Shown in pieces: positions 1-64,000 of a stretch of 64,000 nt of DNA. The position numbers were made by a program, and so were the translations under genes. How positions within the stretch are numbered: the first letter of the stretch is position 1; the number at the start of each line of letters is the position of its first letter. The notes under the pieces were generated by a model. That model made no database searches. It had not been told where the DNA came from and was given only the letters and a program-made list of their open reading frames with translations. Origin of the DNA: Bacteroidota bacterium (GTDB taxonomy: Bacteria; Bacteroidota; Bacteroidia; 2-12-FULL-35-15); NCBI GenBank assembly GCA_005772895.1, contig SXIH01000036.1, positions 62,001-126,000 on the forward strand, read 5' to 3'.

Positions 1-261
1 ATGGCACAGTTTATTGCCGACAATTTAAATTATCCAAGAGTAGCTGTTGAGAATGGAACCTCAGGAACTGTGCATGTGACATTTGTTGTGGAAGAGGATG
101 GTACAATTACAAATATTAAATTACTTCAAGGAATTGGTGATGGTTGTGAGCAGGAAGCAATAAGAGTAGTAGGTATTATGCCTCCATGGGAGCCAGGAAT
201 GCACAAAGGTGAACCACAACGTGTACAGTGTAATTTGCCAATAAAGTTTCGTATTAAATAA
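1..261 (+). CDS. TonB C-terminal domain protein, 5' end outside window
   Basis: This is the C-terminal end of a TonB-family protein. The frame is open to the first base of the window, so the ATG at base 1 is probably an internal methionine and the true start lies upstream. The 86 residues match one TonB C-terminal domain: a NYP turn near residue 10, a GTVHVTFVVEEDG strand-turn near 22-34 and a closing NLPIKF strand near 78-83. Domains of this type bind the TonB box of outer-membrane receptors, but in Bacteroidota they also end many other envelope proteins, so the role of the full protein cannot be told. An exbB-exbD-tonB set follows 126 bp downstream behind a terminator-like hairpin, which suggests a separate transcript with related function. 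Confidence 0.85.
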   Translation: MAQFIADNLNYPRVAVENGTSGTVHVTFVVEEDGTITNIKLLQGIGDGCEQEAIRVVGIMPPWEPGMHKGEPQRVQCNLPIKFRIK

Positions 262-324
262 ACAATGCGGTGTTTATAAGTTGAGACAAGTGTAAAAAAA
301 GAGCCACTTCATATAATTAATTTA

Positions 325-360
325 GCAATCGTGAGTTATTACCTTACGGTTGCTTTTTTA
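325..360 (+). terminator. Intrinsic terminator after the TonB-domain gene
   Basis: An 11-bp stem with two wobble or mismatch positions (325-335 pairing with 343-353, 7-base loop) is followed directly by TTTTTT. It lies about 60 bp after the upstream stop codon and ends 28 bp before exbB. Confidence 0.65.
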
Positions 361-387
361 TATTAAATAAAATCTAAACTAAAACAC

Positions 388-1131
388 ATGTTAAATTCAG
401 TTTTAATTCAAATTGTAAGCGGTGCAGCAACTGTAGCAGATACAGCTAAAAATATTGCCGTTCAAGCTACTCAGGGTCCTGTTGCTTCAACTGTTATTAC
501 ACCAAAACAAGATACATTGTCTTTGCTCGACTTGGTAATGAAAGGTGGAATCATAATGATTCCAATGGGTTTGCTCTCAATTTTAACACTTTATTTCTTT
601 TTCGAAAGATTAATGACAATCAGCAAAGCATCCAAGCTGGATAAAAACTTCATGAATAGCATAAAAGATTTTGTTCATAATGGAAATATTGATGCTGCAA
701 AATCTCTTTGTAGAAATACAGTTAGTCCTGCTGCCCGTATGATTGAAAAAGGTGTCAGCCGAATTGGCAAACCAATTAAAGAAATTGAAGAAGCAATGGA
801 AAGCACTGGTAAATTGGAAATTAATCGATTAGAAAAAAACCTAAGTGTGTTGAGTTTGATTGGAAGAATTGCCCCTATTCTAGGATTTGTCGGTACAATA
901 GCAGGAGTAATTAAAATTTTCTACGATATTTCTTTAACAGATAATATTAGTATCGGAGTTATTTCTGGTGGTTTATACCAAAAGATGATTACCAGTGCGT
1001 CTGGTTTAGTTATTGGTTTAATTGCATTTATTGGATATTATATTTTGAATGCAATGTTGGATAAAACATTAAATAAAATGGAAACAGCTTCAGTAGAATT
1101 TATTGATCTATTACAAGAACCAACTAAATAA
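388..1131 (+). CDS. exbB: ExbB/TolQ/MotA-type proton channel subunit
   Basis: This is an inner-membrane proton-channel protein that, with ExbD, uses the proton gradient to energise TonB. The 247-residue length suits ExbB. Three hydrophobic segments are visible at about 52-75, 151-180 and 198-223; the last two carry the family pattern of small residues (GFVGTIAGV, SASGLVIGL) that lines the channel. About 45 residues precede the first membrane segment, longer than in many ExbB proteins; a hydrophobic N-terminus could be a signal sequence, as known in some ExbB proteins. exbD begins 1 bp after its stop, so the two are co-transcribed, and the TonB-like gene follows. TolQ is the alternative name, but the downstream TonB-domain protein favours ExbB. 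Confidence 0.9.
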   Translation: MLNSVLIQIVSGAATVADTAKNIAVQATQGPVASTVITPKQDTLSLLDLVMKGGIIMIPMGLLSILTLYFFFERLMTISKASKLDKNFMNSIKDFVHNGNIDAAKSLCRNTVSPAARMIEKGVSRIGKPIKEIEEAMESTGKLEINRLEKNLSVLSLIGRIAPILGFVGTIAGVIKIFYDISLTDNISIGVISGGLYQKMITSASGLVIGLIAFIGYYILNAMLDKTLNKMETASVEFIDLLQEPTK

Positions 1132-1132
1132 C

Positions 1133-1546
1133 ATGAAACTAAAGCGCAGACATAAAGAAGGTGCTGAAGTAAGTACAGAATCGTTAAACGATATTATGTT
1201 CTTTCTTTTGCTTTTTTTCTTGATTATTTCAACGTTGGCTAATCCAAGTGTTTTGAAACTGACATTGCCCAGCTCTAAAACTGCGGAGCAGGCGATCAAA
1301 CAACAAATCACCATTGAGTCCGATGCTGACCATCAATTTATAATAAACAAGGTGGCTATTTCGTTTACTCAGTTGGAAGATGCTTTGAAACTAGAAATTG
1401 CGAGAATTAAAGGGTTAGGTATGGATCCAACCGTAGTTTTGAAATTGGATAACTCTTTAACGATACAAGATTTAGCTGACATCATGCAAATCGGTTATTC
1501 TTTAGGAGTGAAAATGGTTTTAGCAACCAAATCAGCAGATAAATAA
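1133..1546 (+). CDS. exbD: ExbD/TolR-type transport protein
   Basis: This is the partner of ExbB in the TonB-energising complex: a single-pass inner-membrane protein with a periplasmic domain. The ATG at 1133 is chosen because it falls 1 bp after the exbB stop and starts the typical basic stretch MKLKRRHKE; a frame extension back to 1103 would overlap exbB for no benefit. The membrane segment is near residues 19-40 and contains the conserved aspartate (LNDIMFF, D20) needed for proton transfer. The 137-residue length is normal. It is the middle gene of a tightly packed exbB-exbD-tonB operon; the next ATG follows 1 bp after its stop. Confidence 0.9.
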   Translation: MKLKRRHKEGAEVSTESLNDIMFFLLLFFLIISTLANPSVLKLTLPSSKTAEQAIKQQITIESDADHQFIINKVAISFTQLEDALKLEIARIKGLGMDPTVVLKLDNSLTIQDLADIMQIGYSLGVKMVLATKSADK

Positions 1547-1547
1547 A

Positions 1548-2348
1548 ATGAACGCAACAGAAAATAAAAGTAAATATTTAGCGGTGGTATTCACCCTTGG
1601 ATTTCATGCGTTGTTATTTCTGCTTTTTATTTTTATTGTATTCATCACACCAATTCCTCCTTTCGAAATAAAACCTGTTCCCGAAATTGAAATCGGATTA
1701 GGAATGGAAGGTGCCGGAAATACAGCTAGTGGCGGTTCAGGTGAAAATGATCCGAATATAGAAACAAGTATGGATGCTGCTGTTGGTTCTGCTGAAAGTG
1801 CTCCGAATATAATTACTGATGAATCAGAAACAGAAGTGAGTGTAAAAACAAATCCGAATGCAAAACCTGAAAGTGTTGCTGAAACATTGAGTCCTGAAGA
1901 ACTGAAAGAGCGTGCTGAATTAGAGAAAGCTTTAGCTAAAATTAAAGCAATGAAAGATAAAAAAGGGAAAGGTGATGGAGGAAAAAATACAGGTGGTACA
2001 GGTAACGGAACAAATACTGGAGTGGGTGATGGTCCTGGAACAGGCATTGGTGATGGAACTCCGGGCGGACCAGGTGGAACAGGGTGGGATTTAAAAGGAC
2101 GTTCCCTATTAAAAAAGCCGGATAGAATGACCGACTCAGAAGAAGAAGGAATTGTTGTAGTTGAAATTATTGTAGATGAAAATGGAAAAGTGGTAAAAGC
2201 AACTCCTGGTGCCCGTGGTTCTACAACTACGAGTTCTAAATTATATGCAAAAGCTCGCGGTGCTGCAAAAGAAGCCAAGTTTAGTCCTAGTCCGGACGGA
2301 ATAAAAGAGCAACGCGGAACTTATACATTCGTTTTCACTTTAGAATAA
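1548..2348 (+). CDS. TonB family energy-transducing protein
   Basis: The protein spans the periplasm and passes energy from ExbB-ExbD to outer-membrane transporters. One N-terminal membrane anchor is visible near residues 11-33, then an acidic region rich in Glu/Asn/Ser, a Lys/Ala helix near 120-140, a flexible glycine/threonine linker near 143-178 (repeated GTG/GDG units in place of the Pro-Lys linker of enterobacterial TonB), and a TonB-type C-terminal domain from about 195 with a VVVEIIVDENGKV strand pair. It starts 1 bp after exbD, so it is the third gene of the operon. The C-terminal domain looks more like the TolA/TonB hybrid seen in Bacteroidota than classical TonB, so the exact transporter served is unknown. 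Confidence 0.85.
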   Translation: MNATENKSKYLAVVFTLGFHALLFLLFIFIVFITPIPPFEIKPVPEIEIGLGMEGAGNTASGGSGENDPNIETSMDAAVGSAESAPNIITDESETEVSVKTNPNAKPESVAETLSPEELKERAELEKALAKIKAMKDKKGKGDGGKNTGGTGNGTNTGVGDGPGTGIGDGTPGGPGGTGWDLKGRSLLKKPDRMTDSEEEGIVVVEIIVDENGKVVKATPGARGSTTTSSKLYAKARGAAKEAKFSPSPDGIKEQRGTYTFVFTLE

Positions 2349-2356
2349 AATTCAAT

Positions 2357-2364
2357 TACTTTTG
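2357..2364 (+). promoter_or_regulatory. Candidate Bacteroidota -7 box upstream of folC
   Basis: TACTTTTG matches the TAnnTTTG -7 consensus of Bacteroidota primary sigma factor promoters. It lies 66 bp before the folC ATG, just after the tonB stop. No convincing -33 TTTG was found at the usual distance, so this is tentative. Confidence 0.3.
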
Positions 2365-2375
2365 TAGAATAAATT

Positions 2376-2413
2376 CCCCCTTGTCCAAAGGACTCCTTTG
2401 GAGGAGAAGGGGG
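2376..2413. repeat. GC-rich interrupted hairpin repeat in folC leader
   Basis: The outer arms CCCCCTT and AAGGGGG (2376-2382, 2407-2413) and inner arms CCAAAG and CTTTGG (2385-2390, 2396-2401) form an interrupted hairpin. Its G+C content contrasts sharply with the flanks. It ends 17 bp before the folC start, so it may lie in the mRNA leader. It resembles the dispersed CCCCTT...AAGGGG repeats common in Bacteroidota genomes (from memory). Confidence 0.6.
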
Positions 2414-2430
2414 TTAAGGGGATTGATTCT

Positions 2431-3747
2431 ATGAATTACCAACAAACCTTAGATTATTTATTCAGTCAGTTACCAATGTTTCAACGCATTGGTGCCGCTG
2501 CTTATAAAGCTGATTTAAATAACACTATTGCCATTTGTAAATTACTTGGCAATCCCGAAAATAAATTCAAATCCATTCATATTGCAGGCACAAATGGAAA
2601 AGGTTCTGTTTCTCATATGCTTGCTTCTGTTTTACAATCTGCCGGATTAAAAGTTGGATTGTATACTTCACCTCATCTAAAAGATTTCAGAGAGCGAATT
2701 AAAATAAATGGAGAACTGATTTCTGAAAAATATGTTATTGATTTTGTAGCAAAGTACAAAGATGATTTCGAAAAAATTCAGCCTTCTTTTTTTGAAATGA
2801 CAGTAGGTTTGGCATTTGATTATTTTGCATCTGAAAAAGTAGATATTGCAGTAATTGAAGTTGGGTTAGGAGGAAGGTTGGATTCAACCAATGTAATTAC
2901 TCCGGAAGTTTCTGTAATCACCAATATTAGTTTTGATCATACTGCTTTATTGGGGAACTCCATTGAAAAAATTGCAAAAGAGAAAGCAGGAATTATAAAG
3001 TCTGGTGTTCCTGTCGTGATTGGTGAAACACAAAAAGATTCTAAGCCTGTTTTTATTCATTCGGCAAAAGAAAAAAATACTTCCATTGTTTTTGCAGATG
3101 AAATTTACAAATCAAAAAATGTACGCCATGAAAAAAGTGTTAGCCTGCCTGCCGGACAGGCAGGACTTTATTTAAAATTAGACGTTGAAAAAAAGGGAAA
3201 TATACTTTACGAAAAGTTAGAGAGTGAATTACTTGGAGTGTATCAGCAAAAAAATATTGCAACTGTTTTAAGTGTGATAGATGTATTAAATGAAAAAGGT
3301 TTTCAATTATCAGAAGAAATAATCCGCTCCGGAATAAAGAAAACGATTTTACAAACTGGTCTGTTGGGCCGTTGGCAGATACTTTCGGAGCAGCCGCTTG
3401 TAATTGCCGACACAGCTCATAACGAAGCGGGAATCACGGAAGTGTTAAATCAAATAAATCATACGCCTCATCAAAAATTACATTTTGTTTTAGGAATGGT
3501 GAGTGATAAGGACATTTCTAAAATTCTATTGATGCTTCCAAAGAGTGCAAAATATTATTTCTGCAAAGCAAATATTCCAAGAGCTTTGCCTGCTTTTGAA
3601 TTGTCATTAGAAGCAAAAAAAGTTGGATTAAAAGGAGAAGTATTTGCATGTGTGAAAGATGCATTGCTGGCAGCAAAAGAAAACGCGTTAGAAGAAGATA
3701 TGATATTTATTGGAGGAAGTACTTTTACAGTTGCTGAGGTGGTATAA
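2431..3747 (+). CDS. folC: Bifunctional folylpolyglutamate/dihydrofolate synthase
   Basis: FolC joins glutamate to dihydropteroate and extends the polyglutamate tail of folates in the cytoplasm, using ATP. The Mur-ligase-like ATP site GTNGKGSVSHML is near residues 55-66, followed by TSPHL and later the VIEVGLGGRLDSTN motif near 147-160. The C-terminal domain carries LLGRWQ and IADTAHN. The ATG at 2431 is used because it starts the conserved NYQQTLDYLF helix; the frame extends to 2398 only through the GC-rich leader repeat. An oddity is a 21-bp palindrome inserted in frame at 3144-3164 (residues about 238-245, LPAGQAGL), in a variable surface region. The gene converges on gldJ with a strong bidirectional terminator between them. 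Confidence 0.92.
   Translation: MNYQQTLDYLFSQLPMFQRIGAAAYKADLNNTIAICKLLGNPENKFKSIHIAGTNGKGSVSHMLASVLQSAGLKVGLYTSPHLKDFRERIKINGELISEKYVIDFVAKYKDDFEKIQPSFFEMTVGLAFDYFASEKVDIAVIEVGLGGRLDSTNVITPEVSVITNISFDHTALLGNSIEKIAKEKAGIIKSGVPVVIGETQKDSKPVFIHSAKEKNTSIVFADEIYKSKNVRHEKSVSLPAGQAGLYLKLDVEKKGNILYEKLESELLGVYQQKNIATVLSVIDVLNEKGFQLSEEIIRSGIKKTILQTGLLGRWQILSEQPLVIADTAHNEAGITEVLNQINHTPHQKLHFVLGMVSDKDISKILLMLPKSAKYYFCKANIPRALPAFELSLEAKKVGLKGEVFACVKDALLAAKENALEEDMIFIGGSTFTVAEVV
3144..3164 (+). repeat. Palindromic repeat family A, form 1, in frame in folC
   Basis: Perfect 8-bp arms CCTGCCTG and CAGGCAGG surround a CCGGA centre. It is read in frame as LPAGQAG. The same element occurs in frame at 46032-46052 and 55732-55752 in the same orientation and phase. 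All six frames of this unit lack stop codons. Confidence 0.85.
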
Positions 3748-3804
3748 CCCTTCGGCTCCGCTCAGGGTGACAATCGAGACGTCACTCTGAGCGGAGTCGA
3801 AGAG
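3748..3804. repeat. Hairpin repeat family B at folC 3' end
   Basis: It begins at the base after the folC stop. The arms at 3748-3772 and 3781-3804 are inverted copies of a unit with core GACTCCGCTCAG and ending GTGAC, giving a stem of about 22 bp. Single arms or hairpins of related sequence lie at 11898-11918, 29148-29172, 32779-32834 and, in coding sequence, 62285-62306. Confidence 0.75.
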
Positions 3805-3811
3805 TAAAAAT

Positions 3812-3846
3812 AAAAAACCTCTCAAGAAATACTTGAGAGGTTTTTT
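3812..3846. terminator. Bidirectional intrinsic terminator between folC and gldJ
   Basis: A perfect 15-bp stem (3812-3826 with 3832-3846, AAATA loop) starts with A6 and ends with T6, so it can stop transcription from both the plus-strand folC and the minus-strand gldJ, which converge here. Confidence 0.9.
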
Positions 3847-3864
3847 TATATGTGTATAAGAAAA

Positions 3865-5397
3865 TTATTTTCCTAATCCAACCGGACTACCAACACGTGT
3901 CATAGCACAACGGAATCCAATCCAAGCTGTAGCCTGACGTTGATCTAAGAATCTTCTTGTTCCCGGTACCATCCAATATGCACGGTCTTTCCAAGAACCA
4001 CCTTTGTAAACACGAGCCTCATCGTTAATCATGGAAGTATTTGCATACTCATACATTCCGCTAGATTCAGGTTTACCGGAAGAAGGATCGTAAGGATCGC
4101 TCCAGCTTCCACCAACTAAAGTTGCTGCTTGTGATTTAACATCACCATCTAAATAGTTGATGTTATCAGCATATGTATAGTTTCTTCTTTCATCCAAGTT
4201 ATCATCAGGGAAAGCAGTACTAACATCTCTCCAACGAACCATTCCTGGGATTGAGATAATGTTACTGTCAGCATCATACTTAATAGTATCATTAATTAAG
4301 ATACCATCCACATCACGCTCTTGTGTTTTAAATACGTTACCACGGAAAGGGCGGAAATCAGCTTTATCTTCTGGAGATAACACACGATATACGTCCATTA
4401 CCCACTCAGATACGTTACCAGCCATATTATACAAACCATAATCGTTTGGCCAATAGGAGAACACAGGAGTTGTAATATCTCCGGCATCGTTCAAACGACC
4501 AGCATTACCCATCATATCACCATTACTTCTTTGGTAGTTCGCTAACATTTGACCTAAATATTTAGAATCAGGGTTACGGGTACCGTGACCATTCCAAGGG
4601 TATAATCTTCTGTCGGTAATACGCTCACCAATAGTGTTTCCAATTAAACCATAAGCAGCATATTCCCACTCAGCTTCTGTCGGTAGTCGGTAGCGTGGTA
4701 AAAAGATACCATCTTCCATTCTAACCAAACGCTCACCTCCGTTAGGATCCATACTTGGGATTGGGTTTTTGATTGGACCAGTCCATTTGCCTGCAAGGTA
4801 TTGGTCGGTATTAAAGTAATCATTTTCAGTTGGTGTTGGAGCATAGTCCAAGATACCTTCACGAACTAAAATAAATTCGTTTACGCGGTCAGTTCTCCAA
4901 GCACAGAAATCGGATGCCTGCAACCAGTTAACACCTACAACAGGATAATCTCTGTAAGATGGGTGACGTAAATAATATTCTACATAAGGCTCGTTGAAAG
5001 CCAAACGATCGCGCCAGCATAAAGTATCAGGCATCGCTTTTTTAAGGATATCAGGGAAGTTAGCAGCAAATACTCTGCCTGTCCAATGTAAGTATTCAAG
5101 ATAATCGAGGTTACGCACCTCTGTTTGATCCATATAGAATGAAGAAACTGTAACCCTTCTTGGAATAGCATTCCAATCGTAAGTAACATCTTGTTCAGCT
5201 CTACCCATTGTGAACGTACCACCTTCAACCAAAATTAATCCTGGTCCGGTTTCTTGTTCTTCATAAGGTCCAACTTCAAATCCTCCGTTTCTAGGCTCAT
5301 TATATTCCCATGCTGTAACAGGAGATCTCTCTTTGCTACATGATGCAAGGGCAACAATTGCTGCTAGTGCGATAAATTTGCTTGATACTTTTTTCAT
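3865..5397 (-). CDS. gldJ: GldJ-like gliding motility/T9SS lipoprotein
   Basis: GldJ is an outer-membrane lipoprotein of the gliding/type IX secretion apparatus and is known to stabilise GldK and other components in Flavobacterium. The lipobox LASC places the lipid-bearing cysteine at residue 20. The body is a formylglycine-generating-enzyme-like (SUMF1) fold, with GGTFTMG near 59, SFYMDQTEVRN, YPVVGVNW, LPTEAEWEYAA, YNMAGNVSEWV and a late GGSWKD...GFRC end. The segment after the lipobox (WEYNEPRNGGFE...QETGPGL) and the YLEYLHW region resemble GldJ more than the paralogue GldK. A porP/sprF-like gene is 85 bp upstream on the same strand and porU-porV are divergent, which supports a T9SS role. 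It is not expected to be an active sulfatase-maturing enzyme. Confidence 0.85.
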   Translation of the reverse strand: MKKVSSKFIALAAIVALASCSKERSPVTAWEYNEPRNGGFEVGPYEEQETGPGLILVEGGTFTMGRAEQDVTYDWNAIPRRVTVSSFYMDQTEVRNLDYLEYLHWTGRVFAANFPDILKKAMPDTLCWRDRLAFNEPYVEYYLRHPSYRDYPVVGVNWLQASDFCAWRTDRVNEFILVREGILDYAPTPTENDYFNTDQYLAGKWTGPIKNPIPSMDPNGGERLVRMEDGIFLPRYRLPTEAEWEYAAYGLIGNTIGERITDRRLYPWNGHGTRNPDSKYLGQMLANYQRSNGDMMGNAGRLNDAGDITTPVFSYWPNDYGLYNMAGNVSEWVMDVYRVLSPEDKADFRPFRGNVFKTQERDVDGILINDTIKYDADSNIISIPGMVRWRDVSTAFPDDNLDERRNYTYADNINYLDGDVKSQAATLVGGSWSDPYDPSSGKPESSGMYEYANTSMINDEARVYKGGSWKDRAYWMVPGTRRFLDQRQATAWIGFRCAMTRVGSPVGLGK

Positions 5398-5482
5398 TTT
5401 GTTTGTTTTAGTTTGTTGTAATATGTATGCGTATTCTTAATAAAACTATGTTTTTACTATAAAATTGTATATGAGATTATTT

Positions 5483-6439
5483 TTAGAATGATGGACAGCT
5501 AACTGTTCTGAACTTTTTCTTCTTTGGTTTACATTCGAATTGTAATGAAAAAGAAATTTCGTGTGATCCGGCTGTCGCATTTGTAAGCTTTGATACTGTT
5601 ACATCATAGCTGTATCCAACTTTAAAGAAATGTTGCTGAAATCCGATAAGAGCAATAAATGAATCTTGGTTACGATACCAAAGTCCACCAACAATAGAAC
5701 CTCTGACAACATAAACACCTAAGTTTAATTGTTGGAAATCCTGTTGTTTTTGATATAATACGTTAGGAGAAATGTATGTTTCGTTTCCTTTATCACCAAC
5801 AGGCAATACCGCTCCGGCATGTCCCGTAATTTTTAAAGGTAACTTACTTGGTCCGATTAATCCTTCGTCAGGTTGTGTTAAATGGTGAGCAGCAAAACCA
5901 AAGAAATAGCGTTTGCTGTATCCTAACATACCAACTGATAAATCCACGTTTGATTTTTTTGAAACACCCGGTACTTCATTTGTATTATAAACGAAACCTC
6001 TGCGCTCATCAATCATATCACCAAATGTAAGTTTGCTCCAGTCGATGCTTTTTTGAAAATATGTTCCCTGAAAACCAAATTTCATAGAGAATTCACGATT
6101 GATATTCAATTGATAAGAATACATCGCAGAAACGTTTGTTGTAGTTAAAGTCCCTTGCCCGGCTTTATCATTCGTAACTAAAAGACCTAATCCACCTGCA
6201 ATTTTATCGATGTGCTGATCATATGAAGCGGAGTAAGTAACATAAGTTCCGGAGATGTTAGGCCACTGATTACGGTAGTTTAAGTTGATTCTCGGACATC
6301 TGGCTGTTCCGGCAAATGCAGGATTTAAATAGAGTGGGTTGGCGTAGAATTGAGTAAATTCAGGATCTTGAGCAAATAATTTCTCGCTTGATCCGAAAGA
6401 AAATACAACTAAAAGAATTAAAACGATACGTTTTAACAT
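5483..6439 (-). CDS. PorP/SprF family T9SS outer-membrane protein
   Basis: Members of this family are outer-membrane beta-barrels of the T9SS; SprF is needed to export the SprB adhesin and PorP anchors the secretion ring. The ATG at 6439 is preferred to the upstream ATG at 6466 because it gives a clean signal peptide (MLKRIVLILLVVFSFG...LFAQ). Mature residues begin DPEFTQFYANPLYLNPAFAG, the family signature with the YxNPLYLNPAFAG motif, and barrel strands alternate to the C-terminus. The 318-residue length is normal. It lies between porU and gldJ, on the gldJ strand. Bacteroidota usually carry many SprF-like paralogues, often beside an adhesin; no large adhesin is adjacent here, so the cognate substrate is unknown. 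Confidence 0.85.
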   Translation of the reverse strand: MLKRIVLILLVVFSFGSSEKLFAQDPEFTQFYANPLYLNPAFAGTARCPRINLNYRNQWPNISGTYVTYSASYDQHIDKIAGGLGLLVTNDKAGQGTLTTTNVSAMYSYQLNINREFSMKFGFQGTYFQKSIDWSKLTFGDMIDERRGFVYNTNEVPGVSKKSNVDLSVGMLGYSKRYFFGFAAHHLTQPDEGLIGPSKLPLKITGHAGAVLPVGDKGNETYISPNVLYQKQQDFQQLNLGVYVVRGSIVGGLWYRNQDSFIALIGFQQHFFKVGYSYDVTVSKLTNATAGSHEISFSLQFECKPKKKKFRTVSCPSF

Positions 6440-6659
6440 ACGACCTGTTTTTTTAATGGGACACAATTATACACAAAAATTCTCAGAATGTTACATTTGG
6501 AGGGCATTATTTTACCCGTTTAGGCAATAAGCAGGTAAAAAAAACGTTATCCAAACGAACAAATAAGAACTTTGATGTACAAATTTATACAAAAAAATGA
6601 ATACAACCAACATTAAATGCTCCTTTTTGACTAAATTTGAAATCTAATCACCTAATTGT

Positions 6660-9600
6660 ATGCGTGCTACCCTAGTCCTGATTTTTTTACTCGTTTTTGA
6701 AGTTGCTCTCTTTGGTCAAGCCAAATATGTTTCTAAGCAAAACCCAAGTCAATATACTATTTCCTGGCTTGAGCCGGGCTCTTTTAAGCCTTCGGAAAAT
6801 GAAACTAAAAAGTTTTTAAATTTTACAGGTGCCCGTTTTGAGCAGGAAGACGCTTTTTTACCTAGATATTTTCAAAAAGTTGCCCTACAAAACAATAGTA
6901 ATAGCTTTGAAACTTCTATATTAAATGCTGTATATGAGCCACTTTCAAGTGCAGAAGTTGCAATTATCACAAATCCAAGCCTGATTTCCTCCGAAGTAAT
7001 TGTAAAATCAGTTATTTCTACTGTTAAAAAGCAAAAATCTGGTATTGTATCATTTGTTCCTATCAGAAAAAATTCAAGCACAGGAAAATTCGAAAAACTT
7101 GTTGCTTTTGACCTATCTGTCACTTCCAATTCAGTTTCTTCAAAATCTCTTAACAGAGCAGTACATACTTATGCTGCAAATTCTGTTTTGCAAACAGGTA
7201 CCTGGTATAAAATAGGAATTACTCAAGATGGAGTATATAAACTTTCCTATTCCTTTTTTCAAAATTTAGGTATTGATGTTTCTACATTAAACCCGCAAAA
7301 TATTAGAGTTTATGGAAATGGAGGAGGAATGCTTCCTGAACTAAATTCAGTAGCACGTAAAGATGATTTAGTGGAAAACGCTATTTCTGTTGTGGATGGT
7401 GGAGATGGTATTTTTGATGCAACCGACTATGTATTATTTTATGGAAAAGGTCCACAAACATGGACTTACAATGCAGTTACTTGTCCGAAATACTTGCATA
7501 CTATAAACCTTTATTCTGATTCAGCTTATTATTTTATCAATGTTGATTTGGGAGTTGGTAAAAGAATATTAACACAGGCTTCCTCTGCATTACCTGTTAC
7601 TAATACCGTTACAACATTTGATGATTATGCATTTCATGAAAGTGAATATGTGAATTTTATCAAATCAGGAAGATTATGGTATGGGGAATTGTTTGATAAT
7701 ATAGCTACTTACAGTTACACATTTAGTTTTCCTAATATTGATATGACAGCACCGGCAAGTGTCGGAACGAGTATAGCTTCCCGCTCTTTAGCCACAGCTG
7801 CAAACTATTCGGTAGTCAGTCAAACAGGGAGTTCTAATATTTCTATAAGTTCTACTCCCGGTGATGCTTACAGTGACTATGCAATAATTGGTTCCAGTTG
7901 TTTTTCTTATACTCCTAACAATTCAAGTGTAGGTGTTACAGTTACAAAGCTTACTCCGGATGCTTTAGGTTGGTTAGATTATATAGAAATAAACGTAAGA
8001 CGACAATTAACTATGTCGGGTGATCAATTAGCATTCAGAGATGCTTTATCAATGGGAGCAGGAAATATTGCTCAATACAATGTTGTTAGTTCCTTGCCAA
8101 TCGAAATTTGGGATGTTACCGAGCCAACAAATGCTTTTTTGCAAACAACAACTCCTATCGGTTCAACATATCAGTTTACACTTCCTTCCGATACTTTAAA
8201 ACAATTTGTTGCCTTCAACGGATTAAGTTATTTAACTCCTACAATTTCAGGAACGGTTGTGAATCAGAATTTACATGCATTATCAAATAAAGAATATATA
8301 ATTATTGCTCACCCTGATTTTTATTCGGATGCAATGGAATTGGCAACCTTTCACGAAAATACAGATACACTTTCTTCAATAGTTGTAACGCCTCAACAGA
8401 TTTATAATGAATTTTCTTCAGGGGCTCAGGATATTTCAGCACTTAGAGATTTTGTAAAAATGTTTTACGACAAAGCTGTTCTTGCGTCTGAATTTCCTAA
8501 ATATTTATTGATGTATGGAGATGGGTCTTATGATAATAAAAAAAGATTTGGAAGCAATACCAATTTCATTCCTACTTATCAATCAAATAACTCAACTGTT
8601 TTAACAAGCTCATATGTATCAGATGATTTTTATGGTTTACTGGATGATGCAGAAGGAGTTTGGGTTGCAGGAGATGCTATAGATATTGGCATTGGTCGTT
8701 TTCCTGTTAAAAGTGCAGCCGAATCGAAAGTTCTTTTAAATAAAGTATTTGATTATAAAAAAACAGGTTTTAATCCTTCTGTTTCAAATAACGGTTGTTC
8801 AAATTTAGCATCAACTTCTCCATTTGGAGATTGGAGAAATATAGTTTGTTTTGTAGGGGATGATGAGGATGGGGGATTGCACCAGTCTGATGCAAATAAA
8901 CTAGCAACAATGGTAGATACAGCTGCAAACGAATACAATGTTGATAAAATATATTTGGACGCATATTCTCAAGAAGCTACTCCTGGTGGAAATCGTTATC
9001 CTACTGTAGTGGATGCGATAAATAAACGAATAGAAAAAGGTTGTCTAATTTGGAATTATACCGGTCATGGAGGAGAAGTTGGATTGGCGCATGAACGAGT
9101 AGTTGAGGTTTCGCAAATTAATAATTGGAAAAATTATAATAATCTACCCTTGTTTGTTACTGCTACATGTGAGTTTAGTAGATATGATGATCCTGAACGG
9201 ACATCAGCAGGAGAGTATGTTATTTTAAACCCGGAAGGTGGAGGAATAGCTTTACTTAGTACTCTTCGTCTGGTTTTTGCATCAGGAAACTTCATATTAA
9301 ATCGAGATTTTTATGAACAGGCATTTGTGCCAATTGCAGGAAAAATGCCACGTTTAGGTGATTTATATGAGTATGTAAAAACTCAACCGGGTGGAAATTC
9401 AGTAAACAGCCGGAATTTTAGTTTGTTAGGAGATCCTGCATTAACATTGGCTTATCCAAAATATGATGTATCAACAGATACCGTAAATTCTATTCCTGTT
9501 TCTGTAACTAGCTCTGATACGATTAAAGCACTTTCCTTAGTAACTGTTAGTGGTTTTGTTAGAAATGATGCAGGTGCAATTTTAAGTTCTTACAATGGTG

Positions 9601-10547
9601 TGATATATCCAACGGTATTTGACAAATCACAAAATGTTACTACTCTTTCAAATGATGGTGCAGGAAGCCCGCCTTATACTTTCGGAATTCAAAAAAATAT
9701 TTTGTACAAAGGAAAAGCAAGTGTGACAAATGGAGCTTTCAAGTTTTCTTTTGTTGTTCCTAAAGATATTGCTTACGCCTACGGAATAGGAAGGATAAGT
9801 TATTATGCAGAAAACGGAACAGAAGATGCGAATGGCTATTATGAAAAAGTAATTATAGGAGGCTCTAACGATTCAGCAGCTACAGATAATGCAGGACCAA
9901 CTGTGGATCTGTTTTTAAATGATGCGAAATTTGTATTTGGCGGATTAACAGATGAAACTCCGGATTTATTTGCCATCCTAAAAGATGACAATGGTGTGAA
10001 TACAGTTGGAAATGGAATAGGACATGATATTACAGCAGTGCTTGATGCAAATACAGAAAGCTCAATTGTTTTAAACGATTATTATCAGGCAGATTTAAAT
10101 AGTTATAAAAGCGGAACAATCCGTTATCCTTTTTCAGAATTAAGTGAAGGAAAGCATACCTTGAGTTTAAAAGTTTGGGATGTGTATAACAATTCTAGCC
10201 AGTCATATACCGAATTTATTGTTGCTCGTTCTGCTGAATTAGCTTTAAGTCATGTGTTGAACTATCCAAATCCTTTCACTACAAAAACGCAATTTTATTT
10301 TGAACAAAATCAGTGTTGTCAGATTTTGGATGTTTCAGTTCATATATTTACGGTATCCGGAAAACTTGTAAAAACAATTGACCAGTTTGTTCAAACAGAA
10401 GGTTTCCGTTCAGATCCGATTGAATGGGATGGACGTGATGATTTTGGTGATAAAATCGGAAAAGGTGTTTATATTTATAGAATAAAAGTGAAGACGAGTG
10501 AAGGTTCTGTAGCTGAAAAATTCGAAAAGCTTGTTATTTTAAATTAA
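6660..10547 (+). CDS. porU: T9SS C-terminal signal peptidase PorU
   Basis: PorU is the gingipain-type cysteine protease on the cell surface that cuts the sorting domain off T9SS cargo and attaches the cargo to anionic lipopolysaccharide. An N-terminal signal peptide is at residues 1-20, a pro/beta-rich region with GTWYKIGITQDGVYKL near 180-195, and a family C25 catalytic domain at about 545-930. The predicted catalytic dyad is His803 (YTGHGGEV) and Cys837 (TATCEFSR). A tail domain from about 1197 begins LNYPNPF and ends GVYIYRIKVKT, a sorting-domain-like module that PorU is known to keep uncleaved. The 1295-residue length suits Flavobacteria PorU. porV follows 33 bp downstream, matching the known porU-porV operon. 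Confidence 0.93.
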   Translation: MRATLVLIFLLVFEVALFGQAKYVSKQNPSQYTISWLEPGSFKPSENETKKFLNFTGARFEQEDAFLPRYFQKVALQNNSNSFETSILNAVYEPLSSAEVAIITNPSLISSEVIVKSVISTVKKQKSGIVSFVPIRKNSSTGKFEKLVAFDLSVTSNSVSSKSLNRAVHTYAANSVLQTGTWYKIGITQDGVYKLSYSFFQNLGIDVSTLNPQNIRVYGNGGGMLPELNSVARKDDLVENAISVVDGGDGIFDATDYVLFYGKGPQTWTYNAVTCPKYLHTINLYSDSAYYFINVDLGVGKRILTQASSALPVTNTVTTFDDYAFHESEYVNFIKSGRLWYGELFDNIATYSYTFSFPNIDMTAPASVGTSIASRSLATAANYSVVSQTGSSNISISSTPGDAYSDYAIIGSSCFSYTPNNSSVGVTVTKLTPDALGWLDYIEINVRRQLTMSGDQLAFRDALSMGAGNIAQYNVVSSLPIEIWDVTEPTNAFLQTTTPIGSTYQFTLPSDTLKQFVAFNGLSYLTPTISGTVVNQNLHALSNKEYIIIAHPDFYSDAMELATFHENTDTLSSIVVTPQQIYNEFSSGAQDISALRDFVKMFYDKAVLASEFPKYLLMYGDGSYDNKKRFGSNTNFIPTYQSNNSTVLTSSYVSDDFYGLLDDAEGVWVAGDAIDIGIGRFPVKSAAESKVLLNKVFDYKKTGFNPSVSNNGCSNLASTSPFGDWRNIVCFVGDDEDGGLHQSDANKLATMVDTAANEYNVDKIYLDAYSQEATPGGNRYPTVVDAINKRIEKGCLIWNYTGHGGEVGLAHERVVEVSQINNWKNYNNLPLFVTATCEFSRYDDPERTSAGEYVILNPEGGGIALLSTLRLVFASGNFILNRDFYEQAFVPIAGKMPRLGDLYEYVKTQPGGNSVNSRNFSLLGDPALTLAYPKYDVSTDTVNSIPVSVTSSDTIKALSLVTVSGFVRNDAGAILSSYNGVIYPTVFDKSQNVTTLSNDGAGSPPYTFGIQKNILYKGKASVTNGAFKFSFVVPKDIAYAYGIGRISYYAENGTEDANGYYEKVIIGGSNDSAATDNAGPTVDLFLNDAKFVFGGLTDETPDLFAILKDDNGVNTVGNGIGHDITAVLDANTESSIVLNDYYQADLNSYKSGTIRYPFSELSEGKHTLSLKVWDVYNNSSQSYTEFIVARSAELALSHVLNYPNPFTTKTQFYFEQNQCCQILDVSVHIFTVSGKLVKTIDQFVQTEGFRSDPIEWDGRDDFGDKIGKGVYIYRIKVKTSEGSVAEKFEKLVILN

Positions 10548-10580
10548 TTTGTACATTAGCAATCCTAAATAAATTATTGA

Positions 10581-11858
10581 ATGATGGATATTAGAGCATA
10601 CGGCAAAAAAATAGTTTTACTAGCTACGGCTATTGTTGTAGGGAATGGTGTTTATTCACAGTCAACAAATACTCAAAGAGCAGAAGAGCTTCAGTTAAAT
10701 ACAATAACTACAGCAGTTCCATTCTTATTAATCACACCTGATTCTAGAGCTGGTGGAATGGGCGATGTGGGTTGTGCTTCTTTGAACGATGTAAATTCAA
10801 TTCATTGGAATGCATCAAAAATGGCTTTTACTGAAAAGAAAATGGGATTTGGTGTTTCTTACACTCCTTGGTTAAGAGCACTTGTACCCGATATTAATTT
10901 GGCGTATATCACAGGTTTTTATAAAATGAAAAAGAAAGGAACCATTGGAGGTTCACTTAGATACTTTTCTTTAGGTGATATTACTTTTACAGATGCTAAC
11001 GGACAAGTGATTGGACAATTTCGTCCAAATGAATTTGCTATTGATGTATCTTACGCAACAAAGCTTGCAGATAATTTTTCTGTTGGTGGAGCAGTGAGAT
11101 ATGTGAATTCAAATCTTACAGGAAATGCTTTAGTAGAAAGTTCTCAAACACATGCTGGTCGTGCAGTTGGAGTTGACTTGTCGGCATTGTATAAAAAAGA
11201 CAAAGTAAAATTAGGAGATAAAAAAGCAATTGTTGCAGTAGGAATCAATATCTCAAATATTGGAAATAAAATGTCGTACTCCGACAGAGGAGATAAAAAC
11301 AGTGATGATTTTATTCCAATTAATTTACGTTTAGGCGGTTCGTTAAATGTTAATATAGATGATTATAATTCTATTTCCGTATTAGCTGATATCAATAAAC
11401 TTTTGGTTCCTACTCCACCAACATATAAATATAAGGTGGATCCAATCACAGGAGCAACAACCGGAGAAATTGATACAGATGCTGATGGTAATCCAATTAT
11501 TGAAGCTGGGAAAGATCCTAATAGAGGAGTTGCAGAAGGAATGTTTGGTTCATTTAGTGATGCACCGGGCGGAGGGAAAGAAGAGTTGAGAGAAATTAAC
11601 TATTCTGCAGGATTGGAATATTGGTACAATCATTTATTTGCAATCCGTGCAGGATATTTTTATGAGCATCCTACAAAAGGAAACCGTCAGTTTTTTACAA
11701 TTGGAGCTGGTGTGAAATACAATGTGTTCGGATTGGATTTTGCTTATTTGATTCCAACACAACAACGTAATCCATTAGAAAATACTTTACGCTTCACACT
11801 TACATTTGACTTTGATGCATTTAAAGATCAAAACAAAGAAGAAGCAAAAACAGAGTAG
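10581..11858 (+). CDS. porV: T9SS outer-membrane shuttle protein PorV (LptO)
   Basis: PorV is an outer-membrane beta-barrel that collects folded cargo leaving the T9SS translocon and hands it to PorU. A signal peptide ends near residue 27 (VGNGVYSQ). The mature start with ...ITTAVPFLLITPDSRAGGMGDVG and SIHWNASKMAF is the PorV/PorQ-family signature, and FADL-like barrel strands end with FRLTLTFDF-type residues. The 425-residue length is typical. Two adjacent ATGs (10581, 10584) are equivalent. It sits 33 bp after porU and before ispF, an order recalled from Porphyromonas. A terminator hairpin lies downstream at 11973-12008. Confidence 0.92.
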   Translation: MMDIRAYGKKIVLLATAIVVGNGVYSQSTNTQRAEELQLNTITTAVPFLLITPDSRAGGMGDVGCASLNDVNSIHWNASKMAFTEKKMGFGVSYTPWLRALVPDINLAYITGFYKMKKKGTIGGSLRYFSLGDITFTDANGQVIGQFRPNEFAIDVSYATKLADNFSVGGAVRYVNSNLTGNALVESSQTHAGRAVGVDLSALYKKDKVKLGDKKAIVAVGINISNIGNKMSYSDRGDKNSDDFIPINLRLGGSLNVNIDDYNSISVLADINKLLVPTPPTYKYKVDPITGATTGEIDTDADGNPIIEAGKDPNRGVAEGMFGSFSDAPGGGKEELREINYSAGLEYWYNHLFAIRAGYFYEHPTKGNRQFFTIGAGVKYNVFGLDFAYLIPTQQRNPLENTLRFTLTFDFDAFKDQNKEEAKTE

Positions 11859-11897
11859 CCTTATCTTGCTCATTTGGCAGAAAACTTCGTCTACCCA

Positions 11898-11918
11898 TTC
11901 GACTCCGCTCAGGGTGAC
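11898..11918 (+). repeat. Repeat family B, single arm
   Basis: This copy contains TCGACTCCGCTCAGGGTGA and closely matches an arm of the hairpin at 3748-3804. It is unpaired here and lies in the porV 3' region. Confidence 0.65.
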
Positions 11919-11972
11919 GAAAGAAAGTGAATAGTAAGTAAATGAGAAACGAACGTTAAGACAAATATAATC

Positions 11973-12008
11973 ACCCATGTTCAACACTTTGAATATGGGT
12001 ATTTTTTT
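11973..12008 (+). terminator. Intrinsic terminator after porV
   Basis: A 12-bp stem with one mismatch (ACCCATGTTCAA with TTGAATATGGGT, 4-base loop) is followed by ATTTTTTT. It ends 12 bp before the ispF ATG, so ispF may depend on read-through or on a promoter overlapping the hairpin. Confidence 0.8.
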
Positions 12009-12020
12009 AATAGATAAATT

Positions 12021-12497
12021 ATGAAAGTAAGAGTAGGATTTGGATTTGATGTTCACCAACTAAAAGAAGGAAAAGACTTGTGGCTAGGAGGAATTAAAAT
12101 TGCTCATTCAAAAGGAGCTGTTGGCCACTCGGATGCAGATGTGCTTATTCATGCAATTTGTGATGCGCTTTTAGGTGCAGCGGGATTGCGTGATATTGGA
12201 TTTCATTTTCCTGATACTTCTTCAGAATTTAAAGGAATTGACAGTAAAATTTTGTTGGATAGAGTGAATCAGCTTTTGAAAACAGAAGGTTATTCAATTG
12301 GAAATATTGATTGCACATTAGTGTTAGAGCAACCGAAGATAAATCCTCACATTGATAGCATGAAAAAGACGCTGGCTACTATTTTAAATGTAGAGGTGAA
12401 TGACATTGGTATTAAAGCTACAACCAACGAAAAAATGGGCTACGTGGGAAGAGAAGAAGGAGTTTGTGCTTATGCAGTTGCCCTTATTCAAAAGTAA
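12021..12497 (+). CDS. ispF: 2-C-methyl-D-erythritol 2,4-cyclodiphosphate synthase
   Basis: IspF cyclises CDP-methylerythritol 2-phosphate to MEcPP with release of CMP, the fifth step of the non-mevalonate isoprenoid pathway in the cytoplasm. The metal-binding DVH motif (D10, H12) opens the protein, followed by GHSDADVLIHAICDALLGA near 35-53, DIGFHFPD and the C-terminal IKATTNEKMGYVGREEG signature. The 158-residue length is exactly typical. It follows porV in the same direction and converges on the DUF2490 gene 10 bp away. Confidence 0.96.
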   Translation: MKVRVGFGFDVHQLKEGKDLWLGGIKIAHSKGAVGHSDADVLIHAICDALLGAAGLRDIGFHFPDTSSEFKGIDSKILLDRVNQLLKTEGYSIGNIDCTLVLEQPKINPHIDSMKKTLATILNVEVNDIGIKATTNEKMGYVGREEGVCAYAVALIQK

Positions 12498-12507
12498 ATA
12501 TTCTGAA

Positions 12508-13191
12508 TTACAGCGTAAGAGTATATTCTAATCCAAGAATGTATAAATTTTGTGGAGCAGAAATATTCCATTCTCTTTGAATCATATAAAATAATCCAAA
12601 AGTATTTCTGTCGTTTTTCTTGTAATCTAGACCCACAAAATAGCGTGCTCTAGTCCATAATCCATTTGATTCCACCATTCTGGGATTTACAATTTGATAA
12701 CGTATTTCAGAAGCAATATAAGGAGTAACAGGTTTGTCGAAATCGTATTTAATTTGAAATTTATTTCTTGAGTACCATTCAGGAAGATTACCAATCTCGC
12801 TGGAATAGACATTTCTTACTTCTGCTTGGATTCTTTGACGATACGAAAGAGCAAAGTTCCCAAATTTCTTTTTTAAAGAAATATCAAGCATTCCTCTGTG
12901 ACGAAAACTGATTGCATCATCCTCAATAAATTTTTCTATACATCTATAAGACAATGAAATTTTTAAAAAATCTGCTGGTCTGTATGAAAGACCTAAATCG
13001 GTATAGAAAAGATTGCTTTGAGAAAAATTTTCTCTTGCGCGGTATTCTTCAGTAATAAAAATTCCAAATTTTTGATTGAAGTTTTTTTCAACATTAAACG
13101 TGCACCAAAGGCCTGCATCATCCGTAGCTTGCGCAGATGAGGTATGGACAAATCCTGTAAAAATTAAAAATGTAAGAATTGTTTTTTTCAT
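12508..13191 (-). CDS. DUF2490 family outer-membrane beta-barrel protein
   Basis: This secreted protein has a signal peptide (residues 1-20, ending SSAQ) and a small beta-barrel pattern of alternating aromatic strands. Strands such as LSYRPADFLKISLSYRC, FGNFALSYRQRIQ and the closing LYILGLEYTLTL resemble the DUF2490 family. Function is unknown; members are porin-like in appearance. It is the last gene of a minus-strand series, 9 bp after the DUF4956 gene. DUF2490 genes recur near DUF4956/VTC genes in Bacteroidota (from memory, not checked), which suggests an outer-membrane partner of that pair. Confidence 0.7.
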   Translation of the reverse strand: MKKTILTFLIFTGFVHTSSAQATDDAGLWCTFNVEKNFNQKFGIFITEEYRARENFSQSNLFYTDLGLSYRPADFLKISLSYRCIEKFIEDDAISFRHRGMLDISLKKKFGNFALSYRQRIQAEVRNVYSSEIGNLPEWYSRNKFQIKYDFDKPVTPYIASEIRYQIVNPRMVESNGLWTRARYFVGLDYKKNDRNTFGLFYMIQREWNISAPQNLYILGLEYTLTL

Positions 13192-13200
13192 AATAAAATT

Positions 13201-13830
13201 CTATTTTGTTATGTTGTAATAAACTCTAATGATTGCTGTGTCTTTCAAAAAATCAATTTTCCCAATAGAGATTCGGTTGATTTTGATTCCCATTCTGTTT
13301 TCTAAATCAGCAAGCAATTCTGCTCTCAGCTCGGGTTTTATCATTTCTATGTTTTCGTATTGAATGTTTTGAGACACTTCTTTTTTCATAAATACTGTTG
13401 TTTCCAATGCGAAAGTGAAAACAAGAATGATAATATTAATTAAAGAGATTTCTATTGGATTTCCTTTACTAAGAGCAGTTATTAATCCCATTGCAATTAC
13501 TAAAAAAAGATAAGTCATATCTTTCATTGAAATTCCTTCTGTTCTATAACGCAACATAGAAAAGACTGCAAACAAACCAAATGCAGCCCCCATGCTCATA
13601 TCAGATTTATTCAAAATGAAAGTAATAAGGAAAATAATTAAGTTGAAAATAAATAGTGTGAAAAAATTCTCACGATTTTTATAGGTAGGGAAATAAATGA
13701 ATCGAATTAATATAAATACCGAAGCGAAATTAATTCCCAACCGGATAAAAAATTTAGGCCCTAGTTTATCAAAAAGGGTAAACCCTGTATTAACAGCTTC
13801 TTCAGTAATTAACTCTTGCAGTAGTACCAT
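13201..13830 (-). CDS. DUF4956 domain integral membrane protein
   Basis: This is a polytopic inner-membrane protein with about four hydrophobic segments (about residues 31-50, 59-76, 80-93, 107-145) and a cytoplasmic C-terminal domain of about 60 residues. The segment MSMGAAFGLFAVFSMLRYRTEG is the DUF4956 signature. The family is usually next to VTC-domain proteins, and here its first 29 bases overlap the end of the VTC gene in another frame, implying translational coupling. A role in moving or anchoring the polyphosphate product is an inference from that pairing. The start at 13830 is the only ATG ahead of the first membrane segment. Confidence 0.85.
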   Translation of the reverse strand: MVLLQELITEEAVNTGFTLFDKLGPKFFIRLGINFASVFILIRFIYFPTYKNRENFFTLFIFNLIIFLITFILNKSDMSMGAAFGLFAVFSMLRYRTEGISMKDMTYLFLVIAMGLITALSKGNPIEISLINIIILVFTFALETTVFMKKEVSQNIQYENIEMIKPELRAELLADLENRMGIKINRISIGKIDFLKDTAIIRVYYNITK

Positions 13831-14572
13831 GTAATGCTTTTTTTATTAAAATTAATTTTGGTTTAAAATTGTTGTGCTTAATTTTTTCAAACAAATTAAT
13901 AATTCCAAAGCAGTATTTGCTTATTGCTCCTTGCCGGATATGATATTTTTTCATCAATTTCAGAAACGGAGATGCAACGGCTTTATCTTGTTTTACTTCA
14001 GCTATAACAATATTTTCAATCGTTTTGTTTTGCTCTTTGTTTTTAAAAGTTAAATTCAAATCTATTGTTACTCTTTCGGGAGAATGTTTGTTCACAAAAG
14101 TGATTCTTGAATAATTCACCCAAATTTTCGCCTCTAAATTATCTGATCTTAAAGGTGTTTTATCTGTTAACAATTCATCTGCTTTTTCTCTTATAAAACC
14201 ATCAATTTCTTTTTGTTTTACTCTGTCCTTTATTGTTCTCCCTTTATTTGTTTTAAATTTTACTTCAAAAAAATTCAAATCCGACTCAACATATTTTCTA
14301 AATCTCACTTTAAATCTGCTTGGTTTTCCTCTGTGATGACTATGATACAAGTCAAACGTTTTTGTATCAAAATAAAGCGATTCATACCTACTTATTCTGT
14401 TTCCATTTACATCCAGAACTCTATAGTCGTTTTTTAACTGATTTAAAAATTCCGATAATTGATCGTGTTTAAAAACAAACTTTGTGTCGGTTCTGTCCAT
14501 AAGCTTCACACTATCCATTTCCTTCAGCGTGATGGGCTCAAATTCGTTCAATATTTTATTTAAATTATCCAC
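13802..14572 (-). CDS. VTC domain polyphosphate polymerase-like protein
   Basis: The VTC domain is the catalytic tunnel domain of the yeast vacuolar transporter chaperone, which makes polyphosphate from ATP. Matching features are FEPITLKEM and LMDRTDTKFVF near residues 11-34, the YESLYFDT strand near 64-71, basic tunnel residues in RGKPSRFKVRFRKY, and acidic metal-binding positions in FFEVKFK and IVIAEVK. The 256-residue length is a full single domain with no SPX domain. The likely start is GTG at 14572, because the conserved FEPI segment lies before the first internal ATG (14518). It begins 2 bp after the upstream repeat-protein gene and overlaps the DUF4956 gene by 29 bp. Polyphosphate synthesis is inferred, not shown. 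Confidence 0.85.
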   Translation of the reverse strand: MDNLNKILNEFEPITLKEMDSVKLMDRTDTKFVFKHDQLSEFLNQLKNDYRVLDVNGNRISRYESLYFDTKTFDLYHSHHRGKPSRFKVRFRKYVESDLNFFEVKFKTNKGRTIKDRVKQKEIDGFIREKADELLTDKTPLRSDNLEAKIWVNYSRITFVNKHSPERVTIDLNLTFKNKEQNKTIENIVIAEVKQDKAVASPFLKLMKKYHIRQGAISKYCFGIINLFEKIKHNNFKPKLILIKKALHGTTARVNY

Positions 14573-14574
14573 AA

Positions 14575-15144
14575 TTAATATTCGTATGAATACTTTTTAA
14601 TTGAAATCACTTCTCCTTTTTCGTTAGTCGTTTTCTTCTCCGTTTTTAAACCGTTTTTATCATAAGCATAAATCGATTTTTTTATCATTTTGCCCTTGTC
14701 ATCCATCGTAATTTCATAAGATCGGTCTCCTTTTGCATTATAGCCATGTTGTGTTTTTTCTAACATTTTACCATTTGCATCGTAGGTAGTTTCAAAAGTT
14801 TTGTCTTTGTTAGAATTATATTCAGTAGTAATTTTTTTCTTCAGATTTCCTTTGTCATCAAATACAAGCTCTTCAATAATATCATTATTCTTATTATAAG
14901 TTTGTGCTTCTTTCTTTTTGATAGAGCCATCTTTATTGTATTCAATCAATTCAATAACATTTCCGTTTTTATCAAATTTTTGAAACATGTCTGTCCGTGT
15001 TTTCTCCTTCCCATCAACCGATTCGGTAACAACGGTTGTGCTGGATTTAATGCCTAGTTTTTTCGCTTCTTTTTTGCTTTGTGAAAAAGAAACAAGATTT
15101 ATAAGTGAGAAAAGAAAAGTAACAACTATTAATTGAGTTCTCAT
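14575..15144 (-). CDS. Secreted YD/MORN-like repeat protein
   Basis: The protein has a signal peptide (about residues 1-21, VSFSQ) followed by about six repeats of 20-22 residues with the consensus YDxxGxxxxKxxxxY, as in EYNKDGSIKKKEA, FDDKGNLKKKITTEY and TYDANGKMLEKTQHGY. This pattern fits the YD/RHS-like or toxin-antitoxin-unrelated MORN-like surface repeat proteins common in Bacteroidota. It is rich in Lys and probably periplasmic or surface-exposed. No enzyme motif is visible. It lies 11 bp after a lipoprotein gene and 2 bp before the VTC gene, so it is almost certainly in the same operon. Function unknown. Confidence 0.65.
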   Translation of the reverse strand: MRTQLIVVTFLFSLINLVSFSQSKKEAKKLGIKSSTTVVTESVDGKEKTRTDMFQKFDKNGNVIELIEYNKDGSIKKKEAQTYNKNNDIIEELVFDDKGNLKKKITTEYNSNKDKTFETTYDANGKMLEKTQHGYNAKGDRSYEITMDDKGKMIKKSIYAYDKNGLKTEKKTTNEKGEVISIKKYSYEY

Positions 15145-15155
15145 TTTGTAAATTT

Positions 15156-15557
15156 TTATTTTACTACTTCTATTGTTTCACATTCAACCGTTTGCTTTTT
15201 TTCTGTTATTTCAACGTCTTTCTGAACAGCTATTCTGTTGATTGTTAAAGATGGACCTGTTGAATAAGCATAAATTTTGTAGTTGCCGGGGCGCAAATAT
15301 TTAAACTCATAAACACCATCAAAATTAGCTTGAACTTTGTCGCCATACGATGCATCATCTCCATAAATGATGTATACATCTTCATAAGCACCGGCAAATT
15401 CGCCAGCTACAACAGTTCCTGTTGCATTGTATCTTTTCACCCAAATTTTTCCCGTAATGGAAGCTTTTCCACCTTCTCCTTCTGATTTTTTACATGATGA
15501 AAAAGTGAATATGCTTAATGTTATAATTGCTATGAGTATTGTGTTGAATAGTTTCAT
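15156..15557 (-). CDS. Lipoprotein with carboxypeptidase-regulatory-like fold, copy 2
   Basis: This predicted lipoprotein has a lipobox (FSSC, Cys22) and a single beta-sandwich domain resembling CarboxypepD_reg/DUF4198-type domains: ASITGKIWV near 33-41, VYIIYGDDASYGDK near 65-78 and EFKYLRPGNYKIYAY near 89-103. It is clearly a paralogue of the preceding gene (15574-15996), sharing the SCKK..GEGG start, the YIIYGDD.SYG core and the FKYLR.G.YKIY strand. Such domains are structural and are found on surface proteins and TonB-dependent receptors. It sits 16 bp from its paralogue and 11 bp from the YD-like gene. The exact role is unknown; the context is the CotH/VTC block. Confidence 0.7.
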   Translation of the reverse strand: MKLFNTILIAIITLSIFTFSSCKKSEGEGGKASITGKIWVKRYNATGTVVAGEFAGAYEDVYIIYGDDASYGDKVQANFDGVYEFKYLRPGNYKIYAYSTGPSLTINRIAVQKDVEITEKKQTVECETIEVVK

Positions 15558-15573
15558 TTCTAAAAAAGTTTAA

Positions 15574-15996
15574 TTATTTGTAAATAACAAGTGGATCAGT
15601 TTCTATGGTTGCTTTTTTATCACTAATAGTAACCGAAACATCTACCGTTTTAATTCCGGAACCATAAAAATAAGAAGCACGTGTTGTGTCTTTCGATTTC
15701 ACATATATCTTATAATCGCCTTTACGCAAATATTTAAACTCAAAAACACCATCCGGACCAGATTTTGTTTTGTTTCCGTAACTAACATCATCACCGTAAA
15801 TGATGTAAACATCTTCATCGGCACCGGCATATTCACTTTTTAAAAAATAGACATCCGACATGCTGTTCAAGGCATTGTAGTTTTCTACCCAAATTTTTCC
15901 TTTAATAGTAGCTCTTCCTCCTTCACCTGCAGGTTTTTTACATGAGGAGATTACGAGTGCTAATGTAGCAACAAATAGTAAAGTGATTTTTTTCAT
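15574..15996 (-). CDS. Lipoprotein with carboxypeptidase-regulatory-like fold, copy 1
   Basis: This is a tandem paralogue of the next gene downstream. The lipobox is ISSC (Cys19), then SCKKPAGEGG, ATIKGKIWVENYN, DVYIIYGDDVSYG and FEFKYLRKGDYKIYVKS. It differs by a longer loop near residues 45-60 (SMSDVYFLKSEYAG) and a different tail strand. One beta-sandwich domain fills the mature protein, with no catalytic motif. It is the first gene after a 97-bp gap that contains an AT-rich inverted repeat, so a promoter for the 15996-12508 gene string may lie there. Function unknown; location expected at the outer membrane or periplasm. Confidence 0.7.
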   Translation of the reverse strand: MKKITLLFVATLALVISSCKKPAGEGGRATIKGKIWVENYNALNSMSDVYFLKSEYAGADEDVYIIYGDDVSYGNKTKSGPDGVFEFKYLRKGDYKIYVKSKDTTRASYFYGSGIKTVDVSVTISDKKATIETDPLVIYK

Positions 15997-16058
15997 TTTA
16001 GATTTTGTATTATAATAATGTTATTGCAATGTTAAAATAATGTTCTGTAGGAAATCTG

Positions 16059-16085
16059 TTTTTGTTAATGTAATATTAACAAAAA
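16059..16085. repeat. Perfect AT-rich inverted repeat between CotH and lipoprotein genes
   Basis: Arms TTTTTGTTAAT and ATTAACAAAAA (11 bp, GTAAT centre) pair perfectly. Neither direction ends in a clean U-run after a GC-rich stem, so it is a poor intrinsic terminator and could be an operator. Confidence 0.5.
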
Positions 16086-16093
16086 AGTTTTTG

Positions 16094-19000
16094 TTAGAGC
16101 GTTTTTGCCTTAATTAGTTTAATCGTCTTTGTAAATTCTTTTGTTTTTAATTCAATAAAATACATTCCTTGAGCCATATCCAATCCATCGGTATTAAAAG
16201 TAAAAGAATAGCTTCCTTCTTCATGGAACGTATCAGGAGAAATGATTGTAGCCACTTCCTGACCTATTACTGAATACAGTTTTAAACTGGCCTGCATACT
16301 TTTAGGTAATTGAAAGTTAATTGTAATGTTGTTGTTAAATGGATTAGGATAAACATCTAATCCAAGCTCCAACATTTCAAAATGAGCTTTAAAAACGTCA
16401 TTTGTATCAATATTGAGTGTTATGCTAGATATAGAATCATTTGTTGCTAAATTACTATTTGCCTCCCAGTATTTAAACTCATAACCCGGATTTGCTATTG
16501 CTGTTATTGAAACCGGAACACCGTCAAAATAAACTCCGGTCCAGGGAAGAGACTCAGGAGTAATTGTGCTGATTTTTATTTTTCCTGCTCCAGCAGGAAC
16601 AACATCTAATGTTACGTCTACCTGTTTTGTCAGACCAAACTGACTTTGAATCTGATCGCGTGCAAATCCAATCCGGTTACTAGCGAAAAGCATCATTGTG
16701 TCGATTTCGTTTTCCCATTCTGTAACATTATCAGATGGGCCAATCAAACCACCCCAAAAACTACCACCCCAACGTGTGAAATGCCGAGCCATTTCAGGTA
16801 GCATTTCATCATGCAAAGCATCAGCATTTTGTTGCATAGTGCTTGGCAAAAAAATGGTGTTCATTAAATCAGCATAACGATCAACAAAATAATTTTTGAA
16901 TTCGGTGTTGGCTAATAATCCTGATAACATTGTTGAATGCGGATTGGCTGTGATAGGATTGATAGCAACATCTAAAAAGTCCGTACTGGCAGCTCCACCC
17001 CAAGCACTAGCAAATCCTAAGGATAAATCAGTATCCCACAAAACATATCGCCACTTTCCAACTGGATTATTTGGTCGCCAAAACTTGATATTATTTGTAT
17101 AGCTTCCAAGCCAATCAATATTTAAAACATAGGTTTCTGTAATAAAATAGTCACAGAAATTTTCAATGTCCAACATGCTTTTTGCTGTATTATAATTTGC
17201 TGTAACAGACATATCATTTGCACCAATCCAATTCGACATACTTAAAAATGCAGTATTGCTTCCTTCAATAATGTCGCCATCAAACTGCAAGAAATCAATA
17301 TTTTCGGCAGGTACACCACTATTGTTTTCTATATAATCTTTGTCCTGTTTTTCTCGGAGTTCATAAACTCCCCAGTAATCACCATTAATGAAAAGTACGC
17401 AGGGTCTTCCATCCATAATTTCCAAGCTGGTACTTTTTTGAGCATTTTTTTGGTTGAATCGGTCGCGCATATGTGCTTTATTCCAATCCGATCCGGCATT
17501 TCGTATGTTAAACGATTTGTATTGAGTGATATGTGACTTGTCAGGAAACAAAGGATAATCAATTGTTTCACCTTTGTAATTTTCTTTTGTTTTTACAGCA
17601 AACCCACGTTGAGGCCAGGCTTTTGAATAATTCCCCTGAATTGCAATTGAAGAAGGTGTTTCAAATCCTAGATTTCCATTTGGGTCGAAATACTCAATAT
17701 TTGCAGGGCGTTCCCAACCTTGCCAAAAATTTGAACCTTGAAATGGAACGTTAACTGTATCGGCATTCGGACCAAATACATAAATCCCATAATAATAATC
17801 AAACAAATTATAAGGGTCGCTGGTTAACGATACTACAGGTAATTCAATGTTTTCATTAATGAAATAAGTGTTTGTAATAATTTCACTTGGTAATTCCAGT
17901 GGATCGGTAGAATAAGTGCGTGCTCTTACAACCATTGTAGAATCAATGGTTATAGGAGTTGAATACAAAGCACAAGTTTGATCAGGGTCTTTTCCATCAA
18001 GTGTATATCTTACTAAACCGGTTGAAGAAGACATGCTCAAAGTTTGCGTTGAATTATAAAATCCGGCACCTAGAGAAAAAGAAGGCTTGTTTAAATAATT
18101 GTTGTAGAAAGCAGAAGTGTTGTTAGTGGTATCAGGTGTAGGAGAATCAAAATAATACCAACTGCTTGCTCCATTTGGTCTGCGCCCATATGTATTATTC
18201 AATTGCATATCTCCAATAATATGCTGGTCCATAATAGTTCCGGAAGCATCTTTTAAAATTAATTCTTGTCCGGTACTGTTTAAATTAAAACTAGTATGCA
18301 AATTAACGGTTGCTGCAAAAGGGTAATAGGTCACAGCAGTATCATTCACACCAATTAAAAAATAAGGAATCATTGTAAGGTCATCGGTTCCGCTAGAAAA
18401 ATTATGCACTTGAACACTAAATACATTTACTCCCGGTTTAATTGCGGAATCAACCACTGAAGGTGAAACAAAGTAGGCGCCTGAAAAATTTCCTGTTGAA
18501 TAAGCTGTTGCTTCGTGTTCATCGTATGCCCAGGTATTAAAGTTTGGCCGGTCGCCATATATTCCAAGGTTTGCTCTTGCTATTTCAACACCATTCAGAT
18601 ATGCTACAAAACCATCATCATAATCCAGAAACAATAATGCGGTTGGAATTTTACTGGTATCGGCAATATTAAAACTAGTACGCATAAAAATAGAAGTGAT
18701 TGGCGGGGTTACAGTACTGTCATCTCCATCGCCATATCCAATTCCTCCAATTCCTGTTAGCCATGATGCATCATTAAAAGTTATATCGGGCCAATTAGTG
18801 GGTGGGTTAACTGTTCCCAAAAAATATTTCCAAGGCAACTGAGGATAAACAGGAACTTCCCAATGGTCGAAATATGCATTTCGGTTTTTTCCTGAACAAA
18901 ATACTGTGAGATAATCATTTGCTTTTATGTTGATGCTGGGAAATGTCCAGGATTTTGTTTTCCCGTTTTCGATGGAAGAAATGGTATAACCCGCCATATT

Positions 19001-19174
19001 GATAGGTGAAGCAGTAGGATTATAAAATTCAATCCAATCTTCCTGATCTCCATCTTCATCTAAATAAGTGGACACACTAGCACTGGAAACTTCGTTTATA
19101 ACAATTTGAGCATTCGAATGAAATGCTAACAGAAGTAAAAAATAAAAACCAAGACGGTGTAAGCGTGGGAGCAT
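16094..19174 (-). CDS. T9SS-exported CotH-type kinase with lamin-tail domain
   Basis: This large secreted protein combines several domains. A signal peptide is at 1-23. A lamin-tail (LTD) beta-sandwich (VINEVSSAS...DWIEFYNPT) is near 25-115. A chitobiase/hexosaminidase C-terminal-like segment (VRYTLDGKDPDQT) is near 390-430. A CotH kinase domain runs from about 450 to 830, with KSFNIRNAGSDWNKAHMRD, GVYELREKQD and WDTDLSLG near 713. The last 85 residues form a type A T9SS sorting domain (LDVYPNPF...GMYFIELKTKEF). CotH proteins are atypical protein kinases; in Bacillus CotH phosphorylates spore coat proteins. Here the substrate is unknown and should be extracellular. The gene lies 130 bp after a LytTR regulator gene and is paired with a second CotH at 21042-22541. 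Confidence 0.88.
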   Translation of the reverse strand: MLPRLHRLGFYFLLLLAFHSNAQIVINEVSSASVSTYLDEDGDQEDWIEFYNPTASPINMAGYTISSIENGKTKSWTFPSINIKANDYLTVFCSGKNRNAYFDHWEVPVYPQLPWKYFLGTVNPPTNWPDITFNDASWLTGIGGIGYGDGDDSTVTPPITSIFMRTSFNIADTSKIPTALLFLDYDDGFVAYLNGVEIARANLGIYGDRPNFNTWAYDEHEATAYSTGNFSGAYFVSPSVVDSAIKPGVNVFSVQVHNFSSGTDDLTMIPYFLIGVNDTAVTYYPFAATVNLHTSFNLNSTGQELILKDASGTIMDQHIIGDMQLNNTYGRRPNGASSWYYFDSPTPDTTNNTSAFYNNYLNKPSFSLGAGFYNSTQTLSMSSSTGLVRYTLDGKDPDQTCALYSTPITIDSTMVVRARTYSTDPLELPSEIITNTYFINENIELPVVSLTSDPYNLFDYYYGIYVFGPNADTVNVPFQGSNFWQGWERPANIEYFDPNGNLGFETPSSIAIQGNYSKAWPQRGFAVKTKENYKGETIDYPLFPDKSHITQYKSFNIRNAGSDWNKAHMRDRFNQKNAQKSTSLEIMDGRPCVLFINGDYWGVYELREKQDKDYIENNSGVPAENIDFLQFDGDIIEGSNTAFLSMSNWIGANDMSVTANYNTAKSMLDIENFCDYFITETYVLNIDWLGSYTNNIKFWRPNNPVGKWRYVLWDTDLSLGFASAWGGAASTDFLDVAINPITANPHSTMLSGLLANTEFKNYFVDRYADLMNTIFLPSTMQQNADALHDEMLPEMARHFTRWGGSFWGGLIGPSDNVTEWENEIDTMMLFASNRIGFARDQIQSQFGLTKQVDVTLDVVPAGAGKIKISTITPESLPWTGVYFDGVPVSITAIANPGYEFKYWEANSNLATNDSISSITLNIDTNDVFKAHFEMLELGLDVYPNPFNNNITINFQLPKSMQASLKLYSVIGQEVATIISPDTFHEEGSYSFTFNTDGLDMAQGMYFIELKTKEFTKTIKLIKAKTL

Positions 19175-19304
19175 CGATATTTATTTAAGGTAAATTTAAC
19201 ATAAAAATAATATCAATACAAGCTTTTAAGGTATTTATTTAGAACATTACATCAATCGCAACGATTGTTGTTTGACGAAACGAAATGACGAAAGTTTAAT
19301 TCTT

Positions 19305-20000
19305 CTATTTTTTAAAAATAGCGTTAAAATCAGCTTCATAACTGCTTCCGATTGGAATTTCTTTACCACCTATCGCAATCATTTTCTTTCTAACGTTTTC
19401 GATTTTACTGAATGGAATAATGAAAGAACGATGTACACGAATAAATTCAGTGGCTGATAATTTTTCCATTATCCCTTTCATAGTCATACGTGTTACTATT
19501 GGTTTGGGGTTATTTATAAGATGAATTTTCAAATAATCGTCCAAGCCCTCTATTAATACAATATCATTGATGGCAATTTTTATTAAACTGTAATCGGCCC
19601 TCACAAATAAATATTGCTCCATGTTTTTTTCTAGAGTTCCGGCAGTGCCAAAATTATCGTTTGCTTTATTTACTGCTTGCAAAAAACGCTCGTAGGTATA
19701 TGGTTTTAATAAATAGTCGATTGCATTTAAATTAAAACCTTCCACTGCAAATTCACTGTATGCTGTGGTGAAAATTACCATCGTATTTTGCTCAATGGAT
19801 TTATACAAATCAATACCTGACATAGAAGGCATGTTTATATCCAAAAACAATAAATCTGTTGGGAATTTACTCAGATGTTTCAATGCTTCATTTGGCATCG
19901 AAAATGTTTTTTGTAATTCAATTAAACCAGTTTTTTCGCAAAAATTTTCTATAATTTTTAATGCTGGTAATTCATCGTCAATGGCAATTGCTTTTATCAT
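19305..20000 (-). CDS. LytTR-family response regulator
   Basis: This is a two-component response regulator. The receiver domain (1-120) shows the acidic pair D8-D9, phospho-acceptor D54 (LLFLDINMPSMSG), Thr/Ser in TTAYSEFA and the invariant Lys in YLLKPYTYE. A LytTR DNA-binding domain (about 130-231) shows YLFVRADYSLIKI, VLIEGLDDYLKIHL and the EFIRVHRSFII motif. LytTR regulators usually bind direct repeats upstream of target operons, often envelope or exported-protein genes. Its ATG overlaps the stop of the sensor kinase gene by 4 bp (ATGA), so the two are translationally coupled. Its likely targets are the flanking CotH genes, an inference from position. Confidence 0.93.
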   Translation of the reverse strand: MIKAIAIDDELPALKIIENFCEKTGLIELQKTFSMPNEALKHLSKFPTDLLFLDINMPSMSGIDLYKSIEQNTMVIFTTAYSEFAVEGFNLNAIDYLLKPYTYERFLQAVNKANDNFGTAGTLEKNMEQYLFVRADYSLIKIAINDIVLIEGLDDYLKIHLINNPKPIVTRMTMKGIMEKLSATEFIRVHRSFIIPFSKIENVRKKMIAIGGKEIPIGSSYEADFNAIFKK

Positions 20001-20998
20001 ATTAAGTCGAGTGTAAGTGAAACTGAATAGTCTTTTTCTGTATTATCTATTTGTAATTTATGTTTTCCAGGATAAATCATTTGTAATCTGTTTTTTGTGT
20101 TTTCTACTCCAACGCCACTTTCCGATTCGGCACTGCGTTGAATAAAAACTTTATTGTTTTTAACAAATAAATGCAATTGAGTTTCAGTTGTTTCAATTTT
20201 AATTATAATGATTGAATTATCTTCTGCATTTACACCATGTTTGTAAGCATTTTCGATAAATGGAATTAAAATTAAAGGTGCAATATATTTATTTTTATGG
20301 TCACCATTTATAGAAAATTCAAATTGTATAAAACTGCCGAAACGAATTTGTTGTAATTCAATAAAATTTTGGATGTATTCAATTTCTTTTTCTAATCTTA
20401 CAAGATCATTAGAACTTTCACTCAAAACATATCGCATCATATTGGATAGTTTAACAATAGAGGAGGCAACTTTGTCTGATTGTACTATGGCTAAAGAATA
20501 AATACTGTTTAAAGTATTGAATAAGAAATGGGGATTGATTTGAGCTTTTAAATAGGCTAATTCCGCATCCAGTTTTTCTTTTTCAGATTGTTTTAAGCGG
20601 ATGTTGATTTTAAGCATCAATGAAAATACAAAAACAATCAAAAATTGAAAGAGACGGATTTTTATTTCACGGATAAAAAAAGCATCAAATGCAGTGTTGC
20701 TAAAATTGGTAGAGGGGATAAGCAACAAAGGCAAAAAGAAAATGAGCATGAAGCAGGTGAAAACAATAAAAGAAAAGAGGTAATATTTTTTTTCAAAATA
20801 TAATCTTGGAATCAATAAAAAGTAGCTCAGATAGAAAAAGGGAATAAGAATAATAGAAAATAAAAAATCCCGCTGAAATCCTTTGGCTTGAATAAAATCA
20901 AAATCAAGGGATAGGTCGGGAGAAAAAATTATCGGGAGCGCTAAAAATATAGCACATCCCAATAAATGTATAAGAAGTTGATTTGTTTTTTTATTCAT
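19997..20998 (-). CDS. LytS/YehU-type sensor histidine kinase
   Basis: This membrane histidine kinase belongs to the His_kinase (PF06580) group that partners LytTR regulators. Four hydrophobic segments are visible in residues 8-135, then a short coiled linker (RLKQSEKEKLDAELAYLKAQ) and the phosphorylation motif INPHFLFNTLNS with His157. The ATP-binding part has the N-box FIENAYKHGVN near 250 and GVGVENTKNRL near 293. The 333-residue length and lack of a periplasmic domain fit the family, so the signal may be sensed within the membrane. It is 43 bp downstream of a CotH gene and overlaps the regulator gene by 4 bp. Confidence 0.93.
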   Translation of the reverse strand: MNKKTNQLLIHLLGCAIFLALPIIFSPDLSLDFDFIQAKGFQRDFLFSIILIPFFYLSYFLLIPRLYFEKKYYLFSFIVFTCFMLIFFLPLLLIPSTNFSNTAFDAFFIREIKIRLFQFLIVFVFSLMLKINIRLKQSEKEKLDAELAYLKAQINPHFLFNTLNSIYSLAIVQSDKVASSIVKLSNMMRYVLSESSNDLVRLEKEIEYIQNFIELQQIRFGSFIQFEFSINGDHKNKYIAPLILIPFIENAYKHGVNAEDNSIIIIKIETTETQLHLFVKNNKVFIQRSAESESGVGVENTKNRLQMIYPGKHKLQIDNTEKDYSVSLTLDLI

Positions 20999-21041
20999 TT
21001 CTACAAATGTAAATCAAATTAGAAATGAATTCAACCCTTTT

Positions 21042-22541
21042 CTAGTTTATTTTTTGAAATTTGAAATAGCTGTTTTCGTTTACTTTTATCAAATACATTC
21101 CGGTAGGAAATATAGAAATATCAACCTTTTCACTTGTATTAGAAGAATTCATCCGGGATATTTCCTGGCCTAATGAATTATAGATACAAATTAAGTTTTC
21201 GTTTTGATTAGAATTAAAATCAATAGTCACGTAATCGTTTGCAGGATTTGGGTAAACATTGATTTGATTTGTTTCTGTAATATTTTCGTTGATGCCAACT
21301 AAGCATCCGTTTGTAAATAATTCGGCAGCTAAGAAATTGCTTCTGTCAGTAATAAATGTCTTTATTCCCATAATCATTCCGACATCGGATGTTAAATTAG
21401 TTTCAAAATCAGCATTTGAGAAAAATTTTATTCCGTCTGCATAAACATCCGTGCGTATAGCATTTGCTAAAGAATCGATTTTCGAATCAAGAGCAGCGTT
21501 ACTAAAATCATAATCTAACCATTGACAAAAAACATCTGTCAAAGTTTGTTTGTAAGAAGGAATAGTAAGCATTTTCTGAACAAGGGGACGATTGCTTGAA
21601 GGTGAAGAAACGTGGTACATGGTTAAATTTTTGAGCTGAGTATTTGTCAAGCCCATATTAAAATTCCCGAACGATTCGTTTGCATCCCAGGTTACCCATT
21701 CGAATTTATCTGAAAGTGTATCATGATAAATAAAATAATTATGTCCGCTTCCAATATATGAATCGAGGTTCACAAATAAATTCATTGCAGCCCAATGTCT
21801 GATAAAAGTGTTGGTGTTTAATGCTACTTCTAAAGAATCGTAAAAATTTGTTCCGCTGTTATTTATGTTATCAATCAGATTTACCAAATCACTCCAATCA
21901 TTTACAGTTTCATTCGTATGCAATTCGTACTTTGTATAGTATGAAGATTCAGTAGCACCCAGCCATTTTAAATCACCATTCGGATCGCCTTTAAACATGT
22001 TGCCTTGTTTGTTTCCAAAACGGTCGTCCAAAAATGTTTTGTTTGCCTCTTCTACAAACATATAAAGTCCCCAATAAGTTCCATTGAGATAAACGCGAGT
22101 GTAAGCACAACGTGGTGCAGCTAAACCTTGTTGATTGTAAAAATCCAAAGCAACTTTTTCCCGCATAAAAGATGGATCTTTAAATCCATTGTTTAGATTG
22201 AATTTTTTCAATCCATCTAGCTCACTCGTTGATCCATATTCATTTAAATCTATTTTAAATGGTTTTTTAGTACTTGGATTTGAATAAGAAGAATTCCCTT
22301 TGAATTTTATTCCCACATTCGGATATAGAACTCCATCAATTGTAACATCGCCTTTTAAATACATGTCCAGCGGCTTGTATGCAACTAGCGAATCCCAATA
22401 GTTTGTTTGGGTAAATGTCATGTATACATCATGCACCATTGCCTGACTGAAAAAAATATCACCTTCAGTTTGAGCTTTTATTTTAGTTGAAAATAATGAA
22501 GTCAGAAGTAGAAAAAGAGGGAGTAGTTTTCTTAGTTTCAT
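21042..22541 (-). CDS. T9SS-exported CotH-type kinase
   Basis: This is a secreted CotH-family atypical kinase. A signal peptide ends near residue 23 (TKIKAQ). The CotH domain follows at about 30-380, with GIKFKGNSSYSNPSTKKPFKID near 77-98, KKFNLNNGFKDPSFMREK, GTYWGLYMFVEEANK and WDANESFG near 285. The tail (about 425-499) is a T9SS sorting domain with INVYPNPANDYVTIDF and GMYLIKVN. It is leaner than the other CotH in the block, with no lamin-tail or chitobiase-like domains. It is the first gene of the minus-strand series and is divergent from cdd; the sensor kinase gene follows 43 bp downstream, so they are probably co-transcribed. Confidence 0.9.
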   Translation of the reverse strand: MKLRKLLPLFLLLTSLFSTKIKAQTEGDIFFSQAMVHDVYMTFTQTNYWDSLVAYKPLDMYLKGDVTIDGVLYPNVGIKFKGNSSYSNPSTKKPFKIDLNEYGSTSELDGLKKFNLNNGFKDPSFMREKVALDFYNQQGLAAPRCAYTRVYLNGTYWGLYMFVEEANKTFLDDRFGNKQGNMFKGDPNGDLKWLGATESSYYTKYELHTNETVNDWSDLVNLIDNINNSGTNFYDSLEVALNTNTFIRHWAAMNLFVNLDSYIGSGHNYFIYHDTLSDKFEWVTWDANESFGNFNMGLTNTQLKNLTMYHVSSPSSNRPLVQKMLTIPSYKQTLTDVFCQWLDYDFSNAALDSKIDSLANAIRTDVYADGIKFFSNADFETNLTSDVGMIMGIKTFITDRSNFLAAELFTNGCLVGINENITETNQINVYPNPANDYVTIDFNSNQNENLICIYNSLGQEISRMNSSNTSEKVDISIFPTGMYLIKVNENSYFKFQKIN

Positions 22542-22668
22542 GATAAAAATTGTGTTAAGTTTAGGTTATCAGACCAAACAATTTAAATAAGGTTTAATTC
22601 AGTTTAATTTTTTATCCAAATCAAAAATAAGCCAATTGTTTTTGAATGTCAAATTCAGTGAAAACCAT

Positions 22669-22676
22669 TATCTTTG
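22669..22676 (+). promoter_or_regulatory. Candidate -7 box for cdd
   Basis: TATCTTTG fits TAnnTTTG and lies 16 bp before the chosen cdd ATG. The nearest TTTG upstream (22641-22644) is 24 bp away, longer than the usual 19-21 bp, so support is partial. Confidence 0.35.
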
Positions 22677-22692
22677 GGCAAATAGCTTAAAA

Positions 22693-23184
22693 ATGACAAA
22701 AAAAGAATTGAAAATCGCTTTTTCTGAGTATGAGTCTGACAAGGAACTTAATCAGAGTGAACAGGAATTACTCAAAAAGGCTCGTGAAGCAAGCAAATTG
22801 GCTTATGCGCCCTATTCCAATTTTTATGTGGGAGCTGCTTTATTACTGGAAAATGGGGTGATAATTACCGGAAATAATCAGGAAAATGTGGCTTATCCGA
22901 GTGGATTATGTGCTGAAAGGGTGGCTATTTATGCTGCTGGGGCCCAATATCCGAATGTGGCTATAAAAGCCATTGCAATAACATGTAATTCCAAAAACTT
23001 TAAAGTAGATCAACCGCTTTCTCCATGTGGTGCTTGTCGTCAGGCTATGTCGGAATATGAGGTTAGGCATAAGCAAAATATCCGGACGATTTTGGCTGGA
23101 GAAACCGGCAAAATTATGGTAATCGATAGCATAGCTGATTTATTGCCTTTTATGTTTAAAGCAGAAGAGTTGAAAAAGGCTTAA
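22693..23184 (+). CDS. cdd: Cytidine deaminase
   Basis: The enzyme deaminates cytidine and deoxycytidine to uridine forms in pyrimidine salvage. The zinc site is visible as CAERVAIYAAG (Cys and catalytic Glu, about residues 73-83) and PCGACRQAM (about 113-121). YAPYSNFYVGAALL near 40-53 is the family start. The ATG at 22693 is preferred over 22636 because a -7-like box lies between them and the extra residues are not family-like. At 163 residues it is about 30 longer at the N-terminus than E. coli-type tetrameric enzymes, which is usual in Bacteroidota. From memory cdd sits between porV and pdhA in Flavobacterium; here the CotH/VTC block separates it from porV. Confidence 0.93.
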   Translation: MTKKELKIAFSEYESDKELNQSEQELLKKAREASKLAYAPYSNFYVGAALLLENGVIITGNNQENVAYPSGLCAERVAIYAAGAQYPNVAIKAIAITCNSKNFKVDQPLSPCGACRQAMSEYEVRHKQNIRTILAGETGKIMVIDSIADLLPFMFKAEELKKA

Positions 23185-23217
23185 ATAGCGTGATTTTTAT
23201 GATTAAACTATTATTGT

Positions 23218-23225
23218 TAAATTTG
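23218..23225 (+). promoter_or_regulatory. Candidate -7 box for pdhA
   Basis: TAAATTTG matches TAnnTTTG, 22 bp before the pdhA ATG. No exact -33 TTTG is seen at the right distance, though the upstream stretch is T-rich. Confidence 0.4.
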
Positions 23226-23247
23226 TAGTTCTACCAAATTGAATACT

Positions 23248-24309
23248 ATGGAAAAAGTAGTAAGTAAAACAAAAAAAGCAACACCAGTGGCAGAAACAAA
23301 ATCAACCACCAAGTTCAGCAAAGAAACATACATTAAATGGTATGAATCGATGTTGCTGATGCGAAAGTTTGAAGAAAAAACCGGACAATTATATATTCAA
23401 CAAAAAATCCGTGGTTTTTGTCATTTGTATATCGGACAAGAAGCATTGGTAGCAGGTTCAGAATCGGTATTACGCAGAGAAGATAGAGTTATTACTGCTT
23501 ACCGCGATCACGCTCATCCAATCGGAAGAGGGTTACATCCAAAATATATTATGGCAGAAATGATGGCAAAAGTTACCGGTTGCTCAAAAGGTAAAGGTGG
23601 CTCTATGCATATTTTTTCTAAAGAATTTAATTTCTTTGGCGGTCATGGAATTGTGGGAGGACAAATTCCTTTAGGAGCAGGTATCGCTTTCGCAGATAAA
23701 TACAATGGAAATGATTTGGTAACGCTTTGTTACATGGGTGATGGAGCAGTTCGTCAAGGTGCATTGCACGAAGCTTTCAACATGGCGATGCTTTGGAAAT
23801 TACCGGTGATTTTTATTATCGAAAATAACAATTATGCAATGGGAACTTCAGTTGAACGTACTTCCAATGTGCATGATTTATGGAAATTAGGTTTGTCGTA
23901 CGAAATGCCATCTTATCCTGTTGACGGTATGACTTGTGAAGCAGTTCACGAAGCAATAGAAGAAGCAGTTGCGCGTGCAAGAAAAGGTGATGGTCCCACT
24001 TTATTGGAAATGAAAACCTACCGTTACAAAGGTCACTCCATGAGTGATGCTCAAAGCTACCGTACAAAAGATGAAGTGAAAGAATACCAAGCACAAGATC
24101 CAATTGAAAAAGTTTTAGCGACTATCAGAAAAAATAATTGGATGAGTGAAACTGATATTGAAGCTGCAGAGCAAAAAGTAGAAGATATTGTTGCGGAGTC
24201 GGTGAAGTTTGCAGAAGAGTCTCCGTTCCCTACACCGGATGAGTTGTTCAAAGATGTTTATACACAGGATGATTATCCGTATATCGATGATGAAAACAAA
24301 ATCGAATAA
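23248..24309 (+). CDS. pdhA: Pyruvate dehydrogenase E1 component, alpha subunit
   Basis: This is the thiamine-diphosphate-dependent subunit that, with E1 beta, decarboxylates pyruvate and passes the acetyl group to lipoyl E2. Key motifs are RGFCHLYIGQEA near 54-65, YRDHAHPIGRG, GGSMHIF and the ThDP motif GDGAVRQGALHEAFNMA (about 158-174) ending in ENNNYAMGTS. The phosphorylation-loop-like YRYKGHSMSDAQSYR is near 253-267. ATG 23248 is used rather than a TTG at 23239. The 353-residue length is normal with a short Lys-rich N-terminal tail. No E1-beta gene is in the window. E2 follows but is separated by an inserted four-helix-bundle gene. Confidence 0.94.
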   Translation: MEKVVSKTKKATPVAETKSTTKFSKETYIKWYESMLLMRKFEEKTGQLYIQQKIRGFCHLYIGQEALVAGSESVLRREDRVITAYRDHAHPIGRGLHPKYIMAEMMAKVTGCSKGKGGSMHIFSKEFNFFGGHGIVGGQIPLGAGIAFADKYNGNDLVTLCYMGDGAVRQGALHEAFNMAMLWKLPVIFIIENNNYAMGTSVERTSNVHDLWKLGLSYEMPSYPVDGMTCEAVHEAIEEAVARARKGDGPTLLEMKTYRYKGHSMSDAQSYRTKDEVKEYQAQDPIEKVLATIRKNNWMSETDIEAAEQKVEDIVAESVKFAEESPFPTPDELFKDVYTQDDYPYIDDENKIE

Positions 24310-24312
24310 GGA

Positions 24313-24343
24313 AATTATAAATGATGAATTATAAATTATAAAT
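24313..24343 (+). repeat. Left 31-bp inverted repeat flanking the four-helix-bundle gene
   Basis: This 31-bp AT-only-plus-G sequence matches the reverse complement of 24709-24739 at 29 of 31 positions. It begins 3 bp after the pdhA stop and ends 11 bp before the enclosed ATG. Confidence 0.85.
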
Positions 24344-24354
24344 GAAGGAAATAT

Positions 24355-24705
24355 ATGGGGAAGGATAATCCAATTGTTACAAAATCATTTGATTTTTCAT
24401 TGTCAACAATAAAATTATACAAACATTTAACAGAAAATAAAGAATACATTTTATCAAAACAATTGCTTAGGTCTGGAACAAGTATTGGGGCGAATATTGA
24501 GGAAGCAATCGGATCAATTTCTAAAAAAGAGTTCACCGCCAAAATGTGCATCTCTTTGAAAGAAGCTAGAGAATCAAAATATTGGTTGCGACTTTTAGAT
24601 AAAAGTCAAATGGTAAACTATAACTACAACAAAGAATTAAAAGAAATAGATGAGATTGTAAATATTTTAACTGCAATTGTGAAAACATCACAAAACAACA
24701 ATTAA
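24355..24705 (+). CDS. Four-helix-bundle protein (23S rRNA IVP / S23 family)
   Basis: This 116-residue, almost all-helical protein belongs to the family first seen as intervening-sequence proteins inside 23S rRNA genes (TIGR02436 type) and related to the Avd accessory protein of diversity-generating retroelements. The signature is clear: FDFSLSTIKLYKHL, the LLRSGTSIGANIEEAIGS turn near 41-58, FTAKMCISLKEARESKYWLRLL near 64-85 and a last helix ending LTAIVKTS. A GAAGGA ribosome site lies 5 bp before the ATG. It splits the pdhA-E2 gene pair and is bounded tightly by a 31-bp inverted repeat, so it looks like an inserted cassette. The molecular role of free-standing members is not established. 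Confidence 0.9.
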   Translation: MGKDNPIVTKSFDFSLSTIKLYKHLTENKEYILSKQLLRSGTSIGANIEEAIGSISKKEFTAKMCISLKEARESKYWLRLLDKSQMVNYNYNKELKEIDEIVNILTAIVKTSQNNN

Positions 24706-24708
24706 ATA

Positions 24709-24739
24709 ATTTATAATTCATAATTCATAATTTATAATT
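24709..24739 (-). repeat. Right 31-bp inverted repeat flanking the four-helix-bundle gene
   Basis: This is the reverse complement of 24313-24343 with two mismatches. It starts 3 bp after the enclosed stop and ends 11 bp before the E2 ATG. Confidence 0.85.
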
Positions 24740-24750
24740 TTTAAAAGAGT

Positions 24751-26394
24751 ATGGCTGAAGTAGTGAGAATGCCCAAATTAAGTGATACCATGACAGATGG
24801 TGTTGTAGCGAAGTGGCATAAAAAAGTAGGCGACAAAGTAAAATCAGGCGAATTGCTTGCTGATATCGAAACAGATAAAGCAACAATGGAATTTGAATCT
24901 TTTCAAACAGGTGTGTTGTTACACATTGGAGTTCAAGAAGGAAAAGGTGCGCCTGTAGAATCGATACTTGCGATTTTAGGAAAAGAAGGAGAAGACATAA
25001 CCGCTTTATTAGCAGCTGAGGCTGGCAATGGAGTGGAGAGTAAAGCGGTAGTTCAAAGTTCAAAGTTAGAAAGTTCAAAAGTTGATGCTCCTGTTGCTGA
25101 GAAGAAAATGCCTGTTGCTGAACTGAAAATTCCGGATACAGTTCAGATCGTTCGTATGCCGCAGTTGAGTGATACTATGACAGAAGGTGTTGTAGCGAAG
25201 TGGCATAAAAAAGTTGGAGATTCGGTGAAGTCGGGTGAATTGCTTGCTGATATTGAAACGGATAAAGCAACAATGGAATTTGAATCTTTCCAAAGTGGAG
25301 TGATTTTATATATTGGTGTGGAGCAAGGAAAAAGAGCTCCTGTTGATTCGATATTAGCGATTTTAGGAAAAGGCGGAGAAGATGTGACTGCGATTATAGA
25401 AGCTGAGAAAAATAAGTCGAGTGTCGGAAGTTCCAAGTCGGAAGTAAGTGCAAAGTCGGATGTCGGAAGTCAGAAGTCGGAAGTAAAAAAGGAAGAAGTT
25501 AAAAGTCAAAAGTCAGAAGTCAAAATTGCTTCAACTAGTAACGGTGACAGATTAAAAATTTCTCCTCTTGCAAAAAAATTAGCGGCTGATAAAGGCATAA
25601 GTGTTACTGCATTGAAAGGTAGTGGTGATAATGGCCGTATCATCAAACGCGATATTGATAATTTCCAATCGAATGGTGCTGTGTCAACTTTTGTTGGTGT
25701 TGAAAGTTTTACTGAAGAACCGGTTTCGCAAATGCGCAAAGTCATTGCAAAACGTTTGGGTGAAAGTAAATTCTCAGCTCCGCATTTCTATTTAACAATG
25801 GAAATTGATATGGACGAAGCAATAAAAGCACGCGAAGCAATAAATACGGTTGCAGGATTAAAAATTTCGTTTAACGATATTGTTATTAAGGCTGTTGCTT
25901 CTAGTTTGCGTAAACATCCAAAAGTAAATTCATCCTGGTTAGGCGATAAAATCCGTTACAACAATCACATTCATATTGGTGTTGCTATTGCTGTTGATGA
26001 AGGATTGTTGGTTCCGGTAGTTCGTTTTGCCGATGGTAAAACATTGACACAAATTGGAACTGAAGTCCGCAATTACGCTGTGAAAGCACGTGAGAAAAAA
26101 TTACAACCAAGCGATTGGGAAGGAAATACATTTACCATTTCTAATTTAGGAATGTTTGGAATAGATGAGTTTACTGCAATCATAAATACTCCTGATTCGT
26201 GTATTCTTGCTGTTGGGGGAATCAAACAAGTTCCTGTTGTGAAAAACGGGCAAATTGTTCCGGGGAATGTTATGAAAGTTACTTTATCCTGCGATCACCG
26301 TACAGTTGATGGTGCAGTAGGGTCTGCATTTTTACAAACACTAAAACACAATTTGGAAAATCCGGTATTGATGTTGGGCGCGAGTGCGATATAA
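24751..26394 (+). CDS. pdhC: Pyruvate dehydrogenase E2, dihydrolipoamide acetyltransferase
   Basis: E2 is the core of the pyruvate dehydrogenase complex and transfers acetyl from lipoamide to CoA. Two lipoyl domains lie at about residues 2-80 and 132-210, each with the lipoylated lysine in IETDKATMEF; their DNA is nearly the same, so they arose by internal duplication. A peripheral-subunit-binding domain (ISPLAKKLAADKGI...GRIIKRDI) is at about 268-305, and the catalytic domain runs from about 325 to the end, with the active-site CDHRTVDG near residue 513. The interdomain linkers at about 100-112 and 221-255 are encoded by short tandem repeats instead of the usual Ala-Pro linkers. It pairs with pdhA despite the inserted gene. 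Confidence 0.95.
   Translation: MAEVVRMPKLSDTMTDGVVAKWHKKVGDKVKSGELLADIETDKATMEFESFQTGVLLHIGVQEGKGAPVESILAILGKEGEDITALLAAEAGNGVESKAVVQSSKLESSKVDAPVAEKKMPVAELKIPDTVQIVRMPQLSDTMTEGVVAKWHKKVGDSVKSGELLADIETDKATMEFESFQSGVILYIGVEQGKRAPVDSILAILGKGGEDVTAIIEAEKNKSSVGSSKSEVSAKSDVGSQKSEVKKEEVKSQKSEVKIASTSNGDRLKISPLAKKLAADKGISVTALKGSGDNGRIIKRDIDNFQSNGAVSTFVGVESFTEEPVSQMRKVIAKRLGESKFSAPHFYLTMEIDMDEAIKAREAINTVAGLKISFNDIVIKAVASSLRKHPKVNSSWLGDKIRYNNHIHIGVAIAVDEGLLVPVVRFADGKTLTQIGTEVRNYAVKAREKKLQPSDWEGNTFTISNLGMFGIDEFTAIINTPDSCILAVGGIKQVPVVKNGQIVPGNVMKVTLSCDHRTVDGAVGSAFLQTLKHNLENPVLMLGASAI
25050..25080 (+). repeat. AGTTCAA-type tandem repeat within E2 coding sequence
   Basis: Imperfect 7-8 bp units based on AGTTCAA encode the first linker (VQSSKLESSK). 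Similar microsatellites are usually intergenic in Bacteroidota. Confidence 0.6.
25413..25525 (+). repeat. AGTCGGA-type tandem repeat within E2 coding sequence
   Basis: About a dozen imperfect units of the AGTCGGA/AGTCAAA kind encode the Ser-Lys-Ser-Glu-Val rich linker before the subunit-binding domain. Confidence 0.7.
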
Positions 26395-26408
26395 AATTTC
26401 ACCACACA

Positions 26409-26427
26409 CCTGCCTGCGGTAGGCAGG
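26409..26427 (+). repeat. Palindromic repeat family A, form 2, intergenic
   Basis: CCTGCCT and AGGCAGG arms surround a GCGGT centre. It lies 14 bp after the E2 stop; a second identical 19-bp copy is at 46542-46560 after pheT. Confidence 0.8.
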
Positions 26428-26454
26428 TTACTCAGATTTCCACAGATAATATTT

Positions 26455-26480
26455 AAACGTCAGCTTTGCTGACGTTTTTT
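26455..26480 (+). terminator. Intrinsic terminator of the pdh operon
   Basis: A perfect 10-bp stem AAACGTCAGC/GCTGACGTTT with a TTT loop is followed by further T residues. Confidence 0.88.
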
Positions 26481-26521
26481 GTTTGGAATGTTTTGTATAT
26501 TAGTAAAAAATCTATTTTATT

Positions 26522-27646
26522 TTGAACGCGAAGAAATCAACAGACTTTTCTATCGGTTATTTTGGAGGCATGGATGTGCTTCGGTTCATTTGTGCAGCTG
26601 GTGTTATCTTTCACCATGCTACTCTTACTCTTAAAGACAAAGGAGTTGCTACTCACGCTGAAGAATTTCATCGCTATTCCGGTTCGTTTTTTTTAGATGT
26701 ATTTTTTATCATCAGCGGTTTTCTGATTTCTCTTATTTTAATGAAGGAGCATGAAGCTGGAACGTTTTCCATGAAAAATTTTTTCATGCGAAGAATTATT
26801 CGCATTTGGCCGTTGTACTTTCTTGCGGTGATTTTAAAAATTTGGCTTATTCCGGTAGCTAATGGAATGTCGATCACAGCAATTAAAACCAACTTATTGT
26901 ATGCTTGTACGTTTAGCATAAACTTTCAGTTGTTATTTCAGGAAGTTGTAAAAACATATACCATCTTATGGTCAATTTGTATTGAAGAACATATTTATTT
27001 GTTGTTGCCGTTTTTGTTGTTACTCTTCAAGCAAAAATTTAAAATGGTGTCCTACTTTTTAATTGTAACAGGATTTATTTCATGGATTTATTTTATAGGA
27101 GTTCCTTCCGCAGGAAATTATTCCAGTGCCTATTTTGTTTCCAGCAGTTATTTTTATTATTTCGGATTAGGAATATTAATAGCATGCATCCGTACCAGAA
27201 GTATTCCCGGAATAAAATTAGAACAAACTATTTTTAAACCTTTGGTGCAGATTATTGTGTGCTTGATATTTTTTGGTTTTGTTTTTAATAGATGGGGGAA
27301 TCACAACTCGCTAGTTACAACGCTTATTATAACAGGATTATTTGGTGGCTATTTAGTTTGGGCGTCTACACAGGAAAATTTCATTTTAAAATTAAAACCA
27401 AATCTTTCGAAATACCTAGGAAACATTTCTTACGCCATGTATGTTACTCACATTATTACAATAGGTTTAGCCATTGCATTTTTCAAAAAGAAAGGCATTC
27501 ATTTCAGCGAAGGAGCATTTGGCTGGGGACTGCCAATTTTAGCAACCGTTTTGTGTATGGCATTCTCTTCATTACTTTATTATTGTTTCGAACGGCCGAT
27601 TTTGAAATTGAAAAAGAGATTTACTACTGTTAAGAATAAAGAATAA
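26522..27646 (+). CDS. Acyltransferase family 3 membrane protein
   Basis: This is an integral-membrane acyltransferase of the OafA/NodX type, which usually O-acetylates surface sugars. About ten hydrophobic segments fill the 374 residues. The family start is visible: MDVLRFICAAGVIFHHATL with the catalytic-type histidine pair near residues 31-32, then SGSFFLDVFFIISGFLIS near 53-70 and FFMRRIIRIWPLYFLA near 85-100. The start is uncertain: TTG at 26522 gives the usual 16-residue lead before MDVLRF, while the first ATG (26570) would begin right at the first helix. The MHS transporter begins 1 bp after its stop, so they form an operon after the pdh terminator. The acceptor is unknown. Confidence 0.87.
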   Translation: MNAKKSTDFSIGYFGGMDVLRFICAAGVIFHHATLTLKDKGVATHAEEFHRYSGSFFLDVFFIISGFLISLILMKEHEAGTFSMKNFFMRRIIRIWPLYFLAVILKIWLIPVANGMSITAIKTNLLYACTFSINFQLLFQEVVKTYTILWSICIEEHIYLLLPFLLLLFKQKFKMVSYFLIVTGFISWIYFIGVPSAGNYSSAYFVSSSYFYYFGLGILIACIRTRSIPGIKLEQTIFKPLVQIIVCLIFFGFVFNRWGNHNSLVTTLIITGLFGGYLVWASTQENFILKLKPNLSKYLGNISYAMYVTHIITIGLAIAFFKKKGIHFSEGAFGWGLPILATVLCMAFSSLLYYCFERPILKLKKRFTTVKNKE

Positions 27647-27647
27647 T

Positions 27648-29123
27648 TTGTCAGTCACCAACTCCATACGAAAAGTAATAACAGCATCCTCAGTCGGGAC
27701 AATGATTGAGTGGTACGATTTTTACATTTTCGGAAGTCTGGCGCCAATTATTGCCACACAATTTTTTCCAAAGGAAAATCCTACTGCCGCATTTTTGGCA
27801 ACACTTGCTGCTTTCGGAGTTGGATTTGTAATTCGTCCGTTTGGTGCAATTGTGTTTGGAAGGTTGGGAGATATTGTCGGAAGAAAATATACATTCTTGC
27901 TGACTTTATTAATTATGGGAGGTTCCACATTTGCAATCGGACTCATTCCCAATTACGATTCCATAGGAATATTTGCACCTATAATAGTTTTTGTTTTGCG
28001 GGCGTTGCAAGGACTTGCGCTTGGTGGTGAATATGGCGGAGCGGCTATTTATGTTGCGGAGCATGCTCCCGAAGGAAAGAAAGGGTATTTTACCAGCTTT
28101 ATTCAAACAACTGCAACAATAGGTTTACTTATTTCATTGGCAGTAATTTTGGCGTGTAAATCTTTGATGAGTGCTGAAAGTTTTAGTGCTTGGGGTTGGA
28201 GAATTCCATTTTTAGTTTCTATTATTCTTGTGATGATTTCTTATTACATAAGAACGAAAATGGAAGAGTCGCCCGTTTTTAAAGAATTAAAAGCTGAAGG
28301 AAAAACTTCTAAAAATCCTTTGAAAGAAAGTTTTGGTAAATGGAAAAATCTGAAATTGGTTTTGATTGCATTGTTTGGAGCTACAGCCGGACAGGGAGTT
28401 GTGTGGTATACCGGACAATTTTATGCAATGAATTTTTGCATTAAAAATTTAAACATTGATGCAGCACAAATCCAATGGATGTTGATTCCTGTTTTATTAA
28501 TTGGAACGCCTTTGTTTATTTTCTTCGCAAGATTATCTGATAAGTACGGAAGAAAATGGATTATGTTAACAGGAATGGCGCTTGCAGCATGTTTGTATAT
28601 GCCAATCTATCATGCAATGGCAAAGCAGGCGGATTGGAATGCGTGGAGCCCAGAAGATCAGGAAACAAAAATAGAAAAGGATGTTGCTAAAGAATTGTCA
28701 ATTGAGATTAAAACATGGAGATATTCCGATGGACAAATCAGAATTGAGAGAACAGAAACTTCAACAGCTATCAAGGATATTGGCAAAGCACCGAAGATTA
28801 CGAATACTCTGAAACTTTCGGAGATGAATCTTTTCATCATCGGTCTTCTAATTTTCATTCAATTAGTATTCGTCTGCATGGCATACGGACCAATAGCTGC
28901 ATTTTTAGTAGAATTATTTCCACCTGAAATTAGATATACATCTTTGTCACTTCCATATCATATAGGAAATGGAGTGTTCGGAGGATTAACTCCGCTTATT
29001 GCAGAATCATTGGTTGTGAGTACAGGCAATATTTTTTCAGGATTATGGTATCCGATAATAATTGCAGGAACAACAGTTGTGTTGGGTGCAATTCTTATTA
29101 AAGAAAAACAACGCTCAAACTAG
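27648..29123 (+). CDS. MHS-family major facilitator transporter
   Basis: This is a 12-segment MFS permease of the metabolite:H+ symporter type (ProP/ShiA/KgtP-like), moving a small organic solute with protons. The start region SVGTMIEWYDFYIFGSLAPI, the loop GRLGDIVGRKYTF near 82-94, RALQGLALGGEYGGAA near 118-133 and a second GRKW after segment 7 are diagnostic. TTG at 27648 is likely the start because the conserved GTMIEWYDF must lie about 18-25 residues in and no ATG precedes it. A long charged insert near residues 330-390 lies between late membrane segments; a similar long insert occurs in many members. The substrate cannot be told. It starts 1 bp after the acyltransferase stop. Confidence 0.88.
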   Translation: MSVTNSIRKVITASSVGTMIEWYDFYIFGSLAPIIATQFFPKENPTAAFLATLAAFGVGFVIRPFGAIVFGRLGDIVGRKYTFLLTLLIMGGSTFAIGLIPNYDSIGIFAPIIVFVLRALQGLALGGEYGGAAIYVAEHAPEGKKGYFTSFIQTTATIGLLISLAVILACKSLMSAESFSAWGWRIPFLVSIILVMISYYIRTKMEESPVFKELKAEGKTSKNPLKESFGKWKNLKLVLIALFGATAGQGVVWYTGQFYAMNFCIKNLNIDAAQIQWMLIPVLLIGTPLFIFFARLSDKYGRKWIMLTGMALAACLYMPIYHAMAKQADWNAWSPEDQETKIEKDVAKELSIEIKTWRYSDGQIRIERTETSTAIKDIGKAPKITNTLKLSEMNLFIIGLLIFIQLVFVCMAYGPIAAFLVELFPPEIRYTSLSLPYHIGNGVFGGLTPLIAESLVVSTGNIFSGLWYPIIIAGTTVVLGAILIKEKQRSN

Positions 29124-29147
29124 CATCCTCTTCTCAATTGGCCAGAT

Positions 29148-29172
29148 TTCTCGGCTTCGCTCGAAATGACAA
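29148..29172 (+). repeat. Repeat family B2, single arm
   Basis: The core GGCTTCGCTCGAAATGACA is identical to the left arm of the hairpin at 32779-32803. It lies between convergent transporter and T9SS-protein genes. Confidence 0.7.
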
Positions 29173-29178
29173 GTATGA

Positions 29179-31038
29179 TTAATTCTTAACAAACTTTTGC
29201 GTCAAAATTTCTTTTGATGCTGATGTTACTTTCAAGAAATAAATTCCGTTTGCTAAAGGATCAGTAGAAAAACTAAAATTATTTTTTCCGGCTTTTATTT
29301 TATCTATCAATAAAATTTTCACCAACTTTCCCGTAATATCTACAACTTGAAATTCCACTATTTCTGATTTTTCGAGAGTAATAGTAACATTCATTAATTC
29401 AGCTGTTGGATTAGGGAACAATGACATTTCATTAAATGAATTATTAGTTTGATCGTTTACGCCAGCCAAAGAACTCAAAGATAATTCTCCGATCCAAGTT
29501 GTGTTTTTCTTTGAAGCATTGGCCCACATTCCGTTTACCCAAACTCTTCCAGGTTGATTGTATTTTCTTTGAGAGCCTGAATAATCACCCCAACGTTCGT
29601 TCCCAGACAATATACTATAATAGCTCGCACCCGCTTTCACAGTAGTTATAGTAGAATAATTTCCTAATCCATCTGAAGTTAATGCAGACACTCCAGGAAA
29701 AACGGTAAGTGCTGTATGATCAAAACTAATAATAGAAGTATTATCTGTAGTTCCGCTTCCTGCATAAGAAAGATTTGGATAACCAATTTCTAGCAGAGTA
29801 TCAGAAATAATATTTGCAGTAATATATGGTGAACTACTGATATCATGTATTATTCCATGATATACGGCACAATTTCCTGTAGCAGTATCCAAACAATTAT
29901 GTACATATTGAATTTTATCATTTTCAATAAATGCACCTAAAACTCTGGAGTCGTTTGTTTCCAACAATTGCACTCCTGTTCCCGGTTGTGCGGCTGGTGG
30001 AGCCATATAATAAGTTATGGGTGCAATGAGTGGCGTGACTGTAATTGTTTGTCCGGGTGCGCCAAGTGTATCATTAATATTTACTAAAAAGATTGAATCG
30101 TTTTGTGGATCAAGATTTCTGTTAGAAAGAAAATTCATATCTGGTCCGTAGGAATCAAGTCCACCTTTAACGGGACAAAGATTACGAACCGGTTTTCCAA
30201 CGCAAGTAATATTATTGTGAACCAGTGCTTGTATAGAACTTCCGGTATAACCGCTGTTTTTATTTACTTGCCAAATAATGGTTTCATTAAAACCTGTTTG
30301 CCAACTCGAATCAGGATAAAGTAAATTTCCTGTGATAAAAACTTCCTGGTCGGTCATTGCCATCATTGGATAATCTGTCCACAAGCCATTACTGAAAGGA
30401 TTTCCAGGTAATTCATAAAAATTCCAGGAACCTGCAGGATCATTAGAAGTAGAAAATGCAACAGTGATACTACTTGTTAAATCGGTAAAGCCATTTAAAA
30501 AAACGAGGATGAATTTATCTTGATTCGGATCATATATTACTTTCGGGTCAAATTTAATTTCTGGATTTCCAAGAACAGATGCAAATGCTCCCAATGAAAC
30601 ATAACCTAAATTTGTCCATGTGTCCATATCAAATTTAAAAACAGTTGAATTTTGAACAGAAACAATTTTGTTCCCATTTGAAATAGCAATATCGTTATCG
30701 TTAGGCACACTACTATTGTATAAATTACCTTGCAAATTCTGTCCTAAGAAAGGAGCGGGTGGCGCAGGCATTTTACTTTTTTGATTAGTAGAAAGATGTT
30801 TTTTAGGATAAACCAGCGACATACTATCTTTAATAGCTTTTAATTTATTTTTTTCACCCTTCCCGTCAGGTGTAGGCATTTCAATATTTTGAACAACAGG
30901 GTTCCAATCTTCTTTTATATCCGCAACGTTAACTGTTGCAGCTTTTTGAATGGTAAACAAAGTTGATTTTACCTGAGCAGTTACATTTAATGTCAGAGTA
31001 ACAATAAAACTCAAGACAGCTATTTTGAAATATTTCAT
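29179..31038 (-). CDS. Secreted protein with T9SS sorting domain
   Basis: This 619-residue exported protein has a signal peptide (1-21, LNVTAQ) and a T9SS type A sorting domain (about 535-619, with MSLFPNPTAELMNVTI and GIYFLKVTSASKE). The middle region has phrases typical of surface proteins with integrin/propeller-like beta folds, such as KFDPKVIYDPNQDKFILVFL and SGNERWGDYSGSQR. No catalytic motif was recognised, so it is best called hypothetical. It should reach the cell surface through the PorU/PorV route encoded upstream. It stands alone, convergent with the transporter gene and 55 bp before the flavoprotein gene's end region. Confidence 0.8.
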   Translation of the reverse strand: MKYFKIAVLSFIVTLTLNVTAQVKSTLFTIQKAATVNVADIKEDWNPVVQNIEMPTPDGKGEKNKLKAIKDSMSLVYPKKHLSTNQKSKMPAPPAPFLGQNLQGNLYNSSVPNDNDIAISNGNKIVSVQNSTVFKFDMDTWTNLGYVSLGAFASVLGNPEIKFDPKVIYDPNQDKFILVFLNGFTDLTSSITVAFSTSNDPAGSWNFYELPGNPFSNGLWTDYPMMAMTDQEVFITGNLLYPDSSWQTGFNETIIWQVNKNSGYTGSSIQALVHNNITCVGKPVRNLCPVKGGLDSYGPDMNFLSNRNLDPQNDSIFLVNINDTLGAPGQTITVTPLIAPITYYMAPPAAQPGTGVQLLETNDSRVLGAFIENDKIQYVHNCLDTATGNCAVYHGIIHDISSSPYITANIISDTLLEIGYPNLSYAGSGTTDNTSIISFDHTALTVFPGVSALTSDGLGNYSTITTVKAGASYYSILSGNERWGDYSGSQRKYNQPGRVWVNGMWANASKKNTTWIGELSLSSLAGVNDQTNNSFNEMSLFPNPTAELMNVTITLEKSEIVEFQVVDITGKLVKILLIDKIKAGKNNFSFSTDPLANGIYFLKVTSASKEILTQKFVKN

Positions 31039-31092
31039 GATTGAGATTTTGTGAATATCAAATTTAATGAAAATTGAGGAAATATGAAAGGT

Positions 31093-32286
31093 TTAGCTTT
31101 TGTTTAAATGTCGAGCCAGTGAATAACCCATAGAAAAACATCCCTGCAACAAATAACCACCTGTTGGTGCGTCCCAATCCAGCATTTCTCCGATACAATA
31201 ATTGTGTGGCAGTTTTTTTAATTGAAAATTCGAATCTATTTCTGTTAATGATATTCCGCCAACCGTAGAAATAGCCTCATCAATTGGGGCAGAAGAAGTA
31301 ATAGTAATAGGAAAATTTTTGATTTTACCTGCAAGGACTTCCAAATAAGTAAAATCGTCTTTGCTGAGAATTGTTTTTAAAAGTTCAATCTGTGTATCAT
31401 CAAAATTCAATCTGTCGATTAATAATTTTTTAATAGAGCGGTTTCCTCTTGCCGAAAATTTATCTTTTATCTGCTCAATCGTTAGACTTGGTTTTAGGTC
31501 GATAAAAATTTCTGCAGTACCATTATTATTGAGTTGATTTCTGATTTGCGGGCTTAATGCGTAAATAGCTCCACCTTCTAATCCAAATTTTGTGATTACT
31601 AATTCACCTTTGCGTTCATTTGTATCACATTTAACGGAAATGTTTTTTAAGGTTTTGCCTTCAGCAATTTGGATGAATTCGTTTTTCCATTTCACTTCAT
31701 AAGCGCAGTTGGAAGCTTGAAATGGGATAATTTCAATTCCTTTTTCCAAAAAGTAGTTTGTCCAAGTACCATCGGAACCTGTTACTTTCCAGCTAGATCC
31801 ACCTAAACAAAAAATAAAAATTTCAGATTTCAGATTAAAAAAATTATCAGTTGTTTTTAAAATAAGTTTATTATTCTCCCAACCTTTCCAAGTATGATTT
31901 GTTTTAATCTGAACATTTTTTCTTTTCAGCTCATTCAGAATAGCATTTAAAACATCAATTGGTTTTATTCCTTCTTTAGGGAAAATTCTTTTGCTGCTTC
32001 CAACAAATGTTTCGATTCCAATACCTTTAAGCCAATCTCTTAGATTATCATTTGTGAAAGATGAAATGATTGGTTTAAAAAAATCTGATGGCGTGTATCG
32101 GGAAATAAATTTCTCTGATTCTTCAGAGTGTGTTAAATTAAATCCTCCATCGCCCGCAACTAAAAACTTTCTTCCCAAGGCAGAGTTGCGTTCATATATA
32201 GTAACATCAAATTTTGTTTCGTCTAGTTGAGCTGCAAGCATTAATGCTGCCGGTCCGCCTCCGATAATGGCAATGGATTTTTTCAT
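31093..32286 (-). CDS. NAD(P)/FAD-dependent flavoprotein of HI0933/TIGR03862 type
   Basis: This predicted flavoprotein starts with a Rossmann FAD motif IAIIGGGPAALMLAAQL and has GRKFLVAGDGGFNLTHSE near residues 42-60, the hallmark of the HI0933/BaiN-like family. A second FAD-contact region, GGSSWKVTGSDGTW, is near 150-165, and the C-terminal motif GEMLDWDAPTGGYLLQGCFSMG closes the protein. The ATG at 32286 is chosen since it places the FAD motif directly at the N-terminus; the frame can extend to 32349. The 397-residue length is right. The substrate is unknown; some relatives reduce alkenes or act in envelope chemistry. It is divergent from a small secreted-protein gene. Confidence 0.88.
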   Translation of the reverse strand: MKKSIAIIGGGPAALMLAAQLDETKFDVTIYERNSALGRKFLVAGDGGFNLTHSEESEKFISRYTPSDFFKPIISSFTNDNLRDWLKGIGIETFVGSSKRIFPKEGIKPIDVLNAILNELKRKNVQIKTNHTWKGWENNKLILKTTDNFFNLKSEIFIFCLGGSSWKVTGSDGTWTNYFLEKGIEIIPFQASNCAYEVKWKNEFIQIAEGKTLKNISVKCDTNERKGELVITKFGLEGGAIYALSPQIRNQLNNNGTAEIFIDLKPSLTIEQIKDKFSARGNRSIKKLLIDRLNFDDTQIELLKTILSKDDFTYLEVLAGKIKNFPITITSSAPIDEAISTVGGISLTEIDSNFQLKKLPHNYCIGEMLDWDAPTGGYLLQGCFSMGYSLARHLNKS

Positions 32287-32361
32287 TGTCTCAAAAGTAA
32301 ACAAAAAGGAGGTATTAAACCTTTTAAACTTTTCTTTGTCATACCGCAAAACAACATAAAT

Positions 32362-32778
32362 ATGAAAAACATAATCTTAATTTTATTTACTGTTGCGATA
32401 GCTTCGGTAAATGCAGTGGCACAAGAACCTACTAAGCCAAAACCAGCCCCAAAGGGGTCCATTGGGACTAAAAAAACTCCTGAAGAGCGTGCGGAAAATA
32501 TGACAAAACGTTTGTCCAAGGAATTAAATTTAAATCCTGATCAGGAACTAAAAACTAAAGCAATTATTTTGAAACGTGAATTAGAAAGAGAAAGGATTAC
32601 TAAAGATGTAAAAGAAGCTCATGGAAAAGCTAAAGAAGAGTTTAAGTCTTTTTTGACTCCGGAGCAATTTCAGAAATTCGAAAAGAAAGAAGCAGAAATG
32701 AAGCAGAAGCGTGAAGAAAGAAGAAAAAAGGCTATGGAGAAAAAAGCTTCTGAAAAAGCTTCCCCGGAAGGAAAATAG
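32362..32778 (+). CDS. Small secreted helical protein, Spy/CpxP-like
   Basis: The 138-residue protein has a signal peptide (1-21, NAVAQ), a short Pro/Lys-rich stretch and a helical body with TPEERAENMTKRLSKELNLNPDQ near 40-62 and FLTPEQFQKFEKKEAEM near 95-111. The LTPEQ-type pairs resemble the LTXXQ repeats of Spy/CpxP periplasmic chaperones and the DUF4890 group of Bacteroidota. The tail is very rich in Lys/Glu. A chaperone-like or stress role is possible but not shown. It stands alone: divergent from the flavoprotein gene, with a repeat hairpin just after its stop and recG downstream. Confidence 0.7.
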   Translation: MKNIILILFTVAIASVNAVAQEPTKPKPAPKGSIGTKKTPEERAENMTKRLSKELNLNPDQELKTKAIILKRELERERITKDVKEAHGKAKEEFKSFLTPEQFQKFEKKEAEMKQKREERRKKAMEKKASEKASPEGK

Positions 32779-32834
32779 TTTCTCGGCTTCGCTCGAAATG
32801 ACAGTCGGTTGTCATTTCGAGCATAGTCAAGAAA
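32779..32834. repeat. Hairpin repeat family B2 between small secreted gene and recG
   Basis: Arms 32779-32803 and 32810-32834 are inverted copies matching at 21 of 25 positions (core CTCGAAATGACA). It starts at the base after the upstream stop, so it could act as a transcript end structure. Confidence 0.75.
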
Positions 32835-32856
32835 TTTCTTAAATTCGCATAGAAAT

Positions 32857-34968
32857 ATGTCGAATAATTTTTTAAATACCCCCATTGAATATCTTAAAAG
32901 CGTTGGTCCACAAAGAGCCGATTTGCTAAAAAAAGAATTACACATTTTTAATTATTCCAATCTTCTTACTTATTATCCTTTCCGTTATGTCGACCGGACA
33001 AAATTTTATAAGGTAAAAGAGATTAATGCTGATTTACCTTATGTGCAATTAAGAGGAAAAATTACTCACACCGAAATGGTTGGTGTAAAAAGAGCGCAAC
33101 GTTTTGTTGCAACGTTTACTGATGGAACAGGAAAATTAGAATTGGTTTGGTTCCAAGGAGCAAAATGGATTGCTGATAAAATAAAGCCACATCTTACTAA
33201 TGAGTATGTAGTTTTTGGAAAACCTGCAGCCTTTGCCGGAAAATTTAATGTAGCTCATCCCGAAATAGAATTAGTTACAGAAGAAAACACCATTTTCGCA
33301 CCAGCACTTCAGGCTGTTTATTCCAGTACTGATAAACTTAAAGTCAGAAGTCTTGATACAAAAGGCATTGCCCGTATCCAAAAAGTGTTGAACGCACTTA
33401 TTAAAAATAATATTCCTGAAACACTTTCTAAAAGTATTATTGAACGTTATCAGTTGATGTCGAGAGAAGATGCTTTAAAGCAAATTCATTTTCCGCAAAA
33501 TCCAAATTTATTAAAGAAAGCAGAGTATAGATTGAAATTTGAAGAGTTGTTTTTTATTCAATTAAAATTATTGAAACAAAAAGGATTGAGAGAAAAAACT
33601 TACAGAGGTTTTGTGTTTTCGAAAGTGGGAGATTATTTTAATAAGTTTTTTAATAACCATTTGCCTTTTGAATTAACGAATGCTCAAAAAAGAGTTATCA
33701 AAGAAATCCGTTTGGATATGGGAAGCGGGAAACAAATGAATAGATTGTTGCAGGGAGATGTTGGAAGCGGAAAAACTTTGGTGGCATTAATGAATATGTT
33801 AATTGCTTTGGATAATGGATTTCAAGCATGTTTGATGGCGCCAACAGAAATTTTGTCAAATCAACATTTTGAAACGCTTTCGGAATTATTAAAACCGCTC
33901 GATATAAAAGTTGGTTTACTTACCGGTTCTAAGAAAGTAAAAGAAAGAAGAATATTGCACGAGCAGTTACAAAACGGAGAATTACAAATTTTAATCGGAA
34001 CACATGCTTTGTTTGAAGATACCGTTCAGTTTAAAAATTTAGGATTGGTTGTTATTGATGAACAACATCGTTTTGGAGTGGCACAAAGAGCAAAAATGTG
34101 GACAAAAAACACTCAGCCTCCGCATGTTTTGATTATGTCGGCAACACCCATTCCGCGTACACTTGCAATGACTTTGTATGGCGATTTAGATGTGAGTGTG
34201 ATAGATGAAATGCCACCCGGAAGAAAATCAATTTCTACAACACACCGCTTTGATAATCATCGCGACAGAGTGTTTGGTTTTATGCGTGAACAAATTGCTT
34301 TGGGCCGACAAATTTATATTGTATATCCACTTATCAAAGAATCCGAAAAAATGGATTTTAAAGATTTGATGGATGGATATGAAAGTATTGTGAGGGCATT
34401 TCCACAACCGAAGTATCAAGTGAGTATTGTGCACGGACAATTAAAAGCTGATGCTAAGGAATATGAAATGCAGCGTTTTGTAAAACATCAAACACAAATT
34501 ATGGTTGCTACAACTGTAATTGAAGTTGGTGTGAACGTTCCCAATGCAAGTGTAATGATTATTGAAAGTGCCGAACGTTTTGGTTTATCACAACTGCATC
34601 AATTACGAGGAAGAGTTGGAAGAGGGGCAGACCAATCGTATTGTATCTTAATGACGAGTCATAAATTAGGTCACGATGGAAAATTGAGAATGGAAACCAT
34701 GTGTAATACAAACGATGGTTTTGAAATTGCAGATGTGGATTTGAAATTGCGCGGGCCGGGTGATATGGCAGGAACAATGCAAAGCGGAGTGTTGGATTTG
34801 AATATTGCAGATTTAGCAAAAGATTCCCAAATTTTACATACTGCCAGAAATATGGTGATTGAGTTATTGTCGGAAGATGCTGAATTACAAAATCCGGAAA
34901 ATGCTTCAATTGCCTACCAATTTTCGATGATGAATAATAATCGGACGAACTGGAGCCGCATATCTTAA
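32857..34968 (+). CDS. recG: ATP-dependent DNA helicase RecG
   Basis: RecG is a double-strand DNA translocase that remodels stalled replication forks and branched recombination intermediates. The N-terminal wedge/OB domain (about 55-150) includes TYYPFRYVDRT and VWFQGAKW. Helicase motif I is GDVGSGKT (about 300-307), motif II is the variant DEQH in VVIDEQHRFG, motif III is MSATPIPRT, and the C-terminal helicase part shows VATTVIEVGVNVPNA and QLRGRVGRG. The 703-residue length is normal. It stands between two repeat-rich spacers and is probably transcribed alone. Confidence 0.96.
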   Translation: MSNNFLNTPIEYLKSVGPQRADLLKKELHIFNYSNLLTYYPFRYVDRTKFYKVKEINADLPYVQLRGKITHTEMVGVKRAQRFVATFTDGTGKLELVWFQGAKWIADKIKPHLTNEYVVFGKPAAFAGKFNVAHPEIELVTEENTIFAPALQAVYSSTDKLKVRSLDTKGIARIQKVLNALIKNNIPETLSKSIIERYQLMSREDALKQIHFPQNPNLLKKAEYRLKFEELFFIQLKLLKQKGLREKTYRGFVFSKVGDYFNKFFNNHLPFELTNAQKRVIKEIRLDMGSGKQMNRLLQGDVGSGKTLVALMNMLIALDNGFQACLMAPTEILSNQHFETLSELLKPLDIKVGLLTGSKKVKERRILHEQLQNGELQILIGTHALFEDTVQFKNLGLVVIDEQHRFGVAQRAKMWTKNTQPPHVLIMSATPIPRTLAMTLYGDLDVSVIDEMPPGRKSISTTHRFDNHRDRVFGFMREQIALGRQIYIVYPLIKESEKMDFKDLMDGYESIVRAFPQPKYQVSIVHGQLKADAKEYEMQRFVKHQTQIMVATTVIEVGVNVPNASVMIIESAERFGLSQLHQLRGRVGRGADQSYCILMTSHKLGHDGKLRMETMCNTNDGFEIADVDLKLRGPGDMAGTMQSGVLDLNIADLAKDSQILHTARNMVIELLSEDAELQNPENASIAYQFSMMNNNRTNWSRIS

Positions 34969-35092
34969 CTCTACGAAATACGAATTTTAACGAATTACGA
35001 ATCTGCCTGTCACAGGTCTGTGTGCGGAGAGTGTTTCTTGATGTGGAACGTCATCCCGTGCCACGACACGGGATCTGCTTGTTGTGGAGTGA
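34969..35092. repeat. Repeat-rich spacer after recG
   Basis: The spacer begins with TACGAATT-type direct repeats (about 34973-35003), then a decayed copy of palindrome A (about 35004-35020), then a perfect 8-bp palindrome ATCCCGTG/CACGGGAT with a CCACGA loop at 35053-35074. The TACGAATT repeat also precedes the palindrome copy at 46542. Confidence 0.65.
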
Positions 35093-36331
35093 TTAATTAT
35101 TCTCAGGATACTCCACCACCCAGTGAAAGCCTTTGTTGATTAGCGGAAAACTTCTAACATCTACTTTTCTGAATTGTATACTATTGGAATCATTTTCGTA
35201 CAATGTCAGGATGTTCTCAGCGAAATCATATTTTACTAAAAATTTATCGGATGAATCTTTGTTGGATTGAAAAGAAATAGTATTCAATGTAGTGTCAATA
35301 GTTGATGTGTAATATTCGTATTGATCTTCCCATTTTATCAATGTAATTTTTCTATCAAAAATAATTTGTTTTAATTTCTTTCCGTTTTTTATATTAGAAT
35401 CACTGTAGCTATATATCCCATACAATGGCGGTTTCGGAGCGCTATCTCCATCCACTTTCATGTTCTCCCAACTGAAACTCATAAACAATAAAGTAAACGA
35501 AACAATTACTGCTCCTTTAATTATTTTACGGTACGACTGAATAAGTTTCGGAAAAACAATTTCTTTTTGTTCTGTTAATTTCGTTTCTTTTTTCAGAATA
35601 AAGAATTGAAAAATAGAATTGAAAAAAGGATAAAGCAACAACAAAGCATAAGCAACCAAATGCAGTGCAAAAAGTTTTACAGGAACATCGTAACTGAAAT
35701 TAATAACAGCCACATTAATCATTACCAGCAAAACCAATATTGCTCCTAAAGCAGTCGTTCTTCTGAAAAATAATAAAAACCCTGAAAGCACTTCTGTAAT
35801 TCCAAGAAAAACTGTATAGCTTGTCGAATACCCCATGAAAGCCCATAACAATCCTTGAGGAGTGGATTCTCCAAATGTTTGTTCTAGTTTTTCTAAATCC
35901 GGAAATGGGAAATGTGATTTGAATACTTTATCAAAGCCGTACACCAACATATAAAATCCAATACAATAGCGGATGTAGATAAATAAATAAGCTTGTAATT
36001 TTTCGTAATTAGTTCTTTTTTTATCAATCAATAAAATTGTTAATGCTAAAACGATTGATAAAATTAAAAAGATAAAAAATTTCACAAAATCAAATGATGT
36101 GTCACCACTATCTGAGAAAACAAGCTTTTGAAAACTCTCTATATGTAAAATGTTTTTTCCAATCCAAAGAACGAATCCATCATTCAGTCTTTCATATATA
36201 TTGAAAATAAAATCAAATTGTGGGAAAGCATCAAATGGGAAAGGAAAAACATAAAAGAAGGTATACAACAAAATGAAAAGAAATAGAAATTTCTTTTGAA
36301 TAGGCCATTTGGGGGTTAAACTTTCCATCAT
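35093..36331 (-). CDS. DoxX-like polytopic membrane protein
   Basis: This 412-residue inner-membrane protein has about seven hydrophobic segments. The central part (about 120-225) has the DoxX-like pattern: YIRYCIGFYMLVYGFDKVF, GLLWAFMGYSTSYTVFLGITEVLSGFLLFFRRTT and GAILVLLVMINVAVINF. Before it lies a two-segment region with a periplasmic loop, and after it a soluble beta-rich domain (about 300-412) that should face the periplasm. The ATG at 36331 (or 36328) is used because the longer frame starts with TTG. DoxX relatives sit in redox or membrane-integrity contexts, but the function of this long form is unknown. Both neighbours are transcribed in the opposite direction. Confidence 0.7.
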   Translation of the reverse strand: MMESLTPKWPIQKKFLFLFILLYTFFYVFPFPFDAFPQFDFIFNIYERLNDGFVLWIGKNILHIESFQKLVFSDSGDTSFDFVKFFIFLILSIVLALTILLIDKKRTNYEKLQAYLFIYIRYCIGFYMLVYGFDKVFKSHFPFPDLEKLEQTFGESTPQGLLWAFMGYSTSYTVFLGITEVLSGFLLFFRRTTALGAILVLLVMINVAVINFSYDVPVKLFALHLVAYALLLLYPFFNSIFQFFILKKETKLTEQKEIVFPKLIQSYRKIIKGAVIVSFTLLFMSFSWENMKVDGDSAPKPPLYGIYSYSDSNIKNGKKLKQIIFDRKITLIKWEDQYEYYTSTIDTTLNTISFQSNKDSSDKFLVKYDFAENILTLYENDSNSIQFRKVDVRSFPLINKGFHWVVEYPENN

Positions 36332-36449
36332 TGTGCTCGTCAAAAGTATCGTAATTCAATAATAAATCAAAATTCAGACTTCGAATAAATAATTTTATTA
36401 ATTGCTTAAAATGGATTAACTTTATATACTGTAACAAAAACATACTCCC

Positions 36450-37910
36450 ATGAAAATTTTTACTCGAATTTTTGTATTGTTATTTCTTCTGTTAGCAAAC
36501 AATAAGTCCAATTCTCAAAGTCTATATCAGTTACAATGGGAATACGATTATACAACACTTAGTTCTCCATGGTCGTTGGAAGCAGATGTTTTGAATCGTC
36601 CTTATGTTTACGTTGCAAGTGGAGAAGCAGGATTGAGAATTTTCACAACAGCCGGTGTTCCTGTTTATACGATAGATACAAATATGATTGAGATGAGTGC
36701 AATGAATGTTTCACAGTATGGAAACTTTTTGTATGTTCCTATTGGAAGGCATCTTACCAATGACCTTCCCGGTTTGGCAATTATAGATGTTACAAACCCA
36801 GCTAGTCCAGTTGTTTTGGATGTTTGGGTTCACAATCCTGTTTCAAATCCTAATGGAGCGGGGATTGTAAAAGTAGAAGGCAACTATGCATATCTTGGTA
36901 TAATGGGTTTAGGTTTAGCAATATTAGATATTTCTAACCCGAGCAACATTACCTTTGTTTCTGAATTGGCACTTAATATTAACTATCCTGTTGTAGGACC
37001 CAATCCCGACTTGTATAATCTCAGAGGAATGGAAGTTAAGAACAGCATTGTTTATGGTTGTTTTGATGCTGGTGGCTTACGAATTATTAATTGCGTAAAT
37101 AAATTATCTCCTATTGAAACTGGTCGTTATGCAAATCCAATAACATATGTTCCCATTAATCGTCCCCGAGCATACAATAACATTGTTTTGAACGATACGG
37201 TTGCTTATTTAGCTGTTGATTATTGTGGAATAGAAGTTTTGAAAATTAATGATACTTCCAACATTACTTTACTCGATCACTTCAATCCGGTAAATTGTCC
37301 GACCGGTTCGTGGTATAATGCACCTGTTCATGCAAATGAACTGCGATACAATGCTGATTGTAAAGAATTATTCGTTACAACAGGAAAAAGCGAAATGATA
37401 TCTATGGATGTTTCTAATCCAACAAATATTGATTCAACAGGAATGTATGGTAGCATTACAGATACTACTGCCACATGGGGAATTGCGATGCGTAACGATT
37501 CTATATATCTGTCATATGTTTTAATTCCTATTTATATTTCTTTTATACATCCATTTGACGCAAAGTGGAATGGAATAAAAATGGTGAAGTGGATGAATCC
37601 ATGTGCCGGAATGGGAACAGAAGAAAACGAAAAAGAATTATTGTCTCTTAGTATTCGCCCAAATCCATTTAATTCAATTACTCAAATTCATTTTTCTTTA
37701 GACGAACCAATTTATGCAAATATCAGAATTGTTGACATTATGGGAAGGACAATAAAATATTTTGAAACGCAAAAATATTCTACTGGCGAAAACAAAGTCG
37801 ATTGGGATGGGCAAGATAATTCCGGAAATGAAATTGCTAATGGAATGTATTTTGTTAGAATGGAAAGTGCAGATAAAGTATTTAGTGCAAAAATGTTGAA
37901 GACACAATAG
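36450..37910 (+). CDS. LVIVD-repeat propeller protein with T9SS sorting domain
   Basis: The protein is exported, with a signal peptide at 1-22 (NKSNSQ). The body contains LVIVD-type repeats that build a beta-propeller: GLRIFTTAGVPVY, GLAIIDVTNPASPVV near 107-121, GLAILDISNPSNITF, GLRIINCVNKLSPIE and GIEVLKINDTSNITLL. The last 85 residues are a T9SS sorting domain with SIRPNPFNSITQIHFSL and GMYFVRMESADK. The role is unknown; LVIVD propellers are usually surface binding proteins. The gene stands alone, ending in a strong terminator that separates it from tex. Confidence 0.85.
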   Translation: MKIFTRIFVLLFLLLANNKSNSQSLYQLQWEYDYTTLSSPWSLEADVLNRPYVYVASGEAGLRIFTTAGVPVYTIDTNMIEMSAMNVSQYGNFLYVPIGRHLTNDLPGLAIIDVTNPASPVVLDVWVHNPVSNPNGAGIVKVEGNYAYLGIMGLGLAILDISNPSNITFVSELALNINYPVVGPNPDLYNLRGMEVKNSIVYGCFDAGGLRIINCVNKLSPIETGRYANPITYVPINRPRAYNNIVLNDTVAYLAVDYCGIEVLKINDTSNITLLDHFNPVNCPTGSWYNAPVHANELRYNADCKELFVTTGKSEMISMDVSNPTNIDSTGMYGSITDTTATWGIAMRNDSIYLSYVLIPIYISFIHPFDAKWNGIKMVKWMNPCAGMGTEENEKELLSLSIRPNPFNSITQIHFSLDEPIYANIRIVDIMGRTIKYFETQKYSTGENKVDWDGQDNSGNEIANGMYFVRMESADKVFSAKMLKTQ

Positions 37911-37938
37911 AAGATAAAATAGTCGTATTAAAATTTAT

Positions 37939-37978
37939 GCAGGTTGTTAAATTATTTTTTAACAACCTGCTTTTTTTT
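37939..37978 (+). terminator. Strong intrinsic terminator
   Basis: A perfect 13-bp stem GCAGGTTGTTAAA/TTTAACAACCTGC with a 6-base loop is followed by T8. Confidence 0.93.
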
Positions 37979-38039
37979 GTTGAAAATATTATCAGAAAAG
38001 GACTTTGAGGATACTTACCTTAGCATAAATAAATATTTT

Positions 38040-40292
38040 ATGTCGGAAATACATTTTTATAAAAAGATAGCATTAAACTTAAACATTAATGAAAAACAAG
38101 TTGATGCAGTAGTTGGATTATTAGACGAAGGCGCTACTATTCCTTTCATTTCTCGTTACCGTAAAGAAATGACCGGTAGCATGGATGAAGTTCAAGTGGC
38201 AAATGTGCGTGATGAAATTGAACGTTTGCGTGCATTGGAAAAGCGAAGAGAATTTATTTTAGAATCAATAGAAGGACAAGGAAAGTTAACTCCTGAATTA
38301 ATTACTTTATTGCGACAAGCAGAAACTGTTTCTGCTTTGGAAGATATTTATTTACCATTCAAACCAAAACGCAGAACAAAGGCAACCATAGCTCGTGAAA
38401 AAGGATTAGAACCTTTGGCTCAAATATTATTTGATCAAGGGAAAATGGATGTGGAAGATGAAGCGGAGAAATTTGTTTCAGCCGAAAAAGAGGTGAAATC
38501 AGCAGATGATGCACTTTCTGGTGCAAGAGATATTGTTGCGGAGTGGATCAATGAAAATGCTGAAGCTAGAGATAAAATCCGTAATTTATTTAAACGTTCG
38601 GCAACAATAAAAAGTAAAGTGCTGCGTGGAAAAGAAGAAGCAGGAGAAAAATTTAAAGATTATTTTGATTGGGAAGAAAATTTGATGGGTTGTCCTTCGC
38701 ATAGATTATTAGCTATCCGTAGAGGAGAAAGTGAAGAAATCTTAAGTATCCACATTATGCCATCCGAAGAAGAAGCAATTGATCTATTGGTAAATCAATT
38801 TGTAAAATCAAACAACTCTGCTTCAACACAAGTAAAATTAGCATGTGATGATGCTTACAACCGCATGATGCAAGGTTCGATTGAAACAGAAATGCGGATG
38901 ATGACTAAAGAACTGGCTGATGAAAAAGCAATTCAGGTTTTTGCAGATAATTTAAGAGAGTTGATGCTGGCTTCTCCACTCGGACAAAAGGCAATATTGG
39001 CAATCGACCCTGGTTTCAGAACAGGTTGCAAAGTGGTGGTGTTGGATAAGCAAGGAAAATTATTGGATGATACAGTTATCTATCCACACGAACAAAATAA
39101 AATATTTCAAACCAAACAATTGATTTTAGCATGGTGCGATAAACATAAAGTAGAAGCAATAGCAATTGGAAACGGAACTGCAGGAAGAGAAACAGAAACA
39201 TTTGTAAGAAGCATTGAAGAACTTCCGAAAAGTATCAATGTAATTATGGTGAACGAAAGTGGAGCTTCTATTTATTCTGCATCGGATGTTGCGCGAGAAG
39301 AGTTTGCTGATAAAGACATCACCGTGCGTGGAGCTGTTTCCATTGGAAGAAGATTGGCGGATCCTTTGGCAGAATTGGTAAAGATTGATGCAAAGTCGAT
39401 TGGTGTCGGACAATATCAACACGATGTAGATCAATATTTATTAAAAAAGAAGTTAGATGAAGTAGTAGAGAGTTGTGTGAATAAAGTTGGAGTAGAAGTA
39501 AACACTGCCAGTAAACAATTGCTGACATACGTTTCCGGTTTAGGCGGAGTATTAGCAAAAAATATTGTTGACTACAGAAATGAAAATGGTCCGTTCAAAT
39601 CGCGTAAAGATATTTTGAAAGTTCCGAGAATGGGAGAGAAAGCCTACGAGCAAGCTGCAGGGTTTTTAAGAATTGCAAATGGAAAAAATCCATTAGATAA
39701 AAGTGCTGTGCATCCTGAGAGTTATGGCATCGTTGAAAAAATGGCGGCTGATTTAAATTGCACGATTGAACAATTGATGACAGAGAAAGAATTCCGCAAA
39801 CAAATTTCTTTACAAAAATATGTAACCGAAAAAGTTGGTTTGCCAACCTTAAATGACATCATGAATGAGTTAGATAAACCGGGAAGAGATCCGAGAAAAT
39901 CATTTGAAGTATTTAAGTTTGACGACAGCGTTCATGAAATAGCAGATTTAAAAGTGGGAATGAAATTGCCAGGAATTGTAACCAACGTCACTAACTTTGG
40001 AGCCTTTGTGGATATAGGTGTTCATCAAGATGGATTGGTACACGTTTCTCAATTGTCAAATACATTTGTCTCCGACCCAAACACAGTCGTTAAGGTTCAG
40101 CAGCAAGTGATGGTAACAGTAACGGAAGTAGATGCACAAAGAAAACGAATTGCATTGTCGATGAAAGACAATGTTGTGAGTACTCCAGTTTCGAAGCCTG
40201 CTCAAAACAGTAACAATAAAAAAGGAAAACCTGAACCTCCTGCGAATGATTTTGTAAGTCAGTTGGCTGCTTTGAAGGATAAGTTTAAGTAA
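38040..40292 (+). CDS. tex: Tex-family RNA-binding transcription accessory protein
   Basis: Tex is a conserved nucleic-acid-binding protein linked to transcription and RNA or stress responses. An N-terminal helical region has GATIPFISRYRKEMTG near 28-43. A YqgF/RNase-H-like domain starts near 319 (AILAIDPGFRTGCKVVVLD). Helix-hairpin-helix motifs lie near 495-545 (YVSGLGGVLAKNIVDYR, VPRMGEKAYEQAAGFL), and an S1 RNA-binding domain is near 640-710 (GIVTNVTNFGAFVDIGVHQDGLVHVSQ). The ATG at 38040 is used because upstream residues come from the terminator region. The 750-residue length is typical, with a Lys/Asn-rich tail. Confidence 0.94.
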   Translation: MSEIHFYKKIALNLNINEKQVDAVVGLLDEGATIPFISRYRKEMTGSMDEVQVANVRDEIERLRALEKRREFILESIEGQGKLTPELITLLRQAETVSALEDIYLPFKPKRRTKATIAREKGLEPLAQILFDQGKMDVEDEAEKFVSAEKEVKSADDALSGARDIVAEWINENAEARDKIRNLFKRSATIKSKVLRGKEEAGEKFKDYFDWEENLMGCPSHRLLAIRRGESEEILSIHIMPSEEEAIDLLVNQFVKSNNSASTQVKLACDDAYNRMMQGSIETEMRMMTKELADEKAIQVFADNLRELMLASPLGQKAILAIDPGFRTGCKVVVLDKQGKLLDDTVIYPHEQNKIFQTKQLILAWCDKHKVEAIAIGNGTAGRETETFVRSIEELPKSINVIMVNESGASIYSASDVAREEFADKDITVRGAVSIGRRLADPLAELVKIDAKSIGVGQYQHDVDQYLLKKKLDEVVESCVNKVGVEVNTASKQLLTYVSGLGGVLAKNIVDYRNENGPFKSRKDILKVPRMGEKAYEQAAGFLRIANGKNPLDKSAVHPESYGIVEKMAADLNCTIEQLMTEKEFRKQISLQKYVTEKVGLPTLNDIMNELDKPGRDPRKSFEVFKFDDSVHEIADLKVGMKLPGIVTNVTNFGAFVDIGVHQDGLVHVSQLSNTFVSDPNTVVKVQQQVMVTVTEVDAQRKRIALSMKDNVVSTPVSKPAQNSNNKKGKPEPPANDFVSQLAALKDKFK

Positions 40293-40386
40293 TTATTGTT
40301 TACCTGCATTTTGTTATCGTTAACCTATGTTTTGAATCAAATGCTATTTTTTTAATTACATTTATTATGAACTAATAATAACTTGA

Positions 40387-42120
40387 ATGAAAAAAATCAT
40401 AGCCTCAATTTGTTTTCTTATTATTATATTATTCTCAAAAGCTCAAACTCCTACATTTGAATGGGCAAAAAAAATGTCGGGCACTGATTCTGATTATGGC
40501 CGTTCAGTTGCAGTAGATACTTTCGGAAATGTATATACTACGGGGTGGTTCAGGGGAACAGTGGATTTTAATCCTGGAGCAGGAGTTTATAATCTTACTT
40601 CCACGGCATCTGCAGCTGATGATGTGTTTATATCAAAATTAGATGCTTCCGGAAATTTTGTTTGGGCAAAACATATCAAAGGACCGGATCCTGCAGCAGT
40701 TAGTAATGCTTACAACATTAAGTTAGATCAGAATGGAAATGTATATGTTACTGGTTTTTTTAATGGAACGCTTGATTTTGATCCAGGGCCTGGGGTTTAT
40801 AATGTAACTTCTGCATGTGATTCTACATCAGAAACAGCTACATTCTTATTAAAGTTGGATAGTTTCGGAAATTTTATTTGGGTAAAGCAATTGACGGGAT
40901 TTTCTTATACACTTTGTTTTACGATAGATAAATATGATAATATCTATCTTTCTGGAGAATTTTTAAGTGCAGTTGATTTTGATACAGGGGCTGGAATTTT
41001 TAATTTAACACCAGTTGGTAATGAGGATATTTTCATCGCCAAATTTGATGTCTCGGGTAATTTTATATGGGTAAAGCAGATAGGAGGGAGTATGCCGGAA
41101 TTCACTCACGCTATTGAGGTTGATAAATGGTGTAATGTATATATTACAGGTGGATATTCAGGAACAGTTGATTTTGATCCAGGAGTAGGAGTTTATAATT
41201 TAACTTCCGGGACATTTAATACAGACATTTGCATTGCAAAATTAGATTCTTTAGGAAATTTTGTTTGGGCTAAACAAATTGGTAATTCATCAAATATAGT
41301 AGATGTTGGGCACGCAATTGAAGTGGATGCTTTAAACAATGTATATGTTACCGGACAATTCAGAGGGACTGTAGATTTTAACCCAGATACATTAGGAACA
41401 TTCAACTTGACTTCTATTGGATCTGGTGATGCATTTGTTTTAAAATTAAATACTTCAGGGAATTTCATTTGGGCGAAAATGATAGGAGAAGCTCTTGATG
41501 ATGAAGGGTTTGGCATTGCTGTAGATCAGAATGGAAATGTTTATACTACTGGTTGGTTCCGTGGAACTGTAGACTTTAATCCTGACGGAGGAGTATTTAA
41601 CTTAACGTCTGCCGGTATTGAAGATGTATTTGTTTTGAAGTTGGATAACTCAGGAAATTTTGTCTGGGCATTAAAAATGGGTGGGACTTTAAGCGATAAA
41701 GTGTTTGCTATTGCTCTGGATGCATCGGATAATATTTACACTACAGGATGGTTTGAAGGAACATCTGATTTTGATCCGGGAGTAGGTGTACTCAATTTAA
41801 CATCCGCTGGGATGTCAGATATTTTTGTCCATAAAATAAGTCAGAATATTTCAACATATGTTTTGGCAGAAAACATTAATTTTAGAAATGCGACTATCTA
41901 CCCAAATCCTTCAAACGGCTTGTTTAATATTTGTACTTCTGAACAAATTAAAAACGGAAGTATAGAAATTTACAATAGTATGGGTGAATTAATTTACTTG
42001 AAAGAAACATCTGATCAACAAAATTTAATCGATTTAAAAGATCATGTGAATGGTTTATACTTTGTGAAAGTGATAAGGGATGGTGAAGTGATTGGAATGG
42101 AAAAGATTGTGAAGCATTAA
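40387..42120 (+). CDS. Seven-repeat SBBP beta-propeller protein with T9SS sorting domain
   Basis: A signal peptide (1-19) is followed by seven repeats of 60-70 residues with the pattern AVDxxGNVYxTGWFxGTVDFNPGxGVxNLTS...DxFxxKLDxSGNFxWAK, at about residues 30-490. Seven copies fit a seven-bladed propeller. The tail (about 500-577) is a T9SS sorting domain with ATIYPNPSNGLFNI and GLYFVKVIRDGE. No enzyme residues are evident; binding or adhesion at the surface is likely. Its stop codon directly abuts the stop of the convergent MutS-like gene, with no base between them and no terminator hairpin. Confidence 0.87.
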   Translation: MKKIIASICFLIIILFSKAQTPTFEWAKKMSGTDSDYGRSVAVDTFGNVYTTGWFRGTVDFNPGAGVYNLTSTASAADDVFISKLDASGNFVWAKHIKGPDPAAVSNAYNIKLDQNGNVYVTGFFNGTLDFDPGPGVYNVTSACDSTSETATFLLKLDSFGNFIWVKQLTGFSYTLCFTIDKYDNIYLSGEFLSAVDFDTGAGIFNLTPVGNEDIFIAKFDVSGNFIWVKQIGGSMPEFTHAIEVDKWCNVYITGGYSGTVDFDPGVGVYNLTSGTFNTDICIAKLDSLGNFVWAKQIGNSSNIVDVGHAIEVDALNNVYVTGQFRGTVDFNPDTLGTFNLTSIGSGDAFVLKLNTSGNFIWAKMIGEALDDEGFGIAVDQNGNVYTTGWFRGTVDFNPDGGVFNLTSAGIEDVFVLKLDNSGNFVWALKMGGTLSDKVFAIALDASDNIYTTGWFEGTSDFDPGVGVLNLTSAGMSDIFVHKISQNISTYVLAENINFRNATIYPNPSNGLFNICTSEQIKNGSIEIYNSMGELIYLKETSDQQNLIDLKDHVNGLYFVKVIRDGEVIGMEKIVKH

Positions 42121-43914
42121 TTAATCCACAATCCCCATTGTCTTCATAAGAAAGGAAGCATTCATAGTAGAACAAACACCTTGACTTAATTTATAATCGA
42201 AGTTTAGTTTGTTGTCTTTGATGGTGATTTCAAAACATAAGTTTCTTACTTGATCAGGAAACTGAGATGAGAGTTTTGATAATTCCACATCGTGTGTGGC
42301 AACTATCCCAACTCCGTTTAATCTTAAGATTTTTTTGATGAGTGCTTCCGAACCTGCATGTTGGTCTTTGCTGTTGGTTCCTTTTAAAATTTCGTCTAAC
42401 AAAAAGAAAACTTGTTTTCCTTGTTCGTATTGCTCCGTTAATAAATGCAAACGTTTTAATTCAGCGTAAAAGAAAGATTCATTTTCCTGTAAGGAATCAT
42501 TTGTTCTAAGGCTGGTGAATAAGTGGATAGGTGAGAATTTGTAACGGCTTGCACATACTGGAGCTCCAATCATTGCAATAGTAAGGTTTACACCGATCGT
42601 TCTTAAGAACGTACTTTTTCCTGCCATGTTTGCACCCGTTAATAAATCTACTTTTGGTGCGTGTGAAATGCTGAAATTATTTTTTACCAATACATCTTCT
42701 TGGATTAGTGGATGACCAATATTTTCTGCTTCAATTACAAAGTGATTGGTTTCTACTTCAGGAAAAGCATACGAAGGATTGTTATGTGCATACATTCCTA
42801 AACTGATAAATGCATCAAATTCTCCAATGGCATCTACCCATTTCATAAAATAATCTTTGTTTTTCTTTCTCCAATTTTCAATGCCACACATCACGTTAAT
42901 GTCCCAAAGTAAAATTCCGTTTAACAAAACAGCAACCACAATATTCATGCGCGCATCAAGCTTGTCCGTCAAGCTTTTTAGTTCTTTGATGTTTTCGCTG
43001 GCTGAAGTATTCTCGTTTACAAAAACAGATTTTAATTTGCTTAGTAAATCTGATTTAAACGATTCCTTTTCAATTAAGGAAATCAATTGACGGTACTTTT
43101 CGATAGAATCAAATTTGCGACTAAGGTTATCATGAATTTTATTGATACGTTTGGTGTAAACGCCAATGATTCCCAATTGTACGAAAAACAATAAAACAAA
43201 AGGTGTTTCATTGATCTTTCCTAAAAAGAATAAAACAATGGATGTGACAGATAAAATTGGAAATACAACACAAGAAATTTTCAAAAGTAAATTTGAAAAT
43301 GTATTTTTTTCATTCAGCCATTCTTCAATTACTTCTTTGTCCTTCGCCTGTTCCTTATTCTGAAATCCCAAAGCAATAAATTCATGATTCCATTCAGGTT
43401 TTGATGATAATTCTTTTATAGCTCCTTGTCTGGCAACAATAGTTTCTTTATCCATAAAAGGATAAGTCAGCCATTGCGCCAGTTTTATTCTTCCGGTATA
43501 AGTAGAAGTACGGTTTAAAATCTGAAAAATGGATTTTCTTCCAAAAATATCTAGGTCAGAAATGAAGTGATGTTGTTTGTCGATAAACTCTGCTCCTTCA
43601 TTTATTCCGGTAAAATCTTTTTTTAATAATTGGATTTCAATTTCGTTGACTTTGATTAAGTTTTTTAAAAAGCTTGTTTTCCTTTTTAATTTGAGTTCTT
43701 TATTCAATAAAAAAAGAAAAAGAATTACAGTAATTCCGGCAAACGAATAAGCAAAAAGTACTTGTGTTTTGTAGAAAAAAATAAAGAGAGCAAGAGCTAA
43801 AAGGAATAATAGAATCCGGGAATAGAAAATTTTGTTTAGTTTGCTATTCTGTTCTTCAATTTCCTCGCTGAACTCTGTTATTCTGTTTGTGTAGTATGCT
43901 AAAAGCTTATTCAT
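42121..43914 (-). CDS. Membrane-anchored MutS-like ATPase
   Basis: This protein has the MutS C-terminal core and ATPase but lacks the mismatch-recognition domain. Two hydrophobic helices near residues 40-75 and another pair near 210-255 suggest membrane attachment. The core helical domain leads to the ATPase with Walker A TGANMAGKSTFLRTIG near 423-438, the FYAELKRL signature and Walker B VFFLLDEILKGTNSKD, then GIVATHDVELS. ATG 43914 is used since the longer frame starts with TTG. Length (597) fits the Bacteroidota family annotated as DNA mismatch repair protein MutS-related. A real mismatch repair role is doubtful; function unknown. It is divergent from pheT. Confidence 0.88.
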   Translation of the reverse strand: MNKLLAYYTNRITEFSEEIEEQNSKLNKIFYSRILLFLLALALFIFFYKTQVLFAYSFAGITVILFLFLLNKELKLKRKTSFLKNLIKVNEIEIQLLKKDFTGINEGAEFIDKQHHFISDLDIFGRKSIFQILNRTSTYTGRIKLAQWLTYPFMDKETIVARQGAIKELSSKPEWNHEFIALGFQNKEQAKDKEVIEEWLNEKNTFSNLLLKISCVVFPILSVTSIVLFFLGKINETPFVLLFFVQLGIIGVYTKRINKIHDNLSRKFDSIEKYRQLISLIEKESFKSDLLSKLKSVFVNENTSASENIKELKSLTDKLDARMNIVVAVLLNGILLWDINVMCGIENWRKKNKDYFMKWVDAIGEFDAFISLGMYAHNNPSYAFPEVETNHFVIEAENIGHPLIQEDVLVKNNFSISHAPKVDLLTGANMAGKSTFLRTIGVNLTIAMIGAPVCASRYKFSPIHLFTSLRTNDSLQENESFFYAELKRLHLLTEQYEQGKQVFFLLDEILKGTNSKDQHAGSEALIKKILRLNGVGIVATHDVELSKLSSQFPDQVRNLCFEITIKDNKLNFDYKLSQGVCSTMNASFLMKTMGIVD

Positions 43915-43996
43915 GGGGAGCAAAGCTACGTAAATATTGGAATTCAATGAGTTTTTGAGCCTATATTTTTGATGCCTTTTACTACGATTTATTTCT

Positions 43997-44004
43997 TATT
44001 TTTG
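43997..44004 (+). promoter_or_regulatory. Candidate -7 box for pheT
   Basis: TATTTTTG fits TAnnTTTG and lies 27 bp before the pheT ATG. A second match at 43964-43971 could be an alternative. No exact -33 spacing was found. Confidence 0.4.
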
Positions 44005-44031
44005 TACCTATTCAAAGAATAATTGTAAAGA

Positions 44032-46518
44032 ATGAAAATATCATATAACTGGCTGAAGGAATACATTAAAACCGACTTATCACCCGATGAGATTGGAATA
44101 TTATTGACCGATTGTGGATTGGAAGTAGAAAGTATCGAAAAATTCGAAACGGTAAAAGGTGGATTGAAGGGAATTGTGGTTGGAGAAGTAAAAACAAAAG
44201 AAAAACACCCTGATGCTGATAAATTGAATTTAACAACGGTTGATGTTGGGACAGGAACTTTATTGAATATTGTTTGCGGAGCAGCAAATGTGGAAGCAGG
44301 ACAAAAAGTCGTTGTCGCTACAATTGGTGCAACGCTTCATCCTACAATCGGTGAGCCCTTCGAAATTAAAAAAGCAAAAATCCGTGGGAAAGAATCGGAG
44401 GGAATGATTTGTGCGGAAGATGAAATTGGATTGGGAACTTCACATGCAGGAATTATGGTGTTGGATGCAACTGCAAAAATTGGAACACCAGCCCATGAAT
44501 TTTTTAAGATAGAAGAAGATTATACATTCGAAATTGGTTTAACGCCTAACCGTGCCGATGCTGCATCTCATGTTGGTGTTGCTCGTGACTTGGTTGCTGT
44601 GTTGAATGCAAAAGCTGTTGCGATGGCTCATGCATTGACATTGCCTGATGAAAGACTTTTCAAAGTAGATGAAACAACTTCCAAAATAGAAGTAGTTGTA
44701 GAAGATGCTATTGCTTGTCCGCGTTACTCCGGACTATCCATTTCAAATATCACCGTTAAAGATTCACCCGATTGGTTAAAAAACAGATTGAAAGCAATTG
44801 GACTTCGTCCGATTAACAACATTGTTGACGCAACCAATTATGTATTGCATGAATTGGGACAGCCGATGCATGCTTTTGATGCCGATAAAATTAAAGATGG
44901 CAAAGTAATCGTTAAAAAACTTGCTGACAAAACAAAATTCAAAACATTAGATGAAACGGAAAGAGAATTGTCTTCGGAAGATTTAATGATTTGCTCCGGA
45001 GGAGCCCATTCGGGTGATAGCCCAAAACCAATGTGTATTGCAGGAGTGTTTGGTGGAATTGAATCAGGAGTTACTGCTGATACAAAAAATATATTTCTGG
45101 AAAGTGCATATTTTAATTCGTCTTCTGTGCGTAAATCATCTAAGCGACATGGATTAAAAACTGATGCATCTTTCCGTTACGAAAGAGGTGCAGATCCGAA
45201 TATTACTGTTTATGCTTTAAAGCGGGCAGCTATTTTAATCAAAGAAATTGCCGGAGGAAAAATTTCTTCTGAGATAATTGATATTTATCCTGCACCAATT
45301 GAAAATTTCAAAGTTCCGTTTTCATTTGAAAAATGCGAACAGCTGATTGGTAAAAAAATTGATTTGGAGTTGATAAAAATCATTATCACTTCTTTAGGAA
45401 TTGGAATCGAACATGAAGGGAATGATGCATTGTTATTATCTGTTCCTCCATTTAAAGTAGATGTTACTCGTGAGCAAGATGTGATAGAAGAAGTTTTAAG
45501 AATATACGGATACAACAATGTTGAAATTCCATCGGTATTAAATTCTTCCTTATCATTTGCCGAAAAACCAGACAAAGAAAAAATTCAAAATGTTGTTTCC
45601 GAATTATTGACAAACAATGGTTTTTCGGAAATGATGTGTTTGTCGCTGACAAAAGGAGAATACGCTTCTAAGTTAAGTTCGTTGAGTGAGGACAGAAGTG
45701 TAGCAATGATGAACCCTTTGAGCAGCGATTTGAATGTGTTGCGCCAAACGTTATTGTTTAGTGGGTTGGAAACCATTGCCTATAACCAAAATCGTAAGAA
45801 TGCAGATTTGAAATTGTATGAATTTGGTAAAACATATGTTGCCATAAAAGGTGAAGCCACTAAGTACATTGAAACAAAACATTTATCTGTTTTTATAACC
45901 GGTCGCAAGCAAGAAGAAAGTTGGAATGCTACTAATGATGGAATGAACTTTTACACTTTAAAAGGAATTGTAAAAAATATTATTGAACGTTTGGGGATAA
46001 AAGATGTGAAGATGGCAGAATTGAATTCTGACCTGCCTACCGGACAGGCAGGAGTTTTTTCTCAAGGATTAGCATTTAACTGGAATAAGAAGCAATTGGT
46101 TGAATTCGGTGAAATCGCAAAATCTGTTTCCTCAAAATTGATGGATATTAAAAGTCCTGTTTTTTATGCAGATTTTAATTGGGATTTAGTTTTAGAGGCT
46201 ATGAAAAAGTCTTCTACAGTTTATTCAGAAGTTCCGAAATTCCCTGAAGTAAGAAGGGATTTGGCTTTATTGATTGATAAAGCAATTCAATTTGAACAAT
46301 TGGAGCAATTGGCTTATCAGTCTGAGAAAAATATTTTGAAAGATGTGAATTTGTTTGATGTATATCAAGGAGACAAATTACCGAACGGCAAAAAGTCGTA
46401 TGCCTTGAGTTTTATTTTACAAGATGAAAATGCAACTCTTACAGATAAACAAATTGAGAAGATAATGGAGAAGTTGATGAAGACATATCAAGAGAAGGTT
46501 GGGGCTGAGATAAGATAG
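44032..46518 (+). CDS. pheT: Phenylalanyl-tRNA synthetase beta subunit
   Basis: PheT pairs with PheS to charge tRNA-Phe. The start MKISYNWLKEYI and the tRNA-binding EMAP-like domain (about 40-150, with HPDADKLNLTTVDVG and NIVCGAANV) are clear. The B3/B4 editing domain shows RPINNIVDATNYVLHELGQPMHAFDADKI near 260-290, B5 is near 420-490, and the C-terminal ferredoxin-like anticodon domain begins near 735 (VPKFPEVRRDLALLID). The 828-residue length is normal. A 21-bp palindrome is inserted in frame at 46032-46052, adding LPTGQAG near residues 667-674 between the core and the C-terminal domain. pheS is not in the window. Confidence 0.95.
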   Translation: MKISYNWLKEYIKTDLSPDEIGILLTDCGLEVESIEKFETVKGGLKGIVVGEVKTKEKHPDADKLNLTTVDVGTGTLLNIVCGAANVEAGQKVVVATIGATLHPTIGEPFEIKKAKIRGKESEGMICAEDEIGLGTSHAGIMVLDATAKIGTPAHEFFKIEEDYTFEIGLTPNRADAASHVGVARDLVAVLNAKAVAMAHALTLPDERLFKVDETTSKIEVVVEDAIACPRYSGLSISNITVKDSPDWLKNRLKAIGLRPINNIVDATNYVLHELGQPMHAFDADKIKDGKVIVKKLADKTKFKTLDETERELSSEDLMICSGGAHSGDSPKPMCIAGVFGGIESGVTADTKNIFLESAYFNSSSVRKSSKRHGLKTDASFRYERGADPNITVYALKRAAILIKEIAGGKISSEIIDIYPAPIENFKVPFSFEKCEQLIGKKIDLELIKIIITSLGIGIEHEGNDALLLSVPPFKVDVTREQDVIEEVLRIYGYNNVEIPSVLNSSLSFAEKPDKEKIQNVVSELLTNNGFSEMMCLSLTKGEYASKLSSLSEDRSVAMMNPLSSDLNVLRQTLLFSGLETIAYNQNRKNADLKLYEFGKTYVAIKGEATKYIETKHLSVFITGRKQEESWNATNDGMNFYTLKGIVKNIIERLGIKDVKMAELNSDLPTGQAGVFSQGLAFNWNKKQLVEFGEIAKSVSSKLMDIKSPVFYADFNWDLVLEAMKKSSTVYSEVPKFPEVRRDLALLIDKAIQFEQLEQLAYQSEKNILKDVNLFDVYQGDKLPNGKKSYALSFILQDENATLTDKQIEKIMEKLMKTYQEKVGAEIR
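46032..46052 (+). repeat. Palindromic repeat family A, form 1, in frame in pheT
   Basis: CCTGCCT and AGGCAGG arms surround ACCGGAC. It is read as LPTGQAG in the same phase as the folC and glycosyltransferase copies. Confidence 0.85.
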
Positions 46519-46541
46519 TACGGATAACGAATTTTTACGAA

Positions 46542-46560
46542 CCTGCCTGCGGTAGGCAGG
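46542..46560 (+). repeat. Palindromic repeat family A, form 2, after pheT
   Basis: Its 19 bp are identical to 26409-26427. It is flanked by ACGAATTTTTACGAA and TTTACGAATCTGTG, direct repeats also found after recG. Confidence 0.8.
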
Positions 46561-46585
46561 TTTACGAATCTGTGTTTGTTAAAAG

Positions 46586-47014
46586 ATGAAGAGGCAAACT
46601 AAAATTATTTTATTGATTATCGTTTTGCTAATTTCAAGCTTTCTTTTTTTACTTATTAAAAATAAAATCACTACTCCTCTTGATTATACTATTATTCTAT
46701 CTGATAAAGAAGAAACAATTGATGTGTACTATGTTAATTGGGCTTGCGATTGTGCTCAGTGGATAGAAACAAAGTATTCTAAATCTAACCCTGAATATGT
46801 TACAAATGAAAAGGATTGTATTTATCTGGAGTCTGAGAATCTCCAATTACAAGAAATCGAAGATAAATTTATTGAGAATTCTTTTTTAAAAAGGCTAAGG
46901 CTAACAGGGAATTTTTATAAAAACAAAGGCCTTTCTCGCACTTATTACTCTCAATTTGAGAAACCTGAACCAGCAAGAGTTTTTAGATACTCGAAAATAG
47001 AAATTGTAAAATAA
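46586..47014 (+). CDS. Unrecognised small single-pass membrane protein
   Basis: This 142-residue protein begins with a hydrophobic anchor (residues 6-25, IILLIIVLLISSFLFLLI) preceded by MKRQTK, so its body should face the periplasm. The body is mixed, with a WACDCAQW cysteine pair near 52-59, a third cysteine in KDCIYL near 76, and a Tyr/Arg-rich end. The Cys-x-Cys pair might bind metal or form a disulfide, but no family was recognised. It follows pheT after a repeat-bearing spacer and ends at a bidirectional terminator facing three minus-strand genes. Confidence 0.65.
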   Translation: MKRQTKIILLIIVLLISSFLFLLIKNKITTPLDYTIILSDKEETIDVYYVNWACDCAQWIETKYSKSNPEYVTNEKDCIYLESENLQLQEIEDKFIENSFLKRLRLTGNFYKNKGLSRTYYSQFEKPEPARVFRYSKIEIVK

Positions 47015-47047
47015 AAATCCCGCTTTGGTTAAGGAGCGGGATTTTTT
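47013..47047. terminator. Bidirectional intrinsic terminator
   Basis: A perfect 11-bp stem AAAAATCCCGC/GCGGGATTTTT with a 12-base loop lies between convergent genes and can work both ways. Confidence 0.85.
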
Positions 47048-47060
47048 ATGAATGTTCTTT

Positions 47061-47393
47061 TTATGAATGAAATATCTTTCGTGATAGTACTTCATAAACA
47101 CTTGGCCCAAAATCTTGAGGAAAAAGATAGATTACAAAGTGAATAGCCAAAAAGAAAGCTAATGTCCACACTAAAATATAAAAAAAGCCGGCTAGTTTTC
47201 TTGTCATGTAAACTCCTAATAGGACTACAATAGAGTTTAATATAAAAGTTGCAGGATAAGTTACTATTGCTTGTAGACCTGTATAAGGAAATATGTTTCC
47301 TAAAACAAACATAAAACAGGTAGAAATAAGAAGAATTATACCACCAGTTAGTAATCTTTTATCTAGCGAATTGGCCTTTTTCTTCTCGTTCAT
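47061..47393 (-). CDS. Unrecognised small polytopic membrane protein
   Basis: The protein has 110 residues with three or four hydrophobic segments (about 13-34, 40-62, 66-92) and a charged N-terminus (MNEKKKANSLDKR). It is presumably in the inner membrane. No conserved motif was recognised. It is the last gene of a minus-strand trio whose members are 7 and 11 bp apart, with a terminator directly after it, so it probably shares a transcript with the two secreted-protein genes upstream. Confidence 0.65.
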   Translation of the reverse strand: MNEKKKANSLDKRLLTGGIILLISTCFMFVLGNIFPYTGLQAIVTYPATFILNSIVVLLGVYMTRKLAGFFYILVWTLAFFLAIHFVIYLFPQDFGPSVYEVLSRKIFHS

Positions 47394-47400
47394 TATTCGC

Positions 47401-47856
47401 TTACAAATCCCTCACAGCATTTTTCTTTGGTTCTTGAATTCCTACAACCAAAAATGCACATCCTTGTTTTCCTTTTTCTGCTGGATAAATTTCAACAATT
47501 AAATTTTGAGAAGAATTAGCAAAGAAAATCCATGAAAGAGGATCTTTTGAAGTTGCACTGTTGTATATTTCTGTTTTTTGATCATCCAATATTTTAAATG
47601 TTACTTTTCCTAATGCAGCTTCTGAACCAATTTGGAATTTATAATTTAATCCTCTGTACACAGCTAAGTGAATTTCGGATGGTTCGTCAAGAATAACCGT
47701 TACTGTGTTTAACTTGCCATTGTGTGTGAATGGAGCCAGTTTTTTTATCCCTTCTTTTGCAACCGGTGCACATTGCGCATTTGCAGCTAAAGTAACTGCA
47801 ATAGACAATACTATAAATACAAGGATTGATTTTATATTTTGTTTAGATAATTTCAT
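47401..47856 (-). CDS. Unrecognised secreted beta-rich protein
   Basis: This 151-residue protein has a signal peptide (about 1-28, LAANAQC) and a beta-rich mature part (VTVILDEPSEIHLAVYRGLNYKFQIGS, VTFKILDDQKTEIYN, LIVEIYPAEKGKQGCAFLVVGIQE). Two cysteines, one near the mature start and one near residue 134, could form a disulfide. The single-domain layout resembles small periplasmic beta-sandwich proteins of Bacteroidota, but no family was recognised. It lies 7 bp before the membrane-protein gene and 11 bp after the lipoprotein gene. Confidence 0.65.
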   Translation of the reverse strand: MKLSKQNIKSILVFIVLSIAVTLAANAQCAPVAKEGIKKLAPFTHNGKLNTVTVILDEPSEIHLAVYRGLNYKFQIGSEAALGKVTFKILDDQKTEIYNSATSKDPLSWIFFANSSQNLIVEIYPAEKGKQGCAFLVVGIQEPKKNAVRDL

Positions 47857-47867
47857 AATTGAAAATA

Positions 47868-48737
47868 TTAAAGTGTGATTTTGTATCTTAATACTGTTAC
47901 CTTTTCTAAAATAGATTTTAACTGCTCTTTGGATAATTTAAATGAAGTATTATTTCCAACGCTAATTATATCTTTATCAGATGTGATAGGTTTGTCTTGA
48001 GTTGCAACTACACTTTCATAGACTGCAGCTATATCTCTCATGCCAGTTAATAAAGCATTTATTTCTTCATCAGCTTTAAATTGTTCAAGCATATTCATTA
48101 AATTATTCAATACAATTTTTTGATCACCAACCAATCCGATTACTTCTTCCTTTTGAGTTTTATCTGCAATTGCCGTAACAATATACATTGCTTCAACCCA
48201 ACCGCCAGCTGCAATGGTTGCAGTTGCAGTATTTCGTTGATTGTCTTTTAAATATTGGTCAGCATTTATTCCGGCTTCAGTAACAATGGCCATTAAGGAA
48301 TCCAGATTTGTACTGTTTGCCTGAAGTCGTTTATTTACTTCTTGTCCATAACTGCCATCAATGCTCAATGCATTGGTTAATTCATTTATGTTTTTCAAGT
48401 AATTGTTAAAATCTTGATTTTGTTTGTATAGATAACAAAAAGATAAATCTGTTGAATAAACACCCAAGTTTGCAGCTTTCGAATAACTTGAAATGTATTT
48501 CGACATTTTATCAGTTGGGTTTAATACTGATTTATCGAAAGCCGAGCCCGACATTTTAAGTATTGTAAATGTCTCAAGTGGTGAAGGAATATTATAAAAA
48601 ACAACACTTTTTGAAGTGTCAATGCTGCTTTTTACTTCTGTTGAATCAATGGGAGTTTCGTTTGAGCCCGAGCCTCCGCAACTGATTAAACTAACAGCTG
48701 CTATGAATACTGCAATGCTTTTGAAGAGTCGTATCAT
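47868..48737 (-). CDS. Unrecognised helical lipoprotein
   Basis: The lipobox is LISC (Cys20), followed by a Gly/Ser linker and a mostly helical body of about 240 residues (for example YSKAANLGVYSTDLSFCYLYKQNQDFNNYL near 85-114 and GGWVEAMYIVTAIADKTQKEE near 180-200). No catalytic motif is visible. It is the first gene of a three-gene minus-strand unit and is divergent from the BamA/TamA-like gene across a 171-bp spacer that should hold promoters for both. Function unknown; an envelope role is likely from the lipobox and neighbours. Confidence 0.7.
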   Translation of the reverse strand: MIRLFKSIAVFIAAVSLISCGGSGSNETPIDSTEVKSSIDTSKSVVFYNIPSPLETFTILKMSGSAFDKSVLNPTDKMSKYISSYSKAANLGVYSTDLSFCYLYKQNQDFNNYLKNINELTNALSIDGSYGQEVNKRLQANSTNLDSLMAIVTEAGINADQYLKDNQRNTATATIAAGGWVEAMYIVTAIADKTQKEEVIGLVGDQKIVLNNLMNMLEQFKADEEINALLTGMRDIAAVYESVVATQDKPITSDKDIISVGNNTSFKLSKEQLKSILEKVTVLRYKITL

Positions 48738-48908
48738 TTGTTAAGGAAGTTTTATAGTTTTAGTTTAATTATAACAAAACTAATATAATTATTGTAATAC
48801 CGAAATTATTTTAAATTTTACCTCCAATCACCCAATTAATAGGCTATTTTTTCGTTTCTTCTAATTGATTATCTTTATAAAATGCATTTTTTGAGATTAT
48901 TATCGAAC

Positions 48909-50657
48909 ATGAAACATCCTCTTGTAATGAAAATTCTTTTTTCACTACATTTTATTGTATTTCTTTCGATTTCTGCTTTTTCTCAAAAAAATTATTCTCT
49001 GGATATACAATCAAAGAAAGATGCTTCACTTTTAAAAAAAATTTCTTATAAAAAGCAATTTGTATCTACTGCAGAAAGAGATAAGGAACTCCAAAATGTT
49101 TTATTCGCTTGTTTTGATAATGCCTATTTAGCTGCAGCTTACGATAGTGTTGCTATGGATTCGCTTTCAATGAAAGTTTATTTAAATTTTGGTGCACAAT
49201 ACAAATGGGCCAGTCTAAAACCGGGAAATGTTGACGAGGGTGTGCTGAGCGAAATTGGTTTCAGGGAAAAATTATATTCTAATAAGCCTTTGTATTTTAA
49301 GAGCGTAAAACGTATTCAGGAAAAATTAATCACCTATTATGAAAATAATGGTTATCCATTTGCTTCAGTCAAGCTGGATAGTGTTGTAATCAATGATGAA
49401 AAAATTGCTGCAGTATTAAACCTCACAAAAAATTCTGAAATAAAGATTGACAGTGTTGTTATTAACGGAACAGCACAAATCGCAACTGTTTATATTTATA
49501 ATTATTTGGGAATCAAACCGGGCAGCTTGTATGATGAATCGCAATTGAAAAAAGTAAATACACGAATTGCAGAATTGCCTTTTGTCCGTTCCACAAAGCC
49601 TGCCTCAGTTACGTTTACTGATAAATTTAATAAACTCATTTTGACACTCGAAAAAAAACGTGCCAGTCAATTTGACGGAGTGGTTGGTATTTTGCCTGAT
49701 AATGTTACGGGAAAAATATTGTTTACCGGAGAAGTTCGTTTAAAATTACAAAACGGCTTAGGAAGAGGAGAGCTAATTGATCTCAACTGGCGAAGATTAC
49801 AAACCCAAACTCAGGATTTGAAAGCCAGATTGGTTTATCCTTTTATTTTACGAACTCCATTTGGTTTGGATTATAATTTTAAGTTGTATAAGAAAGACAC
49901 CACCTTCTTAGATGTAAATCAAAATATTGGGGTGCAATATTTATTTATAGGTGGAAACTATCTGAAAGTATTTTATAATAATAAAACTTCTACATTGCTT
50001 TCTACAAAAGGATTAGAAAACGCCACTACTTTGCCTGCTAATGCCGATGTAAGTACAAATATGTATGGATTGGGATTGAAATATGAAAAATTAGATTACC
50101 GTTTAAATCCGAGAAAAGGTTTTAATATTTTGATAAATGCGAGTGCCGGAACAAAAAAAATTAAGAAAAATGATAAACTGAATCCTGTAGTTTATGAAAA
50201 AATTAAATTGAGTTCCGCATTGTACACAAGCGATTTTGAAGGAAATGTTTTTTTGCCGATTGCCAACAGAAGTACCATAAAAGTAGGTGCACAAGCTGCA
50301 TTCATATATGGGGAAACAACTTTTCAGAATGAACTTTTCAGAATAGGTGGTCTGAAAACTTTGAGAGGTTTTGATGAAGAATCAATTTATGCTTCAACGT
50401 ATTCAATCTTTACATTAGAATACAGATTTATTTTAGAACAAAATTCCTATATGTATGTTTTTGGTGATATTGCTCCTTACGAAAACAATAATTCCAAAGA
50501 ATATATACGTGATAATCCTTATGGATTTGGTGCCGGTATTAGTTTTGAGACAAAAGCTGGAATTTTTTCAATTAATTATGCTTTAGGAAAACAGTTTAGC
50601 AACCCAATTGAGTTAAGAAGCGGAAAAATCCATTTTGGTATCGTAAATTATTTTTAA
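48909..50657 (+). CDS. BamA/TamA-like outer-membrane assembly protein
   Basis: This Omp85-superfamily protein has a signal peptide (SISAFSQ), POTRA-like repeats (about 110-240 of the mature part, for example IDSVVINGTAQIATVYIYNYLGIKPG) and a C-terminal barrel with the surface-antigen pattern LFRIGGLKTLRGFDEESIYAS near residue 490, which carries the RGF motif of the L6 loop. Three starts are possible: 48882, 48909 and 48927. 48909 is used because a -7-like TATCTTTA box at 48870-48877 makes 48882 too close to the transcript start. It is shorter than BamA and closer to TamA-like proteins. A CPBP protease gene follows 10 bp downstream. Confidence 0.85.
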   Translation: MKHPLVMKILFSLHFIVFLSISAFSQKNYSLDIQSKKDASLLKKISYKKQFVSTAERDKELQNVLFACFDNAYLAAAYDSVAMDSLSMKVYLNFGAQYKWASLKPGNVDEGVLSEIGFREKLYSNKPLYFKSVKRIQEKLITYYENNGYPFASVKLDSVVINDEKIAAVLNLTKNSEIKIDSVVINGTAQIATVYIYNYLGIKPGSLYDESQLKKVNTRIAELPFVRSTKPASVTFTDKFNKLILTLEKKRASQFDGVVGILPDNVTGKILFTGEVRLKLQNGLGRGELIDLNWRRLQTQTQDLKARLVYPFILRTPFGLDYNFKLYKKDTTFLDVNQNIGVQYLFIGGNYLKVFYNNKTSTLLSTKGLENATTLPANADVSTNMYGLGLKYEKLDYRLNPRKGFNILINASAGTKKIKKNDKLNPVVYEKIKLSSALYTSDFEGNVFLPIANRSTIKVGAQAAFIYGETTFQNELFRIGGLKTLRGFDEESIYASTYSIFTLEYRFILEQNSYMYVFGDIAPYENNNSKEYIRDNPYGFGAGISFETKAGIFSINYALGKQFSNPIELRSGKIHFGIVNYF

Positions 50658-50667
50658 AATTTATTTC

Positions 50668-51444
50668 ATGAAAAGAAAAGTTATTATTTCACTCGTTGTA
50701 ATTCTTGTTTTTATTGCCTTACGGTACATAAAATATTTTTATGCGTATTGTATTTTTGGAAAGGAAGCTTGGGATGCAATGGACTTTCATTTAAAAGTAT
50801 CGGTTCTGAATTATTCAATTATTGCAATTGTGTTAATCGTTACAGCATTACTTTTTAAAAAATTACCCTTTGAAATATTAGGATTAAAAAAAGACATATT
50901 AAAAGGAATGCTGTTTGGTTTTTTGTTTACTCTTCCAATGTTTATTGGTTATGGATATTTAGCCGGATTTAAAACCGATGTTACTATAGGCGATTTTCAT
51001 TTCGATATGATTTTGGCCGGTTTTTTTGAAGAATTTTTCTTCCGTGGATTTGCATTTGGTATTCTGTTCTATTATGCAGGCTGGGGATTTATTTCTGCTG
51101 TGCTGATTCCGTCTGTTTTATTTGGAATAGGACATTTGTATCAAGCTGAAACATTTGCTGAAGGAATAAGTGTTTTCCTGTTTACCGCATTAGGTGGAGC
51201 AGGTTTTGCATGGTTTTATTTAGCTTGGAGAAGTTTGTGGATGGTTATTTTTCTCCACGGGTTTATGGATTTAGCTTGGGACATGTTTTCAATACAAACG
51301 AATGTTACAGGCGATTTGAATGCTAATATCTTCCGTTTTGCTACCTTAGGATTGGTTATTTATTTTTCCGTTAAAAAGGCTAAAGCAGAAAACAACTATT
51401 CCCTGAAAGGCAAATTGTGGCTGAATAAGGAGAGTCTTCAATAA
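50668..51444 (+). CDS. CPBP family intramembrane glutamic protease
   Basis: This polytopic membrane protein belongs to the CAAX-protease/bacteriocin-processing (Abi) family. About seven hydrophobic segments are present. Catalytic residues are visible as E121-E122 with R126 (FEEFFFRG), H156 (GIGHLYQ) and H197 (FLHGFMD). Bacterial members cleave peptides within or near the membrane or protect against self-made bacteriocins; the substrate here is unknown. It starts 10 bp after the BamA/TamA-like gene, so the two are probably co-transcribed. The 258-residue length is normal. Confidence 0.88.
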   Translation: MKRKVIISLVVILVFIALRYIKYFYAYCIFGKEAWDAMDFHLKVSVLNYSIIAIVLIVTALLFKKLPFEILGLKKDILKGMLFGFLFTLPMFIGYGYLAGFKTDVTIGDFHFDMILAGFFEEFFFRGFAFGILFYYAGWGFISAVLIPSVLFGIGHLYQAETFAEGISVFLFTALGGAGFAWFYLAWRSLWMVIFLHGFMDLAWDMFSIQTNVTGDLNANIFRFATLGLVIYFSVKKAKAENNYSLKGKLWLNKESLQ

Positions 51445-51523
51445 GTTTGATTTTGTTCAAAAACTACCTCTCAACCTAGCAAAATATTGCTTAAATTAGC
51501 CTTTCGTATTCTGAAGGGATTTT

Positions 51524-52879
51524 ATGGACTTTTTATTCTTAATAATAGGACTGGCATTAGGTTTTGGGATTGCTTATTTGTTTTTTAAAGGAAAACAAAC
51601 AGGTGGTTCTGATACTTCGGCATTGGATTCTAAAATTATTGGTCTTGAAAAAGATTTAGAGTTTTCAAAAAAGGAAAATCAGAGAATTTTATCAGAAAAA
51701 GAACAATTCAGTTCCGATTTGAGTATTGAAAAAGAAAAAGTATCCAAAGCAGAAACCCGGATTGCAAGAGCAGAAGAAATTTTTAAATCCCAGGAAGAAA
51801 AATTCAATACGCTTAAATCGGAATTAGAAAATGTCCACAAAAAATATTCTACCGAATTTGAAGTGATTGCCAATAAAATTCTCGAAGAAAAATCTGTAAA
51901 ATTTACTGAACAGAATAAAACCAATATGGATATTATCTTAAATCCATTGAAAGATAATATCAAACGTTTTGAAGAACAGGTTCAGAAATCGTATAAGACT
52001 GAGTCGGACGAGCGCATCACACTCAAAACGGAAATTAAAAACCTTGTCGATTTAAATAAACAAATCAGTGAAGAAGCGAATAATCTTACAAAGGCCTTGA
52101 AGGGTGAAAATAAAACGCAGGGAAATTGGGGGGAACTTATTCTTGAGAAAGTTTTAGAGCGTTCAGGTTTAGTGAAAGATCAGGAATATCGCTTACAATA
52201 CAGTACAAATAATGATGATGGGAAACGGATTCAACCCGATGCTGTCATTATGTTACCCGATAACAAACACATTATTGTAGATGCAAAAGTTTCTTTGATT
52301 GCTTATGAAGCACTGGTAAATTCAACTTCAGATGAAGAAAGATTGAGCTTGACTAAAGATCATTTGTTATCTGTAAGAACACATGTTAAATCTTTAAGCG
52401 AAAAAAACTATCCAACTTCTTCTGATTTTAATACTCCCGATTTTGTTTTACTATTTATTCCAATCGAATCCTCTTTTAGTATCGCAGTTCAGGCCGACCA
52501 AGAATTATTTAATTTTGCCTGGGATAAAAAAATTGTCATTGTAAGTCCGTCCACTTTACTGGCAACTTTAAGAACAATTGCTTCTGTTTGGAAGCAAGAA
52601 CGTCAAACAAAAAATGCGATTGAAATTGCCAAACAAAGCGGTGCTCTGTACGATAAGTTTGTAGGATTTGTGGAAGATATGGATAAGATTGGAAAAAGTA
52701 TTGATGCTTCAAATACTGCTTATGAAAATGCTATTAATAAGTTACACAAAGGAAGTGGAAATCTTGTAAAACGTGCTCAGGATATTGAAAAACTTGGCGC
52801 AAAAACATCTAAACAGATTTCTTCAAAATTTATTGAGAATAACGAAGCATCACAATTAACGGAGGGTTCAGAAGTATAA
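51524..52879 (+). CDS. rmuC: DNA recombination protein RmuC
   Basis: RmuC is a predicted nuclease-like protein that limits inversions between short inverted repeats. It has an N-terminal membrane anchor (1-20), a coiled coil (about 30-125) and a RmuC core (about 185-420) with GNWGELILEKVLERSGL, QPDAVIMLPDNKHIIVDAKVSL (a restriction-endonuclease-like Asp...Asp-Ala-Lys) and SPSTLLATLRTIASVWKQE. The 451-residue length is normal. Its stop overlaps the ATG of the GWxTD gene by 1 bp (TAATG). The abundance of short inverted repeats in this genome makes its presence relevant. Confidence 0.93.
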   Translation: MDFLFLIIGLALGFGIAYLFFKGKQTGGSDTSALDSKIIGLEKDLEFSKKENQRILSEKEQFSSDLSIEKEKVSKAETRIARAEEIFKSQEEKFNTLKSELENVHKKYSTEFEVIANKILEEKSVKFTEQNKTNMDIILNPLKDNIKRFEEQVQKSYKTESDERITLKTEIKNLVDLNKQISEEANNLTKALKGENKTQGNWGELILEKVLERSGLVKDQEYRLQYSTNNDDGKRIQPDAVIMLPDNKHIIVDAKVSLIAYEALVNSTSDEERLSLTKDHLLSVRTHVKSLSEKNYPTSSDFNTPDFVLLFIPIESSFSIAVQADQELFNFAWDKKIVIVSPSTLLATLRTIASVWKQERQTKNAIEIAKQSGALYDKFVGFVEDMDKIGKSIDASNTAYENAINKLHKGSGNLVKRAQDIEKLGAKTSKQISSKFIENNEASQLTEGSEV

Positions 52880-54147
52880 TGAAACAAAGATATTTATACA
52901 TATTATTTTCACTTGTAATAATAGCTTGTGGTACTTCCAAAAAAGTGGAAAACACCAAAGCTCCTGCTGCAAGCTACAAACACGACTCTAACACGATTCA
53001 TCCTGAATTTACTGTTTTTCATGTGAGTGATGATGTTACTGAATTGCATTATAAAATTAATAGCAAAGAATTATTGTATACCCGTCCTGATGGAATGAAT
53101 TTTTCTTCCAATTTACTTATCACTTATCGTCTGTTCAGTAATTTCGATTCTAAAGATGTTATCGATAGTTCATCCGTTCGTTTGGTGGATGTGAATAATG
53201 ATAATTCAACTAAATTTTTAGTTGGTAAGATGGATGTTAAGGCAATTACTCCAAGAAATTATTACCTGAGAATTAATATTACAGATTTAAACAGAAATAT
53301 TTCTGTTGCCAGCGGAATGGAACTGGATAAGGCTAGTGACTTAAACCGTCAAAACTTTTTGGTGAAATCAAAAGCAGATGATGCTCCTCTTTTTCATAAT
53401 TATTTTAAATTAAATGAAGAATTGATTATTCAATACAAAGCAAAAATTGCAGTTACTCTTTTCGTCAGATATTATAATAGAGAATTTCCTTTAGCTGCAC
53501 CTCCCTTTTCTGTGGCTGAACCTCGTCCTTTTCAATATAAAGCAGATAGTTTATTTTCCATCCAATTAGATCAAAATGGCTTGGCAAAATTTTCTACTGA
53601 CAAAAAAGGATTTTATCATTTTCAATTAGATACAACAAAAAGAATTGGTTTAACCCTTTATAATTTTTCTGAAACATTTCCTGACATAAAGAAAGCGCAG
53701 GATTTAGTTCCACCATTACGTTTTATTACATCTAAACAAGAGTATGATGAATTAACAGCGAGTACAAACCCCAAAGCAGCAGTCGAAAAATTTTGGTTGA
53801 ATTGTACAGGAAACCAGGATCGTGCTAAGGAAATTATTCGCAAATATTATAACAGAGAAAGAGATGCAAATATATTTTTTACTTCCTACATCGAAGGTTG
53901 GAAAACGGATAGAGGAATGATTTATTTGATTTACGGAGCTCCGAATGTTATTTATAGAACAGCCTATGGAGAAACATGGACTTATGGAGAAGAAAATAAT
54001 ATCAACTCGCTGAGTTATTCTTTTTCAAAAGTGGACAACCCTTTTACAGATAATGATTTTATTTTAGACCGTTCAGCTGTATATAAACAAAACTGGGGAA
54101 TTGCGGTGGATATTTGGCGACAAGGAAGAACATACTTACAAGATTAA
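52879..54147 (+). CDS. GWxTD domain lipoprotein
   Basis: This is a predicted lipoprotein (lipobox IIAC, Cys14) with a C-terminal GWxTD domain. The defining GWKTDRGMIYLIYGAPN lies at residues 340-356, preceded by FWLNCTGNQDRAKEIIRKYYNRERDANIFF near 305-335. The GWxTD domain is restricted largely to Bacteroidota and related phyla and its function is not established; it is often found in cell-envelope proteins. Middle beta strands (ITYRLFSNFDSKDV, LFVRYYNREFPLA) suggest an Ig-like region. It overlaps the rmuC stop by 1 bp and is followed 9 bp later by rlmB. Confidence 0.88.
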   Translation: MKQRYLYILFSLVIIACGTSKKVENTKAPAASYKHDSNTIHPEFTVFHVSDDVTELHYKINSKELLYTRPDGMNFSSNLLITYRLFSNFDSKDVIDSSSVRLVDVNNDNSTKFLVGKMDVKAITPRNYYLRINITDLNRNISVASGMELDKASDLNRQNFLVKSKADDAPLFHNYFKLNEELIIQYKAKIAVTLFVRYYNREFPLAAPPFSVAEPRPFQYKADSLFSIQLDQNGLAKFSTDKKGFYHFQLDTTKRIGLTLYNFSETFPDIKKAQDLVPPLRFITSKQEYDELTASTNPKAAVEKFWLNCTGNQDRAKEIIRKYYNRERDANIFFTSYIEGWKTDRGMIYLIYGAPNVIYRTAYGETWTYGEENNINSLSYSFSKVDNPFTDNDFILDRSAVYKQNWGIAVDIWRQGRTYLQD

Positions 54148-54156
54148 CACTAAGAC

Positions 54157-54918
54157 ATGCAAACGAAACAACAAAAGAAAGAAGAAGAAAGTTTAATTTT
54201 TGGATTGCGTCCTATTATTGAAACGATTAATGCCGGGAAAGAAATTGATAAACTTTTTGTTCAAAGTGGATTGAAAAGTGAATTAGTTAGTCAGTTAATG
54301 GGTCTGTTAAAACAACGGAATATTCCCTTTCAATATGTTCCTGTAGAAAAATTAAACCGATTAACTTCCAAGAATCATCAAGGAGTTGTTGGCTATATTT
54401 CTTCGATAGCATATTATAAAATAGCAGACGTATTACCAACAGTTTTTGAAGACGGAAAAGTTCCTTTGCTGTTGATTTTAGATAGAATTACTGATGTCCG
54501 TAATTTTGGTGCAATAGCGCGTACAGCTGAATGTTCCGGGGTGAATGCCATTATTATTCCTTCCAGAGGAAGTGCACAAATTAATGCAGATGCAATTAAG
54601 ACATCAACCGGTGCTTTACAAAAAATTCCGGTTTGCAAAGAAGAAAATTTAAAAGCTACAATTGATTATTTAAAAGAATGTGGTTTACAAATTATAGCTT
54701 GTACCGAAAAAACAACTGACTATTATTTTCAAATTGATTTTACTGTTCCAACTGCTATTATCATGGGTTCGGAAGAAGACGGTATTTTAAATGAATACCT
54801 TCAAAAATCAGATGGCAAAGCAAAAATTCCTTTGTTGGGAGAGATTGGTTCATTGAATGTGTCTGTAGCGGCAGGAATTATTTTATATGAAGCAGTGAGT
54901 CAACGTTTAATTCATTAA
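54157..54918 (+). CDS. rlmB: 23S rRNA 2'-O-methyltransferase, TrmH/SpoU family
   Basis: This enzyme methylates the 2'-OH of a guanosine in 23S rRNA using S-adenosylmethionine. The N-terminal RNA-binding part starts LIFGLRPIIETINAGKEIDKLF, and the SPOUT domain has LDRITDVRNFGAIARTAECSGVNAIIIP near 108-135, KTSTGALQKIPV near 147-159 and the knot motif IIMGSEEDGI...GSLNVSVAAGIILYE near 205-248. The 253-residue length matches RlmB. It is 9 bp after the GWxTD gene and 1 bp before the glycosyltransferase gene, so the series from rmuC onward is one operon. Confidence 0.93.
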   Translation: MQTKQQKKEEESLIFGLRPIIETINAGKEIDKLFVQSGLKSELVSQLMGLLKQRNIPFQYVPVEKLNRLTSKNHQGVVGYISSIAYYKIADVLPTVFEDGKVPLLLILDRITDVRNFGAIARTAECSGVNAIIIPSRGSAQINADAIKTSTGALQKIPVCKEENLKATIDYLKECGLQIIACTEKTTDYYFQIDFTVPTAIIMGSEEDGILNEYLQKSDGKAKIPLLGEIGSLNVSVAAGIILYEAVSQRLIH

Positions 54919-54919
54919 G

Positions 54920-56347
54920 ATGAATTTTTCAGATAGAAAATATTTTCCTTTTGTTGTTCTGTTCATTATTGTATTTGTTTCCCGTATCCCATTCTTGTCG
55001 GCTGGCTATGGAGTTGAAGAAGATTCCTGGGGAATAGTATTGGCGGCTGCTCATACTGCACTTACTGGAATTTATGAACCTTCTCGTTTTCCTGGTCATC
55101 CAGTCCATGAGTTTATTTATTCTACTTTTCCATTTCATCCCGAATGGTTTTATAATTTATTCAGCGCATTTTTCAGCGCAATAGCCACTTTATTTTTTGC
55201 TCTTATTCTTAAAGAATTAAAGTTCAAACATTTTCTACTTGCTTCTCTTGCTTTAGCATTTACTCCTGTTTTTTATATCAGCTCAACCTATACAATTGAT
55301 TTTGTCTGGACAATTGCATTTATTTTAATAAGTTTTTATTGTTTACTAAAAGAGCAATTTATTGTTTGCGGAATTTTTCTTGGATTAGCTATTGGTTGTC
55401 GAATAACCAGCGGTGCCATGTTTTTACCTTTCATGATTATCTTTTGGCAAAAAAACAATTTGCAGCACAATATTAAAATTGCAATTAGAGTTCTCATTCC
55501 ATTAGTAATAGTATCATTCGTTTCCTACTTACCTCTTATGATTGAGTTTGGTGCCTCTTTTTTTATGTATTACGACCAATTTCCTTATCCATCACTAGCA
55601 AAAGTTATTTATAAAATGATTCCTGGAGTGTTTGGTTTCCTTGGTGTTTCGGCTATCGGAATTTGTATTCTATGGATGCTTGCCAACAGAAATAAATTAG
55701 AAAGAGGAAATTTATTTGAGAATGGATTAGGCCTGCCTACCGGACAGGCAGGCAAAAAAATAATTTTAAGTTCAATTGCTGTAATAATTCTATTTGTAAT
55801 TTCTTATTTCAGATTGCCACAAAAATCAGGTTATATGATTACGGTAATTCCATTTGTTATTATTCTGTTTGGATACTATTTAAATAGTAAAATGTTTAAT
55901 TTTTTATGCAGTTGTTTAATTCTTTCTTCTTTTTTCTGTAGTATTAACTTAACAGATAAATTAAGAGGTTCTACCTATTCAAGACTTGCTGTGACTTTTA
56001 CAATATCTGGTCAAGAATTATTTTTTGATCCTATTTCCGGACCAATATTCTCAGATTATTCTAAACGCGAACAAAAAATTAAATATACCGATGAAGTAAT
56101 TGAAATGGCCGGTTCAATCAGTTCCAAAACAGTTGTAATTGCTGGTTGGTGGTATAATCAAATTTTAGTTGGATTGTTTCCAGATAATAGCATTCACAAT
56201 GTTATTTTTGAATCTTACATCGATGAACAAAAAATGATAGAGTATATTTCAAAAGGTTATGTTATAAAATATTTGCCTGAACAAAATGTTTATAACGATC
56301 AAATGTTTAAAATGGAGTCAACTGATAAATTGGCTACAGAATTTTAG
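54920..56347 (+). CDS. GT-C type membrane glycosyltransferase
   Basis: This polytopic protein of about eleven membrane segments resembles GT39/ArnT-like transferases that use lipid-linked sugars. The first periplasmic loop has YGVEEDSWGIVLAAAH near 29-44, with the acidic pair typical of GT-C catalytic sites, then FPGHPVHEF. A soluble C-terminal part (about 360-475) follows. The donor and acceptor are unknown. A palindrome is inserted in frame at 55732-55752, adding LPTGQAG near residue 272 in a loop between membrane segments. It begins 1 bp after rlmB and is the last gene of the operon. Confidence 0.8.
   Translation: MNFSDRKYFPFVVLFIIVFVSRIPFLSAGYGVEEDSWGIVLAAAHTALTGIYEPSRFPGHPVHEFIYSTFPFHPEWFYNLFSAFFSAIATLFFALILKELKFKHFLLASLALAFTPVFYISSTYTIDFVWTIAFILISFYCLLKEQFIVCGIFLGLAIGCRITSGAMFLPFMIIFWQKNNLQHNIKIAIRVLIPLVIVSFVSYLPLMIEFGASFFMYYDQFPYPSLAKVIYKMIPGVFGFLGVSAIGICILWMLANRNKLERGNLFENGLGLPTGQAGKKIILSSIAVIILFVISYFRLPQKSGYMITVIPFVIILFGYYLNSKMFNFLCSCLILSSFFCSINLTDKLRGSTYSRLAVTFTISGQELFFDPISGPIFSDYSKREQKIKYTDEVIEMAGSISSKTVVIAGWWYNQILVGLFPDNSIHNVIFESYIDEQKMIEYISKGYVIKYLPEQNVYNDQMFKMESTDKLATEF
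55732..55752 (+). repeat. Palindromic repeat family A, form 1, in frame in glycosyltransferase gene
   Basis: Its 21 bp are identical to the pheT copy at 46032-46052, with an extra G/C pair at the ends here (55731, 55753). It is read as LPTGQAG. Confidence 0.85.
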
Positions 56348-56430
56348 GTTGATAAGTTTTGTGTTTCAAAAAGCCGAATTAAAAATATTTTAACTAATTT
56401 TCGGATATTATTATTTTAATCTATTCTAAA

Positions 56431-56820
56431 ATGCCTACTATAGAACAAACGTATGAAATCAATGCCTCTCCCGAAGAAGTGTTTGAGGCATTAGTAAATG
56501 CTGATATTATTCAGGATTGGAGTGGAGACGAGGCTAAAATGAGCTCAGAAGTCGGAGCTAAGTTTTCATTATGGGGTGGACAGATGTTTGGAACCAATTT
56601 AGAAGTGGTAAAAAACAAAAAATTGGTTCAGGAATGGTGCTATGATCAATGGGAAGCTCCTTCTAAAGTTACTTTTACACTAAAAGGTAAAGGCAAAAAA
56701 ACCATTGTTGAATTAGTGCATGAAGATGTTCCTGAAAAATCGCTTAATAGTATTACCGATGGTTGGAATGCTTATTATTTAGGTGCGATTCAGGAAATGT
56801 TTGAAGAAGCAAATTCCTAA
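56431..56820 (+). CDS. SRPBCC/AHSA1-type domain protein
   Basis: This 129-residue cytoplasmic protein has a single START-like helix-grip fold. Features include YEINASPEEVFEALVNADIIQDWSG near 6-30, GGQMFGTNLEVVKNKKLVQEW near 49-70 and the closing DGWNAYYLGAIQEMFEEA helix. AHSA1-like members bind Hsp90 or small hydrophobic ligands; stand-alone bacterial forms are poorly defined. The next gene starts 2 bp after its stop. Function not assigned. Confidence 0.85.
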   Translation: MPTIEQTYEINASPEEVFEALVNADIIQDWSGDEAKMSSEVGAKFSLWGGQMFGTNLEVVKNKKLVQEWCYDQWEAPSKVTFTLKGKGKKTIVELVHEDVPEKSLNSITDGWNAYYLGAIQEMFEEANS

Positions 56821-56822
56821 AA

Positions 56823-57281
56823 ATGAAAAAAACATTAATTATATTTTTTTGCATTTCTCTTTTTGCTTGTAGCGAAAAAAAAGTTACTATTTCTGATTTT
56901 ACTTGGATTCAAGGAAAATGGACAGGCTCATCTGAGGGAATGGCATTTTTTGAACAATGGCAACCATTGCAAGGAAATTTAATGGAAGGACGAGGAGGAG
57001 CAATTGCTGGAACGGACACTGTTTTTTCAGAAAAAATTAAAATTGAACAACGTGGAGAAGAACTATTTTATATTCCGAATGTTGCAGAAAATGGCGGCCC
57101 GGTAGATTTTAAATTTACAGGTTATAAAAAAGACAGTATCGTTTTTGAAAATCCGAAACACGATTTTCCTCAACGAGTGGTTTATTTCCGACTTCCAAAC
57201 AATAAGCTATATGCTTGTATTGATGGCTTGAAAGCCGGAAAATACTCCAGACTAGAATTTTCTTACCAAAAAGCGGAATAG
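56823..57281 (+). CDS. DUF6265-like lipoprotein
   Basis: A lipobox FAC (Cys16) is followed by a beta-rich domain: FTWIQGKWTGSSEGMAFFEQW near 26-46, MEGRGGAIAGTDTVFSEKIKI near 54-74 and NPKHDFPQRVVYFRLPNNKLYACIDG near 112-137. The WIQGKWxG and HDFPQR phrases mark the DUF6265 group. The small beta-barrel might bind a ligand, but no activity is known. It is 2 bp after the SRPBCC gene. Confidence 0.8.
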   Translation: MKKTLIIFFCISLFACSEKKVTISDFTWIQGKWTGSSEGMAFFEQWQPLQGNLMEGRGGAIAGTDTVFSEKIKIEQRGEELFYIPNVAENGGPVDFKFTGYKKDSIVFENPKHDFPQRVVYFRLPNNKLYACIDGLKAGKYSRLEFSYQKAE

Positions 57282-57332
57282 CTTAGGTTATTTCCTTGTA
57301 TTTTCTTACATTTATTATCCAAATTTCTAATC

Positions 57333-59777
57333 ATGAAGAAAGTATACTCTATTTTATTTTTTGCCCTATGTGCCTACAATGTTAGTGCACAAAATTGTCA
57401 GCAAAAACACGATCCTATTCATTTATCAAAATCTCAGTCGGATGATATTTCTGTGATGGCTTCTAATTTAAGAAGTGATACTATTAATATTTTGAAGTAT
57501 ACCATCAATTTGAATATTACCGATTTTACTACCAATACTATCAATGGAAATACTGCTGTTAAGTTTACACCTAAGGTTAATGGTGTAACTAAATTGAGTT
57601 TGGATTTATTAGAACTTATAATTGATTCAATTGAAATTGGCGGTACAAATATTTTAGCAAGTCAGTATGCTTATAATGATACATTGATTCACATAAACTT
57701 ACCGACTACACATAATATTGGTGATACAACAACATTGGTTGTTCATTACCGCGGTACTCCACAGATTGATGCTACAGGTTGGGGTGGTTTTTATTTTCAA
57801 AGTGGATACGCATACAATTTAGGAGTTGGCTTTGGCGCATTACCACACGTTTACGGAAGAGTTTGGTTTCCTTGTTTCGATAATTTTGTAGAACGCTCTA
57901 AATATGAGTTTAATATTACTACCAATGCCGGAAAAATTTCATACTGTAATGGATATTTAGCCAATGATACAACTGATGGAAGTGGCGACAGAACCAGACA
58001 ATGGATAATGAATGAAGAAATCCCTACGTATTTGGCATGTGTGGCTGTTGCAAATTACGCTCAGATAAACCAAACGTATAACGGAATTGCAGCTACTATT
58101 CCAATTGTAATTGCTGCTGTTGCTTCCGATACAACTGCAGTAAAAAATTCTTTTATAAATCTTCCTGTTGCTTTATCAACTTACGAAAATCATTTCGGTC
58201 CATATATGTGGAACAAAGTTGGCTACAGCATGGTTCCTTTTAATTCGGGAGCAATGGAGCATGCAACAAATATTACTTATCCGAAAGCAACTGCTACAGG
58301 TTCTTTAACTTATCAGAATTTATATGCACACGAACTTTCTCACCATTGGTTTGGCGATCTGGCAACTTGCCGAACTGCTGAAGATATGTGGTTGAATGAA
58401 GGTTGGGCACATTACTGTGAATTTTTATTTTTCGAAACATTAAATGGTTATCCAAACTATTTAGCTTACGTAAGAAATAACCATGAGCCCAATTTGCAAT
58501 TTAATACTGTTAAAGAAGGAGCATTAACACTTTCAAATATTCCACAAACATTTACATACGGTGATCACGTGTATAACAAAGGTGCAGATATAGCTCACAC
58601 AATGCGTGGTTATATGGGTGACAGTTTGTTTTTCTATTCTGTGAAAACATATCTTGGAAATAATAATTACAAAGATGTATCAAGTACAGATTTTATGAAT
58701 GAATTAACGGCAGCAAGTGGAATGAATATGTCGGACTTTTTTAACGGATGGGTATTTAATCCGGGATGGCCTCATTTTTCTATTGATTCAAGTACTGTAG
58801 TTCCAAGTGGTCCGAATTATAACGTAACCATTTATGTTAAACAAAAACTTACCGATGCTCCCGCTTATTTTAATAATGTTCCTTTGGAAGTTACTTTTAA
58901 AGCGGCTGATTGGACAGAAAACACTCAAAGTTTTTTAATGTCGGGAGCAAATGCTTCTTTTAGTTTTACTGTTCCATTTGATCCTAAATTCATTGCCGTA
59001 AACATGGGTGAAAAAATTAGTCATGCAGTAGCTCCGGAAATGAAAACGTTAAAAACAGTTGGCTCAACTGGATTTGCAAATGCTAAATTTACTTTGAATG
59101 TTTTAAGTATTGTGGATTCTGCTTTTGTTCGTGTGGAACATAACTATACTGCTCCGGATCCCGCGTATGCTATTCCTTATCGTTTATCTCCAAACCATTA
59201 TTGGAAAGTGGATGGTTTGTTGCCTTCTACATTCAGCGCAAAAGCAACCATTACTTATGACGGAAGAACAACAGCTTTCTCTGGAAATTTTTGGTTAGAC
59301 AATAATTTAATTACCACTTTTGAAGATAGTCTTGTTTTACTGTATCGCCCAAATGCTTCTGTTAACTGGAGTTTGTACCCATATCAAACTATTAATATGC
59401 AGGCTAACAATAATGATAAGCGTGGTATTATGACAATTGATTCGGTTCAATTGGGAGAATATGTTTTCGCAATGATGGATTATGCATCAGGAATTCAGAA
59501 TTATACTTTTTCACCGGATAATAATTCGATAATAGTTTTTCCAAATCCGGCAAAAGACAAAATCACAGTAGACTTGTTATCATCAGGAATAAAAATCTCT
59601 GATAATTCAATGTTGTTGATCACTGATGTTTCAGGTAAAATAATACACAAAACAAAATTGACTCAGCAAAATTCAATTGATATTGGAACCTCTGCATTTG
59701 CAGACGGAATGTATTTTATTTCGATTAAAACAAAAGAAGGTCTTGTTGCAAAAAGCAGATTTATTGTTGCACACTAA
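57333..59777 (+). CDS. M1 family aminopeptidase with T9SS sorting domain
   Basis: This is a secreted zinc aminopeptidase. A signal peptide is at 1-19 (NVSAQ). The N-terminal M1 beta domain is at about 45-250. The catalytic domain has the exopeptidase motif SGAMEHATNITYP near 305 (His in place of Asn of GAMEN, common in this group) and the zinc site HELSH at 333-337 with the third ligand E356 (WLNEGWAHYCE). The tail (about 735-814) is a T9SS sorting domain with IIVFPNPAKDKITVDL and GMYFISIKTKEGL. Cell-surface or secreted peptide digestion is expected. Confidence 0.93.
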   Translation: MKKVYSILFFALCAYNVSAQNCQQKHDPIHLSKSQSDDISVMASNLRSDTINILKYTINLNITDFTTNTINGNTAVKFTPKVNGVTKLSLDLLELIIDSIEIGGTNILASQYAYNDTLIHINLPTTHNIGDTTTLVVHYRGTPQIDATGWGGFYFQSGYAYNLGVGFGALPHVYGRVWFPCFDNFVERSKYEFNITTNAGKISYCNGYLANDTTDGSGDRTRQWIMNEEIPTYLACVAVANYAQINQTYNGIAATIPIVIAAVASDTTAVKNSFINLPVALSTYENHFGPYMWNKVGYSMVPFNSGAMEHATNITYPKATATGSLTYQNLYAHELSHHWFGDLATCRTAEDMWLNEGWAHYCEFLFFETLNGYPNYLAYVRNNHEPNLQFNTVKEGALTLSNIPQTFTYGDHVYNKGADIAHTMRGYMGDSLFFYSVKTYLGNNNYKDVSSTDFMNELTAASGMNMSDFFNGWVFNPGWPHFSIDSSTVVPSGPNYNVTIYVKQKLTDAPAYFNNVPLEVTFKAADWTENTQSFLMSGANASFSFTVPFDPKFIAVNMGEKISHAVAPEMKTLKTVGSTGFANAKFTLNVLSIVDSAFVRVEHNYTAPDPAYAIPYRLSPNHYWKVDGLLPSTFSAKATITYDGRTTAFSGNFWLDNNLITTFEDSLVLLYRPNASVNWSLYPYQTINMQANNNDKRGIMTIDSVQLGEYVFAMMDYASGIQNYTFSPDNNSIIVFPNPAKDKITVDLLSSGIKISDNSMLLITDVSGKIIHKTKLTQQNSIDIGTSAFADGMYFISIKTKEGLVAKSRFIVAH

Positions 59778-60693
59778 ATTTAAACAAATATTATTCTTCA
59801 TGTTGCTACAATTATTTTTTATTAAAAATAGTTGCTCTCAAATTAATTTGGTAAAAAATCCTAGTTTTGAAGATACGATAATGTGTCCGAATATGTGGGG
59901 ATACGTTGATCCGTATGTTTACTTTTGGATTAACCCAACAATAAGCACTCCTGATTATTATAATAGTTGTGCTGTTTTTGGAACAGGATGTAGTGTGCCG
60001 TTGAATGCGCCAAACGTTTTTCAATATCCGTTTACTGGCAATGGGTATTGTGGTGTCTTTGCTTTTGAAATTCCAAATCCTAATGAAAGAGATTACATTC
60101 AGGGTCAATTAACAGATAGTTTAATTGCTGGAGAGCAATATACTGTTAGTTTTTACGTAAACCTTGCAAATTTTTCAGCAATTAGTATAAGTAATATGGG
60201 TGCTTATCTATCAAGTACTCCTATTTCAAATGGTTCAGGAGCATTACTATCTTATATTCCACAAATTATTGGAACAACTTATATTGATGATACATTAGCT
60301 TGGGTATTGATTAAAGGAGATTTCACCGCGTTAGGCGGAGAAAGATATATAACAATTGGTAACTTTTTTGATGATGGAAATACAGATACACTTACTGTTT
60401 ATCCAGGTTCATTTGGAAGCACAAAGATTTCTTATTATTATATTGATGAAGTAAGCGTAGTAAAAAAATTTATGATTCCTTCGATAATTGGCGGAAATAA
60501 TATTTTTGAGATTAACGGATTGCCTGATAACTGCATCCTATACCTATATAATACTTTAGGACAAATTGTTTATAAAAATGAGAATTATAAGAATGATTTT
60601 AATTCTATAAATCTCAGATCGGGTATTTATTATTATTATGTTGAATTGCCTGGTAAAGAAATTCATAAAGGAAAACTTTGTATAAATCATTAA
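59767..60693 (+). CDS. Secreted protein with jelly-roll-like domain and degenerate sorting tail
   Basis: The likely start is TTG at 59767, overlapping the end of the aminopeptidase gene by 11 bp, because it gives a normal signal peptide (basic HTKFKQ, hydrophobic ILFFMLLQLFFI, then SCSQ). The ATG at 59800 would leave a very short one. The mature part begins NLVKNPSFED and has GNGYCGVFAFE and GEQYTVSFYVNLANFS, which fits a carbohydrate-binding-like jelly roll of about 200 residues. The tail (about 230-308, LYNTLGQIVYKN and GIYYYYVELPGKE) resembles a T9SS domain but lacks the usual xPNP motif. Function unknown. Confidence 0.75.
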   Translation: MHTKFKQILFFMLLQLFFIKNSCSQINLVKNPSFEDTIMCPNMWGYVDPYVYFWINPTISTPDYYNSCAVFGTGCSVPLNAPNVFQYPFTGNGYCGVFAFEIPNPNERDYIQGQLTDSLIAGEQYTVSFYVNLANFSAISISNMGAYLSSTPISNGSGALLSYIPQIIGTTYIDDTLAWVLIKGDFTALGGERYITIGNFFDDGNTDTLTVYPGSFGSTKISYYYIDEVSVVKKFMIPSIIGGNNIFEINGLPDNCILYLYNTLGQIVYKNENYKNDFNSINLRSGIYYYYVELPGKEIHKGKLCINH

Positions 60694-60737
60694 TAAACAA
60701 AAAAATAATTTTATAAAATTTAACTCATAAAGATATT

Positions 60738-62600
60738 ATGGGATACAAGAGTACGCAAGAGTGCATTACTGATTTAGAAAAACACGGGCATCTTATTCGC
60801 ATAAAAGAAGAAGTTAGTTCGGATTTGGAAATGGCCGCTATCCATTTGCGGGTATATGAAAACAATGGTCCTGCCATTTTATTCGAAAATATTAAGGATT
60901 GCAAATTCAAAGCTGTCTCAAATTTATACGGTTCCGTAGATAGAAGTAAATTTATTTTCAGAGATACAATTGAGAAAATAAAAATACTTATCGATTTAAA
61001 AAATAATCCGATGGAAGCAATTAAGCATCCATTCAAGTATGCGAATGTTGGTTTAACTGCTTTTTCTACTCTTCCTAAAAAATCCAAATTTTCTAATCCT
61101 GTTTTGCAGAATCAAACAACTATTTCATCATTGCCGCAAATTAAATGTTGGCCAAACGATGGAGGAGCGTTTGTAACACTTCCTTTGGTTTATACCGAAG
61201 ACATTGATAAACCGGGCGTGATGAATTCCAATTTAGGAATGTATCGTATTCAGTTAAGTGGAAACGATTATGTAAAAGACAAAGAAGTGGGTTTGCATTA
61301 TCAGTTGCATCGTGGAATCGGAGTGCATCAAACAAAATCAAATTCAAAAAATAAACCTTTGAAAGTAAGTATTTTTGTTGGTGGTCCGCCATCGCTTACT
61401 TTAGGTGCTGTTATGCCTTTGCCGGAGGGAATGAGTGAACTTACTTTTGCCGGAGCATTAGGAAAAAGAAGAATAAGATATACTTACGAAGATGATTTTT
61501 GTATTGCATCGGATGCTGATTTTGTAATTACGGGAGAAGTTTATCCAAATGAAAATAAACCTGAAGGTCCGTTTGGAGATCATTTGGGATATTATAGTTT
61601 GAAGCATGATTTTCCGATGATGCGTGTGCACAAAGTGTATCACCGCGACAATGCCATTTGGCCGTTTACTATTGTTGGCCGTCCACCTCAGGAAGATACC
61701 AGCTTCGGAGCATTGATTCACGAAATAACAGGAAATGCTATTCCAAACGAAATTCCCGGATTAAAAGATGTACATGCTGTGGATGCTTCCGGAGTTCATC
61801 CTTTGCTTTTGGCAATTGGAAGCGAACGTTATACTCCATACAACAATGAACGCAAACCTCAGGAAATTTTAACAATCGCAAATCACATTCTTGGAAAAGG
61901 ACAATTAAGTTTAGCAAAATATTTATTCATCATTGCAGGGGAAGACAATCCAAAATTAACAACGCATGATGTAGCAGATTTTTTCAAACATGTTTTAGAA
62001 CGCGTTGATTGGACTAGAGATTTGCATTTCCATACACGCACTTCTATTGATACATTGGATTATAGCGGAGATGGATTAAATAGTGGGAGTAAAGTGGTGA
62101 TTGCAGCAGCGGGAGAAAAGAAAAGAGAATTGGGAACAACATTACCTGAAATGAATTTACCGGATGGCTTTAAAAATCCAAAAGTTGTAATGCCAGGAGT
62201 TATTGCTATTCAATCAGAAAAATTTGTTGATGCAACAACTGCGGAAAAGCAAATATCAAAATTAAGTGATGACAATTTTAGTAAGTCACTTCGAGCGGAG
62301 TCGAGAAGCGAAAGTCAGCAACTCAAGTTTCCTTTAGTAATCGTGTGTGATGACTCCGATTTCGTTTCTAAAAATTTAAATAATTTTCTTTGGACAACTT
62401 TTACACGAAGCAACCCTTCTCACGACATTCATGGTATTGATAGTTTTACCGAAAACAAACATTGGGGTTGTAGAGGTTCGTTAATCATTGACGCCCGCAT
62501 TAAACCGCATCATGCTCCACCATTAATCAAAGACCCAGAAATTGAAAAGCGGGTAGATGTACTTGGTGTGAAAGGAAAATCCCTTTTCGGAATTATATAA
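60738..62600 (+). CDS. UbiD-family decarboxylase
   Basis: UbiD enzymes use prenylated FMN to decarboxylate aromatic acids, for example in quinone biosynthesis. The protein has the long (about 610-620 residues) Bacteroidota form. Features are DLEKHGHLIRIKEEVSSDLEMAAI near the start, LGMYRIQL and HYQLHRGIGVHQ near 160-200, IFVGGPPSLTLGAVMPLPEG near 212-231 and EGPFGDHLGYYSLKHDFPMMRV near 275-297, the core of the cofactor/substrate site. At 62285-62306 a copy of dispersed repeat B lies in frame and encodes about ten extra residues (LRAESRSESQ) near 517-527. A role in menaquinone synthesis is plausible but not certain. Confidence 0.9.
   Translation: MGYKSTQECITDLEKHGHLIRIKEEVSSDLEMAAIHLRVYENNGPAILFENIKDCKFKAVSNLYGSVDRSKFIFRDTIEKIKILIDLKNNPMEAIKHPFKYANVGLTAFSTLPKKSKFSNPVLQNQTTISSLPQIKCWPNDGGAFVTLPLVYTEDIDKPGVMNSNLGMYRIQLSGNDYVKDKEVGLHYQLHRGIGVHQTKSNSKNKPLKVSIFVGGPPSLTLGAVMPLPEGMSELTFAGALGKRRIRYTYEDDFCIASDADFVITGEVYPNENKPEGPFGDHLGYYSLKHDFPMMRVHKVYHRDNAIWPFTIVGRPPQEDTSFGALIHEITGNAIPNEIPGLKDVHAVDASGVHPLLLAIGSERYTPYNNERKPQEILTIANHILGKGQLSLAKYLFIIAGEDNPKLTTHDVADFFKHVLERVDWTRDLHFHTRTSIDTLDYSGDGLNSGSKVVIAAAGEKKRELGTTLPEMNLPDGFKNPKVVMPGVIAIQSEKFVDATTAEKQISKLSDDNFSKSLRAESRSESQQLKFPLVIVCDDSDFVSKNLNNFLWTTFTRSNPSHDIHGIDSFTENKHWGCRGSLIIDARIKPHHAPPLIKDPEIEKRVDVLGVKGKSLFGII
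62285..62306 (+). repeat. Repeat family B arm inside the UbiD coding sequence
   Basis: GTCACTTCGAGCGGAGTCGA is the inverse of the CTCCGCTC/TTCGCTCGAA repeats in spacers of this window. It keeps the frame open. Confidence 0.75.
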
Positions 62601-62612
62601 ATATAATTGCTC

Positions 62613-63143
62613 CTATTTATTACTCGGTTCTTCGTATGCAATAATATAATCGTCTAATTTTCCTTCATCTGCAGGTGGAACCATTTTTTGTCCCATTTTA
62701 CAATATTCTATTAATTTCTCTGCACTTCTTTTTTGTGGTTTAGTAAGTTGTTTTTTGTGCAGATACTTATCCGCCATAATTACAGCTTCCACAAATTTAT
62801 CATTGTAGTGATAAGCCAGAGCTAAGTAGAATTCAATGTCTTCAGCACGTTTATTGTCTTCATATACATCTAACAAGAAAGCCAAACCATCTTTTTGTCT
62901 GTCTTCTTTAAACAAACAGCAAATTCCAGTCATGTATTTTAAGAAACCTTCTTTGGGGTGATTTTTTTGTAATTCACTTAAATAAGGAAGAGCCATTACA
63001 AAATTTTGATCATCAAACATTGTTTGTGCAACAGTTAATGTGTCCATTTCTGTGCTTCTCCATTTTGTATTGTTGTTTGATTTTTGCGAAAAGATGTCTG
63101 AAACCAATAGTATCATGAACATCAAAAGTAGCTTTGTTTTCAT
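62613..63143 (-). CDS. Secreted TPR-like protein
   Basis: This 176-residue protein has a signal peptide (1-19, SDIFSQ) and helical hairpins typical of tetratricopeptide repeats: AQTMFDDQNFVMALPYLSELQKNHPKEGFLKYMTGICCLF near 40-80 and IEFYLALAYHYNDKFVEAVIMADKYLHKKQ near 100-130. Such a domain forms the N-terminal part of the TPR-PD40-OmpA proteins of Bacteroidota. Here it is a separate gene lying downstream of a tandem OmpA-domain gene on the same strand, 299 bp away, so they may act as partners rather than being a split gene. Confidence 0.75.
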   Translation of the reverse strand: MKTKLLLMFMILLVSDIFSQKSNNNTKWRSTEMDTLTVAQTMFDDQNFVMALPYLSELQKNHPKEGFLKYMTGICCLFKEDRQKDGLAFLLDVYEDNKRAEDIEFYLALAYHYNDKFVEAVIMADKYLHKKQLTKPQKRSAEKLIEYCKMGQKMVPPADEGKLDDYIIAYEEPSNK

Positions 63144-63442
63144 GGGTTCGGGATTTATATTTATAAACCAATTAACGTATCAATAAATTGAAATGTTATA
63201 TATAAAAGATCCATAAAAAATTCAAAATTCAGTCTGTACTATTTTATCCCTAGGAGTATGGGAGTACAATATCGGATAGATTGGCTGTTATATCCGTGAG
63301 TCTCAACGCAAGGATGGACCTTTGGTATAGTCGAACGAATAAATTACAAGTATAGTTTCAAAAATAGTCGGATATTTTACTTCTTTTAAAGTATAATTTA
63401 GGTAGGCGCTAGGCTCTGCCTAGTGATAATTTGTTTTCCTTT
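63144..63442. other. 299-bp spacer without a recognisable gene
   Basis: No credible frame was seen. The middle part (about 63245-63345) is less AT-rich than the flanks and has an inverted repeat CGGATA/TATCCG (63273-63278, 63291-63296). A perfect CTAGGC/GCCTAG hairpin at 63409-63423 lies just after the OmpA gene end on the minus strand and might be a weak terminator. The spacer forms the leader side of the TPR gene. Confidence 0.5.
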
Positions 63443-64000
63443 TTACTTTTTTAAAACTGTAATCTCCACTCTTCTGTTCACTCTTGCTTCAGCTTCATGT
63501 CTGTCATCTTCAATAATTGGTTTATTTCTGCTATAACCTTTGTAGGTCATGCGTGATTCATCAATTCCTTTTTTCTTTAAATATTTGAAAACTGTTTGCG
63601 CTCTGAGTATTGATAATGGCATGTCATCAAAGCAACACACATGTCCGCCAATTTCAATTTTCAATGTGGGATTCTCTTTCATTGTTTTTAAAAGCAGTTC
63701 CATTGTGGGCTGTGCTTCCGGTAATAACACAGCAGTTCCTCCTTCGAAATTCAAATTTTTTAATACAAGTGTTTTTCCAATTTCCAAATCATTAATAGTG
63801 CTGGATGATGAAAAAGCTTCTTTGGGTTGGTATATTTCGCTTGTAATGATTTGTTCATCAACTTGTTTTTGTTGATCAACATTTGTCTCTTTTATTATTT
63901 CAGCAGTTGCAGAAATGGGTGGAAAGGAAATAATAATCTCAGCTCTTCTGTTCTTTGCTTTTCCTTCTTCGGTTGTATTATCTGCAATAGGACTTTCAGA
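63443..64000 (-). CDS. Tandem OmpA-like domain protein, 5' end outside window
   Basis: The frame is open through the right edge of the window, so the start lies beyond base 64000; the TTG at 63787 is internal. The visible 185 residues hold the end of one OmpA-like domain (GKAKNRRAEIII, at the window edge), a linker of about 60 residues rich in Gln/Glu/Ser, and a complete second OmpA-like peptidoglycan-binding domain (LNFEGGTAVLLPEAQPTME, IEIGGHVCCFDD, LSILRAQTVFKYLKKKGID, ARVNRRVEITVLKK). The GGHVC segment replaces the common GHTD, so the peptidoglycan-binding residues are partly altered. It is upstream of the TPR gene on the same strand. Confidence 0.85.
   Translation of the reverse strand, partial: SESPIADNTTEEGKAKNRRAEIIISFPPISATAEIIKETNVDQQKQVDEQIITSEIYQPKEAFSSSSTINDLEIGKTLVLKNLNFEGGTAVLLPEAQPTMELLLKTMKENPTLKIEIGGHVCCFDDMPLSILRAQTVFKYLKKKGIDESRMTYKGYSRNKPIIEDDRHEAEARVNRRVEITVLKK

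Follow-up and report, generated by a model that had tools for sequence, protein, structure and literature searches.

We know of no function for genes of the S23/IVP family and of no nuclease among their products. Cyanobacterial STRRs are known repeats akin to TAACTGA heptads. RAYTs are Y1 HUH transposases with palindromic REPs, and a RAYT gene lies between inverted copies of the repeat, which also occurs as gene-less pairs and solos. REPIN/RAYT systems (excerpts of PMC3116915) serve here as a comparison. According to passages of PMC4990558, the Coxiella 23S rRNA intervening sequence (IVS) carries GACAGAT heptamers upstream of its S23p open reading frame (ORF) and is removed by RNase III, and IVSs with an S23p ORF are called selfish, with unclear function and origin. 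TAACTGA direct repeats in Beggiatoaceae, cyanobacteria, and Bacteroidetes are described with no mechanism evident in excerpts of PMC4679880, where a binding protein was sought and a TAACTGA-binding protein was suggested as a possible mobile element; in the main text of that paper, the terms "four helix", "S23", and "intervening" are all absent. S23 is also homologous to Avd of diversity-generating retroelements (passages of PMC10053308). In the titles and abstract openings searched, we did not find a link between S23 and heptad arrays; among passages of PMC4679880, PMC4990558, PMC5524665, PMC4748335, PMC2408588, and PMC10053308, those of PMC4990558 mention heptamers next to an S23p ORF.

Here, we analyzed an S23 gene within a 64,000-nucleotide stretch (the window) of a Bacteroidota genome, G000 (3.54 Mb, 71 contigs, 93% complete). 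Like the 23S IVSs of Coxiella and Leptospira, this locus carries a member of the same protein family in an ORF enclosed by inverted repeats. Unlike them, the cassette lies between protein genes, in the pdhA–E2 spacer outside any 23S rRNA gene, has heptad arrays on both sides, and belongs to a family of S23 cassettes with many units and gene-less copies. TAACTGA itself builds the arms of the S23 cassettes found in Microcystis, a Nostocales, Calothrix, Plectonema, and Fischerella. As in REPIN/RAYT systems, S23 is placed between inverted repeats, and the arm repeat also turns up at other places without the gene, in inverted pairs or alone; in contrast to a RAYT, S23 is a small helical bundle, the cassette ends are tandem heptads, and the gene between the arms is S23, with no RAYT transposase gene there. 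Unlike diversity-generating retroelements, G000 has no reverse transcriptase (RVT_1) match.

An S23 gene between inverted heptad arrays at the pdh locus

The preliminary description of this DNA had proposed an S23/IVP gene enclosed by a 31-bp inverted repeat matching at 29 of 31 positions, and the repeat was recovered at 24313–24343 and 24709–24739 with 29/31 positions complementary (p < 0.01 against 200 dinucleotide shuffles); repeat detection extends the arms to 32 bp (94%). The distances given there were likewise reproduced, the left arm beginning 3 bp after the pdhA stop at 24309 and the right arm ending 11 bp before the E2 ATG at 24751. Its remark that the repeats consist of smaller units and could in part be low-complexity was right and proved the key to the layout: each arm repeats a 7-bp unit, AATTATA/AATTATG, in tandem.

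Table 1 Features of the pdh-site cassette and its neighbours in the window
Feature	Position	Strand	Basis
Left (U) arm, AATTATA-type heptad array	24312..24343	+	Repeat detection; dispersed 31-mer copies
S23/IVP four-helix-bundle gene, 116 aa	24355..24705	+	TIGR02436, PF05635, relative 2RLD
Right (D) arm, inverted heptad array	24709..24740	-	94% complementary to left arm
Upstream gene: pdhA (E1 alpha), frame open	23239..24309	+	TIGR03182 above cut-off; start from ORF listing
Downstream gene: pyruvate dehydrogenase E2, frame open	24751..26394	+	TIGR01349 above cut-off
AGTTCAA heptad array within E2 coding sequence	25050..25071	+	Array detection
Two heptad arrays within E2 coding sequence, AGTCGGA and AAGTCAA types	25455..25525	+	25455–25478 and 25494–25525

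The gene product scored 99.7 bits against TIGR02436 (cut-off 24) and 86.7 bits against PF05635 (cut-off 33.8). Sequence search (E up to 0.01) returned 2RLD as the sole solved relative, a single entry with five chains. ORFs of at least 60 aa between or overlapping the arms comprise S23 and one antisense ORF of 71 aa without a Pfam match; no transposase was found between the arms, in support of the earlier suggestion that the element has none of its own. We detected no Rfam match at 24200–24850 (E up to 1). The arms pair in the predicted RNA fold of the cassette (z = −2.57; 0/100 shuffles as stable).

Five arrays of period 7 were found in the window, namely the two cassette arms and three within the E2 gene, with one array each at periods 8, 9, and 10 and none at periods 5, 6, and 11. 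Across 464 kb of G000, the excess of period 7 is modest: after removal of low-complexity arrays there are 21 at this period, and periods 8, 9, 10, 11, and 12 have 11, 14, 5, 9, and 14 (6 at period 5 and 21 at period 6 when low-complexity arrays were kept). Arrays within the E2 coding sequence occur in 4/13 genomes checked, including G000; as in G000, those of G016, G008, and G032 (L021, L024, and L025) lie within an open frame, and the units differ, the G008 unit being of the TAGACAA arm type.

Presence and absence at the pdh and Microcystis sites

We inspected the pdh spacer in 20 of the 36 genus genomes. Including G000, seven carry S23 between the two pdh genes, and the remaining 13 lack it, their spacers measuring 19–106 bp, which supports the earlier proposal that gene and repeats form one cassette; presence or absence at fixed sites and the location in operon spacers are both visible in the sequences. 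The objection named earlier, that relatives might all carry the gene here without repeats, does not hold: in the genus, the repeats accompany the gene at this site, with G028 having the left arm only, beside a short S23 protein of 94 aa. Filled and empty versions of the pdh and Microcystis sites, compared by eye, contained no recognizable target-site duplication. As a separate observation, most of the S23-free pdhA–E2 spacer of G010 (L018) is a solo array built on a different unit, AATCCTA.

Orthologues at the pdh site have dN/dS of 0.05–0.10 in three pairs with dS below 1, and of 0.04–0.18 over the 18 of 28 pairs that allowed its computation, most of which are saturated; the protein at this site is under purifying selection. 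In G040, which belongs to another family, this spacer holds an S23 that is 60% identical and has arms of another unit. Given the presence/absence pattern, the G040 relative, and the low dN/dS, the pdh-site cassette is an old resident kept by selection, and a vertical history with repeated loss is favoured over repeated gain at one site. The preliminary description is partly supported: its cassette behaviour stood, with the correction that the pdh copy is not a fresh insertion, as shown by the orthologue dN/dS and by the differently armed relative in the same spacer of another family.

That the cassette is a mobile unit, as previously suggested, agrees with the dispersal of the 31-mer repeat in G000 and with a Microcystis cassette found at two sites. 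L311–L313 share one locus, and L314, from M. wesenbergii, shares the cassette alone (476–491 bp, 93–94%) within different flanks. M. wesenbergii (G455) and M. novacekii (G469) hold copies at both places, the L311 place being divided between contigs in G469. At the L314 site, the cassette is full in two genomes, reduced to both arms without S23 in two, including M. viridis, and replaced by a solo TAACTGA array in one and by another heptad family in one. The L311 site of M. viridis (L349) bears stacked arrays of three heptad families and no gene; the remaining four genomes in which we read this allele have the full cassette.

Heptad arms across the S23 family

The sequences examined contain this architecture in several phyla, together with a link between protein similarity and unit, and gene-less pairs and solo arrays of the same unit. 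All seven TIGR02436 genes of G000 lie, by eye, between inverted short-unit arrays whose units differ from gene to gene (AATTATA, AGATGTGC, TAGACAA, AATTGAAA, GTTATAA, AGTTTTG, and GAGATTTG types). Against dinucleotide shuffles, inverted arms were significant at p < 0.01 in 6/7 genes and at p < 0.05 in 7/7, and direct-orientation flanks in 0/7.

For 87 S23 genes from this genome, the genus, and the phylum, we then scored the arms by locally aligning the 160 bp before each gene to the reverse-complemented 160 bp after it. These derive from 93 ORF hits in 86 loci, six hits having been dropped as duplicates or for short flanks; the loci are best-scoring matches, with G035 and G016 oversampled. Inverted flanks averaged 21.3, direct flanks 13.6, mismatched pairs 11.9, and a set of 47 control genes from the same loci 10.8; scores of at least 20 were reached by 48/87, 8/87, 27/870, and 0/47, respectively. 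A further 31 genes, those of 30 loci plus L257, came from genomes all chosen for TAACTGA, 25 of them from outside Bacteroidota and 22 cyanobacterial. There, 24/31 inverted and 9/31 direct flanks, 0/17 control genes, and 142/930 mismatched pairs scored at least 20, the last because several genes share one unit.

Among these 118 genes, 77 had inverted and 18 had direct arms at p < 0.01, counts that include many orthologues and, like the analysis throughout, ignore kinship. By set, inverted arms reached p < 0.01 in 6/7 genes of G000, 38/52 of the genus, 11/28 of the phylum, and 22/31 of the TAACTGA-chosen genes; the phylum sample was the weakest (17/28 at 0.05). Arms at p < 0.01 were absent from 41/118 genes, and those of L294 (Bryobacteraceae) and L321 (Pirellulaceae) fell below this significance. 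Insertion of S23 into a single pre-existing array predicts direct flanks and is disfavoured, since significant ones are few (18/118). When periods 4 to 12 were tested on the 114 of 154 arms that are 22–70 nt long, period 7 was best in 95/114 and period 8 in 15/114, compared with 6/114 and 14/114 in shuffled arms; the median arm has 4.1 units. S23 genes were found in 289/392 sampled genomes of the phylum. The ~3.1-Mb genome G035 carries 19, the most among the 36 genus genomes searched.

The unit also follows the protein. Among pairs of S23 proteins that are at least 60% identical and whose fetched flanks have no gene in common, 39 of 44 had alike arms (score of at least 16); these pairs at different loci are non-independent and often cyanobacterial. 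Below 60% identity, the proportion was 3–7%. Within genomes, a gene's own arm was usually the best match, and the arm of another S23 was equal or better for 1/7, 4/16, and 4/8 genes; arms are thus not fully private to their own S23. The earlier link between repeat and gene family stood in that arrays follow the S23 family, and did not in tying it to a single 31-bp sequence, the heptad unit differing between S23 clades.

Reading heptads from the outside inwards gave a consensus for 108/154 arms, 24 further arms being better described as 8-mers. In counts where the paired arms of one cassette and orthologues are non-independent, AG was present in 82/108 arms, where composition predicts 54.0, and CT in 6/108. 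CAG occurred in 31 consensus heptads (5.5 expected) versus one with CTG, AGA in 33 (20.8 expected) versus none with TCT, and AGT in 43 (21.1 expected) versus two with ACT; TAG showed no excess (24, expected 21.5). TRAP is a ring that binds repeated triplets, and, by analogy, a five-subunit ring reading AG-containing units on one strand would fit this polarity.

Gene-less copies were next counted with the left-arm 31-mer, allowing up to three mismatches. G000 contains 16 matches, two being the cassette arms; the backwards pattern gave none in 36 genomes. The seven genomes with a pdh-site S23 hold 16, 16, 7, 29, 7, 0, and 2 matches, a mean of 11.0 versus 1.1 in the other 29 (Mann–Whitney p = 0.0007, or 0.0015 without cassette arms; kinship ignored). 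The exceptions are G001, with a pdh-site S23 and zero 31-mers, and G003, with 16 and no pdh-site S23. Among the gene-less arrays of G000, 6 of 21 tested had a nearby inverted partner scoring above all 30 shuffles.

A scan for three exact TAACTGA units listed at least 110 stretches; of the 110 listed, all of which were examined, one (Nostocales) contains S23, between inverted TAACTGA arrays. TAACTGA-type arms also flank the best-scoring S23 of four Microcystis, Calothrix parasitica, Plectonema, and Fischerella muscicola, which brings TAACTGA arms around S23 to eight cyanobacterial genomes, all chosen for TAACTGA. S23 genes were found in 38/41 TAACTGA genomes, and no S23 match in M. viridis, which has many arrays, a Parabeggiatoa, and Chromatium okenii. 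S23 cassettes may explain scattered seven-letter repeats for which no partner was known.

Genomic placement and candidate mechanisms

With simple ORF-based gene calls, neighbour orientation was scored for 108/118 S23 genes. Taking S23 as plus, the neighbours were plus/plus in 91 cases, plus/minus in 10, minus/minus in 7, and divergent in none; among control gene pairs, 103/134 were co-directional. The median distance between an outer arm end and the adjacent ORF was −4 bp on one side and −1 bp on the other (n = 75), with 54/75 and 49/75 within 20 bp. We dropped the idea, raised by how close 31-mers lie to ORF ends, that 31-mers target start or stop codons, because most 31-mer sites sit between co-directional genes, where spacers are short. 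Between co-directional genes, gene-less 31-mers were 13 sense and 13 antisense when the five arms of pdh-site S23 cassettes were excluded (17 and 14 when included), and TAACTGA arrays were 36 sense and 16 antisense. We infer that insertion would be largely orientation-neutral, with the gene kept where read-through expresses S23; the TAACTGA skew partly contradicts this.

Our preferred reading, which we regard as probable, is that the pdh cassette belongs to a large class of minimal mobile elements, S23/IVP genes within inverted, clade-specific arrays of 7-bp (or 8-bp) units. S23, whose solved relative is a five-chain assembly, would bind AG-containing heptads of its own type, perhaps with each subunit taking about one, and the bound arms would act as ends for DNA-level insertion or recombination by other factors. 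S23 would be expressed through operon read-through and kept mainly in the sense orientation, and gene-less pairs and solo arrays could be non-autonomous copies or relics. A broader version, that S23/IVP rings read a heptad code, each clade recognizing its own AG-containing 7-bp unit at roughly one unit per subunit, and form with their arrays a new transposase- and reverse transcriptase-free class of mobile element unifying STRRs, TAACTGA repeats, and the 23S IVS heptamers, is put forward more tentatively, at somewhat less than even chances.

Several features would suit a domesticated RNA regulator, in which the S23 assembly binds arrays in mRNA leaders and spacers and controls the translation or decay of many genes, its own included, with array spread secondary. 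Operon-spacer location, sense orientation, low dN/dS, the strand polarity of the units, and the sense skew of TAACTGA arrays all point this way; however, regulation alone leaves unexplained the inverted downstream arm, the like cassettes at different sites, the arrays within coding sequence, and the even strand distribution of gene-less 31-mers, and we consider it unlikely. Less likely still is an element resembling the 23S IVS, harmless on insertion since its arms pair in the transcript and RNase III cuts the S23 segment out. The Coxiella IVS, with inverted repeats, heptamers, and RNase III excision (passages of PMC4990558), is the precedent, and the predicted pairing of the pdh arms means that they may have some role in RNA; against it, each heptad differs by one base between the two arms of the Microcystis cassette, which means that perfect pairing has not been maintained.

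The idea of a retroelement that relies on a reverse transcriptase supplied in trans and uses S23 in the manner of Avd draws on the homology of PF05635 proteins to Avd (passages of PMC10053308) and on RVT_1 matches in 17/36 genus genomes. The other 19 have no such match, among them G000 (93% complete), G035 with its 19 S23 genes, and G032 with 29 31-mers; provision in trans is unlikely across the genus, and we judge this route very improbable overall. The least credible account is that unrelated AT-rich microsatellites flank the gene by chance. It would suit the AT-rich AATTATA unit, the arrays that exist without S23, and the modest period-7 excess in 464 kb of G000; against it stand the inverted orientation, the many units that are not AT-only, the association of arms with protein similarity, and the control genes. 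A ubiquitous AT microsatellite unlinked to the family had been named earlier as a possible objection; the arrays instead follow the S23 family, and the family-wide arm statistics disfavour a simple AT microsatellite.

For arrays published without a mechanism, the S23–heptad link would supply a candidate protein whose ligand is predicted clade by clade. If true, the known mobile elements would be joined by one that needs no transposase of its own, fits operon spacers, and leaves arrays in coding sequence as well.

A further unit was also seen: G007, G014, G034, and G002 carry TTGTTAG-type arrays, with 40–102 overlapping pattern matches per genome. Reversed-pattern matches occur in several genomes, with 41 in G014 and 9 in G002.
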